Positions 1 through 39,277 of a DNA stretch of 39,277 nucleotides are shown piece after piece. Position numbers and translations under genes: made by a program. Below the pieces are notes generated by a model. It was not told the DNA's origin. It ran no database searches and worked only from the letters and a program-made list of their open reading frames with translations. The stretch covers positions 1-39,277 of the IMG/VR virus record IMGVR_UViG_3300006175_000018, one strand, 5' to 3'. Within the stretch, counting starts at the first letter, position 1; each line of letters opens with the position of its first letter. The stretch is from a virus.

Positions 1-31
1 CGTGCGTAGACGCCCAAAAAGCGGTTAGATT

Positions 32-637
32 GTGGCTGCAAAAAACAAGGCTGGCAGTTTAGATGCAGACGTTGTGACGCCGTATGAATTGGCTCAAATC
101 CTGTCTCTTTCAGAGAAGGAAATTAACAACTTAGTCCGCATGTCTGTGCTCGTGCGGCGCACGGCGGTGATTAACAAGCGGCAGCGCACTGTTTATGATT
201 GGCGCGAGAACGTGCAGCGCTACGTTGTGCACCTGCGCAAGCCGCGTGAAGAGGCGCGCGACAGTTACATGGACGAGAAGCAACTCACGCAGGCAATCGT
301 TAGGCAACAAAAGGAATTGGAGCTGGCGATAGCACGCGGCGACATGATACGGCGCTCAAAAGTGCTGCTGACGATGACTGGCATGCTGAGCACGGTAAAG
401 AATCACGTGCTTGCAATACCGAGCCGCTGCACGCGGCAGCTTGTAGGGCAGCGAGATCCAAACAAAGTGCGGCGCATTTTGGATGATGCATGCCGCGATT
501 CGCTGCGTGAAACAAAGGACTTCGGAGTGCATTCTTTCGATGAAACGAGCAAAAACGGCACGCAAAGCAGCGCGGAAAACACTGGCGGCGACCGACTACG
601 GCAGCGAGTTAGAGCGCGCCGAAGACGAACAAATTGA
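32..637 (+). CDS. Terminase small subunit (Nu1-like)
   Basis: DNA-recognition subunit of the packaging motor. The 201-residue protein has an N-terminal helix-turn-helix-like segment (about residues 16-60, with TPYELAQILSLS and a following basic strand) as in Nu1-type subunits, then a helical middle part and a very basic C-terminus rich in Arg. The start is GTG at 32, and no ATG lies in frame upstream within the window. Its last 98 bases overlap the start of the large terminase in another frame. Position directly ahead of the GpA-like gene supports the call more than sequence, which is weakly conserved in this family. A larger upstream start cannot be excluded because the window begins 31 bases earlier. 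Confidence 0.75.
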   Translation: MAAKNKAGSLDADVVTPYELAQILSLSEKEINNLVRMSVLVRRTAVINKRQRTVYDWRENVQRYVVHLRKPREEARDSYMDEKQLTQAIVRQQKELELAIARGDMIRRSKVLLTMTGMLSTVKNHVLAIPSRCTRQLVGQRDPNKVRRILDDACRDSLRETKDFGVHSFDETSKNGTQSSAENTGGDRLRQRVRARRRRTN

Positions 638-2564
638 GCAGCTTGTTGTTGAGTGTTTGGCGGCGCTGCAGCCGCCTTCCAAAATAACACTCAGCCAGTG
701 GGCGGACGCGTATCGCGTGCTGTCCAGCGAAAGCAGCGCGGAGCATGGCGCATGGGTAACAGCGAACGCGCCTTACGAAAAAGAGATCATGGACGCGATC
801 TCGGATCCGAGCGTGCCGCGCGTTGTTGTGCAAAAGGCGGCGCAGCTTGGCATAACTGACGCGGCCATACTGAACACGATCGGCTACCACATAACGGAAG
901 ACCCGTGTCCGATTCTCGTTGTGCAGCCAACGGTGGAAATTGCAGAGGCGTTTTCCACTGACAGGCTTGCGCCAATGCTGCGTGATACGCCTGCGCTGCG
1001 CGGCAAGGTGGGCGATCCAAAGTCGCGCGACTCGCAAAACACGATGCGGCGCAAAGCGTTCCCCGGCGGTTACGTTGCAATGGGTGGCGCAAACAGTGCG
1101 CCGAGTTTGAGCGGCCGTCCTGTGCGCGTTGTGCTGCTGGACGATGTAGACCGTTATCCGCCAAGCGCAGGCACGGAAGGCAACCCGCTGCAGCTTGCCA
1201 TTGCGCGCGCCAGCGCATTTTGGAACCGTAAGATCGTCATTGTCAGCAGCCCGGGCATTGCTGGCATAAGCCACGTCGAGCGCGAGATGGCGCTAACAAC
1301 TTGCGAGTTCTGGTATTTGCCGTGTCCAGCGTGCGGCGTGGCGCAAATACTGGAGTGGGACAGGATCGACTTCGACACGCTTACGCACCGCTGCCTGTCG
1401 TGCGCCGAGCGTTTTGAGAAGTTTGAGTGGCTGGCAGGCGACGGCGAGTGGCGCGCGCACAGGCCAGTGGACGCGCGCGGCAACAAAGTGATGGCGCGCG
1501 GCTTTTACGTTGGCGGCTTGGTGAATCCGTGGGTGGAGTGGGACATTTTGCGCGACGAATTTGTGCGCGCCTGCCAAGCAAAAGAGGAAGGCGACATTGA
1601 GCTGCTTAAAGCATTCCGCAACACGCGGCTTGGGCTGCTGCATCAGGACGAAGGCAGCAAGATAAAGGTGGATTTGTATGAGCGGCGCGAGCTTTACGAG
1701 CACGAAGTGCCGGACGGCGTGCGCGTAATAACTGCAGGCGTGGATGTGCAGGAGCAGTCGTTGCACGCGGATGTGATTGGCTGGGGCAAAGGCAGAGAGA
1801 ACTGGCACTTGGATTACATTACAATCCCCGGAGATCCGCGCACGATAGAGGCGTGGGATGCGCTGGACGAAGCCGTGTTCGACCGTGTGTTCCTAACAAG
1901 TGACGGCATGTTTATGCGCGTGCGGCGGATGTGCGTGGATAGCAACTACGCCAGCGACTACGTCTACGCCTACACAAAGCCGCGCCAGCCGCGCTGCATT
2001 GCAATCCGTGGCATGGGCGGACTGGGCAAAGCGCCGATTGCCGCGCTTACGCTGTCCAAAAGCAATCGCTGCCTGATTGCTTCGTTAGGCGTGGACACGC
2101 TGAAGGAAGAGATCATGAACAGGCTAAACGTTACAAAGCCCGGGCCCGGCTACTGCCACTTCCCGCGCAGTGACGTGTGGGATGAGCAGCTTAAAACTTT
2201 CGAGCCTGCGCGCGGCTACGACCTGAGCTATTTCGAAGGCTTGCGCGCGGAGCAGCGCGTGATGAAAAGCAAACACGGCTTCAAAACTTACGTGTGGGTG
2301 AAGCGTTTGAGCCAGCGCAACGAAAGTTGGGATGACTTTGTTTACTCACTGGCGGCGCTGCAGTTGCCGCACAGTGGCATAAGGCTGGACGTGATGGAGC
2401 GCGATGCGTTCATGCCGCCTGATAAAACGCAGCCAACAGCGCCTGCGCGCTTCGGTGTGCAGCGCGGCAGCGGCGTTGGCGTGGCGGCATCGCCTGTGCA
2501 ACAGCAGCAGCCAAGCACAGGCAGCAAGGCAAAGTTCGGCGCTGTCAACCGTGCGCTGTCCTGA
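540..2564 (+). CDS. Terminase large subunit, GpA family
   Basis: ATP-driven DNA translocase and nuclease that packages DNA through the portal. The 674-residue protein fits the GpA family. A lambda-type P-loop lies near residues 98-107 (QKAAQLGITD, with the lysine at the front as in lambda gpA), and Walker B is VVLLDDVDRYP near 197-207. Two CxxC pairs (CPAC, then CLSC) form a zinc-knuckle insertion, and the nuclease domain opens with the family block AGVDVQ. I chose ATG 540 (MKRAKTARK) because the upstream ATG at 483 would add residues with no family resemblance. The start still overlaps the small subunit by 98 bases, and the end overlaps the antisense HNH gene by 20. Confidence 0.95.
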   Translation: MKRAKTARKAARKTLAATDYGSELERAEDEQIEQLVVECLAALQPPSKITLSQWADAYRVLSSESSAEHGAWVTANAPYEKEIMDAISDPSVPRVVVQKAAQLGITDAAILNTIGYHITEDPCPILVVQPTVEIAEAFSTDRLAPMLRDTPALRGKVGDPKSRDSQNTMRRKAFPGGYVAMGGANSAPSLSGRPVRVVLLDDVDRYPPSAGTEGNPLQLAIARASAFWNRKIVIVSSPGIAGISHVEREMALTTCEFWYLPCPACGVAQILEWDRIDFDTLTHRCLSCAERFEKFEWLAGDGEWRAHRPVDARGNKVMARGFYVGGLVNPWVEWDILRDEFVRACQAKEEGDIELLKAFRNTRLGLLHQDEGSKIKVDLYERRELYEHEVPDGVRVITAGVDVQEQSLHADVIGWGKGRENWHLDYITIPGDPRTIEAWDALDEAVFDRVFLTSDGMFMRVRRMCVDSNYASDYVYAYTKPRQPRCIAIRGMGGLGKAPIAALTLSKSNRCLIASLGVDTLKEEIMNRLNVTKPGPGYCHFPRSDVWDEQLKTFEPARGYDLSYFEGLRAEQRVMKSKHGFKTYVWVKRLSQRNESWDDFVYSLAALQLPHSGIRLDVMERDAFMPPDKTQPTAPARFGVQRGSGVGVAASPVQQQQPSTGSKAKFGAVNRALS

Positions 2565-3135
2565 GCTGGCGATGCTGCGCCGCCCACTCGCACAGCACTT
2601 GTCGCGCGACGTCGTTACGGTGCGCGCCTTGCTCGCGTTCTATGTGCTGCAGCTCGGCGCTTACAAGGTCGTCCACCGTTAGGTTCAGGCGCTCAACGCC
2701 AATGCGCGGCCGTCCGATTGCGCCAAATTTGCTTGCGCCTTTGCGCATGTGCTCCGGATTGCAGCAACTGTTGTCGCGGCACGTGTGGCAGACGGTGCCA
2801 TCGTTGAGCGCGCCGCGAAAGATCACAAAAGCCAGCACTGTTGGCGCGATGGTCTGGCTGTTGCCCAAATACACAGCGCCGCCGCCCTGCCAGTGCCAGC
2901 AGCCGCCGTTGTGCTTGGCGACGTTGCTCAAAAAACGCTCGCGCGCGTCTGCGCGCAAGGCCACTGCGCCTGCTTTAATGCGCTGCACAAAGTCTGGCGC
3001 GCGTGTTGCCGTGGCGCGGAAGTAAGCGTTCACGGACTGCAGTGTATTGGCTAAACGGCTGGGCGACAAGTGCCAAAATGTTTGATGCGCAAAAAAGGCA
3101 GAGGCATTGACGAGCAGCGCGGTGCGGCACAACAC
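2545..3135 (-). CDS. Free-standing HNH homing endonuclease (HNH_3 type)
   Basis: Probable selfish DNA endonuclease. The sequence shows the homing-type HNH zinc signature: ERF near residue 66, GCWHWQG near 78-84, and then a CHTC block (C116, H117, C119), C124/C125 and NPEH at 126-129. After it comes a short helical segment (about 150-190) that may be a DNA-binding helix-turn-helix. It is the only leftward gene among the head genes and lies between the large terminase and the head-completion gene, a favoured site for homing endonucleases. Only GTG starts exist; the 5' one (3135) is given, but GTG at 3033 would fit the family length equally well. It converges on the terminase end and diverges from the next gene with an 8-base gap. 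Confidence 0.85.
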   Translation of the reverse strand: MLCRTALLVNASAFFAHQTFWHLSPSRLANTLQSVNAYFRATATRAPDFVQRIKAGAVALRADARERFLSNVAKHNGGCWHWQGGGAVYLGNSQTIAPTVLAFVIFRGALNDGTVCHTCRDNSCCNPEHMRKGASKFGAIGRPRIGVERLNLTVDDLVSAELQHIEREQGAHRNDVARQVLCEWAAQHRQLRTAHG

Positions 3136-3143
3136 TGCGCGGA

Positions 3144-3500
3144 ATGCCGGAAGCCGCCGTAGTCCAAGAAACGCCCGTTGTCAGTCCCGCCGTTGTTGTT
3201 GTTAAGCCAGCAGATGCAGTGGATGTCGGCGCTGGAGATCCGCCGCCGCCGTTCACAAGTTGGTGTGAGTGGGCGCGCGATGGCCTGCGCCAAGCGCTTG
3301 AGGGGATGAAGCAAAGCGGCGGCGGCGTAACAGAGTATCACGTCGGCTCGCGTGGCTTGAAGCGCGAAGGCTTAAAGTCGCAAATCGACAACGTGGCTTA
3401 TTGGAACGCGATGGTGCAGCTTTACTGCGGCGTGTCAGGCTTGCCGCCATCCGTAACTGGCAGGGATACCGCCTGCCGCATTGTCCCGCGCGACCTATGA
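3144..3500 (+). CDS. Head-completion / gpW- or DUF6148-like protein
   Basis: Small protein between terminase and portal, where lambda-like phages encode gpW. The 118 residues split into a low-complexity Pro/Val N-terminus (1-40) and a helical domain. In that domain a hairpin segment (YHVGSRGLKREGLK, about 65-78) is followed by a helix with NVAYWNAMVQLY. This resembles the pattern of DUF6148/gpW-like head-tail proteins (glycine hairpin, 'R-x-L-x-R', then a YW helix). The stop overlaps the portal ATG (ATGA). The start ATG at 3144 has no clear ribosome site and sits beside the divergent HNH gene, so the N-terminus may be over- or under-called. Confidence 0.6.
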   Translation: MPEAAVVQETPVVSPAVVVVKPADAVDVGAGDPPPPFTSWCEWARDGLRQALEGMKQSGGGVTEYHVGSRGLKREGLKSQIDNVAYWNAMVQLYCGVSGLPPSVTGRDTACRIVPRDL

Positions 3501-5245
3501 CGGCCACTGTCCAACGCAGCAACGGCAGCAACGGCGCAAATCAAAAGCTGCCGCGCGGCACAATACTTGACGCCGACGGCCGCGTTACAAACGCGTGCAC
3601 GTTTCTCGATCCGCAGGCGAGCGGATACGGGAATTATGGCGCAAACGTGCGCAAGAATTCACTGCTTGGCTGGCTGTTTCGTGGCGGCGATGCGGACACG
3701 GACATTGGCTTCAATGTGCAAGTGCTGCGCGAGCGCTCGCGCGATGCGTTCATGGGCATCCCGCTGGCAGCGGCTGCAGTGGAGACCTTCGACACAAATG
3801 TAATTGGCGAAGGCTTAACGCCTGCGCCTAACGTGGACGGTGCTGTGCTTGGCTTATCGCCAGATGCGACGGCCGAGTTGAACAAGGAGCTGGCTGACAA
3901 GTTTGGATGGTGGGCGGGCGATCCGCGCGAATGCGATTTCGAAATGCGCGACACGTTTTACGTTAAGCAGTCCACTGTGTTCCAAAGCATGTTGCTCAGC
4001 GGCGACTGCCCGGTGCTGTTTCCGTTAAAGCCGCGCGACAACACACTGTTCGATTTCCGCCTGCGCGTGCTTGAGGCAGACCGCATCATCAACCCGCCGC
4101 GCTACAATCCGACCTTCAACATTTACAGCGGCGTCGAGCTAACTGTAGACGGCGAGCTGGCGGCGTATCACATCGCCACGCGGCATCCGCTGGCAAACGC
4201 ATTCGGCAGGATTGCGCCGCTGCCGTTGCTGCCGCTGCAAACTGTGCGCATCGAGCCCTATGGAAAGCAAACAGGCAGGCGCAACATGGTGCTGCTCATT
4301 AAGCCCGAGCGCCCAGAGCAACGCCGTGGCGTGCCGATTTTGTCCGTGTGCTTGGAGCTGTTAAAACAAGGCGGACGCTTTACGGACGCCACGGTAATTG
4401 CGGCCGTCATCCAGAGCTATTTCACGGCGTTTATTACGCAGGAGTTCCCCGACCCAAACATCTTCAACGACCTGTTGTCAGAGGAGCAAAAGCGCGAAGT
4501 GCTGGACTTCAATCCCTACAACGTGCAGCTCGGGCCCGGCGTTGTTAACTTTATGCGCCCCGGGCACGCAGTGAACTTCAGCACGCCTACGCAGCCGCAC
4601 GCAAACTTTGGCGAGTTCACAATCGCCGTGGCGAAGTTTGTTGGCGCTGCACTTGGCATGCCCTACGAAGTGCTGCTTAAGCAGTTCAACGCCAGTTACA
4701 GCGCCAGCCGCGCGGCACTGCTGGACTTTTGGCGGCGTGTTCGCAAGTTTCGCGCGCTGATGTGCGACGGTTTTTGCCAGCCGTGCTACGAAGAATGGTG
4801 TGTTGATGCTGTAACACTTGACCGCATCGACCGTTTCAAGGGCGACGTCACCGATCCATTCGTTAGGCGCGCGCTTACACGCTGCAACTGGAGCGGCTCG
4901 AGCGCTGGCTCGTTAGACCCACAAAAGGAAGTGGCGGCAGCAGAAGCAAAAGTTAACGCTGGCTTCTCGACCATTGAGCGCGAATCCATCGAACTGAATG
5001 GCAGCAACTGGCGCGACAACGTTACGCAGGCGTCCGTTGAGCGTGACGAATACGAAGCCTCAGACCTAACGTATCCGCCCGACCGCAAAAGCGCTGCACT
5101 TGGCGCTGGCGGCAAAACATTTCCAACGCCTGCACCCTCACAAGGACAACCCGCTGCGCGCACACCACGCAGGCAAGTTACAGCCACACGGCTGAGGCGC
5201 GCGGCAAACCACACGCACGCGCAAAGCGGCTTGATTATCCGATGA
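3497..5245 (+). CDS. Portal protein, lambda family
   Basis: Forms the dodecameric ring at the capsid vertex through which DNA passes and to which the neck binds. The 582 residues match Phage_portal_2 (lambda gpB): an N-terminal segment with ERSRDAFMGIPLAAAAVETF, a long alpha/beta core with LLSGDCPVLFP and ADRIINPP, and the late block MPYEVLLKQFNASYSASRAAL typical of this family. ATG 3497 was chosen because it overlaps the preceding TGA. The upstream extension in this frame is out of character and lies inside the neighbour. The C-terminus is basic and Pro/Ala-rich. It ends in an ATGA overlap with the protease gene, so the two are probably coupled. Confidence 0.93.
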   Translation: MTATVQRSNGSNGANQKLPRGTILDADGRVTNACTFLDPQASGYGNYGANVRKNSLLGWLFRGGDADTDIGFNVQVLRERSRDAFMGIPLAAAAVETFDTNVIGEGLTPAPNVDGAVLGLSPDATAELNKELADKFGWWAGDPRECDFEMRDTFYVKQSTVFQSMLLSGDCPVLFPLKPRDNTLFDFRLRVLEADRIINPPRYNPTFNIYSGVELTVDGELAAYHIATRHPLANAFGRIAPLPLLPLQTVRIEPYGKQTGRRNMVLLIKPERPEQRRGVPILSVCLELLKQGGRFTDATVIAAVIQSYFTAFITQEFPDPNIFNDLLSEEQKREVLDFNPYNVQLGPGVVNFMRPGHAVNFSTPTQPHANFGEFTIAVAKFVGAALGMPYEVLLKQFNASYSASRAALLDFWRRVRKFRALMCDGFCQPCYEEWCVDAVTLDRIDRFKGDVTDPFVRRALTRCNWSGSSAGSLDPQKEVAAAEAKVNAGFSTIERESIELNGSNWRDNVTQASVERDEYEASDLTYPPDRKSAALGAGGKTFPTPAPSQGQPAARTPRRQVTATRLRRAANHTHAQSGLIIR

Positions 5246-6432
5246 GCACCAAAAACATTCAGCCCTTTTACAAGTTTCGCGCTGAGGCTGGCGACGATCC
5301 GGCAGCGGCGGAGCTTTTGATTTTCGATGTGATCGGTGACTGGGAAGACTTCGGCGAAGTAAGTGCAAAGGCATTTTCCGCTGACCTTGCCGCGTTGCCA
5401 AAAAGCGTGAAGCGTTTGGACATCCACATCAACAGCCCGGGCGGCAGCGTAAGTGAGGCGAACGCAATTTACTCGCGGCTGGCTGACCACCCGAGCAACA
5501 AAATTATCTACGTGGACGGCATAAGCGCCAGCGCAGCCACACTCGTCCAGATGGTCGGACACAAAATCTACATGCGCGCCAACGCAACGATGATGATCCA
5601 TTTGCCGATGGCGATAGGTGTAGGCAATGCCGACGACATGCGCACAGTGGCGGCTGCGCTGGACGTTCACGCCGAAGCGATGATGAACCTTTATGCCAAA
5701 CGCACAGGCATGGAGCGTGACAAGCTGCGCGATTACATGGCGAAGGAAAGTTGGTTTACTGCACAGCAGGCAGTTGACCACGGCTTTGCCGACGAAGTGC
5801 GCGGCGTAGTTAAAGCAGCGGCTGTTGTAGGCGCAAAACGCGTCATGTTTAACGGCTGCACATTTGATCTTTCGCGGTTTAATAACGTCCCGGCGTTCTC
5901 CGGTCAACTAGAAACACAACCTATGAACACACCAGCAGCAGCAGCACCTGCGCCGCCAGCAGCGCCGCCAGCAAACCCGCCAGCAGCGCCGCCAGCGCCA
6001 GCCAATCCGCCAACAAACCCGCCAGCAGCGCCGCCAGCGCCGCCAGCGCCAGCCAACCCGCCAGCGCCAGCAAGCCCGCCAGCGCCGCCAGCGGCAGCAA
6101 ACTACGAAGACGGCGTGAAAGCCGAGCGTGCGCGCGTGGCCGCGCTTAACGCTTACGACCGTCCGGCAACACACGAGCTTATCGTCAAGGCCATCGCCGA
6201 CGGCAAAACAGTGCAGGACATCATGCCCGAGCTGTTTACGGCGTTGGAAAAGAAGGGGCAACAGCAGGCGCGGCGCACAGATGCGCAGCACCTCGAGCAA
6301 GTGCCGCCGTCGGATGCAGGCGTGACCGGTGAAGACGGTGACGACTTTGGCAAACGGCTAAAGTCGGCAGTGCAAGCGCGGCTCGGTTCGCGCGGCCAAA
6401 AGCAGCGCAGTGTGTTACACAGCGCCAACTAA
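5242..6432 (+). CDS. ClpP-fold prohead protease with C-terminal scaffold-like domain
   Basis: Matures the prohead by cleaving scaffold and itself. Residues 20-200 are an S14 (ClpP/SppA-like) domain with the oxyanion loop NSPGG (64-68), nucleophile Ser97 in GISASAA and His120 in MMIHLP. The ESWFTAQQAVDHGFAD block follows. A Pro/Ala/Asn linker (about 229-290) joins this to an acidic helical tail (about 292-396), which probably acts as the scaffold, as in lambda C/Nu3. No separate scaffold gene lies between here and the capsid, which fits this reading. ATGA overlap with the portal sets the start. Confidence 0.9.
   Translation: MSTKNIQPFYKFRAEAGDDPAAAELLIFDVIGDWEDFGEVSAKAFSADLAALPKSVKRLDIHINSPGGSVSEANAIYSRLADHPSNKIIYVDGISASAATLVQMVGHKIYMRANATMMIHLPMAIGVGNADDMRTVAAALDVHAEAMMNLYAKRTGMERDKLRDYMAKESWFTAQQAVDHGFADEVRGVVKAAAVVGAKRVMFNGCTFDLSRFNNVPAFSGQLETQPMNTPAAAAPAPPAAPPANPPAAPPAPANPPTNPPAAPPAPPAPANPPAPASPPAPPAAANYEDGVKAERARVAALNAYDRPATHELIVKAIADGKTVQDIMPELFTALEKKGQQQARRTDAQHLEQVPPSDAGVTGEDGDDFGKRLKSAVQARLGSRGQKQRSVLHSAN
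5923..6432 (+). other. Possible nested scaffold reading frame (internal start)
   Basis: An in-frame ATG at residue 228 of the protease (MNTPAAAA) sits exactly where the protease domain ends and the Pro/Ala linker begins. Initiation there would give a 169-residue scaffold-only product, as lambda Nu3 is made from inside gene C. I see no good Shine-Dalgarno upstream (the preceding bases are CTAGAAACACAACCT), so this is inference from architecture. Self-cleavage of the fusion would give a similar product. Confidence 0.35.
5928..6102 (+). repeat. Pro/Ala-coding low-complexity repeat
   Basis: Imperfect tandem CCGCCAGC/GCGCCAGC units encode runs of PPA, PAN and APP between the protease and scaffold parts. 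It probably serves as a flexible, extended linker. Unit number could vary between relatives by slippage, and assemblers may misjudge it. Confidence 0.8.
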
Positions 6433-6462
6433 TCACAGCAGCAAAACAACAACAAAAACACA

Positions 6463-6470
6463 AAGGAAGG
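6463..6470 (+). promoter_or_regulatory. Ribosome binding site of decoration protein gene
   Basis: AAGGAAGG lies in a 50-base A-rich gap (6433-6482), one of the few intergenic spaces in the head operon. Strong sites like this also precede the capsid, sheath and tube genes, as expected for highly made structural proteins. Confidence 0.6.
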
Positions 6471-6482
6471 AACAAACACGAA

Positions 6483-6986
6483 ATGAAATCAATGCTTACT
6501 TGCGTCCGCTGGGCGCTCGCCTGCTTTGTTGCGCCGCTCATTGTTGCGCTGCATCGCTTTGGCAAGCCGCACGGCTTTGAAGCGTTCAACACAGTCAATG
6601 CCACAACGTTCAATCCAGTGCCATTGCTCAGCCATGACGACGATCCGAATTGGAAAGTGAAGCGGTATCCGTTCGTCGCAGGCACGGGCCCGGCGCTGGC
6701 AACAATGAAGCCCGGCTACTTGGTCAAGTTCGATGCAACGCTCGTCAACGTAACAGGCGCACTGCCTGCAGACGATGCGCTGCTTAGTGCCGTGATAATC
6801 GACCTGCCCGATCCTAACAATCCAAGCGACACATCCGTTGCCATTGCGTTGACGGGCTCGTTCGATAAAAACACGGTCAAATATGCCGACGGCACATCGC
6901 CAATCAACGTGGCTGGCGTAATCCAGTTGCGTGACGTCGGAATCTTCCTTGACGCCTGCGTGCCCGGTGGCGCGTTTGCACCTTAA
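6483..6986 (+). CDS. Putative head decoration protein (gpD-like)
   Basis: A 167-residue protein in the slot where lambda-like phages encode the capsid-stabilising decoration protein, between protease/scaffold and capsid. The body (about 60-165) looks like a small beta-barrel with short strands, ending in a GVIQLRDVGIFLDACVPGG-type segment. This resembles the late strand of the gpD family. The first 30 residues are unusual for a capsid protein: a hydrophobic run (LACFVAPLIVALH) that looks like a signal or membrane segment. A good purine-rich ribosome site (AAGGAAGG at 6463-6470) precedes the ATG at 6483 with a 12-base gap, so a later start may also be used. The call rests mainly on position and size. 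Confidence 0.55.
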   Translation: MKSMLTCVRWALACFVAPLIVALHRFGKPHGFEAFNTVNATTFNPVPLLSHDDDPNWKVKRYPFVAGTGPALATMKPGYLVKFDATLVNVTGALPADDALLSAVIIDLPDPNNPSDTSVAIALTGSFDKNTVKYADGTSPINVAGVIQLRDVGIFLDACVPGGAFAP

Positions 6987-7027
6987 CAGCAGCCTAACAA
7001 CAAACATTCAACTGGAGAACAACTAAT

Positions 7028-8395
7028 ATGCCTCTCAACCCTGCTTACGAAACAAAAACGATGCTTGCGCCCTTTGATCAGGGCCCGCTCGTCCACACGT
7101 TTTTGCGCGACACCTTTTTTGGCGCGCGCGACTTCGCACAAACGCCGCTGATCGAATTCGACTTTCGGCGCGGCCGTCGGAAAATGGCTCCCTTCGTTGC
7201 GCCGCTTGTTGGCGGCAAACTGATGGAGCGCCAAGGCTTCGAGACGCGCTTCTTCCGTGCGCCACGCATTGCGCCTGTGCGCGCATTGCGCACGCCCGAT
7301 TTGGAAGCGCGCCTACCCGGGGAGACGATCTACTCGCAGCGCAGCCCTGCTGACCGCGCGGCTGAACTGCTGGCGGAAGACGCCATCTTTTGCGACGAAG
7401 CAATCAGCCGCCGCGAAGAGTGGATGTGCCGCAACGTGTTAGTCAACGGCAAAATCACAGTCACTGCCGACACTGGCTACCAGTTAGTCATCGACTTTAC
7501 GGAGTCGAGCGCTGGCGCTGCCAACAACCACGACGTGCCTGCAGTAAAGTGGGACGTCGCTGGCAGTGATCCGCTGAAGGATTTGGAGTCTTCACGGATT
7601 AACACAATCAAAGCCAGCGGCGTGTCGCCAAACGTTGTGCTGATGGGCACAAACGCAGCCAGCGTGTTCATCCGCAATGCAGCCGTGTCAACGTTGCTGG
7701 ACAAACAGCGTTTCGAGATCGCGCAGATCCAACCGATCATCCAAGACGCCGCCGTTGTGCGCATTGGCCGCGTGCCCGGCATGGAGATCTATCAATACAG
7801 CGAATGGTTTGAAGACGACGTGGGCTCGATCTTCCCAATGCTGCCGGACAACTTCGTGATGCTGCTGTCAACAGCCGTGCAGAACAAAGTTGTTTACGGC
7901 GCGTTCACGCAGCTTGAGGACGCAAAGGCCAAGCGCTTTGTGACCTATCAGCAAGACCGCATCCCGTTTGTTTACGGCGATGAGGAAGGCGGCGCGCTGT
8001 ATTACCGCCTAACAAGTTGCCCGTTGCCGATGCCGAACGACATTCTTGGCTTCCGGATAATCGAAGCGCTGGCGCTAACGTTTCCAGCAATGGTGGAAGG
8101 CGACGCCGTGCTGAATGAGCTGACAGGCGAGATCACTGGCGGCCCAGAAGAGGCGGCGCAACTGCGTGAGGAAGCTGCAGCGCGGCCACCTGAAAACATA
8201 AAGCCAGCCGAAACAGATGACGCTGCTGACGTTGACAACAGCGATCTTGATGAGGCCACTGTGGATGAACTGCGCGACATTGCAGACAGGGAGGAAGTTG
8301 ACCTGTCCGGGCATGGCCGCACAAAGGCAGACATCACAAAGGCAATCAAAAAAGCACGCAAGGCCAAAGCAAAGGAGCAAGAGGAGCAACAGTAA
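7028..8395 (+). CDS. Major capsid protein (gpE family) with C-terminal SAP/HeH-like domain
   Basis: Builds the icosahedral shell. Residues 1-350 follow the lambda E-type capsid family: an N-terminal FLRDTFFGARDFAQTPLIEFD strand set (given here in part), a central FDGxxx-free core with NVVLMGTNAASVFI, and a C-terminal block with SCPLPMPNDILGFRIIEAL near 335-355. Unlike lambda E, about 100 residues follow: an acidic, Ala/Glu/Pro-rich spacer and then a helical segment (about 410-445) with TVDELRDIADREEVDLSGH and RTKADITKAI. This is the signature of SAP/HeH/LEM-type nucleic-acid-binding folds. The tail ends in a highly charged lysine/glutamate run. GGAG at 7014-7017 precedes the ATG by 10 bases. 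Confidence 0.93.
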   Translation: MPLNPAYETKTMLAPFDQGPLVHTFLRDTFFGARDFAQTPLIEFDFRRGRRKMAPFVAPLVGGKLMERQGFETRFFRAPRIAPVRALRTPDLEARLPGETIYSQRSPADRAAELLAEDAIFCDEAISRREEWMCRNVLVNGKITVTADTGYQLVIDFTESSAGAANNHDVPAVKWDVAGSDPLKDLESSRINTIKASGVSPNVVLMGTNAASVFIRNAAVSTLLDKQRFEIAQIQPIIQDAAVVRIGRVPGMEIYQYSEWFEDDVGSIFPMLPDNFVMLLSTAVQNKVVYGAFTQLEDAKAKRFVTYQQDRIPFVYGDEEGGALYYRLTSCPLPMPNDILGFRIIEALALTFPAMVEGDAVLNELTGEITGGPEEAAQLREEAAARPPENIKPAETDDAADVDNSDLDEATVDELRDIADREEVDLSGHGRTKADITKAIKKARKAKAKEQEEQQ

Positions 8396-8416
8396 GCCCT
8401 TGAGTTGTTAGGCAAC

Positions 8417-8785
8417 ATGAGCTTGCGCGCACAGTTTGCTCCAGATCTGGCGAACGTGTTCATTAACACGGACGAGTTCGCCACTGAGCGCGAGTTCAGA
8501 ATTAGCAACGGCGCTGGCGGCTTTACTGTCTTCCGCGCAAAGGTTGTTTGGGACAACGAGATGGCAAAACGGCATCCACTCGTTGCAATCCACGGCATGT
8601 ATCTTGGCGATGTTATCTGCTTCATCGAGCACAAGTATTTGCCGCGCCCTCCGCTGGCTGGCGAGCTGATCTACTCGCCAGCCAATCAGCCGTGGGAAGT
8701 GCTGGACTGCACGGATGAGGAAAGTTGCTACAAGCTGGCGCTAAGTGCCACGCGCTCACAGCCGGGCAAATACGGCAACAACTAA
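8417..8785 (+). CDS. Head-tail joining protein (FII/gp9-like)
   Basis: A 122-residue, beta-rich protein directly after the capsid gene, where lambda FII or its analogues lie. It carries a pattern of short strands ending in YSPANQPWEVLDCTDEESCYKLALS, typical of small head-tail joiners of the FII group. I chose ATG 8417 (MSLRAQF) over the TTG at 8405, which has poor context. The stop at 8783-8785 is one base from the next ATG. Function is inferred from place, size and a weak match to the fold pattern. Confidence 0.6.
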   Translation: MSLRAQFAPDLANVFINTDEFATEREFRISNGAGGFTVFRAKVVWDNEMAKRHPLVAIHGMYLGDVICFIEHKYLPRPPLAGELIYSPANQPWEVLDCTDEESCYKLALSATRSQPGKYGNN

Positions 8786-8786
8786 C

Positions 8787-9350
8787 ATGGTGACCATCGA
8801 CACAAAGCAGTTGCAGATGGTGGAGCGCGCCACGCGCAACATCCGCAAAGGCACACAAAAAGTGCTTGCGCCTGCCATTAACCGCGCGCTGTCCAGCGGA
8901 CAAACAGCAGTGCGCCGCGAGATCCGCAAGGTCTACGTCATCAAGCAAAAAGACATCCCAACAAAGGTGCACAGAGCAAACTACTCCGCACTGCAAGGCA
9001 CTATCGCCATCACGGACGGCATGCTCGGCGTTGACAAGTTCTATTACTCGCCACTCTTTCCGCCAGCCGCAGGCAGTGGCAAGCGCAAAAGGCAGTTGTT
9101 TGTGCGCATCAAAAAAGGTGGCGGCGGCTTTGTTAAGCGCGGCTTCTCGACCAATGTTAAAGGCGGGCCCTATCAGCGCCGCAGTGAAGCGCCGCGCCTG
9201 CCTATCCGTAAACTTTTGGCGATCGGTGCACCCATCATGGCAAGCCAGCCTGCAGTAAGCAGTGCGGCGCTGACAACGATGGGGGATACGCTTGCCAAGC
9301 GCATCGATCACGAGCTACAACGTGTCTTGGCAGGCGCGGGAGGAAAATAA
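8787..9350 (+). CDS. Tail completion / minor tail protein Z-like
   Basis: A 187-residue basic protein resembling the gpZ family of neck/tail-completion proteins. The first half is helical with ERATRNIRKGTQKVLAPAINRAL, then REIRKVYVIKQKDIPTKV, then strands with FVRIKKGGGGFVKRGF. The C-terminal helix carries APIMASQPAV. gpZ-like proteins act at the head-tail interface or tail tip completion. ATG 8787 follows the preceding stop by one base, and the 14 residues upstream in frame lie within the neighbour and are rejected. Confidence 0.75.
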   Translation: MVTIDTKQLQMVERATRNIRKGTQKVLAPAINRALSSGQTAVRREIRKVYVIKQKDIPTKVHRANYSALQGTIAITDGMLGVDKFYYSPLFPPAAGSGKRKRQLFVRIKKGGGGFVKRGFSTNVKGGPYQRRSEAPRLPIRKLLAIGAPIMASQPAVSSAALTTMGDTLAKRIDHELQRVLAGAGGK

Positions 9351-9352
9351 CA

Positions 9353-9562
9353 ATGCTCACTCAACTCGCATACTTAATCGCGCAGGCCAACGGCGGCAGT
9401 CCCGGCTTGCTTGTCATTTTCTATTGGGTGCTGTTGTTGCTTGCAGCCATTGGCGCTTTTGTGCCGCCTACTGCGTGGCCTTACGCGCCGCGCGCGACTT
9501 GGGTCATCGCAATCATTCTGTTCGTCATCATCGGCATCAAAATGCTCAAGCCAACACTGTGA
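9353..9562 (+). CDS. Small two-helix membrane protein
   Basis: A 69-residue protein, unrecognised. Two hydrophobic segments are obvious (about 19-37, LLVIFYWVLLLLAAIGAFV, and about 48-64, TWVIAIILFVIIGIKML), separated by a short polar loop with PPTAWPYAPRA. It starts two bases after the gpZ-like gene and is followed 7 bases later by a second tiny membrane protein. Nothing in its sequence ties it to the neck. A holin or other inner-membrane role is possible but unsupported. Confidence 0.7.
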   Translation: MLTQLAYLIAQANGGSPGLLVIFYWVLLLLAAIGAFVPPTAWPYAPRATWVIAIILFVIIGIKMLKPTL

Positions 9563-9569
9563 AAAGCCT

Positions 9570-9722
9570 ATGGGTGCAATCCTTCTTATCATTTTGATTT
9601 TGCTGCTGCTTGGCGCGTTCCCACGCTGGCGCTATAGCAGCGGATGGGGCTACGGGCCCAGCGGCATTGTTGGCATCATCCTCATCATCGTTATCATTTT
9701 GCTGCTTACTGGACGCCTATGA
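9570..9722 (+). CDS. DUF3309-like small membrane protein
   Basis: A 50-residue protein that fits the DUF3309 pattern closely: a first hydrophobic stretch (ILLIILILLLLGAF), the centre PRWRYSSGWGYGPSG, and a second hydrophobic stretch (IVGIILIIVIILLL) ending in GRL. DUF3309 proteins are known mainly from bacterial chromosomes and have no established function. ATG 9570 lies 7 bases after the previous stop, and its TGA overlaps the next ATG. The longer frame upstream is out of character and covers the neighbour. Confidence 0.75.
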   Translation: MGAILLIILILLLLGAFPRWRYSSGWGYGPSGIVGIILIIVIILLLTGRL

Positions 9723-10438
9723 GCCTGCCAGAGCCAGTCACACCGCCAGAGCGCGACTTCGGTCGGCGCGTGCAAAGCGCCTTTGACTTGGAAGCCACGC
9801 TTGTTGGCTTTTTGACAAAGCTCTTGGATGCGCAGCGGCTGGACAATCCGACGCTAAACTTGGCGCAAGCCACTAGCGTCGATCCGCGCGCACAGCCGCC
9901 ACAGCCGCGCATCGTGCATGATCCCGACGAGCCGCCTGTGTCCTACGACCCTGCCGAGCGCATGCAAACGCTGGCGCTTAAAGTTGCGCCGCGCGTTGTG
10001 CGTGGCCGCATCCCGCGCACTGTAACTGGCGAGATTGCGCTGGATAAGCTGCCGGATGTGCCCAACGTCATCGTGCAGGCCATAAAAGCCAAAGTGGAAA
10101 CGCAGTCCACGTTTGTGACTGTGCGCATTTTGTTCAGCACGTATGACGAAAATCCGGACGGCAGCGGGTATCAGGATTGCCTCAACTTAATCGAAACGGC
10201 GGCGCTGGCGCTTACAAGCTACGGACAGCAGGCCATCGACCAATCGTATCCGATCCAAATGCCGCTTGAGTGGACGCTTATAGAGCCGGATTGTTTTCCG
10301 CACTTTGTTGGCGAAATGACAACACAGTGGGAGCTGCCAAGTGCGCGGCCACTGCCAGACTCCGAAACGTTTGGCATTGTGCCAGCGGAGCACATAGAAT
10401 TGCGCGGCAGCGCCGACACACAAGACTATCCGTTATGA
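9719..10438 (+). CDS. Putative tail terminator / tail completion protein
   Basis: A 239-residue protein between the gpZ-like and sheath genes. The C-terminal two thirds show the alternating pattern of a tail-terminator-like family: TVRILFSTYDENPDGSGYQD, then an amphipathic helix NLIETAALALTS, then PLEWTLIEP and HFVGEMTTQWELP. Proteins of this type cap the tail tube and join it to the head. The first 70 residues are Pro-rich and poorly ordered. ATGA overlaps at both ends (9719 and 10435) place it firmly in the operon. The family assignment is by pattern and position. Confidence 0.55.
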   Translation: MSLPEPVTPPERDFGRRVQSAFDLEATLVGFLTKLLDAQRLDNPTLNLAQATSVDPRAQPPQPRIVHDPDEPPVSYDPAERMQTLALKVAPRVVRGRIPRTVTGEIALDKLPDVPNVIVQAIKAKVETQSTFVTVRILFSTYDENPDGSGYQDCLNLIETAALALTSYGQQAIDQSYPIQMPLEWTLIEPDCFPHFVGEMTTQWELPSARPLPDSETFGIVPAEHIELRGSADTQDYPL

Positions 10439-10761
10439 TAACCGACCAGCGCATCTACTTGGGCCCGCGCCTGCATGCTTACGGCATCGGCTATGGCAAC
10501 GTCTTTCACAACGGCACGCACGTGCGCCTGCAGCAAGCCATAAGCGCTTGTCCGGCAATCGGCGGATTGCTTGTGCCTGTGGCGCAATGCGCGCGCGTGC
10601 GCGCGGAGCTTGCCTTTGATTACGCGCACCAAATGCGCGGCAAGTCCGGAAAATTTGTAGCTTTTTATCATCAAGTGCAGCTATGGCTCAACAGCCAAAA
10701 ACAACAAACAACGCAGCAATCAATAGAGGTAAAACACCATGCCAAATCTAGGAGCATTTAA
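10435..10761 (+). CDS. Conserved hypothetical neck/tail protein
   Basis: A 108-residue protein. It begins with a strand-turn pattern, RIYLGPRLHAYGIGYGNVF, followed by a short helix (LQQAISACPAIGGLLVPV). This arrangement recurs in small proteins next to sheath genes in many myophages, but I know no function for it. Start ATG overlaps the preceding TGA. The end runs 23 bases into the sheath gene, so the sheath ribosome site (GAGGT at 10726-10730) lies inside this coding sequence. Confidence 0.6.
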   Translation: MITDQRIYLGPRLHAYGIGYGNVFHNGTHVRLQQAISACPAIGGLLVPVAQCARVRAELAFDYAHQMRGKSGKFVAFYHQVQLWLNSQKQQTTQQSIEVKHHAKSRSI

Positions 10762-12253
10762 GCACGGCGTCTCATGGAGAGACGTTCCCACATCTGTCAT
10801 CTCGCCTGTTGAAGCCATTCCGGGCGTCAATGTAGTCTTCGGCTCAGCGCCGCTGCACTTAGTGCAAAACGGCAAGGATGCCGCTAACAAGCCAAACCTG
10901 TTCAACCGTTACGAAGACGCCGTGGCAGCGCTCGGCTTTTCTAAGGACTGGGCGAAATACGACATCTGCGAGCACATGGACGCGCTGTTTGTCGAGTTTG
11001 GCATGTATCCTGTTGTCTACGTGCCAGTCAACGACCCCGAAGCAGGCGCAACGACCATCACGCCTTTGACGCTAACGCTTGTAAACGGTCAAGTGGACAC
11101 AGATAAAGAACTGCTGCGCTGGACGATTGTTGTCAAAGACCAAACTGGCGCAACAACCTATGTGGAAGGCACGGACTACGTGCTCAGCCTTTCGGCGGCA
11201 GGCACGTGGGTTATTACGCGCATCGCTGGCGGCGACATTCCGGCAGACAACTCGCAAATCCAAGTGGACGGCAAAGCGCCAAGCGCCACGCCAATCACTG
11301 TCGCCGACGTAATTGGCGGCATCGATAGCGGCACAGGCGCGCGCACTGGCTTGGAAGTAATTGAGGACGTGTTCCAACAAACAGGGCTTGTGCCCGGTGT
11401 GATCATCTGCCCGGCGTTTAGCAGCGACCCAACTGTTGCCGCCGTGATGGAAGCCAAGTCGGAAAACATCAACGGCTGCTTTGCCTGCACGTGCTTGATT
11501 GACGTGGACACGGACGCCGCAGCTAACCCGACGGCCGCAGTGGAGTGGAAGAACGATAACAACATCAGCTTTGCGCGGCAGCAATGCTTGTATGGCAAGC
11601 CTGCGCTTGTGAGCAACGATGGCAGCAAAAAGATTTTCAATTTTGCCAGCCAGCAGGGCCCGCTTGTGCAGTGGACGGACACCTACCGTGGCGGCGGCAT
11701 ACCGTATCACAGTCCAAGCAACAAAAACCTGCGCATGAACGCGCTGCTAAATTCGACCGACGGCAGCACGGCGGCAGAGTTGCCAATGCACTTGCTGGAC
11801 GCCAACTACATGAACAGCCAAGGCATCGTGACGGCGCTTAACTTCATCGGCGGCTGGCGCAGTTGGGGCAACCGGACGGCCGCGTATCCTGCCAACACGG
11901 ACGTCAAAGACATGTTCATCCCTGTGCGCCGCATGTTTGATTATATCGGCAACACGATTGTGCTGACGATCTGGCAAAAAGTTGACGAGCCGGGTAACAG
12001 GCGGCTCATCGACGCGATTGTGAACAGCCTGCAGCTATGGCTGGACGGCATGGCGGCAACGGACGCGCTGCTTGGCGCGCGCGTTGAGTTTCGCCACGAC
12101 GAAAACCCGACCACGGAGCTGCTTAACGGGCACTTCACGTTCCACATTTACATCGCAGTGCCTACGCCTGCCGAGTGGATTGATTTCCGCATCGAGTATT
12201 GGCTACCCTTTGTCGATACTCTGTTTCCTGAATCAGCAGAAGCAGCAGCCTAA
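10739..12253 (+). CDS. Tail sheath protein (P2 FI-like)
   Basis: Contractile outer layer of the tail. The 504-residue protein opens with HGVSWRDVPTSVISPVEAIPGVNVVFGSAP, the family start (shown in part), and has a C-terminal sheath domain with a long helix and strand pair (RLIDAIVNSLQLWLDGM, GARVEFRHDENPT, HFTFHIYIAVPTPAEWIDF). The middle (about 100-200) is the variable outer domain of the sheath. GAGGT at 10726-10730 lies 8 bases before ATG 10739, supporting strong expression. The tube gene follows after 35 non-coding bases. Confidence 0.95.
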   Translation: MPNLGAFKHGVSWRDVPTSVISPVEAIPGVNVVFGSAPLHLVQNGKDAANKPNLFNRYEDAVAALGFSKDWAKYDICEHMDALFVEFGMYPVVYVPVNDPEAGATTITPLTLTLVNGQVDTDKELLRWTIVVKDQTGATTYVEGTDYVLSLSAAGTWVITRIAGGDIPADNSQIQVDGKAPSATPITVADVIGGIDSGTGARTGLEVIEDVFQQTGLVPGVIICPAFSSDPTVAAVMEAKSENINGCFACTCLIDVDTDAAANPTAAVEWKNDNNISFARQQCLYGKPALVSNDGSKKIFNFASQQGPLVQWTDTYRGGGIPYHSPSNKNLRMNALLNSTDGSTAAELPMHLLDANYMNSQGIVTALNFIGGWRSWGNRTAAYPANTDVKDMFIPVRRMFDYIGNTIVLTIWQKVDEPGNRRLIDAIVNSLQLWLDGMAATDALLGARVEFRHDENPTTELLNGHFTFHIYIAVPTPAEWIDFRIEYWLPFVDTLFPESAEAAA

Positions 12254-12274
12254 CAACACAACACGCAGCAACAT

Positions 12275-12281
12275 AAAGGAG
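12275..12281 (+). promoter_or_regulatory. Ribosome binding site of tail tube gene
   Basis: AAAGGAG, 7 bases before the ATG at 12289, in the short gap after the sheath gene. It is the best match to the anti-Shine-Dalgarno sequence in the tail module and is consistent with high tube production. Confidence 0.65.
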
Positions 12282-12288
12282 CACACAA

Positions 12289-12816
12289 ATGATTATCCCT
12301 AACCACGTAGCGAATTACTCAGTCTTCAAGGACGGCCGCAGGCTCATTGGCTGCGCTGACATCACCTTGTCAAACTTGCAAAACCTTAACGACTCGCTCA
12401 AAGGCAGCGGCATCTTTGGCGAGATCGACATGCCTGTGCAGGCGCACTTCCAAGCCCTGACCGTTACGGTTAACTGGCTAACAATCACCGACGACGCCGT
12501 GTTTGCCACAATACAGGACGGCGCGCAGTTGGATGCGTGGGCGGCGCTGCAGGCGCACGACAGTGGCACTGGCAAAATCATTCACGAAGGCTGGCGCTTC
12601 ATCATGACCACAGTGCCAAAGTCGTTCAATCTTGGGAAGTTGGAAGTTGGCGCAAAAGAAGAGGCTGTTAGCGAATACGAACTCATCGGCATCCGCTGCC
12701 TGCACAACGACAAAGTGATGTTCGAACTGAACAAGGAAAACGGCGTGTGCCGCTGGAGTGACGGCATCCAGCTTGTTGATACCGGGCGAACGATTAGGCA
12801 ACTCATCGGCTTGTAA
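12289..12816 (+). CDS. Tail tube protein (P2 FII-like)
   Basis: Stacks as hexameric rings to form the inner tube. The 175 residues fit the P2 FII family: an N-terminal PNHVANYSVFKDGRRLIG segment, the helix DIDMPVQ-like block here read as GEIDMPVQAHFQALTV, then strands with WRFIMTTVPKSFNLGKLEVG and EYELIGIRC. A typical ending follows (VDTGRTIRQLIGL). It lies directly between the sheath and the assembly chaperone, as in P2-like tails. Confidence 0.93.
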   Translation: MIIPNHVANYSVFKDGRRLIGCADITLSNLQNLNDSLKGSGIFGEIDMPVQAHFQALTVTVNWLTITDDAVFATIQDGAQLDAWAALQAHDSGTGKIIHEGWRFIMTTVPKSFNLGKLEVGAKEEAVSEYELIGIRCLHNDKVMFELNKENGVCRWSDGIQLVDTGRTIRQLIGL

Positions 12817-12846
12817 TGCACTGCGTGTGCGTGCTATCAGGCGTTC

Positions 12847-13311
12847 ATGGATCCAACACTACTTGAACAACGTAAGCCTGCGGCAGCAGCAACGCCGCAC
12901 GGCGACCAAGCACACGCAAACAACGAAGCCGACCGGTTATCGGTTGAGGCTGCTGCCGAAATTGAGTATCGCGAACTTGAAATCGAAGCGCCGAAGCCGC
13001 CTGTGCGAATGCGCATACAGCCGCCGCTGGAGTTTGACGGCGAAAAGTATGCCGAGCTGATCTTCGATTTTGACGCGATGGTCGGCAAAGACTTCCAACG
13101 CGCCGAACGCGAGTTCACAAAACTCTACAAGGCGGACAAAAACGAAATGGTGCTGCCGGAAATGAAGCATTTGTATCACTGCATCATTGCCAGCCACCGT
13201 GCCAACGTGCCACTGGGGGTGATATTGAAGCTGCCGCGCCGCTACTACACGCCGCTGCGTGTTGAAGTCCTAAAAGCCTGTGGCAGCTCGCCGGAAGAGG
13301 AGCAAGCGTAA
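12847..13311 (+). CDS. Tail assembly chaperone (P2 E-like)
   Basis: Binds the tape measure during tube assembly. The 154 residues have a charged N-terminus, then the E-type helical core with LEFDGEKYAELIFDFDAMVGKDFQRAERE, shown here in part, and LPEMKHLYHCIIASHRANVPLGVILKLP. The place between tube and tape measure is that of P2 E, where a frameshift makes a longer product. An open -1 frame continues past the stop (see next entry). Confidence 0.85.
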   Translation: MDPTLLEQRKPAAAATPHGDQAHANNEADRLSVEAAAEIEYRELEIEAPKPPVRMRIQPPLEFDGEKYAELIFDFDAMVGKDFQRAEREFTKLYKADKNEMVLPEMKHLYHCIIASHRANVPLGVILKLPRRYYTPLRVEVLKACGSSPEEEQA

Positions 13312-13466
13312 CAGCGCTCCTACGCTCTGTCTCAGTGCGTTTGGCGCGCGCAGGATTAGGCGGCGTTGAATACTGGTCGGAGCTGCCATTTTCAGAGGTC
13401 TTAAACTATATGAACGAGCTGGTCGAACAACTGCAGCAAGAGGCAAAAGCCGCCAAAAGGGGGTGA
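13275..13466 (+). CDS. Candidate -1 frameshift extension of tail assembly chaperone (E'-like)
   Basis: The -1 frame relative to the chaperone is open from 13266 to the TGA at 13464-13466. It encodes a helical stretch (VRLARAGLGGVEYW, SELPFSEVLNYMNEL, then VEQLQQEAKAAKRG) with the character of the second tail chaperone product: W-x-x-LPFSE followed by an amphipathic helix. Joined near AAA at 13273-13275, where a run of four A (13272-13275) and G follows, it would extend the protein by 63 residues. The slip site is not a textbook heptamer. Independent initiation at GTG 13335 is the alternative. No ATG precedes the conserved part. Confidence 0.55.
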   Translation, partial: SLWQLAGRGASVTALLRSVSVRLARAGLGGVEYWSELPFSEVLNYMNELVEQLQQEAKAAKRG

Positions 13467-13474
13467 CGTAACAC

Positions 13475-15970
13475 GTGGCCGCAGGCGCGACAAAAACCTA
13501 CACGGCGCTCTTCCAAATAGGCGGCAAAATGCTTGGCTCGTTCAGGGGCGTCATGCAACTCGCCGAAGCACGCCTGCGCCGCCTGCGCGCCACTGCAGCC
13601 AGCATTGGCAACGCCTTTAAGGGACTGCTCGCGCCGATTGCTTCGTTTGTTGCTGGCATCGTTGGCTACGGCGCAGGCAAAATTTTGGGCAACCTGTTTG
13701 GCGGCGCAGTTGAGCAGGCAAGGGAAGCCGAGACGCGCTTCAAGTCGATTCAGGTAACCATGTTGAAGAACGCGCAACTGATGCGCATGGCAGGCGGCGA
13801 CCGTGCAAAGGCACTGGAGCTTGGCAAGGAGCAGGCGCAACTGTTAAAAGACCAAGCCGACGCGCTCGCCAAAGAAGGCGTGTTGCGTGACGACATTTAC
13901 CAGTCGATGGCAAAGCAAATGTCCATCGCTGGCGTGCCAACGAAATCCATCATGCACAGCGTGCGCGCGATGGGTGACTTGCTTGTGGCAATCGATGGCG
14001 TGAACGCCAGCGAACAGCGCGCCGCTGAACTCGCCGACGCAGTTGACAAGGCGATCTTCAAAGGCAGAACAAAACCGCTTGAGGCGTTTGTGGGCCCAAT
14101 GCCCAAGGATTGGTGGAAGCAGCAAATTGCGCTCGGCCACGGTTATCAGGACATGCTCGACGACATTTTGAAGCGCATGGAATTCGCCAAAGGCGCAAAC
14201 GTCCGTGAGGCGTTCACGCCACTAGGCAGGCTGCAGCGCGCGCAAAATCAGTTGGAAGATTTAAGTGAGGACATCGGCAAAGAGATGATTCCGCTGCAGG
14301 CTGAAATGGCGGAGATGTGGGCAAAGGCGCTGCCAGAGTTAAAGCCAGCCATCATTTTCATGTTCAAAGGGCTGCTGTGGATAATGCGCAAAGTGGCGCA
14401 GGTTGTTACCCAATACGTCATGCCAGCGTTCGCAAAGCTGCAGGCGTGGTGGAACACGCAAACGCCGCAGGCACAGAAGCGCTGGATAATGATTGGCCTT
14501 GCGATTGCTGGCGTTGCAGCGGCGCTGGTGCTGCTTGGCGCTGTAGCGCTGCCGATCATCGCCGCCATTGTTGCGGCGCTAACGTCGCCAGTGACAGGCG
14601 CAATAGCAGCCATCGTCGCAAGCGTCATTGGCATGATGGTCTTCTGGCGCTTTGCAGGCGCTTACATTACTGCCGCAGCCAGCGCCACGTGGGAGTTCCT
14701 TAAAGCTGGCTGGCAAATGCTCACAGACTTTTTTGTAACGCTATGGAACGCAGTCTCGCCTGAGCTGGCGGCAATATGGGAGGACATCAAAGTTGTTGCC
14801 AGCGTGTTTTGGGATTGGTTCAAAGTGGCGTGGCAAACAGCCGTGGATGTTGTGCTCGGCATCTGGCACACGATCGAGCCTGTCGTGCTGCCGCTCTTCG
14901 ACAAGATTAAAGCGGCATGGCAGTTCATCGTCGAGGCGTTTGAAAAGGCCAAGCCAACGATCATCAACGTGCTCAAAGAGGTCGGGAAAGTGTTCATCGA
15001 TTGGCTGCTTGAGCCGCTGAAGAAATTCCGTTGGATCTTCGACAAAGTGGCTGGCGCAATTAACCGCTTCCGTCCGGCAGGCGCAGCAGCAGGCGGCGGC
15101 GCAGGCGCAGCAGTAGGCGGCGGCGCTGCAGGCGGCGGCGTAAAAGCTGTGTCGCAAGCCGCTGCGCCGTTTATCGCTGCGCCGCTTGGCATGGGTGGGC
15201 CCGCTGCAGGGCTGGCTGCTGGCGCGATGCCAATGACAAAAGGGGCTGGTGCGGCTGCTGCGGCGCTTGGTGGCGGCGTCCCTGTAACTGTTGCATCCTA
15301 CGGCGGGCCCACCGAACCCGGGCAAGTTGTTGGCGCTTACAACAACAGGCTGCAGGCTGGCGACGTGGCAATTTCACCCAATTTGTATGGCACACTCGGC
15401 GCTCCGGGCCCGGGCAGTTATTTGATGCTGGACGGACAGCGGTATCACATTGCCGATTCGAGCTGGTATACGCCCGGCAATCCAACAAGCAACATGGTCG
15501 AAATCTGGGGCTACGGGAACCAGATCAAAAAACAAGGCATGGCGACGCGTGCATACGCGGAGGGCGGAATTGCGATGAAGCCGCAGATTGCGACCTTGGC
15601 TGAGCGTGGGCCCGAAGCCGTGTTTCCTATGGGTGACCTGTCAAAAGTGTTTGCAGAGCCGCCGCCAATAACACGGACGATGGGTGACCTGTCAAAAGTG
15701 TTTGCCGAGCCGCCAATAACACGAACGATGAGGGATGTTGCCGACGCCGTGACTGCCGCATACAACGCCGCATCCGATCAGACCGCAATGGGCGGTGGCG
15801 AGACGCATGTGAACTTCTCGCCTAACATCACAATCCACGGCAACGCAACAGAAGCCGAGCAGCGTGCAATGGATAGCCGCCTGCGCGACTTAAAGGACGA
15901 TTTCATCAAGCAGTTTGAAGCAGCGCAGCGGCAATCGCGGCGCTTGAGCTACGAAGGCGGCTACGGATGA
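13475..15970 (+). CDS. Tail tape measure protein
   Basis: Sets tail length and is ejected with the DNA. The 831-residue protein starts at GTG 13475, 8 bases after the frameshift product ends. It has an N-terminal helical region with several AEAR/LRRLRATAAS repeats, hydrophobic segments near 330-395 (IGLAIAGVAAALVLLGAVALPIIA), and a Trp-rich repeat region (WEFLKAGWQM, WDWFKVAWQT, IKAAWQFIVEAF). A Gly/Ala-rich linker near 530-560 precedes a compact domain (about 603-677) that resembles a double-psi beta-barrel, and the C-terminus has a 16-17-residue tandem repeat. Tape measures often carry murein-active or structural domains in this place. Confidence 0.93.
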   Translation: MAAGATKTYTALFQIGGKMLGSFRGVMQLAEARLRRLRATAASIGNAFKGLLAPIASFVAGIVGYGAGKILGNLFGGAVEQAREAETRFKSIQVTMLKNAQLMRMAGGDRAKALELGKEQAQLLKDQADALAKEGVLRDDIYQSMAKQMSIAGVPTKSIMHSVRAMGDLLVAIDGVNASEQRAAELADAVDKAIFKGRTKPLEAFVGPMPKDWWKQQIALGHGYQDMLDDILKRMEFAKGANVREAFTPLGRLQRAQNQLEDLSEDIGKEMIPLQAEMAEMWAKALPELKPAIIFMFKGLLWIMRKVAQVVTQYVMPAFAKLQAWWNTQTPQAQKRWIMIGLAIAGVAAALVLLGAVALPIIAAIVAALTSPVTGAIAAIVASVIGMMVFWRFAGAYITAAASATWEFLKAGWQMLTDFFVTLWNAVSPELAAIWEDIKVVASVFWDWFKVAWQTAVDVVLGIWHTIEPVVLPLFDKIKAAWQFIVEAFEKAKPTIINVLKEVGKVFIDWLLEPLKKFRWIFDKVAGAINRFRPAGAAAGGGAGAAVGGGAAGGGVKAVSQAAAPFIAAPLGMGGPAAGLAAGAMPMTKGAGAAAAALGGGVPVTVASYGGPTEPGQVVGAYNNRLQAGDVAISPNLYGTLGAPGPGSYLMLDGQRYHIADSSWYTPGNPTSNMVEIWGYGNQIKKQGMATRAYAEGGIAMKPQIATLAERGPEAVFPMGDLSKVFAEPPPITRTMGDLSKVFAEPPITRTMRDVADAVTAAYNAASDQTAMGGGETHVNFSPNITIHGNATEAEQRAMDSRLRDLKDDFIKQFEAAQRQSRRLSYEGGYG
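15629..15727 (+). repeat. Tandem repeat in tape measure gene
   Basis: Two near-identical units lie head to tail: 51 bases (15629-15679) and 48 bases (15680-15727). Each encodes MGDLSKVFAEPP(P)ITRT. They differ by one codon (CCG) and a few silent or single-base changes, so the duplication is recent or under conservation. It sits just before the C-terminal helix that contacts the tail tip. Confidence 0.9.
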
Positions 15971-16326
15971 AAACGCCACGCTCGGGACCCATAACGCCGC
16001 CGGGCTTTTTTCCGCCGCCGTTTGGCACAAACAAGCCGCAGCCAGCACCGGGTGCGCCGCTAACAAGTGCGCAGACGCAACCGATAGCCGCTGGCGCGAA
16101 TGTTTACACAAGCATGCAAGGCGACGAGTGGGACATGATTGCGATGCGCGTTTACGGCATACGGCGCGGCAACGAGCATTTGATGTATCGGCTGCTCGAA
16201 GAAAATTATCCGCTGCGCAACATCAGCATCTTCCCGGCAGGCGTGGCTGTTGTTGTGCCGTCAATAGATGTGGCAACTGAAATCCCGCTTGTGCCTTGGA
16301 AGGTAACAACGATTGAACCATCATGA
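15967..16326 (+). CDS. Tail protein X (LysM-like)
   Basis: A 119-residue protein with a Pro-rich N-terminus (1-35) and a P2 gpX-type domain: VYTSMQGDEWDMIAMRVYG, then a Y-x-x-x-LLEENYPLRN helix and FPAGVAVVVPSI. This is the LysM-related fold that joins baseplate hub parts. The ATG overlaps the tape-measure stop by ATGA, and its own stop overlaps the next gene in the same way. Confidence 0.88.
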   Translation: MKTPRSGPITPPGFFPPPFGTNKPQPAPGAPLTSAQTQPIAAGANVYTSMQGDEWDMIAMRVYGIRRGNEHLMYRLLEENYPLRNISIFPAGVAVVVPSIDVATEIPLVPWKVTTIEPS

Positions 16327-16538
16327 GTGCCGAGCGCGAAACAAAACAGGGTGAGGTCGTTGGCGTGTGTGTTGTTATTTTCACGCGCGAGCTTGAGCAC
16401 ACACAGGTGCAGCAACGCAGCGTGCCGATGAGTCCAAAGCAGGCAATGACGTTGGTCAACTTTATCAAGCACAGGCTGCACGGCGGCAGGCTACGGCTGG
16501 ACAAGTTGCCGGAAGAACGAAGGATCATCACGTTATGA
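16323..16538 (+). CDS. Hypothetical protein between X and D genes
   Basis: A 71-residue protein that I do not recognise. It has a beta strand (EVVGVCVVIFTREL) followed by a helix (SPKQAMTLVNFIKHRL) and a basic end (RLRLDKLPEERR). ATGA overlaps on both sides (16323 and 16535) show that it is translated in the baseplate operon. P2 itself has lysis genes here, but this protein has no membrane segment or catalytic motif. Confidence 0.65.
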   Translation: MSAERETKQGEVVGVCVVIFTRELEHTQVQQRSVPMSPKQAMTLVNFIKHRLHGGRLRLDKLPEERRIITL

Positions 16539-17752
16539 TTTTCCAAGTGCGCACAGCGCGGCCGTCCATTGTAATGAACGGCACTGACTATTTTCAAAAG
16601 CTCGCGCCTTACTTCCTCAACTTGGCTTACACGGACAACTGCGACGGCCAAAAGGCGGACGATTTGCAAATACAGGTCGCCGACCGCGACAACCGTTTCA
16701 TCAACGACTGGATGCCGGACAAAGGCGCGTTTTTAGACATTGGCATAATTGCCGAGCGCTGGTTTGCGCCGAACGCAACGGCGCTGCGGCTGGACTGCGG
16801 GCGCTTTTGGATTGACGAGATCGAATTCGAACTGCCGCAGCACACTGTAAGCATCAAGGCCACAAGCATCCCGACGACAGGCCACATCAAAGCCAGCGAC
16901 GAAACGCGCGGGTGGGAGAAAAAAGACCTGCGCACAATAGCAGGCCAAATTGCGAAGGATAACCAGTTGCAGCTTGTGTATGACGACTCGCTCTACAATC
17001 CGGAATATTCTTACATCGAACAAACGGAGCAAAGCGGCTTGGAGTTCCTCATGCACCGCGCCACGGATGCAAAGCTGGCAATCAAAGTTAGCAAGGGGCA
17101 GCTAATCTTCTTCGATGAGGAAAAGTTAGAAGCCGCTGCGCCAGCGTTTGCGATCATCTACGGCGAAGGCATGCCCGGCGGTGCACTGCAGGCGCTTGGC
17201 GCGTTTGCGCCACTTGCTGCTGGCAACAGCCTGCCAACAGGCGCGCGCGTGTATCGCATGAGCGGCGGCAAGTTTGTTACCAAGCTCATCGACACAACAA
17301 AAAAGGCCACGGTGTCGCACGCCGACCTTGCCAACGGCAAAGTCACAAAAGGCGAGCACGTAGACGGCGAAGAAAAGGCAGTCGACAACTGGCACACAAA
17401 CATCAATCAAAGCACCGATTGCACGGACGAAGAAGAGGACGACAGCGGTGACGGCGACGGCGAAGCGCCAAGCCTGCGCGAAGGCGAGCCGATAAGTAAT
17501 TGGAATCAGGCGGGCCCGAGCGCCAGCGCAGTGCGCCTTGCAAAAAGCAAAGTGCGCGGCAAAAACAAAGACCGCTTCCACGCCGAAATTGAAATGGCAA
17601 TCGGCAATCCGCTTGTAGCTGCCGGACAAGTTTTCGCGTTGCAGGGCATTGGCAAATACGACGGCAACTGGTTTGTTGAAAGCATCCAGCACAAGCTCGC
17701 GCCCACTTACACAACAACGCTGCAGGCGCGCGCGTGCTTGAAAGGCTTCTAG
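16535..17752 (+). CDS. Tail hub protein, P2 gpD (late control D) family
   Basis: Central baseplate hub that joins tube, spike and tape measure. The 405-residue protein begins with RTARPSIVMNGTDY and carries the family blocks LNLAYTDNCDG, DDLQIQVADRDNRF, EFELPQHTVSIKAT, KDNQLQLVYDDSLYNPEYSYIEQ (in part) and SGLEFLMHRATDA. A charged acidic insertion (about 292-315, EEEDDSGDGDGEAP) lies before the final barrel domain, which ends with FAL-GIGKYDGNWFVESIQHKL. The neighbours X and V fit P2-like order. Confidence 0.92.
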   Translation: MIFQVRTARPSIVMNGTDYFQKLAPYFLNLAYTDNCDGQKADDLQIQVADRDNRFINDWMPDKGAFLDIGIIAERWFAPNATALRLDCGRFWIDEIEFELPQHTVSIKATSIPTTGHIKASDETRGWEKKDLRTIAGQIAKDNQLQLVYDDSLYNPEYSYIEQTEQSGLEFLMHRATDAKLAIKVSKGQLIFFDEEKLEAAAPAFAIIYGEGMPGGALQALGAFAPLAAGNSLPTGARVYRMSGGKFVTKLIDTTKKATVSHADLANGKVTKGEHVDGEEKAVDNWHTNINQSTDCTDEEEDDSGDGDGEAPSLREGEPISNWNQAGPSASAVRLAKSKVRGKNKDRFHAEIEMAIGNPLVAAGQVFALQGIGKYDGNWFVESIQHKLAPTYTTTLQARACLKGF

Positions 17753-17755
17753 GCT

Positions 17756-18568
17756 ATGGGCGTCAAACACCTACTTTCCGACACGGACTCGCAGCGCGGC
17801 CACGACGCACGCTTTGCCACTGCAGTTGTCATTGGCAAGGTGTCGAAAATTGAGTGCGACGACAAACGCGCAAACGTGCGCGTGCTGCTGCCGGACAGGA
17901 TAGATCACGAAGGCACGCCGTTAAACACAAAGCCAATTCCTGTTCTGCAAGTGGCAAGCACGGCGAAGCGCAGCTATGCCATACCACGCCTGAACGACCA
18001 AGTCGTTTTGATTAAGCTCGCCAACGCAACGAGCGACTACCTTGTTGTCGGCACGTTCTACACAACAAGCAACAAGCCGCCTGTGAGCGATCCGCTGCTG
18101 GATTACACTGAGTGGGAAGGCGGGCACACGGAAAAGTTCGACGCCAATGAAGGCGCGGACGTGTTTTTAACACAGGACTTCAAAGGCGGTTGGCTCGGCA
18201 CTTACAAAAAGGACGTGCTGCTTAAAACAACGGACGCAGCCAAGTTCAATGTTGAGGCTGACGGCGACGTGTTAATCAAAAGCGCCAACGGCAACATCAC
18301 TGTCCAAAGCCCAACCGGCACTGTTACCATCGAGCAGGCGACGATAAAGCTGCTTGCCAGCGCGGAGATCGAAATCACTGCGCCGACCATAAAACTGAAC
18401 GGCCACGTCGTTGTTGTTGGCGCAATGACGCAGACAGGCGTGCATGTAGACAGCAACGGCTTACACACGGGCGCGGAGCGCGAGCAACTGCTGGCACGCA
18501 TCGAAGCGCTCGAGCAACAGCTCACAGCGCTCGCGCAACAGCTCACAACACTAGAGGCGCGCATATAA
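17756..18568 (+). CDS. Baseplate spike protein, P2 gpV-like
   Basis: Membrane-piercing spike below the hub. The 270-residue protein has an N-terminal OB-like domain (about 18-110, with ATAVVIGKVSKIECDDKRANVRVLLPD, in part), then a triple-stranded beta-helix-like region with short repeats (AKFNVEADGDVLIKSANGNITVQSPTGTVTI, in part; ASAEIEITAPTIKL). A heptad C-terminus (about 242-270, with LEQQLTALAQQLTTLEARI) probably forms a trimeric coiled coil, instead of the usual iron-binding HxH tip. Its stop overlaps the next ATG (TAATG). Confidence 0.9.
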   Translation: MGVKHLLSDTDSQRGHDARFATAVVIGKVSKIECDDKRANVRVLLPDRIDHEGTPLNTKPIPVLQVASTAKRSYAIPRLNDQVVLIKLANATSDYLVVGTFYTTSNKPPVSDPLLDYTEWEGGHTEKFDANEGADVFLTQDFKGGWLGTYKKDVLLKTTDAAKFNVEADGDVLIKSANGNITVQSPTGTVTIEQATIKLLASAEIEITAPTIKLNGHVVVVGAMTQTGVHVDSNGLHTGAEREQLLARIEALEQQLTALAQQLTTLEARI

Positions 18569-19026
18569 TGGAAGGGCTCTTTGGCGCAATCATCTTTGGC
18601 CGCAGCCGTGGCCGCATCCACACGTTCTATGAGATCGAGCGCAAATACACAGGGCGCTTCGGCTCGCACATGGTGCACCTGCGCAAGCCGCTGCTGGAGT
18701 GGGCTGGCAACGATTTGATTGAGCTAACAATGCGCGTCAACCTCAACGCCAGTTGGTGCGGCGACCCTAACAGCATCCTTGCCGAGTGGCACTTCTTCCA
18801 CGAAAACGCCATAGCAGCGCCGCTGATTGTAGGCGGCAAACCGATGGGGCCCGGCTTGTCGTTGTTTGTAGTTACGGACATGTCGGAAGGCCACAAGCAC
18901 TGGCTGCCCGGCGGACAGCTAATAGCCGTTGAGGTCAGCGTGTCATTTAAGGAATACATTCCTTTTGCCGAAGGCTTGCTGTCGCAATTTGGCGTGCCCG
19001 GCTTTGTAGGGAGTGGCGCAATATGA
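18568..19026 (+). CDS. Tail protein U-like (P2 gpU)
   Basis: A 152-residue protein. Matches to the gpU family pattern include the start GAIIFGRSRGRIHTF, the hydrophobic core HLRKPLLEWAGNDLIELTMRVNLNA (in part), LIVGGKPMGPGLSLFVV and QLIAVEVSVSFKEYI. P2 U is needed for tail completion. TAATG and ATGA overlaps at its ends show close coupling. Confidence 0.85.
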   Translation: MEGLFGAIIFGRSRGRIHTFYEIERKYTGRFGSHMVHLRKPLLEWAGNDLIELTMRVNLNASWCGDPNSILAEWHFFHENAIAAPLIVGGKPMGPGLSLFVVTDMSEGHKHWLPGGQLIAVEVSVSFKEYIPFAEGLLSQFGVPGFVGSGAI

Positions 19027-19700
19027 CGCAGCCATTCATGCAAACAACAGCGGCGCTTGCTGCTAACTGGCGGCTCGCGTTTACGGACGCGGAAGGCTTG
19101 CCGCTTAACATGCAGTCCTTCGAGCAGATCGACTTCGGCGCGATCAGCTACAAGGAGATCTTCCAAAATGTGAAAACGATTTGCGCCACGCCAATCTTTA
19201 GCGCGGCGCTCGAGCGCACGCTTGGAATTGACGGCCGCATCGTCGACTTGCCGCTTGGCAAAGCAGCGGAAGCAACTGTTGCTTTTTTGCAGGCCATCTA
19301 CTTCTGGGAGCCGCGCGCAGAGATCAGTGATATCCAATTCTCTGCGAACGTTCTGGAAGGCCATCTTATAGCACAACTGAAACTCAAAATAAGCAATGTG
19401 ATCTATGGAACAGACACCCCATACACGCAGGCCAACATTTTCTTTGAAGCACCGATACGTGTTACAGGAGCATTGCCACCAATGAGTGTGCCAGTGCCAG
19501 TGCCGGGGCCACCCGGCAAAGAAGGGCCCACGGGCAAACGCGGCAGCATTTGGTTTATCGACACCGTTAATCCAGATGCTTCGACCAAGATCATCAACCC
19601 GCTGCCGATGGACGTATTTCTAAACACAACCAGCGGCGACGTCTTCCAGCTAATAGCAGACGGCGGCGGCGTGCTAACATGGAAAAGGTTATCGCCATGA
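19023..19700 (+). CDS. Baseplate wedge protein (gpW/gp25-like) fused to a collagen-like tail
   Basis: Residues 15-155 fit the gp25/lysozyme-like wedge family: INMQ-type start here LNMQSFEQIDFGAISYKEIFQNVKTICATP (in part), then RTLGIDGRIVDLPLGKAAEATV and a strand region. A short collagen-like run (about 160-172, GPPGKEGPTGKRG) is followed by a 50-residue domain (GSIWFIDTVNPD ... FLNTTSGDVFQLIADGGGVLTWKRL) of the kind that normally caps collagen-like phage fibres. This makes the gene a wedge-fibre fusion, which is unusual. The next gene starts four bases before the stop and also has a GPPG segment. Confidence 0.8.
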   Translation: MTQPFMQTTAALAANWRLAFTDAEGLPLNMQSFEQIDFGAISYKEIFQNVKTICATPIFSAALERTLGIDGRIVDLPLGKAAEATVAFLQAIYFWEPRAEISDIQFSANVLEGHLIAQLKLKISNVIYGTDTPYTQANIFFEAPIRVTGALPPMSVPVPVPGPPGKEGPTGKRGSIWFIDTVNPDASTKIINPLPMDVFLNTTSGDVFQLIADGGGVLTWKRLSP

Positions 19701-21013
19701 GCTGGGACAGCATTGGCAACATTAAGGGCCCGCCGGGCATCAGTGGCCAGATAACGGATCAGGGCTTGATGCCGTTAACTATGGCGCAGGATTACATCGA
19801 CGTGCTGCTTAACAAAATCAACGACGACAACAACTGGCTCTTTGTTGAAAAAAGTGTGCTCAACACGCTTGATGATAGTCCGCTCAACATTTTCGGCGGC
19901 ATCCTGCTCGACAAAACCGACAGATCGTTTCGCCTGCAACTCTCAGGCATGCCAGACAGTCCTAACTACTTCCTGCGCTGGGCAGTTAATGGCATGACCA
20001 TCCCGCCAACGCCTGCAGTCACTTATCAGTTGTTTGGGCCCAATGCAGGCCAAATCCTCGAAGCCTCGATGCCGTTTACGGTTAAGCTGCTGCCGAGCAC
20101 TACGCTCGCGGCACCGGTGATAATCACGCCGAGCGATGGACTTGTGAGCGGCGCGGGAACATTTACGCCAGCCACTGTCACGCTGACGACAGCAGCGCCA
20201 AGTGCAACGTTTACTTACACGCCGCAGACAGCGGGCGCGCATACGCTGCACACTTCCAACAACGGCGGATTGACAGACCCTGCTCCGGTGCCTTACACGG
20301 CGAACATTTCCGTGCGGCTACTCAACGGGCTGATCTCCTACTGGACGCTCGACGAAGGGAGCGGTAACCGCATGGACAGCCACGGCACCAATCACTTGGT
20401 GCCAACTGCAGGCAACCCCGGCTCGTTCGCTTTCGTCCTCGGTAACGGCGCATACTCTAACGGTGCCGCAGGCGCGGCATATCTTGCCTGTGCCAGCAAT
20501 CCGTCCCTACAGGTCACGGGCGACTTCACGTTCTCCTTCTGGGTGCGCGTTGACGGCCCAGCAACAGCTAACACTGTCATCATCGGTAAGAATAACCCCG
20601 GCTTTTCTAGCTTGGATTTTCTAGCCTCACACAGTGCCACGAATGGACTGACCTTTCAGGCTGGCGGCGCAACCGTTGCCAAAGGCGCGCCAGAAGCAGC
20701 ATTCCAGCAACGCCATGTGATTGTGTGGTTCGATTCCGTAGATAACAAGCTGCGCATGAGGATAGATGACGCAACGACGTATGTAAGCGCTGGCACTGCC
20801 ACACTCACTCAAGGAGCAGACCCGTTTGCCGTGTTATCGGGCAGCTACGGGAATGTGAACTGGAACGGGCTGGCTGACGAGATCGCCTTCTATAAGCGCA
20901 AACTGAACTCAGCCGAAATGACTGCGCTTTACGGTGGCGGCACGCCACCACGTTACTCATCATTCACGGCTGGCCGATTACGTGAGGCACTCAATAGAAA
21001 GGAACAACGATGA
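19697..21013 (+). CDS. LamG/concanavalin-like lectin domain tail protein
   Basis: Probable receptor-binding protein. ATG 19697 overlaps the previous TGA. Residues 10-20 hold a GPPGISGQ collagen-like piece, 60-140 are a beta-rich adaptor, and 145-205 resemble an Ig-like segment (AGTFTPATVTLTT, ATFTYTPQTAGAHTL, NNGGLTDPAPVPY). From about 212 to 420 there is a LamG/concanavalin-like jelly roll: ISYWTLDEGSGNRMDSHGTNHL (in part), FSFWVRVDG, DSVDNKLRMRIDD and a closing LADEIAFYKRKLNSAEMTALYGGG. The last motif is typical of these sugar-binding modules in phage and secreted proteins. Confidence 0.85.
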   Translation: MSWDSIGNIKGPPGISGQITDQGLMPLTMAQDYIDVLLNKINDDNNWLFVEKSVLNTLDDSPLNIFGGILLDKTDRSFRLQLSGMPDSPNYFLRWAVNGMTIPPTPAVTYQLFGPNAGQILEASMPFTVKLLPSTTLAAPVIITPSDGLVSGAGTFTPATVTLTTAAPSATFTYTPQTAGAHTLHTSNNGGLTDPAPVPYTANISVRLLNGLISYWTLDEGSGNRMDSHGTNHLVPTAGNPGSFAFVLGNGAYSNGAAGAAYLACASNPSLQVTGDFTFSFWVRVDGPATANTVIIGKNNPGFSSLDFLASHSATNGLTFQAGGATVAKGAPEAAFQQRHVIVWFDSVDNKLRMRIDDATTYVSAGTATLTQGADPFAVLSGSYGNVNWNGLADEIAFYKRKLNSAEMTALYGGGTPPRYSSFTAGRLREALNRKEQR

Positions 21014-22314
21014 TCAGGTCGCCCATCAACAGAGGTGTGCTGCAGAGCGATATCGACTTTGCTGGCTTTAAGCCGCTCAACGCTGATCTGTCTGACTACA
21101 ATCTCGGCGGCGGCGTGTCGTTAGGCGCATGGCTGAACGTCATGGACGAGCCATACAATGCGAAGGGCGATGGCGTAGCAGATGACACGGCTGCGATTAA
21201 TCGAGCGATTGCCGATGCAGTTACTGCAGGCGGCGGCACAGTGTTCTTTCCAAAGGGCATCTACCTCTGCAACGGCGCGTTCGACATCTACTGGAAAAGT
21301 ATCCTGACACTTCCGTTCCTGAATAACAACACAGTTAGTCCGGTCTCACTGCAGTTGCTGGGTGAAGTGATGCCAACATGGACTGTGGTAGCTGCGGCGC
21401 AGAATTACAAGTTCCTCTCCACTATTAGGACGACGCGCACCGATGGAATGACCGCTGACACTAACGGCTTTGCGGCGATCATTGCCGGTGGCCAGCCAAA
21501 GGGTAACGCCATTGTCACAAATTACGGCACTATGAACGGGCTTATGGTGAAGATAAAAAACATGCAGTTCCAGTGCCCCAGCGATCCCACCATGGGCGGA
21601 ATCCGTTTCGATGGACTGGGCTGGGCCTTTGTGGAAAATACCGTAGTGTATGCGGGCGGCGCAGAGCCAACGCACGGCACAACAGGCGTTTGGATGCCCA
21701 ACTGCATCAACTGGTCTATTAGCTGGATGAATCATGTTATCTCAGGCAACGGTTTTGATACCGGGTTTAAGGTAGGCGAACACTTGCGAGCGCCAATGAT
21801 TCAGGCATGGGCCTGCAAGAATGGCGTCACGTTTCTGGACGGCGTTTATCCGTCATGGGCCAACATCCAGCTCGGCAACTGCGTGGAAGGTGTGCGTTTC
21901 CTTGGGTATCATCCGGTTGATCTGCTGCTGGAAACCGAACACTCGCCAGCGAGTGACTGGACAGTGGCAGCGCACGACGTCAAAGACCCCAGCAATAAAG
22001 GCATGGGTGTTATCCGCTATTTCATCGGACAGGGAGGCGCTGGCAACGCCAGTATTGTAGCGGCTGTGGATGGCGGGACCGGACTAACGCTGATTGACTT
22101 GAACAGTGGCAACGTCACCATGAATACCACCTACGGCGCGGCAGGCGGTGCGCCGACGTTTAAGGGCAACATTCTGGCCGCGCAAGCTACGGCTAACGTG
22201 TTTTATATTGGCACCGACGCACGGTTAGTTCCTGTTAGTGGCGGAGCCAAACTCGAAGTTCGTAACACAGGAACAGGCACATGGCTGGAGGCAACACGAT
22301 GGACAAATCCCTAA
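21010..22314 (+). CDS. Pectate-lyase-fold tailspike (putative depolymerase)
   Basis: A 434-residue protein with a short attachment segment (1-50) and the Pectate_lyase_3 entry motif YNAKGDGVADDTAAINRAI followed by GGGTVFFPKGIYL. The middle is a repeated beta-helix with MGGIRFDGLGWAFVENT-type coils, and the C-terminus looks like a small trimerisation part. Such proteins degrade or bind capsular or lipopolysaccharide sugars. I cannot point to catalytic residues, so enzymatic activity is inference. It overlaps the LamG gene (ATGA) and is overlapped by the next gene by 16 bases. Confidence 0.85.
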   Translation: MIRSPINRGVLQSDIDFAGFKPLNADLSDYNLGGGVSLGAWLNVMDEPYNAKGDGVADDTAAINRAIADAVTAGGGTVFFPKGIYLCNGAFDIYWKSILTLPFLNNNTVSPVSLQLLGEVMPTWTVVAAAQNYKFLSTIRTTRTDGMTADTNGFAAIIAGGQPKGNAIVTNYGTMNGLMVKIKNMQFQCPSDPTMGGIRFDGLGWAFVENTVVYAGGAEPTHGTTGVWMPNCINWSISWMNHVISGNGFDTGFKVGEHLRAPMIQAWACKNGVTFLDGVYPSWANIQLGNCVEGVRFLGYHPVDLLLETEHSPASDWTVAAHDVKDPSNKGMGVIRYFIGQGGAGNASIVAAVDGGTGLTLIDLNSGNVTMNTTYGAAGGAPTFKGNILAAQATANVFYIGTDARLVPVSGGAKLEVRNTGTGTWLEATRWTNP

Positions 22315-23990
22315 TAGCTCTGCTTTTGTTACTGCCAACGCTTGCGCTGGCGCAAACACATACGATGCCCGGGAGCAATGTTGTCCCCAGCGGCGCTAGT
22401 CTCACAATCCAGAGCGGCGGCTCGATTACGGCGGCGGCGGGATCCACCGTTGCTGGATTTGGCAACCCGCTGCAGTGGGATGGCGGCGCAACCAATCTTG
22501 TGCCTGCTACGGGGCGCATCAGCCTCGGCCTTGTGATCGGGACAAATGTGCAAGCGTGGGACACTGACTTAGATACGTGGGCAACGAAGACGCCGTATGC
22601 AGGCACACTCACGATTACCACAGGCAAGACGCTCAGTGCCACTAACACGCTTACCTTATCGGGCACGGACGGGTCGACATTGAATATCGGAGCAGGCGGC
22701 ACATTAGGCAGCGCAGCTTACACCGCTGCCAGCGCTTACGAAGTCCCGCTCACGTTCTCGCAGTCCTTAAGTCGCGTTACTAACACAGTCACGCTTTCAG
22801 GCGATTCAACTTCGCCGGGCAACACGATGCTCTACGGCACGAACGGCAGTGGAGTGAAGGGCTGGTATGCACAGCCTGCTGGTGGTGGGGCTGGCGCAAA
22901 TCCCACCGCCAAGGTAGGCACTGCTGTGGTCAACGGAGCGGCTTCAACCTTTATGCGAAGCGATGCCGCGCCGCCTATTGATCAAACGGTGGATCTGGCA
23001 ATGACCGCAGCGCAAACTGAGACCGTAACCGATACCGCAACCGGAATCACGACGGACGTGTTAACCCTCGGACGTAATTCAGCAGGCACGCCCGGGGTTG
23101 GTTTTGGCGCAGGCTTACTGTTCAGAGGCAAGAGCGACACCACAATAAATAGGCCAATGGGCGAAATTAGCTCGGCTTGGCTGACAGCCACAGACGGCAC
23201 GCGAGAATCCGTGATGAGGATTCAAGCAGCTAACGCTGCAGGACTTCCGGGCGCGTATGTTTACGTCTTTGCCAACGGCGGCTTGAGTAACACAAACAAC
23301 AATCCCGGCTCTGGCATAATCAATTCAACGAACGGTTTTATTGTCGCCACAGCGGTCCCGGCCTCTGGCAAGTTCATGCAGAGCAACGGCAATGCAAACG
23401 TCCAGTCGGCTTATGCTTTACCCACTGCCGCAGGCGGCTTCGGCTACACGCTCAGAAGCGACAACAGCAATATCGCTTCTTATCCGCAGGACATTCTCAA
23501 TTCCAGCGTGTCCAGTCAGTCGCCGAGCACCAGCGACGTTTATCTGGCCGGATCGAATGTTCCCGTTGTGGCTGGTGATTTCAAAGCCAAAGGCCAGTAT
23601 CGCTGCCTGTTTGATGTAACCAAATCCGCTGGCACTGGAGCCATTGTGCTGTCGGTGCGTGTAGGCACAGCAGGCGCGATCGGTGATCCCGCAGTTCTCA
23701 CGTTCACTTTTGGCGCTGGCACATCTGTCGCCGACACCGGAATCTTTGAGGTGATCGTCACATGGCGCACCGTAGGCAGTGGCACAAGCGCGGTGGTGCA
23801 AGGGATTTGCAGGGCCACTCATAACCTGCCTACCACGGGCCTCTTTAATAACGCGGCTGACTGGTCAATCGTGGCTACGACTTCCAGCGGGTTTAATAGC
23901 AGCAGCGCCACCAACATGGGAGTGAGCTTCAATGGGAGCACGGCATTTGCTGGCACAATTACCGTTGTTCAGGCGACCTTGCTACAATGA
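22299..23990 (+). CDS. Fibre-like protein with N-terminal signal peptide
   Basis: A 563-residue protein. GGAGG at 22287-22291 is 7 bases from ATG 22299, so the protein starts MDKSLIALLLLLPTLALAQ, a textbook Sec signal with an AxA-like site, followed by strand-turn repeats (SGGSITAAAGSTVAGFGN, GTLTITTGKTLSATNTLTLSGTD in part). This resembles phage fibre shafts with 'GTLTLTTGKTL'-type repeats. The end is a beta-rich domain. A signal peptide is odd for a virion protein, since it would export it from the host. It may be a host-derived or secreted decoy protein. Confidence 0.75.
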   Translation: MDKSLIALLLLLPTLALAQTHTMPGSNVVPSGASLTIQSGGSITAAAGSTVAGFGNPLQWDGGATNLVPATGRISLGLVIGTNVQAWDTDLDTWATKTPYAGTLTITTGKTLSATNTLTLSGTDGSTLNIGAGGTLGSAAYTAASAYEVPLTFSQSLSRVTNTVTLSGDSTSPGNTMLYGTNGSGVKGWYAQPAGGGAGANPTAKVGTAVVNGAASTFMRSDAAPPIDQTVDLAMTAAQTETVTDTATGITTDVLTLGRNSAGTPGVGFGAGLLFRGKSDTTINRPMGEISSAWLTATDGTRESVMRIQAANAAGLPGAYVYVFANGGLSNTNNNPGSGIINSTNGFIVATAVPASGKFMQSNGNANVQSAYALPTAAGGFGYTLRSDNSNIASYPQDILNSSVSSQSPSTSDVYLAGSNVPVVAGDFKAKGQYRCLFDVTKSAGTGAIVLSVRVGTAGAIGDPAVLTFTFGAGTSVADTGIFEVIVTWRTVGSGTSAVVQGICRATHNLPTTGLFNNAADWSIVATTSSGFNSSSATNMGVSFNGSTAFAGTITVVQATLLQ

Positions 23991-24250
23991 AAGAAGAGCC
24001 GTGGAAAACCTTCCTCAACTGGGGCGCAGTCGTCATGTTTTTTGGCATGCCGCTGCTCGTTATGTTGATTCAGTTGCTGGCGCTGGCGTTTCCGGACGTG
24101 CTATCGAAGGAGCTGCCGCAAAGTGAGTTCAAATATCTTTACGAATTTCAGCGCGCGCTCGCCATCCTTGTGTTTGGTCTGGCTGGCTTGCGCACGTGGG
24201 AGCACGTAAGCAACGGCAAACAAAAAAAGAACGGAGATCAAAAGCCATGA
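23987..24250 (+). CDS. Putative holin-like membrane protein
   Basis: An 87-residue protein with two clear hydrophobic stretches (about 12-34, GAVVMFFGMPLLVMLIQLLALAF, in part, and about 57-68, ALAILVFGLAGL) and a basic, hydrophilic C-terminus (NGKQKKNGDQK). It is small, membrane-bound and directly before a glycosidase-like gene with a four-base overlap, which fits a holin-endolysin pair. No holin family is recognisable, so function is inference from context. Confidence 0.5.
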   Translation: MKEEPWKTFLNWGAVVMFFGMPLLVMLIQLLALAFPDVLSKELPQSEFKYLYEFQRALAILVFGLAGLRTWEHVSNGKQKKNGDQKP

Positions 24251-24753
24251 AAGAAAAAGGCAAGGCGCACATCAAAAGGCACAAGCTCGAACCACTCATG
24301 ACCGTTGGCTCAGTGACTATCTACGCCACGGCGAAAGGCGACTACATTTGCTTCGTCAGCGATCTCGACGTCTGCACGGACGGCACTGGCAAGCACTACG
24401 GCGACAAGTCGCCGCAGGATGAAACGGCTTACTACAACGGCGGCAAATTCCTCAACGCCGACAAGGACAAATATATCGTCATCCCGCCACAAGTTCGCAG
24501 CGCAGTTGACCCTGTAGTCATGGGCTGTCAGGCCAAGCTGACGCGGCTTGACACGATGGAAAATAGTCCAGCGCTGTGCGGCGAGATCGGGCCCGACAAT
24601 AAGACAGGCGAAGCTGCAATTTGCTTGGCGAAGAAAATGAACCCACAAGTCACAGCCAACAGCGGCGATTCGCGCCTGATCTACTTTTATGAGCTATGGC
24701 CGGGCGTGCCTGCTGTTGTAGATGGTAAACACTACAAACTGGAGCCTGCATAA
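24247..24753 (+). CDS. GH75 chitosanase-like protein, candidate endolysin
   Basis: A 168-residue protein with the layout of the GH75 (fungal chitosanase) fold: an N-terminal strand, DLDVCTDG (39-46), a DETAYYNGGKFLN segment, KYIVIPP (75-81), and the key block CGEIGPDNKTGEAA (111-124). The usual GD-x-GP...GE pattern has Glu113 in place of the first Asp and keeps Glu122. Related phage proteins occur next to holins and are thought to cut cell-wall glycan. It starts in an ATGA overlap with the holin-like gene. No signal peptide is present, which fits holin-dependent release. Activity on chitosan or murein is inference. Confidence 0.6.
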   Translation: MKEKGKAHIKRHKLEPLMTVGSVTIYATAKGDYICFVSDLDVCTDGTGKHYGDKSPQDETAYYNGGKFLNADKDKYIVIPPQVRSAVDPVVMGCQAKLTRLDTMENSPALCGEIGPDNKTGEAAICLAKKMNPQVTANSGDSRLIYFYELWPGVPAVVDGKHYKLEPA

Positions 24754-24754
24754 T

Positions 24755-25957
24755 ATGCCAACAATATCAGCAACACCCGGAGCGCCTGACTACGGCTTGG
24801 CGCTTGTGCCGGACATCGACTTTGCCGAGAAGGATCCCGCCGTAATCGTGTCGGAAGTCATCGCCAGCTATGAGGCGGCTTTCAAGCTGCTCACTGGCGT
24901 TGCAAAGCTGCTTGCGCCCGGTGATCCCGTGCGGCTGTTTTTGCTCGTTGTTTGCCAGTGGCTCAGCCAGCAGCGCGTGATAATCGACTTCACTGGCAAG
25001 CAGAATTTGCTCAAGTATGCGCACGACGATTACTTGGACAATCTTGGCGCACTGTATGGCGCGCGCGGCTTGCGCCTGCAGCCGACGGCCGCAGTAACAA
25101 CACTGCGCTTCACACTTGAAGCTTCGCTGGCGGAGAGCGCCACAATTCCAAAAGGCACGCTGTGCCAAGCGCCCAACGGCGTTGTTTTCCAAACAACGGA
25201 AGCAGGCGTAATTCCTTCGCTGCTAACTTCCGTTGATGTGCCTGCGCAAGCCACGACTGCTGGCACTATTGGCAACAACTTTGCCCTTGGGCAGATCACG
25301 AGCATCATTAACTGGAATCAGCCCTTTGGCGTAACTGTTACAAACACAACTATCACGGCAGGCGGCAGCGACGCCGAAACGGACGAGCAGTATCGATATC
25401 GCCTGTGGCTTGCCATTGAAAGCTTCAGCACGTGCGGGCCCAGAGAGGCTTACGAATTCTGGGCGCTATCCGCCAATCCGGACATCATCCAGTGCGTTGT
25501 GCATAGTGCGCCCGAGATTGCAGGCGAAGTGTGGCTGTATCCGCTGCTACGTGGCGGCGTGCTGCCAACAACGGACGTGCTGGCACAAGTTAAGGAAAGC
25601 TGCAGCCGCGACGATCGTCGCCCGCTCACCGACTACGTTACGGCCAAACTTGCCACTGCCTTTGTTTACACGCTCAACGTTGATTACTGGGTGCTGCAAA
25701 CAAACGCCGTGCTGCTGGAGTCAATTCAGACGGCCGTAACGCAGGCGGCACAGGATTGGATTGAGTGGCAGCGCAGCGCAATTTCGCGCGACCTAAACGG
25801 CAGCGAACTGACAAAGCGCATGCTTGAGGCAGGCGCAAAGCGCGTTGTCCTCAACTCGCCGTCGCCGTCGTTTCAGGTGATGAACTTTGACCAGCTTGCC
25901 ACGCATGATCCCGACATCGATCCCATAATCAACTTCGCAGGCTTCGAGGATATTTGA
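24755..25957 (+). CDS. Baseplate wedge protein J-like
   Basis: A 400-residue Baseplate_J family member. Typical blocks: GKQNLLKYAHDDYLDNLGALYGARGL (in part), FTLEASLAESATIPKGTL, ITSIINWNQPFGVTVTN and GGSDAETDEQYRYRLWLAIESFSTCG (in part), then the AYEFWALSANPDI stretch and a terminal domain with LTDYVTAKLA. J forms the wedge frame that carries I and H. Start ATG 24755 lies one base after the lysis gene stop. TGATG overlap with I follows. Confidence 0.93.
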   Translation: MPTISATPGAPDYGLALVPDIDFAEKDPAVIVSEVIASYEAAFKLLTGVAKLLAPGDPVRLFLLVVCQWLSQQRVIIDFTGKQNLLKYAHDDYLDNLGALYGARGLRLQPTAAVTTLRFTLEASLAESATIPKGTLCQAPNGVVFQTTEAGVIPSLLTSVDVPAQATTAGTIGNNFALGQITSIINWNQPFGVTVTNTTITAGGSDAETDEQYRYRLWLAIESFSTCGPREAYEFWALSANPDIIQCVVHSAPEIAGEVWLYPLLRGGVLPTTDVLAQVKESCSRDDRRPLTDYVTAKLATAFVYTLNVDYWVLQTNAVLLESIQTAVTQAAQDWIEWQRSAISRDLNGSELTKRMLEAGAKRVVLNSPSPSFQVMNFDQLATHDPDIDPIINFAGFEDI

Positions 25958-26955
25958 TGAGCACAACGCTGCGCCTTTCAAAGCTGCTTGACCACTGCAC
26001 GCAGTCCATCAGTTACGACAGGCAGGTGCAGGCTGCGGCCACGGCGTTTGACGAGCAAATGTATGAGATCATCGACGTGACGGATGGCGTTGTGCCGGGC
26101 ACTGTGCCGCCGCCAACGCCAACAGCGCCTGCGCCAGTGACGTCGTCGTTATCCGAGATCATTTTCATCCCGCTCATCTTGCAGCTTGCCGATAGCAATC
26201 TCATCGACATTTTGGCGTGGCAATTCCACGTGGACTTTTACGACCACACAAAGCCGCTGGCATTCCGCAGGCAGCTTGTGCAGGACTCAATCCAGTGGCA
26301 CATGCGCAAAGGCACTGTTGCGCTTGTGCAGGATGTGCTGGACAGATTTTGGCCGGGCGGCGCAACACTGACGGAGTGGTTTGAGTATGACGATCCGCTG
26401 CCGCCTAACTATCCAGTCGACAACGCTGACACGCTTGTTGCCGCATTTACGACTGCCAGTGTCAACGTTGGCACAGACACGTTTACAATGACGGCGCACG
26501 GTCTCGTTAACGGCAATCAAATACGCTTTGCCAACAACAGCAGCGGCACAATGCTGCCGTCCGTCAACGTGCTGCCTGCGCCACTATCGCAAGGCATCTT
26601 GTATCGCGTAATCAACGCCACGGCTAACACGTTCAAAGTGAGCAATTCGCTTGGCGGCGCGCCTGTTGACTTAACAACGGCAGGCAGTGGCACAAACTAT
26701 GTTTTCAAAAAAGGCGCTGGCACTTGGCATGACCGTTATCGCTTCCGCGTTTACATCGACGAAACAATCATCCTGCCGGAAGATGAGGCGCAAGTGCTGG
26801 CGTTGATAAACGCCTACAAGCCTGTCAGCCGCTGGCTTGAGGGACTTTTCAGATCGACAGTGAGCAACTGCGCCATCGGCTGGTATGGCGCATGCCTTGA
26901 GTTTCTTTACATCTACAGCGACGCGCCAGACTTCATCACATCAGAAACGGACTAA
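25957..26955 (+). CDS. Baseplate protein I-like with inserted beta domain
   Basis: P2 gpI-type protein of 332 residues, longer than usual for the family (about 170-220). The family part is seen on both sides of an insertion: LILQLADSNLIDILAWQFHVDFYD and FRRQLVQDSIQWHMRKGTVALVQDVLDRF (both in part) before, and YRFRVYIDETIILPEDEAQVLALINAYKPVSRWL (in part) after. Residues about 165-255 form an added module (TASVNVGTDTFTMTAHGLVNGNQIRF ... LPAPLSQGILYRVINATANTFKVS) of the 'HGL-x-G-x-x-V ... TFKV' type found in several phage structural proteins. Confidence 0.88.
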   Translation: MSTTLRLSKLLDHCTQSISYDRQVQAAATAFDEQMYEIIDVTDGVVPGTVPPPTPTAPAPVTSSLSEIIFIPLILQLADSNLIDILAWQFHVDFYDHTKPLAFRRQLVQDSIQWHMRKGTVALVQDVLDRFWPGGATLTEWFEYDDPLPPNYPVDNADTLVAAFTTASVNVGTDTFTMTAHGLVNGNQIRFANNSSGTMLPSVNVLPAPLSQGILYRVINATANTFKVSNSLGGAPVDLTTAGSGTNYVFKKGAGTWHDRYRFRVYIDETIILPEDEAQVLALINAYKPVSRWLEGLFRSTVSNCAIGWYGACLEFLYIYSDAPDFITSETD

Positions 26956-26956
26956 C

Positions 26957-28750
26957 ATGAGCCTATCAAAACAAGAATTTACCGACGCCGGACGCTCCAT
27001 GCTTGGCAGGGCGCAGGCAGGCGAAACACTAACGATCTCCAACATTGTTGTTGGCAGCGGCGCTGCAGGCGTGCCGTCTGACTTATGGCCGCTCATTGCA
27101 CTCATTGTGCATGAGATGGACGTAAACATTTCAAGCAAACGCGACTTCGGCAACGGCACACTGCTTGTGGAAGGCAACTTCCGCAGCGACGATGCGCCGC
27201 ACGCATTTGACTTGCGCGAAGTGGGCATCATGGCGCACATAGGCGCTGAGGCTGACAGGCTTTACAGCGTGGCAAATGTTTTCACGGATGTGCCTGTGCA
27301 TATCGACCCCGCTGCGCCTGTTATTACTGCCTTCAAAATCAAGCTGATCGTCGACCGCATTTCGACCGACGACATCATTGTGCAGATCGGGCCCAGCGAA
27401 GCCGTAACTGGCGAAAACATAGGCGCGGACACAATAGGGCCCGGCTTCTACAAAGAGAGCATCGCCAACCTGCAGCGCTTTAAGCGCGCTGCTGCAGGCG
27501 TTGGCATGATAATCACAGAGGACGTGGACGAAGAAGTAATCACTTTTGCCACTAACCAGCTCACTGCGGACGTCGACCTTTACGTGCCGCTGTCCTATCC
27601 GTCGCCGCCGTCTGGCGCACGGCTGTTTCCAACAATACAGGACGCGCACGACTACCTGCTCACGTTCACTATTCCGGCAAACAAATTCGCGCGCATACAC
27701 GTCGCCGCAGGCCACTACACGCAGACAATTCCAATCCAGTTCACGCACCCAAATGCCGCGCAAATCCAAGTGCTCGGACAGGCTGTTACGACCAAGACTG
27801 TCAGCGGCACAATCACGCGCGCAGGCGCGCTGCCAGACCTTGACATCACTGTGCCTATTCCAAGCGGCACTGCAGGCATTGCCGTCAACGATGTTGTTTA
27901 CCTTTACGACGCGCCGCACGCGCAAATGGAGAGTTGCGGCTACGTGACGCAAGTGCTCAGCACGTCCGTCAAAATCCGGATGAAAGTTTTCAATGTGCTG
28001 CCGCCAGCCAGCATTGGCGCTGGCTCTGCAAAGCTGCTCGTCATCCCGTGCCAGTTTAACAGCAGCACGAGCGGCTCTGTGTTTAACTGCCCCAACGGCA
28101 TCAACTTGATTAAAGGCTTCGGCTTCCGCTCCACCGTGGCGCTGCAAGGCACTGCCATCACCGTGCTCGGCGCTGGCGGCACACTGGAGCACTGCTACGC
28201 AGTAGCCTACTCGCTCGGCTTTGGTATTGGCGGCGCACAGACGTTGCTCACGCCAGTTGTGTCCGCCAACGCCTGCAACGTTGCAATGGAAGTCGGGCCC
28301 GGCGGCAACGTGTTCCTGCAGCCGCCAAATCCAGTCGGCGGCTGGGCGCGCTTCACTTGGAGCGGCAACACAACCTATGGGCTGTGGGTTGTTGGCGGCT
28401 CGTATGTAACAGGCGGCGACGGCTCCGCCACGTATGCGTGCAGCAATGCCACAGGCATCCGCTGTGACACGCGCGGCTGGACAGGCATTGCCAGCGCCAC
28501 GCACAGCGGCGGCATCGTTGCCGGATGGAATGTTGTCGGCATACAAGCCGGTATGCTCGGCGTAGTAAACACAGCCATCAACGTCGAGTGTGCTATTGCG
28601 GCCAATACGTCGTGGGATTTGAAAGCAGACAACGGCGCGCAAATCAGCCTGCTTTACAACTCAGAGATTGTCGGCAATTACTCGCCTGCGCTGGACACGT
28701 TGGGCCCGAGCGGCGGCTACACGCACATCGGCGGCGTCAATCCGCCGTGA
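26957..28750 (+). CDS. Tail fibre / H-like receptor-binding protein
   Basis: A 597-residue protein. Residues 1-180 follow the phage tail-collar-fibre N-domain: FTDAGRSMLGRAQAGETLTISNIVVGSG, in part, then LREVGIMAH, YSVANV and IIVQIGPS. The remainder is a beta-solenoid (GTAITVLGAGGTLEHCYAVAYS-type coils, in part). It follows I as H does in P2. ATG 26957 is one base after the I stop. The 24 residues upstream in frame are within I and rejected. It ends at 28750, exactly against the convergent gene at 28751. Confidence 0.85.
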   Translation: MSLSKQEFTDAGRSMLGRAQAGETLTISNIVVGSGAAGVPSDLWPLIALIVHEMDVNISSKRDFGNGTLLVEGNFRSDDAPHAFDLREVGIMAHIGAEADRLYSVANVFTDVPVHIDPAAPVITAFKIKLIVDRISTDDIIVQIGPSEAVTGENIGADTIGPGFYKESIANLQRFKRAAAGVGMIITEDVDEEVITFATNQLTADVDLYVPLSYPSPPSGARLFPTIQDAHDYLLTFTIPANKFARIHVAAGHYTQTIPIQFTHPNAAQIQVLGQAVTTKTVSGTITRAGALPDLDITVPIPSGTAGIAVNDVVYLYDAPHAQMESCGYVTQVLSTSVKIRMKVFNVLPPASIGAGSAKLLVIPCQFNSSTSGSVFNCPNGINLIKGFGFRSTVALQGTAITVLGAGGTLEHCYAVAYSLGFGIGGAQTLLTPVVSANACNVAMEVGPGGNVFLQPPNPVGGWARFTWSGNTTYGLWVVGGSYVTGGDGSATYACSNATGIRCDTRGWTGIASATHSGGIVAGWNVVGIQAGMLGVVNTAINVECAIAANTSWDLKADNGAQISLLYNSEIVGNYSPALDTLGPSGGYTHIGGVNPP

Positions 28751-28936
28751 TTACGGCTTGCCTTTTTTAGTTAGGCAGCGGCGGCACAAAACGCGAAACG
28801 GCTTCGTGGCCGCAATTAGCACGCGCCTGTGATTGCCGCAGGCATCGCAGTTTACTGGACTCCACTTTACCGACGGCCGCGCTTCAGGCTTGTAGCCTGT
28901 GGCCTTGTCGATCATCTGCTCGATTGGACTTGGCAT
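28751..28936 (-). CDS. Small zinc-ribbon protein
   Basis: A 61-residue protein with two CxxC knuckles: Cys30/Cys33 (CDAC) and Cys51/Cys54 (CRRC), with a basic end. It likely binds one zinc ion. It is the last gene of the leftward operon and overlaps the upstream zinc-ribbon gene by 25 bases. Function unknown; a nucleic-acid-binding accessory is possible. Confidence 0.65.
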   Translation of the reverse strand: MPSPIEQMIDKATGYKPEARPSVKWSPVNCDACGNHRRVLIAATKPFRVLCRRCLTKKGKP

Positions 28937-29094
28937 GGCTGGACTTGTAACAAAAACACTGGCTTCTCAACAACTGAAATGCAGCGCACGCACAAAACAA
29001 AAACCCTGTCGACCGCTTCGTAGCTGTATGTGCAAAGCGTTATCGTGCCTTCCACTTTGTTGCCGCAACAGTAGCACTTGAACGTGATCGTCAT
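28912..29094 (-). CDS. Small cysteine-rich zinc-ribbon protein
   Basis: A 60-residue protein with CYCCGNK (Cys7, 9, 10), Cys21 and CVRC (Cys35, Cys38), a likely zinc ribbon. ATG 29094 overlaps the methyltransferase stop (ATGA), which fixes the start; the longer frame upstream lies in the methyltransferase. It is one of two consecutive zinc-ribbon genes downstream of the methyltransferase. No known function. Confidence 0.65.
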   Translation of the reverse strand: MTITFKCYCCGNKVEGTITLCTYSYEAVDRVFVLCVRCISVVEKPVFLLQVQPCQVQSSR

Positions 29095-29993
29095 GGCTTC
29101 ACAAAGATAAGCGCATACTCGTGCCGCTTTGGCAGGATTTTGGTCGACACAATTTGCGTGGCAAAGGCGGCGCGCATCGAGTTGCCGAGATCGATAATGG
29201 CAATGTCCCACTGCTTAAAGCCAGCGTCGCGCAGCAGTTGCGCCGTGTGCATGTGGTAGCTGTAAAACTTGCCATCCTTGCGGAAGTCGTTCACGCACCA
29301 AACGGCAAACGAGCCGCTGCGCAGGCAACGGAAGTTTTCGCAGCACACAGCGCCAAGCCGCCGCAGGAACTCGTCGTAGCTGTTGCCCTTGCCAAGCTGC
29401 CCCATCTCATCGCCGTAATACTCGATGTCCCAATACGGCGGCGACGTGATCGTAAAATCGCCTGTGTTGTTTTTAACAGGCATTGCGCGCGAGTCACACT
29501 CGTGCAGCGCTATCGTGGCGGCGTTCATGTGGCTGAACATGTCGTCGGCGTTCTCCGCCAACAGCATGTCGCGCAGCTTGAAGTTTGCCTGCATAAACTC
29601 GTGCGAAATGTCGCAGCCTACATAATGCCGCCGCTCGCGGTAGCACAGCTCCATCCTGCTGTTGTGGCCTGCAAACGGGTCGACCACAGTTTGCCCCGCC
29701 TTTGTGTAAAGCCGCAGCAGCACGCGGCCAACGTTTTGAGGAAAGCGCGACAGCGCGCCGCAGCGCACGTCCATGCCGCTGTTCTTGAACAAGTGCGCGT
29801 GCGGATCGTCAGGATTGTTGGCGGCGTAGCCTGTGTCCGTGTAGCCGCGCCCGTGCTCCTCAACAAGCAAATCCATCGCCTTGTCGCTGCTGTTGTGGCG
29901 CAGGATGGACGTTGGAATTTCGCCGCCAAGCTGCTCGGCGATCTCGCGCCGTGCATCTTTGCTCTTGGCTAAGTCCTCAAGCGTTTTTGCCAT
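29091..29993 (-). CDS. Site-specific DNA methyltransferase (N6-adenine / N4-cytosine type)
   Basis: Modifies adenine N6 or cytosine N4 in the phage (and host) DNA. Motif I, DPFAGH (105-110), binds AdoMet, and the catalytic motif IV, TSPPYW (183-188), follows, so the AdoMet part precedes the catalytic part. Family N6_N4_Mtase. No restriction endonuclease is adjacent, so it is an orphan, used to protect phage DNA or in regulation. I chose ATG 29993 (MAKTLEDL); GTG at 30017 would add eight residues. The gene overlaps the next by ATGA. Its target sequence cannot be read from the sequence. Confidence 0.9.
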   Translation of the reverse strand: MAKTLEDLAKSKDARREIAEQLGGEIPTSILRHNSSDKAMDLLVEEHGRGYTDTGYAANNPDDPHAHLFKNSGMDVRCGALSRFPQNVGRVLLRLYTKAGQTVVDPFAGHNSRMELCYRERRHYVGCDISHEFMQANFKLRDMLLAENADDMFSHMNAATIALHECDSRAMPVKNNTGDFTITSPPYWDIEYYGDEMGQLGKGNSYDEFLRRLGAVCCENFRCLRSGSFAVWCVNDFRKDGKFYSYHMHTAQLLRDAGFKQWDIAIIDLGNSMRAAFATQIVSTKILPKRHEYALIFVKP

Positions 29994-30063
29994 TTGCCAG
30001 TGTGTTGACCGTAGCACGAGCGCTGCGGCTTTACCACGGGGCGCTGGTGCGCGGGAAACAGGC

Positions 30064-31236
30064 TTACAGCAGCTCGCCTGCTTTTGGCTTGCGCTCGGGC
30101 GTTGCAGTGGCTGGCTGCTGTGCCGTTTTGTATTCGTCCAGCAGTTCCATCACGAGCGACCAGTTTTCAGGCTTTGCGAACTCGGCAAAGCGCTCGTCCG
30201 GAATTTTGTCCCACGCGCCTTGCTCCTCAGGAAGCCAGCCTTGGTCGACGGCCACATGCACAAAATCCTCTGGCGTGCAGTTGCCAACGGCAAGCATTGT
30301 CTTGAGCTTCTCGCGGTCAGAAGGGGCGGCTGCTGCCGTCGGCTTCTTTGGCTGCTCCACTGGCGGCGACGTTGCCACCGTCTTTTCGCGCCGCTGCAGG
30401 CTTGCGCCTTTTTTTTCGGACGCTGGCGGCGTAGCCACTGGCGCTGGCGCTGGCGTAGGCTCGGGCGCTTTGCGTTCCACTGGCGGCTCAACAACAGTTG
30501 CCGTGGCAGTGCGCTCCGCTGGCGGCGCTTGCTCGGTTTTGTTGCCGCCGTTTGGCTGCGGCTCCTCGAACTCGGCGCGCGGAATATCCGCCGCCGTTGC
30601 TGGCAACACTTCCTCTTGGATGAACATGCCGCCAAGCATTGTTGGAAAACTGCTGCGCAGTGCATCCGCTTCGGCGCACTTCACAATCATGCCTGCCGGA
30701 TCTTCTTTCCACACGCCAAAGCCTTTGTTGAAGCGCGACAGCCGCAGGCGCTTTTTCATCGGATACTTGCGGTTCTTGAAGTAGACCGTTGCCCAGCCGC
30801 CAAGCACGTTGTCGTTTTGCATGTGCCAGTCGCCGAGCAGGTCGACCACTTGGCCTTGCCGCAGCACTATTGTGCCGCTTTCCATGCCGTCGAATTCCGG
30901 ATTTAGCTCCGCGCGTTTTAAGAACGCCTGATGCGCAGTGATCAAACTGAACTGCGGGCCCGTTGCCGTGTCGTAGCCGATCAAATACGCGTCGCCTTCA
31001 AACGGGTTCAGCTTCCGTGCTTGGCACATCAGCATAAACTTGAAGGCATCCTCATCGCTGCAGCTTTTGCCCGTCTTCGTTTTTACGGCCACAAGCCGCT
31101 TCACGATTGCAATGCTCAGTTGAATTTTGTCCTTTGCGCCAAACGGCGTGAACTCGATAAGGCTGCGCTCTTTAGGCGCAGGCTGGTCTGCAGGCGGCGG
31201 CGTTGCAGTTGTTGCTGGTTTGTTAGTCGTTGCCAT
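30064..31236 (-). CDS. RecT/Bet-type single-strand annealing recombinase
   Basis: Promotes single-strand annealing during phage recombination. The 390-residue protein has a low-complexity start (1-26), then the Bet/RecT core (about 28-215): CQARKLNPFEGDAYLIGYD (near 72), FSLITAHQAFLKRAE, WATVYFKNRKYPMKKRLRL in part, and GMIVKCAEADALRSSFP. A long Pro/Ala/Lys-rich linker (about 225-300) leads to a small C-terminal helical domain (about 305-375, GNCTPEDFVHVAVDQGW). Start ATG 31236 has GAGGAAG upstream and overlaps the previous gene by 14 bases. Its exonuclease partner is probably the divergently transcribed gene at 32851. Confidence 0.9.
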   Translation of the reverse strand: MATTNKPATTATPPPADQPAPKERSLIEFTPFGAKDKIQLSIAIVKRLVAVKTKTGKSCSDEDAFKFMLMCQARKLNPFEGDAYLIGYDTATGPQFSLITAHQAFLKRAELNPEFDGMESGTIVLRQGQVVDLLGDWHMQNDNVLGGWATVYFKNRKYPMKKRLRLSRFNKGFGVWKEDPAGMIVKCAEADALRSSFPTMLGGMFIQEEVLPATAADIPRAEFEEPQPNGGNKTEQAPPAERTATATVVEPPVERKAPEPTPAPAPVATPPASEKKGASLQRREKTVATSPPVEQPKKPTAAAAPSDREKLKTMLAVGNCTPEDFVHVAVDQGWLPEEQGAWDKIPDERFAEFAKPENWSLVMELLDEYKTAQQPATATPERKPKAGELL

Positions 31237-31609
31237 CGTCGTCTTCCTCTGTTTTGACCTTCAGCTCATCTTTGCCGTGCTTGAGCGTTACAAGCATGTC
31301 ATCGTGCCTGTAAACGATCGTGCCTTCGGCATCGACGCTGAGTTTGTCCTTGTTATCGCGCATCACTTTGATGAGCGCCGTCTTTGTTTCAACTTCCTTT
31401 TTGGTCAGCTCCATGCGCTCATCGCGCGCCACAACGTAGCGCCCAATCGCGTTATCGATTGAACGGATGCTCACACGCTCCACGCCTTTGCCTTTTAAGC
31501 CAAGCTCCTGTGTGCCAGCGCCTGCTTTTTTTGCCGGACGGCCGCGCCGCTTCAGTGTTGGCTGTGCTGCTGCTGGCGCAGTGCTGCCGCCGTTGTTGTT
31601 TCCATCCAT
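31223..31609 (-). CDS. Hypothetical protein with AT-hook-like motif
   Basis: A 128-residue protein. KRRGRPAKK (near 20-28) is an AT-hook-like DNA-minor-groove motif. The rest is helical and charged (LTKKEVETKTALIKVMRDNKDKL), then a beta pair (GTIVYRHDDMLVTLKHGKDELKVK, in part) and an acidic end. AAGGAG is upstream of ATG 31609, which fixes the start better than the extension further upstream. It sits between two early genes and before the annealing protein; function unknown. Confidence 0.65.
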   Translation of the reverse strand: MDGNNNGGSTAPAAAQPTLKRRGRPAKKAGAGTQELGLKGKGVERVSIRSIDNAIGRYVVARDERMELTKKEVETKTALIKVMRDNKDKLSVDAEGTIVYRHDDMLVTLKHGKDELKVKTEEDDDGND

Positions 31610-31617
31610 AGTTAGTT

Positions 31618-31863
31618 TCACTCCTTTTTGTTTTTGATGTCGCACTTCAGCGCATCGATTTTGCTATCCACTTCGCTTTGCAGCTCCTGCAGCAAATCGA
31701 GTGTTGTTGTGTTTGCCACGCTCGTGTCGCCGAACAGTTCGTCGATGAGTTTGAGCGCTTCGTTTTTTTTCTCTACTGCTTTGCTTGCCATAGTGTGGTG
31801 CGAACAGAAGTCCCTGCCGCCGCAAATGTATAACGTGTTGCCGTCTGGCTGTTCGATTCTCAT
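31618..31863 (-). CDS. Hypothetical protein in leftward early operon
   Basis: An 81-residue protein with no known match. The start ATG 31863 overlaps the stop of the preceding gene (ATGA). An internal ATG at 31791 would give a 57-residue helical protein that drops the short N-terminal part with two cysteines and two histidines (CGGRDFCSHH, a possible metal site). The rest is one long charged helix rich in Lys, Glu and Asp. Confidence 0.6.
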   Translation of the reverse strand: MRIEQPDGNTLYICGGRDFCSHHTMASKAVEKKNEALKLIDELFGDTSVANTTTLDLLQELQSEVDSKIDALKCDIKNKKE

Positions 31864-32129
31864 TTTAGCGTCACGCTCGGCGCTTTGTAGCCTGCCACGC
31901 CGTGCATCCACTGGCACACACGCGCCAGCTCGTTGTAAAGGTCGTTGTCGCCTTCCGTGTAATCAGGCGTCGTTTCATCTTCGTAGTAAGCCTGCTCAAC
32001 TTGCGCATCAGTCATGCGCTTGGACAGCACTTCGATGCTTTGGACGATTGTAAAGTGCGCGCAATTCAGTGACTTCTGTGCCTGCCGCAACGCCGCAATC
32101 TCGGCGTCGATTTCGTTGTCGCTGCGCAT
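31860..32129 (-). CDS. Conserved phage hypothetical protein
   Basis: An 89-residue acidic protein. The pattern EIDAEIAALRQAQ ... IVQSIEVLSKRMTDAQVEQAYYED ... ARVCQWMHG resembles a common phage early family (helical hairpin, 'Q-x-x-VL-x-x-RMTD', then a C-terminal W-x-x-G). Its function is unknown. ATG 32129 overlaps the RHH gene stop (TAATG), and ATGA with the next gene follows. Confidence 0.65.
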   Translation of the reverse strand: MRSDNEIDAEIAALRQAQKSLNCAHFTIVQSIEVLSKRMTDAQVEQAYYEDETTPDYTEGDNDLYNELARVCQWMHGVAGYKAPSVTLK

Positions 32130-32344
32130 TAAGCAGCCGCCTTTTCGCTGGCGAACTTTTCGTAAACCTTATCGCGCAGGCCAACGGTGAGCAGTTGCTC
32201 GATGAAGTGCTGCATGGGGATGCGCCGCTGCACTGAAATTACGCGGATGCGGTGATGCAAAACGTCGCTCACTTTCACAGTGCGGTTTTTGCCTTTGGTC
32301 GGCGTGGCCGACTCAGTTTGTTGCTTCTTCATGTTTTTGAGCAT
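32129..32344 (-). CDS. Putative ribbon-helix-helix regulator
   Basis: A small basic protein, about 71 residues from ATG 32344; GTG 32350 and ATG 32332 are alternatives and none has a good ribosome site. The pattern RTVKVSDVLHHRIRVISVQRRIPMQHFIEQLLTVGL (shown here in part: TVKVSDVLHHRIRVI and MQHFIEQLLTVGL) fits the Arc/MetJ ribbon-helix-helix fold: one beta strand, then two helices. Such proteins bind DNA as dimers. It is the first gene of the leftward operon and faces the divergent control region, so self-regulation is likely (inference). Confidence 0.65.
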   Translation of the reverse strand: MLKNMKKQQTESATPTKGKNRTVKVSDVLHHRIRVISVQRRIPMQHFIEQLLTVGLRDKVYEKFASEKAAA

Positions 32345-32410
32345 TGACACATTTCACAAAATGCTGCAAGTCTTTTTTTATACAAAGTGAAAAAGCGCAA
32401 AGGCATAAAC
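32345..32410. promoter_or_regulatory. Divergent early control region
   Basis: This AT-rich stretch separates the leftward (RHH) and rightward (DUF1064) operons and is the only place where both can start. It has TATACA at 32379-32384 and a run of seven T (32373-32379). Inverted hexamers TTTCAC (32353-32358) and GTGAAA (32387-32392) could be an operator for the RHH dimer. A TTGACA at 32344-32349 lies too far from TATACA (29 bases) for a standard promoter. Promoters must be here, but I cannot fix them with confidence. Confidence 0.5.
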
Positions 32411-32869
32411 ATGACGCTCGCAGAGGCTGATGCGCATCAACGCAAACACGGCTTCAAGTCACTTATGGGCGATCTCGACAAGGCAGTGGCGCAGGCGCGC
32501 GGCATACTTGGCGACCCAACGAAAAAGGCCACAGGCAAAGGCAGGCTGCGCAACGTGCGCAAGCGTGTGATGAACAAAACGGAGCGCGAGTTCAGTTTCA
32601 TCCTTGAGGCGCAAAAGCGCACAGGAGAGATCGACGAGTGGAAGTTCGAAGGCGTGCGCCTGCTGTGGGGCGGCGGCATGACTTACACGGCTGACTTTTC
32701 AGTAAGGCGCACACAGCGCGGCAGAATTAAGGTCGTGGAAGTCAAAGGCGCGCACATACGCGACCGCGACATTGTGCGCTTTAAGGGTTGCCGCCACGAG
32801 TGGGAGGAATGGTTCGATTTCGAGTTTCACCAACGCAACAAAGACGGCACATGGACACGATTACTGTAG
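32411..32869 (+). CDS. DUF1064-like PD-(D/E)XK nuclease
   Basis: A 152-residue protein from ATG 32411, with AAAGG 7 bases upstream; an upstream GTG at 32387 is less likely. It has the DUF1064 signature: NKTEREFSFILEAQKRTGEI, then YTADF (Asp95), VVEVKGAHIRDRD (Glu110, Lys112) and FKGCRHEWEEW. These are PD-(D/E)XK nuclease landmarks. In phages it may be a Holliday-junction or recombination nuclease. It is first in the rightward operon and overlaps the next gene by 19 bases. Confidence 0.8.
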   Translation: MTLAEADAHQRKHGFKSLMGDLDKAVAQARGILGDPTKKATGKGRLRNVRKRVMNKTEREFSFILEAQKRTGEIDEWKFEGVRLLWGGGMTYTADFSVRRTQRGRIKVVEVKGAHIRDRDIVRFKGCRHEWEEWFDFEFHQRNKDGTWTRLL

Positions 32870-34005
32870 ACAGAGCACTAACAACGCCATCCAACTTGCA
32901 CAGGCGCAAACTGTGCCCCGGCAGTGCGCGCATGGAAAAAGGCTGCTCGGATAACGACACAGCAGACGCGCGCCGTGGCAGACTGTTCCACCGCTACTGG
33001 ACGAATCCAAACTACGAGCGCGAACTGCTTACGCCAGACGAGCGCGACTTGCTGCTGCGCAGTGACCAACTGCACGCCGATGTGCTTGGCGTGCTCAACT
33101 TTGCTGGCATGCCAACAATGCACGTTGAGGAAACAATCACAGGCTTAAACGGCAGGCTCACTGGCACGCCGGATTTGATTTACAAGTGGCCGCAACACAA
33201 CGCCGCGCTCGTGGAAGATCTCAAAAGCGGCTTTGCCGTTGTGGAGCGAGCCGAACTGAATTTGCAGTTGCGTGGCTACGCCGTGCTTGCCGCCGACAAT
33301 TACGAGCCACTCGACACCGTTTACGTTTCCATCCTGCAGCCGCGCCTTTGGTCGCCAAGCGAACGCACAACGTTGGCGCAATACAACATGGATGAGCTTC
33401 TCAGATCTGCGCAGGAGATTAACGGCATCATCGACCGCACGGAAGACCCGAAAGCGCCGTTGGTGGCTGGCGAAGACCAGTGCCGCTACTGCCGCGCCAA
33501 ACTGATTTGTCCTGCCTTCCGCAAAGCCGTTGGCATGCCGCTGGCAAAGTTCAAAACAGAGGAAGCACTGAGCAAGGCAAAGCGCGAAGCAGAGATCGAG
33601 CGCCGCGTAAAACGCTGCAACGATGCGCAGTTGGAAAAACTGTATGAGGCAGTCAAGATTGCGCGCATTGTCGACGACCCTGTGACGGCCGAGATCCGCG
33701 CACGCATTAAAGCCGGGCGCTTCGTAAACTTTGAACTCGGCAAGGACTACGAAGTGCGCAACGTAAAAAACGTGCGCCGCGCAATCGCGCTGCTGGCGCT
33801 GTCTGGCGTGGCAACGCGCGAAGCAGTCATCGACCACTGCACGCTGCCTATCCGCTCGCTTGAGGACATGCTGCGCGCGGCGCACAAAGGCATGACGTGG
33901 CAGCAGGCGCGCGACAAAATCGACCGCGTGCTCAAGTCAGTGCTCGTGCGCGAGCCGCGCGATGCGAAGATCCTTCCTAAAAAAACAACAACAAAACGAA
34001 AATGA
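32851..34005 (+). CDS. Cas4/RecB-like exonuclease (DUF2800) with Fe-S cysteine pattern
   Basis: Probable 5'-3' exonuclease partner of the annealing protein. The 384 residues show the family entry LHRRKLCPGSARME (Cys22), G-x-x-x-H (Gly43, His47), GTPDLIY (Asp108), EDLKSG (Asp123, Lys125) and Q-x-x-x-Y (Gln139, Tyr143). CRYCRAKLIC follows (Cys211, 214, 220), which with Cys22 makes a four-cysteine AddB/Cas4-type iron-sulphur cluster. About 150 residues of helix and a Lys-rich tail follow. ATG 32851 is chosen because the upstream part is in the neighbour. The annealing protein lies in the opposite operon. Confidence 0.85.
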   Translation: MDTITVDRALTTPSNLHRRKLCPGSARMEKGCSDNDTADARRGRLFHRYWTNPNYERELLTPDERDLLLRSDQLHADVLGVLNFAGMPTMHVEETITGLNGRLTGTPDLIYKWPQHNAALVEDLKSGFAVVERAELNLQLRGYAVLAADNYEPLDTVYVSILQPRLWSPSERTTLAQYNMDELLRSAQEINGIIDRTEDPKAPLVAGEDQCRYCRAKLICPAFRKAVGMPLAKFKTEEALSKAKREAEIERRVKRCNDAQLEKLYEAVKIARIVDDPVTAEIRARIKAGRFVNFELGKDYEVRNVKNVRRAIALLALSGVATREAVIDHCTLPIRSLEDMLRAAHKGMTWQQARDKIDRVLKSVLVREPRDAKILPKKTTTKRK

Positions 34006-34268
34006 ACGACGAGAACAACAACGACAAACCGAAGTGCCGCTCGTGCGGCGCACACATACTGTGGGCGGAAACAGTTAAAGGCAGGCGCATCCCGCTTGAC
34101 GCCGAGCCAGCCGACGGCGGCAACATGGTGCTTGAGGAGCGCGGACACCACCGCGCGCCGCTGGCAGCAGTGCTTACTGCTGGCGCAGTGCCTAACGGTA
34201 AGCCGCGTTACAAATCGCACTTCGCCACGTGTCCAAACGCTCAACAACACAGGCGAACCACACATTGA
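34002..34268 (+). CDS. Zinc-ribbon protein
   Basis: An 88-residue protein with CRSCG (Cys12, Cys15), the phrase GRRIPLDAEP, and HFATCP (His73, Cys77), a zinc-ribbon arrangement common in phage early regions. Function unknown. ATGA overlap with the nuclease gene and TTGA overlap with the next gene place it in the operon. Confidence 0.7.
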   Translation: MNDENNNDKPKCRSCGAHILWAETVKGRRIPLDAEPADGGNMVLEERGHHRAPLAAVLTAGAVPNGKPRYKSHFATCPNAQQHRRTTH

Positions 34269-34465
34269 GCGAGCCACGCAAAAAGCCTTTGCTGCCAAGT
34301 GACACGCAGCCGCCCACACGTGCGCTGCTGCCGCAGGATGTAACACAGGAAGAACTTTGGTGGCTATACCACAATCACTTGGCGCTGCATCAGTTCATCG
34401 AGCACGCGATTGCTGAGGCGGAAATGAATTGGCAGCGCCACCAGAACTGGGAAGGCAAAACATGA
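34265..34465 (+). CDS. Small hypothetical protein (TTG start)
   Basis: A 66-residue protein, unrecognised. It starts at TTG 34265 within TTGA overlapping the previous stop. It has a Pro-rich N-terminus and an amphipathic helix with Trp and His (TQEELWWLYHNHLALHQFIEHAI). An ATGA overlap leads to the next gene. Confidence 0.55.
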   Translation: MSEPRKKPLLPSDTQPPTRALLPQDVTQEELWWLYHNHLALHQFIEHAIAEAEMNWQRHQNWEGKT

Positions 34466-35082
34466 GCGCAGAAAAACACAGCAGCGCGGAGCAGCAGTTG
34501 CAGCTACAACTTGAGCACTTAAAACGCACAGTGAAAAGCCCCTACGAATTAATCGAGCACGTCATCCAGCTTTACGGCGCGGAGTTTGAAAAAGCGAACG
34601 CCTGCATTGCCGCGCAGGACGCAGCGCTGAAAGCGTCTGGCGAACTGCTGCAGGCAGAAAAGCGCACAACAGATGAGCTTTTCCGCATCAAGCAAAAGGT
34701 CGTGATTGCCAATCGCGAGTTGTTGCGAAGGAACAAAGAGCTGACGGACTTGGCTGCACTGTCGGCAACGGACATTGTTGAGCGCGTGGCGATTGATCTG
34801 CGCGTTAACTGGCAACACTTAAACGAGCAAGGCGTCCGGAGCATCGTTAGGCGCGCACTTGTGACGCAGCTCGACTTGCTGCCGAAAATTACGGACACGC
34901 TGCGTGAAGCACATGCGCGCGTGCTGAACGAGATCGGCGTCACAGGTAGCGGCGACAGCGGCTTTGCGCGCGATCTCGCGGCACTGTGCGACTTCATCGA
35001 ACTCTATGACAAGGCACAGCATGAACATGAATCCGAACGCGACAGCGCAGATGGTGACGCACGCACAAGTGAAACCGCGTAA
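34462..35082 (+). CDS. Coiled-coil hypothetical protein
   Basis: A 206-residue protein, mostly helical with heptad-like stretches (EQQLQLQLEHLKRTV; ELLRRNKELTDLAAL). The C-terminus is acidic with His. No family is recognised. ATGA overlap sets the start at 34462, and the 3' end overlaps the next gene. Confidence 0.65.
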   Translation: MSAEKHSSAEQQLQLQLEHLKRTVKSPYELIEHVIQLYGAEFEKANACIAAQDAALKASGELLQAEKRTTDELFRIKQKVVIANRELLRRNKELTDLAALSATDIVERVAIDLRVNWQHLNEQGVRSIVRRALVTQLDLLPKITDTLREAHARVLNEIGVTGSGDSGFARDLAALCDFIELYDKAQHEHESERDSADGDARTSETA

Positions 35083-35458
35083 AGCTGCGCAGCCAAAGCC
35101 ACCAGAGCAGCCGCCAGCTACGCAAACGCTTCGCAGTGCAGGCGACAAGCAGGAGTGGACGCCATTGGTGGGTGACGACTCCGTGATAGACATGGGGCGT
35201 TTCGGCAAGATCACACTTGGAACAAATCACACACGAAAAATCTGTGCCGCCCACAGCGCCGCACATCGCCAGCTACTCGATCAGGTGGATGACTTCAAAA
35301 AGCTCATCAGGCGCTTGCTCAACGAGCTGCCGCGCAAACGCGACTGGCTTGACCCACAGCTTGAGCAAATGCTGCGCAACGCCGCCGCGCCTGCAGCACA
35401 CATGGATGCCGCCGCACTTGAGGCGCACAAGCGCAAAGCCGAGGACACGCCAGCGTGA
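35021..35458 (+). CDS. Hypothetical protein
   Basis: A 145-residue protein from ATG 35021 (ATG 35027 and ATG 35051 are in frame). The first 45 residues are Pro/Lys/Gln-rich and probably disordered. The rest is helical (HRQLLDQVDDFKKLIRRLLNEL) and begins after a strand (DMGRFGKITL). No function can be assigned. It overlaps the previous gene by 62 bases if 35021 is right, or by 32 if 35051 is. It ends with a GTGA overlap. Confidence 0.55.
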   Translation: MNMNPNATAQMVTHAQVKPRKAAQPKPPEQPPATQTLRSAGDKQEWTPLVGDDSVIDMGRFGKITLGTNHTRKICAAHSAAHRQLLDQVDDFKKLIRRLLNELPRKRDWLDPQLEQMLRNAAAPAAHMDAAALEAHKRKAEDTPA

Positions 35459-35694
35459 GCGCGCCAACGCTAACACGCCGCACAGCAAAGCCTGAGGCAA
35501 CGTTGGCTATTGCCACGGACAAGGAGTTAATCGACTTCGTCGACAGGCACGGCGTGCAGGCGCACGCAGCACGTGTAGGCGACAAAATCATTGGCTGGTT
35601 TTGCTGGCTACCACATCCGCACCCGTTTGTGCGCGTTATGGGCACGGACTGGCGCACGGCTATTGGCAACCTTAAACGCCACGCTGAAGCGTGA
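35455..35694 (+). CDS. Hypothetical protein (GTG start)
   Basis: A 79-residue protein starting at GTG 35455 in a GTGA overlap. A helix (ATDKELIDFVDRHG) is followed by a beta hairpin with aromatic residues (KIIGWFCWLPH) and a final helix (WRTAIGNLKRH). It is not recognised. A GTGA overlap with the next gene supports translation. Confidence 0.6.
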   Translation: MSAPTLTRRTAKPEATLAIATDKELIDFVDRHGVQAHAARVGDKIIGWFCWLPHPHPFVRVMGTDWRTAIGNLKRHAEA

Positions 35695-35969
35695 AGCAAT
35701 GGCTCGAAACGCGCACGCTGGAGTATCCAGCAGGCACTGTGTCCGGACGCTTTGGCGCAAGCGTGATGTTTGTGGCTTACAGCCGCTGGCAGCGCCAGTG
35801 GTTTTGGGTTTACCCGGGCGGCGAAGAACGCATTGCCGAGCCGCCGCACATATTTGTTGACGAAGAATGGGCGCGCGAGCACACGCTGCCAGCGCCGCGC
35901 GCCACGCTTGAAAAGGCTGTGAATATCCGACGCAAAAAAGGCGCTGCGCAGATGCTTCTCGGCTTGTGA
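35691..35969 (+). CDS. Hypothetical protein (GTG start)
   Basis: A 92-residue protein from GTG 35691. It is Trp/Tyr-rich in the middle (FVAYSRWQRQWFWVYPGG) and basic at the C-terminus, with no known family. Last gene before the non-coding region upstream of the helicase. Confidence 0.6.
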   Translation: MKQWLETRTLEYPAGTVSGRFGASVMFVAYSRWQRQWFWVYPGGEERIAEPPHIFVDEEWAREHTLPAPRATLEKAVNIRRKKGAAQMLLGL

Positions 35970-36168
35970 ACCAAGTGTGAATATCTTTTTTTGTAAAAAG
36001 CGCTTGCGCAAGATGCGCCGCGCGCTGCATGCTGAAAGCTCATGTTGGGGCTGGCGCAATCTTCTACTGTGCGGTCGGGCGCGGGCATGCGCTTTCAGTG
36101 CATGCTCGACCTCAACCGCTTGGCCGCACAGTTGAGGCTTGCGCTATAAGCAGCCACAGTTGCCGCCC
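35970..36168. other. Non-coding region with inverted repeats, candidate origin or leader RNA
   Basis: The longest gene-free stretch of the right half. It contains a run of seven T within an AT-rich patch (35980-35999), the palindrome CTTGCGCAAG (36003-36012), and an inverted repeat: TGCATGCTGAAAGC at 36026-36039 with GCTTTCAGTGCATGC at 36091-36105 (the 8-base GCTTTCAG arm is exact, then a 2-base bulge). The motif GCATGC occurs three times (36027, 36085, 36100). A second stem, CCTCAAC/GTTGAGG (36110-36116, 36131-36137), lies just before the helicase. No good promoter pair is visible. Origin or RNA leader is inference. Confidence 0.5.
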
Positions 36169-37860
36169 GTGTCTGAACTATCCGACAAACTGGCAGCATC
36201 ACGACAACGATTAGCAGAGCGCAAAGCAGCGGCGGCAGGCAACAACACACAGCCTTCGGGCGGCGGCGATAGTCTGGCACAGGAAGCAGCAGCGTCGTCG
36301 TCGCCTTCCACGCTGACACTTAGCGGCGCAAAGCTGCGCAAGCGCAAGGCAGCAGGCGCGTCACCAACAGCGCAAGCCGTGGACATCCACCGCATGCCGC
36401 CGCACAGCGTGGAAATGGAACTCGGCGTGCTCAGCTCCATCATGCAGGACTCGCAATGGGGCAGCAAAGGCTTCGCTGTGCTGGCGGAAGTGGCGGCGAA
36501 AATCACGCCCGATTACTTCTACGTGCCAGCGAACAAAACGATCTACGAATCTTATCTGCGGCTGTGGCGCGCAGGCGTTGCCATTGATTTAATTTCGTTC
36601 ACGGAGTGGATGCGCGAACACAGGCTGCTGGATAACGTTGGCGGCGCGCAATACGTGACGCAGCTCATCAACTTTGTGCCGACGGCCGCAAACGTTGTTT
36701 ACTACACGGAGCGGCTGACGGACTTGATGCGCAAGCGCGAAGCCATTGCCTACGGCACACGGCTTGTGCGCAGCGCTTACGCCTCAGCCGATGAGGACGA
36801 GTTCCTGCAGCAAGTGCAGCGCATCCAAAGCGGCTTGTCGTCACTCGTAAGCACAAACGGCAAATTTCCGGCAATGGTCGACGTTGGTGTGCAGTGCGCC
36901 ACGGACACGCCAGTTGCGCTGCCGCCGCTTGTTATCCATTACCTGCTGCACCGCGCGAGCAAGATGTTGTTAGGCGGCAACAGCAAAGGCAGGAAAACGT
37001 GGGCGCTGATGGACTTGGCGCACAGCGTGGCAATAGGTGGCGATTGGTGGGGCTTCCACACACGGCAAGGCTGCGTGTGTTATGTGAATTTGGAACTGCA
37101 GCCAGCTTTTTTTGAGCAGCGCATGCGCAAAATCATCGAGACGAAAAACGCTGTGCCGGAGCGCGGTTCGCTGTTCGCTTGGCACTTGCGCGGCTACGCC
37201 AAGCCAATGAGTGAACTGGTGGGCGATCTGCTTGTTTTCCTGCAGCAACATCGCTTCACGTTGATCATCATCGATCCGATTTACAAAACGCTGCCAGCCA
37301 CGCACGGCGCGGAAAACGACAGTGCGATCATCACGCAGTTGCTCAACGATGTGGAAGCCATTGCCGTCGAGACCGATGCCGCCGTGCTGTTCAGTTCGCA
37401 CTTTAGCAAAGGCGACCAAAGCGAAAAGGAATCGATTGATCGCGTAAGCGGCAGCGGCGCGTGGGCGCGTGATCCGGACAGCGTGTTAACAATGACGCCG
37501 CACGGCGAGCCTGACTGTTTTACCGTTACGCCAACGCTGCGCAATCTTGCGCCGATAAAGGAGTTTGTCGTCAAGTGGGAATATCCGATGTTTGTGCGCA
37601 ACGATGAAGCTGATCCGGAAAATCTGAAGCGACCAAAAGGCAAAGGCAGGCCAGTCGAAAACACAGCCGCCGAAGTGCTGGCGGCGATGAAAGACACGCC
37701 GTGGCGCACGGCGGAATTGCAAAAGCATTGCGCCAAAGAAGAAGGCATCGCGCCGCGCGTGTTTTATCGGCTGTGGGCTGAACTAAAAAAGGCTGGCAAA
37801 ATTGTGGAAACTGCCGATGGAACGTGGCGGAAAACAACCGAAGAAGAGGAGCCATTTTGA
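36169..37860 (+). CDS. Replicative helicase-like ATPase: DnaB N-domain fused to AAA_25/RepA-type ATPase
   Basis: Residues about 75-200 match the DnaB N-terminal domain (HSVEMELGVLSSIMQD, FYVPANKTIYESYLRLW, VGGAQYVTQLINFVPT). After a linker comes an AAA_25/RepA-like RecA fold, with Walker A GGNSKGRKT (269-277), Walker B LIIID (365-369), and the SSHFSKGD and GSGAWARDPDSVL blocks that follow in this family. The C-terminus (about 490-563) looks like a winged helix. The first 70 residues are low complexity. Start GTG 36169 (MSELSDKL) is a choice; TTG 36139 would add 10 residues. No primase gene is seen nearby. It likely unwinds DNA at the phage origin. Confidence 0.85.
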   Translation: MSELSDKLAASRQRLAERKAAAAGNNTQPSGGGDSLAQEAAASSSPSTLTLSGAKLRKRKAAGASPTAQAVDIHRMPPHSVEMELGVLSSIMQDSQWGSKGFAVLAEVAAKITPDYFYVPANKTIYESYLRLWRAGVAIDLISFTEWMREHRLLDNVGGAQYVTQLINFVPTAANVVYYTERLTDLMRKREAIAYGTRLVRSAYASADEDEFLQQVQRIQSGLSSLVSTNGKFPAMVDVGVQCATDTPVALPPLVIHYLLHRASKMLLGGNSKGRKTWALMDLAHSVAIGGDWWGFHTRQGCVCYVNLELQPAFFEQRMRKIIETKNAVPERGSLFAWHLRGYAKPMSELVGDLLVFLQQHRFTLIIIDPIYKTLPATHGAENDSAIITQLLNDVEAIAVETDAAVLFSSHFSKGDQSEKESIDRVSGSGAWARDPDSVLTMTPHGEPDCFTVTPTLRNLAPIKEFVVKWEYPMFVRNDEADPENLKRPKGKGRPVENTAAEVLAAMKDTPWRTAELQKHCAKEEGIAPRVFYRLWAELKKAGKIVETADGTWRKTTEEEEPF

Positions 37861-38081
37861 GCAACTGCCACAAACTGCCAAAAGCCGCTGCCAAATCATT
37901 TGAGGCAGTGGCTGCTTGCGCGCCAAAAAAACCACTGCCTGAATCTCTTCTTCGAAGAGATTGTCAAAGGCAGGCAGAAAAGCGCCTGAACCTTTGGCAC
38001 AATACTCGGCGCGCTGCCGGAAAGGAAACCGACCGCTATCGCGGCCACCTTTCCGACATCGCTTTTGCGCCATGCAACTGA
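37857..38081 (+). CDS. Hypothetical protein (TTG start)
   Basis: A possible 74-residue basic protein starting at TTG 37857 in a TTGA overlap with the helicase stop. Cysteines and lysines are frequent, but no domain is recognised. It contains the strong hairpin at 37942-37962, so the frame could be accidental and the stretch mainly structural. Confidence 0.4.
   Translation: MSNCHKLPKAAAKSFEAVAACAPKKPLPESLLRRDCQRQAEKRLNLWHNTRRAAGKETDRYRGHLSDIAFAPCN
37942..37962. repeat. Perfect 9-base inverted repeat (hairpin)
   Basis: AATCTCTTC, a 3-base spacer TTC, then GAAGAGATT: a perfect hairpin with CTGCCT (37935-37940) and AGGCAG (37968-37973) able to extend it. No T run follows, so it is not a classical terminator. 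It could be an RNA-processing site, an operator or a translational control element between helicase and nuclease genes. Confidence 0.7.
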
Positions 38082-38455
38082 GCCAATTACAGCAGCAACT
38101 CGGCGGCGCGCTTTTTGAGCACTTCCGCCGCCCCGTGTGCGGCATTTACTTTTTGTTCGATGCGACCGACTGCCTTTTGTATGTGGGCAAATCGCGGCAC
38201 GTGCCGCACCGCATTGGCGAGCACAGGCGCGGCGGCGTGCAGTTTGCGCGCGTGTTTTTTATGCACTGCACGGCAGCGGATGTGGACGAAAAAGAGCGGC
38301 ACTTCATCCAGTTGCTGCAGCCGCCGTTGAACAAAACACTCAAAGGCAAATTGCGCGCCACGGTGCGCCGTGCGCCGCGCCGCAAACAACAGCCAACGAC
38401 GCTGGCGGCGTTCGCCTGTTCCATAGGCAGGGAAGATGACAGCGCCTTTTTATGA
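38072..38455 (+). CDS. GIY-YIG nuclease domain protein
   Basis: A 127-residue single-domain nuclease: GIY at 25-27, LYVGK (Tyr37, Gly39), Arg47, His51, a catalytic Glu (DEKERHFIQLL; Glu75) and N-P-like PPLNK (Asn87). The YIG half has Val instead of Ile. A basic tail (RRAPRRKQQ) may contact DNA. It may be a resolvase or a homing-type nuclease without a partner DNA-binding domain. ATG 38072 lies ten bases before the previous stop; the longer upstream frame is excluded. An ATGA overlap with the next gene follows. Confidence 0.82.
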   Translation: MQLSQLQQQLGGALFEHFRRPVCGIYFLFDATDCLLYVGKSRHVPHRIGEHRRGGVQFARVFFMHCTAADVDEKERHFIQLLQPPLNKTLKGKLRATVRRAPRRKQQPTTLAAFACSIGREDDSAFL

Positions 38456-38646
38456 CACCCGACGAAGCGCACTTGCTGGCAACAGCCGAGCTGCAGAAGA
38501 TCCGCTGCAGCGTAATCGAGATCGAGCGCATCCTGCGCGTGCTGCACTTGCAACGGCATCCAATGCCGCCGCTGCCGCCACTGGACACAACGCCGACAGA
38601 GCCGCTGTCACCGGAAATGCGCGCGGCAATAGACGAGACGCCATGA
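38452..38646 (+). CDS. Small hypothetical protein
   Basis: A 64-residue protein with a helical first half (HLLATAELQKIRCSVIEIERILRVLHL, in part) and a Pro-rich second half. ATGA overlaps with both neighbours (38452 and 38643) argue that it is real. Function unknown. Confidence 0.55.
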   Translation: MTPDEAHLLATAELQKIRCSVIEIERILRVLHLQRHPMPPLPPLDTTPTEPLSPEMRAAIDETP

Positions 38647-38888
38647 AATCACTCGACGCCGACGACGCCTTTGCAGGCTACATGCACAAAGTGAATCCGG
38701 ACGTGGCGCTGCACTCGGTGCAGTATCGCGAAAGCCGCCGCTGCTTCATGGCAGGCATGTGGCAAACGCTGCAGCACATGCTGTGGGTGTCGACGGAGTG
38801 GCCTGAGGCTGACGCGATGAAAGAGATCGCGCAGCTTGAGGATCAACTGGCGCAGTTCAAAGAGCGCGTGAAGCAGGACAAGGACTGA
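38643..38888 (+). CDS. Conserved phage hypothetical protein
   Basis: An 81-residue protein. The pattern VQYRESRRCFMAGMWQTLQHML followed by a helix (KEIAQLEDQLAQFKERV) resembles a widespread small phage early protein with 'E-x-RR-x-F-x-AG' and a coiled end. Function unknown. It starts within the previous stop (ATGA) and is the last clear rightward gene. Confidence 0.65.
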   Translation: MKSLDADDAFAGYMHKVNPDVALHSVQYRESRRCFMAGMWQTLQHMLWVSTEWPEADAMKEIAQLEDQLAQFKERVKQDKD

Positions 38889-39061
38889 AGGCGCGTAAGT
38901 AAACACCTCGACCCGAGTTACGCGGGTTTCGCACCAGCAAATCGCCTGCGTTTTTGGCAGGCAACTGCGCAACTAAATGGCACGCCAGAATGCCCCTTAA
39001 TGGCGTGAAAAGGCGCGACACGGCGTTTGATTGCCGCCGCCTGTGTGTTGGCTGCTGAATG
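38889..39061. other. Non-coding hairpin region after last rightward gene
   Basis: Three inverted repeats follow each other: ACCCG/CGGGT (about 38914-38930), GCCTGC/GCAGGC with loop GTTTTTG (about 38945-38963), and CACGCCA/TGGCGTG (38981-38987 and 39001-39007). No T-rich tract fits a standard terminator. A leftward frame is open across it but has no good start and overlaps the last gene, so I leave it as non-coding. A structured RNA is possible. Confidence 0.45.
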
Positions 39062-39229
39062 TTACGGTGTGCCGACAATCCCGCCTGCGCGGTAGGCGGC
39101 GTTGTCTGCGCGCCGTGCCCGTGTTGTGCGCTGCGCTCGTTTGGCTCGCCGCTCTTTGGCCTGCTTGCCTGCCTGCGTGCCTGTTTTGTCCGCCGCTTCG
39201 CGCTGCCGTTTTGCTGCTGGTCTGCTCAT
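39062..39229 (-). CDS. Small basic protein, leftward (tentative)
   Basis: A 55-residue frame, MSRPAAKRQREAADKTG at the start and AYRAGGIVGTP at the end. It is Ala/Arg/Lys-rich and probably one helix, and its codons (GCA, GGC, ACA, AAA) match the window's genes. There is no ribosome site that I can see. It is the only plausible gene in the last 390 bases. It would be transcribed away from the terminase gene if the genome is circular. Confidence 0.4.
   Translation of the reverse strand: MSRPAAKRQREAADKTGTQAGKQAKERRAKRAQRTTRARRADNAAYRAGGIVGTP
39074..39106. repeat. Hairpin with internal loop
   Basis: GACAA (39074-39078), CCGCCT (39081-39086), loop GCGCGGT, AGGCGG (39094-39099) and TTGTC (39102-39106) make 11 base pairs around a 2x2 internal loop. 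It lies at the 3' end of the tentative leftward gene. No T run is adjacent, so a terminator role is unproven. Confidence 0.6.
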
Positions 39230-39277
39230 GACTTTGTAAACGGATGGCGGCGTCCGTGTGGCTTTGATAAAAAAAAA

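Follow-up and report, generated by a model that had tools for sequence, protein, structure and literature searches.

Exported proteins encoded beside receptor-binding genes are already known in phages. The gene for Llp of T5 lies directly downstream of that for pb5, and the genes for Cor and similar superinfection-exclusion lipoproteins lie downstream of gpJ (PMC9586334). Proteins of the Llp and Cor type serve to prevent superinfection as well as futile adsorption to cells that have already lysed; for T5, purified pb5, its receptor-binding protein, is by itself enough to block infection (PMC9586334). In lambda, Lom carries a signal peptide, and its gene lies between those for spike and fibre (PMC12309495). 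Large, lectin-headed exported proteins are not known in such positions as far as we found, and a literature search with subscription journals mostly outside its reach returned no paper on signal-bearing phage fibres. The gene described here appears to encode a protein of this kind. Our best reading is a fibre-type binding protein that would be exported late and not assembled into the tail, with receptor masking or a role as an adhesin being most likely.

The window, that is, the whole stretch of DNA analysed, corresponds to a 39,277-nt virus record from an uncultured contractile-tailed phage. Among its products are a terminase, a DnaB-like helicase and a RecT-like protein as well as a contractile-tail module (P2-type gpU, gpW and gpJ) and a gpH-like tail fibre; the baseplate protein has only distant matches among isolates. 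As in the related loci, a cassette of fibre and lysis genes is inserted between the P2-type genes for the gpW-type baseplate wedge (19023..19700; all window features given here are on the + strand) and the gpJ-type baseplate protein (24722..25957). In the more distant relatives L080, L081 and L083-L085, gpW and gpJ are adjacent, or gpU and gpJ have one short gene between them. Within the cassette, a gene for a pectate-lyase-fold tailspike-like protein without a signal (21010..22314) overlaps by 16 nt the gene for the predicted exported fibre-like protein (22299..23990; 563 aa plus stop), which is followed by genes for a small predicted membrane protein, holin-like (23987..24250), and a GH75-like protein (24247..24753). 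In contig L002, a homologue of the latter forms the C-terminal part of an Amidase_3 fusion, which makes a lysis-related role probable; the window gene is likely part of an endolysin module placed among the baseplate genes. The GH75-chitosanase-like assignment itself has an E-value of 0.0013, below the cut-off. A gpH-type tail fibre without a signal, likely the virion fibre, is encoded at 26957..28750.

How does this locus compare with the known systems? The position directly downstream of the tailspike-like gene fits that of Llp (T5) and Cor (T1, phi80), which are likewise phage-encoded, exported and located directly downstream of a receptor-binding gene. However, Llp and Cor are small lipoproteins acting on an outer-membrane transporter, whereas the window protein is a 563-aa fibre with a TNF-like head, so that only position and export are common to them. 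The window protein lacks a lipobox ([LVI][ASTVI][GAS]C) and has no Cys near the signal, its only Cys residues being at positions 436 and 504; a lipobox as in Llp and Cor is found in the homologue of contig L048. Lom is likewise exported and encoded inside the tail spike and fibre region, but it sits in the membrane as a beta-barrel and comes from a temperate phage. The window protein is instead a soluble type of fibre, and neither the window nor a 57-kb contig from the same phage, which encodes identical fibre and gpJ proteins, yielded an integrase. Phage tail fibres and spikes with TNF- or C1q-like tips have the same predicted C-terminal fold and a fibre-type body; they differ in that the window protein has a Sec signal in place of the N-terminal module. 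The TNF-like lectins BC2L-C-Nt and PLTL are the nearest head folds, yet they are without this kind of shaft or signal.

The first-pass annotation had proposed a signal peptide on a 563-residue protein starting at ATG 22299, 7 bases behind a GGAGG. Both coordinates and letters proved correct: the Shine-Dalgarno sequence GGAGG (22287..22291) lies within the 3' end of the tailspike-like gene, 7 nt 5' of the ATG, and is identical in L002, and the ORF extends from 22299 to 23990. An in-frame ATG at 22281 would add MAGGNT only. It is very improbable that translation begins after the hydrophobic part or that the ORF is reached by a frameshift from the preceding gene. Such a start would fit the overlap with the preceding gene, which is in the -1 frame, and the next in-frame ATG, 22365, just behind the signal. 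However, ATG 22299 has a strong Shine-Dalgarno sequence whereas ATG 22365 has none, and the late start was rejected on this ground; the hydrophobic stretch also stays open and hydrophobic through the divergence described below. A frameshift fusion with the tailspike gene was rejected as well, since the overlap contains no slippery heptamer (judged by eye) and the overlaps in other relatives are 4 nt long (ATGA), which is ordinary translational coupling.

The N-terminus of the ORF is MDKSLIALLLLLPTLALAQTHTMPGSNVV, and the predicted signal peptide (22299..22352) would be cleaved at ALA/QTHT, giving MDKSLIALLLLLPTLALA/QTHTMPGSNVV (a slash marks the cleavage site). It has the features expected of a Sec/SPase I substrate, namely, a charged n-region, a hydrophobic h-region and small residues at -3 and -1, with an n-region (MDK) that is weak and carries little net positive charge. 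Signals were called with a home-made rule for n-, h- and c-regions. When the first 30 residues were shuffled, 0.09% of the trials reached the observed score; with all residues of the protein shuffled, 3.3% received any signal call. The same rule also calls the predicted membrane protein at 23987 and a capsid-region gene at 6483 in the window, and therefore the rule alone cannot separate cleaved signals from membrane segments.

The case for the signal rests mainly on comparison, and this comparative evidence is stronger than the rule score. The L002 homologue is 92% identical overall to the window protein. Their mature parts differ with a dN of 0.039 and a dS of 0.545 (omega, 0.07) and are under strong purifying selection. 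In the signal region (codons 4 to 18), 23 substitutions have accumulated in 45 nt (dN, 0.43), together with an additional in-frame insertion of 6 nt (2 codons). The L002 signal, MDKSLITILALIATNLVAFA/QTHTMP, is still hydrophobic and preserves AxA/QTHTMP. In neutral simulations with an equal number of changes, any signal call survived in 3.9% of the runs and an equally good signal in 0.4%. The persistence of hydrophobicity and of the AxA motif through this divergence indicates that the stretch is translated and its hydrophobicity maintained, which is how a signal peptide would behave. The shuffles, the conservation of properties in L002 and the AxA/QTHTMP site thus bear out the proposed signal peptide, and we consider export of the 563-aa fibre-like protein to be quite probable.

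Signals also recur at this position in the genome. We chose comparison loci by related gpJ and GH75-like genes, and across 24 loci (L002 included), 11 of the 36 cassette ORFs of at least 200 aa had a signal call versus 1 of the 143 other large ORFs, the single exception being a tape measure (Fisher p = 5.6e-8, a value that is optimistic in that the loci are related). The signals themselves differ: L048 has MKKTLRAILLATLLVA/C with the lipobox LLVA/C, L045 has ...VFGWSVFA/DQTIFQ, and L066 has MKRLLMITLAALSVAAIGLA/DQTV. Behind these unrelated signals, the three proteins have a common mature start, DQT[IV]...LT[IL]xSG, and the mature N-terminus of the window protein, QTHTMPGSNVVPSGASLTIQSG (22353..22418), is partly common to L045, L048 and L066, where it directly follows the predicted signals. 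Two signal-bearing cassette genes are present in L061, three in L075 and one in L072. The ORF in L072 (773-7639) encodes a single signal-bearing protein of 2289 aa with Thr/Pro linkers and an Ig-like C-terminus and spans nearly all of the region upstream of gpJ. One of those in L061 (5578-7266) encodes a signal-bearing protein of 563 aa with 16 cysteines, which has no Pfam or PDB match and looks like a secreted protein. Many related cassettes hold signal-free fibres only, which indicates that export is not essential to this phage group.

Comparison with these signal-free fibres suggests what the signal replaces. The shaft or body of the window protein (22458..23453) consists of a QWDGG...GRISLGLVIGTNVQAWDTDLDTWA-type repeat plus a 'GFGAGLLFRGKSDTTINRPMGEISSAW' domain, and the latter is also present in signal-free fibres of the same gene slot. 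BLASTP alignments with two of these, from L050 and L055, start at window residue 52-54, leaving residues 1-51 unaligned. In place of the signal, the L050 and L055 fibres open with MPLTQVRGGQVQDGS... and MGLTQIRGSQVQDGT..., respectively, an N-terminus of the TQV/TQI type that characterizes the signal-free relatives in this slot and is absent from the window protein. A related TQV-type module is present in L045 and L048 as well, but as a short ORF of its own immediately upstream. Most simply, these arrangements would mean that the signal stands in place of an N-terminal module, which presumably docks to the tail.

The window protein could nevertheless be a virion fibre that leaves the cytoplasm, by export or upon lysis, and only then attaches to the tail, or one that retains its hydrophobic N-terminus for docking or membrane contact. 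Its gene sits among fibre genes, and about 35 homologues from virus contigs with the same head have virion-type N-termini and no signal. The tailspike-like protein ends in a domain, YIG..ARL...LE...W...WT, that has counterparts just before the signal-bearing fibres of L002, L045 and L048 and a looser one in L066; conserved alongside the fibre, it could be a docking partner. However, the N-termini fit cleavable signals (AxA sites and one lipobox) and change freely in sequence, unlike a docking surface, and a different N-terminal module heads the same-slot homologues without a signal. We therefore regard a place in the virion as rather unlikely, and as less likely than the masking and adhesin readings below.

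The C-terminal 165 aa (head; 23493..23987) gave an AlphaFold2 jelly-roll model with a mean pLDDT of 91.4 (41 sequences; monomer). The full-length model had a mean pLDDT of 43.6, with low confidence also in the body, and was set aside. The best structural match of the head is the N-terminal domain of BC2L-C (Z 10.0, 118 residues, 2.6 A), followed by PLTL (Z 9.9) and then other jelly rolls; the first two matches cover 118-119 residues at 2.6-2.9 A with 8-15% sequence identity. We predict for the head a jelly roll of the TNF/C1q type, with trimeric bacterial lectins as its nearest structural neighbours, at Z scores that are middling. Together with a body that matches signal-free fibres of the same slot, this predicted head agrees with the fibre-type nature proposed earlier. 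The head domain occurs 48 times in the fetched contigs, and at least 7 of the proteins that carry it have a signal (those of the window, L002, L004, L045, L048, L106 and L167). Two genome contig scans and the isolate phage searches yielded no relatives of the head, and by sequence neither the whole protein nor the head had a useful match in Pfam, PHROGs or PDB. The pair of head cysteines, Cys 51/119, is present in signal-bearing and signal-free proteins alike and is hence uninformative as disulfide evidence for export.

Among viral models, the head matched many uncharacterized phage proteins and the depolymerase of Klebsiella phage KP34. This match and the pectate-lyase fold of the neighbouring tailspike raise the idea that the window protein is an exported depolymerase or another enzyme acting on the envelope or exopolysaccharide. 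However, neither Pfam nor PHROGs detected an enzyme domain in the 563-aa protein, and its head resembles binding and trimerization domains; an enzymatic role is improbable, though less so than a misassigned start.

What would an exported fibre do for the phage? Export is well supported by sequence, and from it and the neighbourhood we infer a function. We hypothesize that the product is a free receptor-masking fibre, exported late and acting outside the tail, and we give this reading a probability of roughly 0.4. A trimeric fibre or lectin-type protein, synthesized late in infection, would leave the cytoplasm through the Sec pathway of the host, with its signal cleaved at ALA/QT, and would reach the envelope, the surface or the medium instead of the tail. 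Its head would bind a cell-surface glycan and so mask receptors carried by the infected cell or by the debris of lysis, limiting superinfection and the wasted adsorption of progeny. Export itself, trimer formation, outer-membrane crossing, glycan binding and masking are all presumed steps of this route. We count in its favour that the gene directly follows the tailspike-like gene and precedes the lysis genes. Moreover, the phage keeps its signal-free gpH-type fibre, which leaves the virion with a fibre even if this protein is exported. A difficulty for masking is the route by which a trimeric fibre of 560 aa would pass out of a diderm periplasm ahead of lysis; its action could also be confined to the moment of lysis, to the periplasm or to debris.

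The next reading in order is an exported surface adhesin, or a glycan-binding or matrix-acting protein, that would benefit the infected cell or the spread of the phage in the manner of a moron. This seems possible but clearly less likely than masking. Other signal-bearing proteins of the same slot look secreted and envelope-active (LamG, Fn3, Thr/Pro linkers and the 16-Cys protein of 563 aa), and lambda Lom offers an exported precedent between tail spike and fibre genes (PMC12309495). However, no prophage relatives were found, which, with no integrase found, makes a long-term benefit to a lysogen unlikely, and the gene has a late-operon position adjoining the lysis genes. The first-pass annotation had named a secreted decoy, a surface adhesin or a superinfection-exclusion factor. 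Its signal peptide and fibre-type protein hold, and export is supported by property conservation, the recurrence of unrelated signals and the enrichment in this slot; the recurrence across a phage group and in unrelated phages goes beyond that annotation. A decoy that copies the receptor-binding tip of the phage itself was rejected: the covered parts of this phage encode no second protein with this head, and sharing of a receptor with another of its fibres is accordingly not supported. Our order of preference thus runs from the receptor-masking fibre through the adhesin or moron, the virion fibre after export and the exported enzyme to the wrong start.

If receptor masking is correct, phages export large receptor-binding fibres besides mounting them on virions and have a route to superinfection exclusion or progeny protection that is distinct from the small lipoproteins. 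Fibre-like ORFs in metagenomes should then not be assumed to be virion parts. A broader and rather doubtful extension is that tailed phages repeatedly swap the docking N-terminus of a fibre for a Sec or lipoprotein signal, forming a recurrent secreted class whose free fibres mask receptors late. Its examples are the group with P2-type baseplates, the otherwise different contigs L004 and L167, which have the same head, and L027, L032 and L041. Signal-bearing fibre-like ORFs lie upstream of a putative tape-measure gene in L004, in a contig also holding a GH75-like gene in L005, and before lysis-type genes in L167. The gene roles in these six contigs were judged by eye from sequence, which makes them weaker evidence.

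Signal-bearing fibre-like ORFs were also seen in the capsid-gene region of the unrelated phage contigs L041 (5596-7434), L027 (4951-6852) and L032 (5482-6861). In the window, a decoration-protein-like gene at 6483-6986 (+), between head protease-like and capsid-like genes, has a conserved hydrophobic start, MKSMLTCVRWALACFVAPLIVALHRFGKP. In its homologues in L182-L184 this segment is absent and the proteins start directly at the mature-like part; the hydrophobic start is altered in L181 and retained in L177, L179 and L180.
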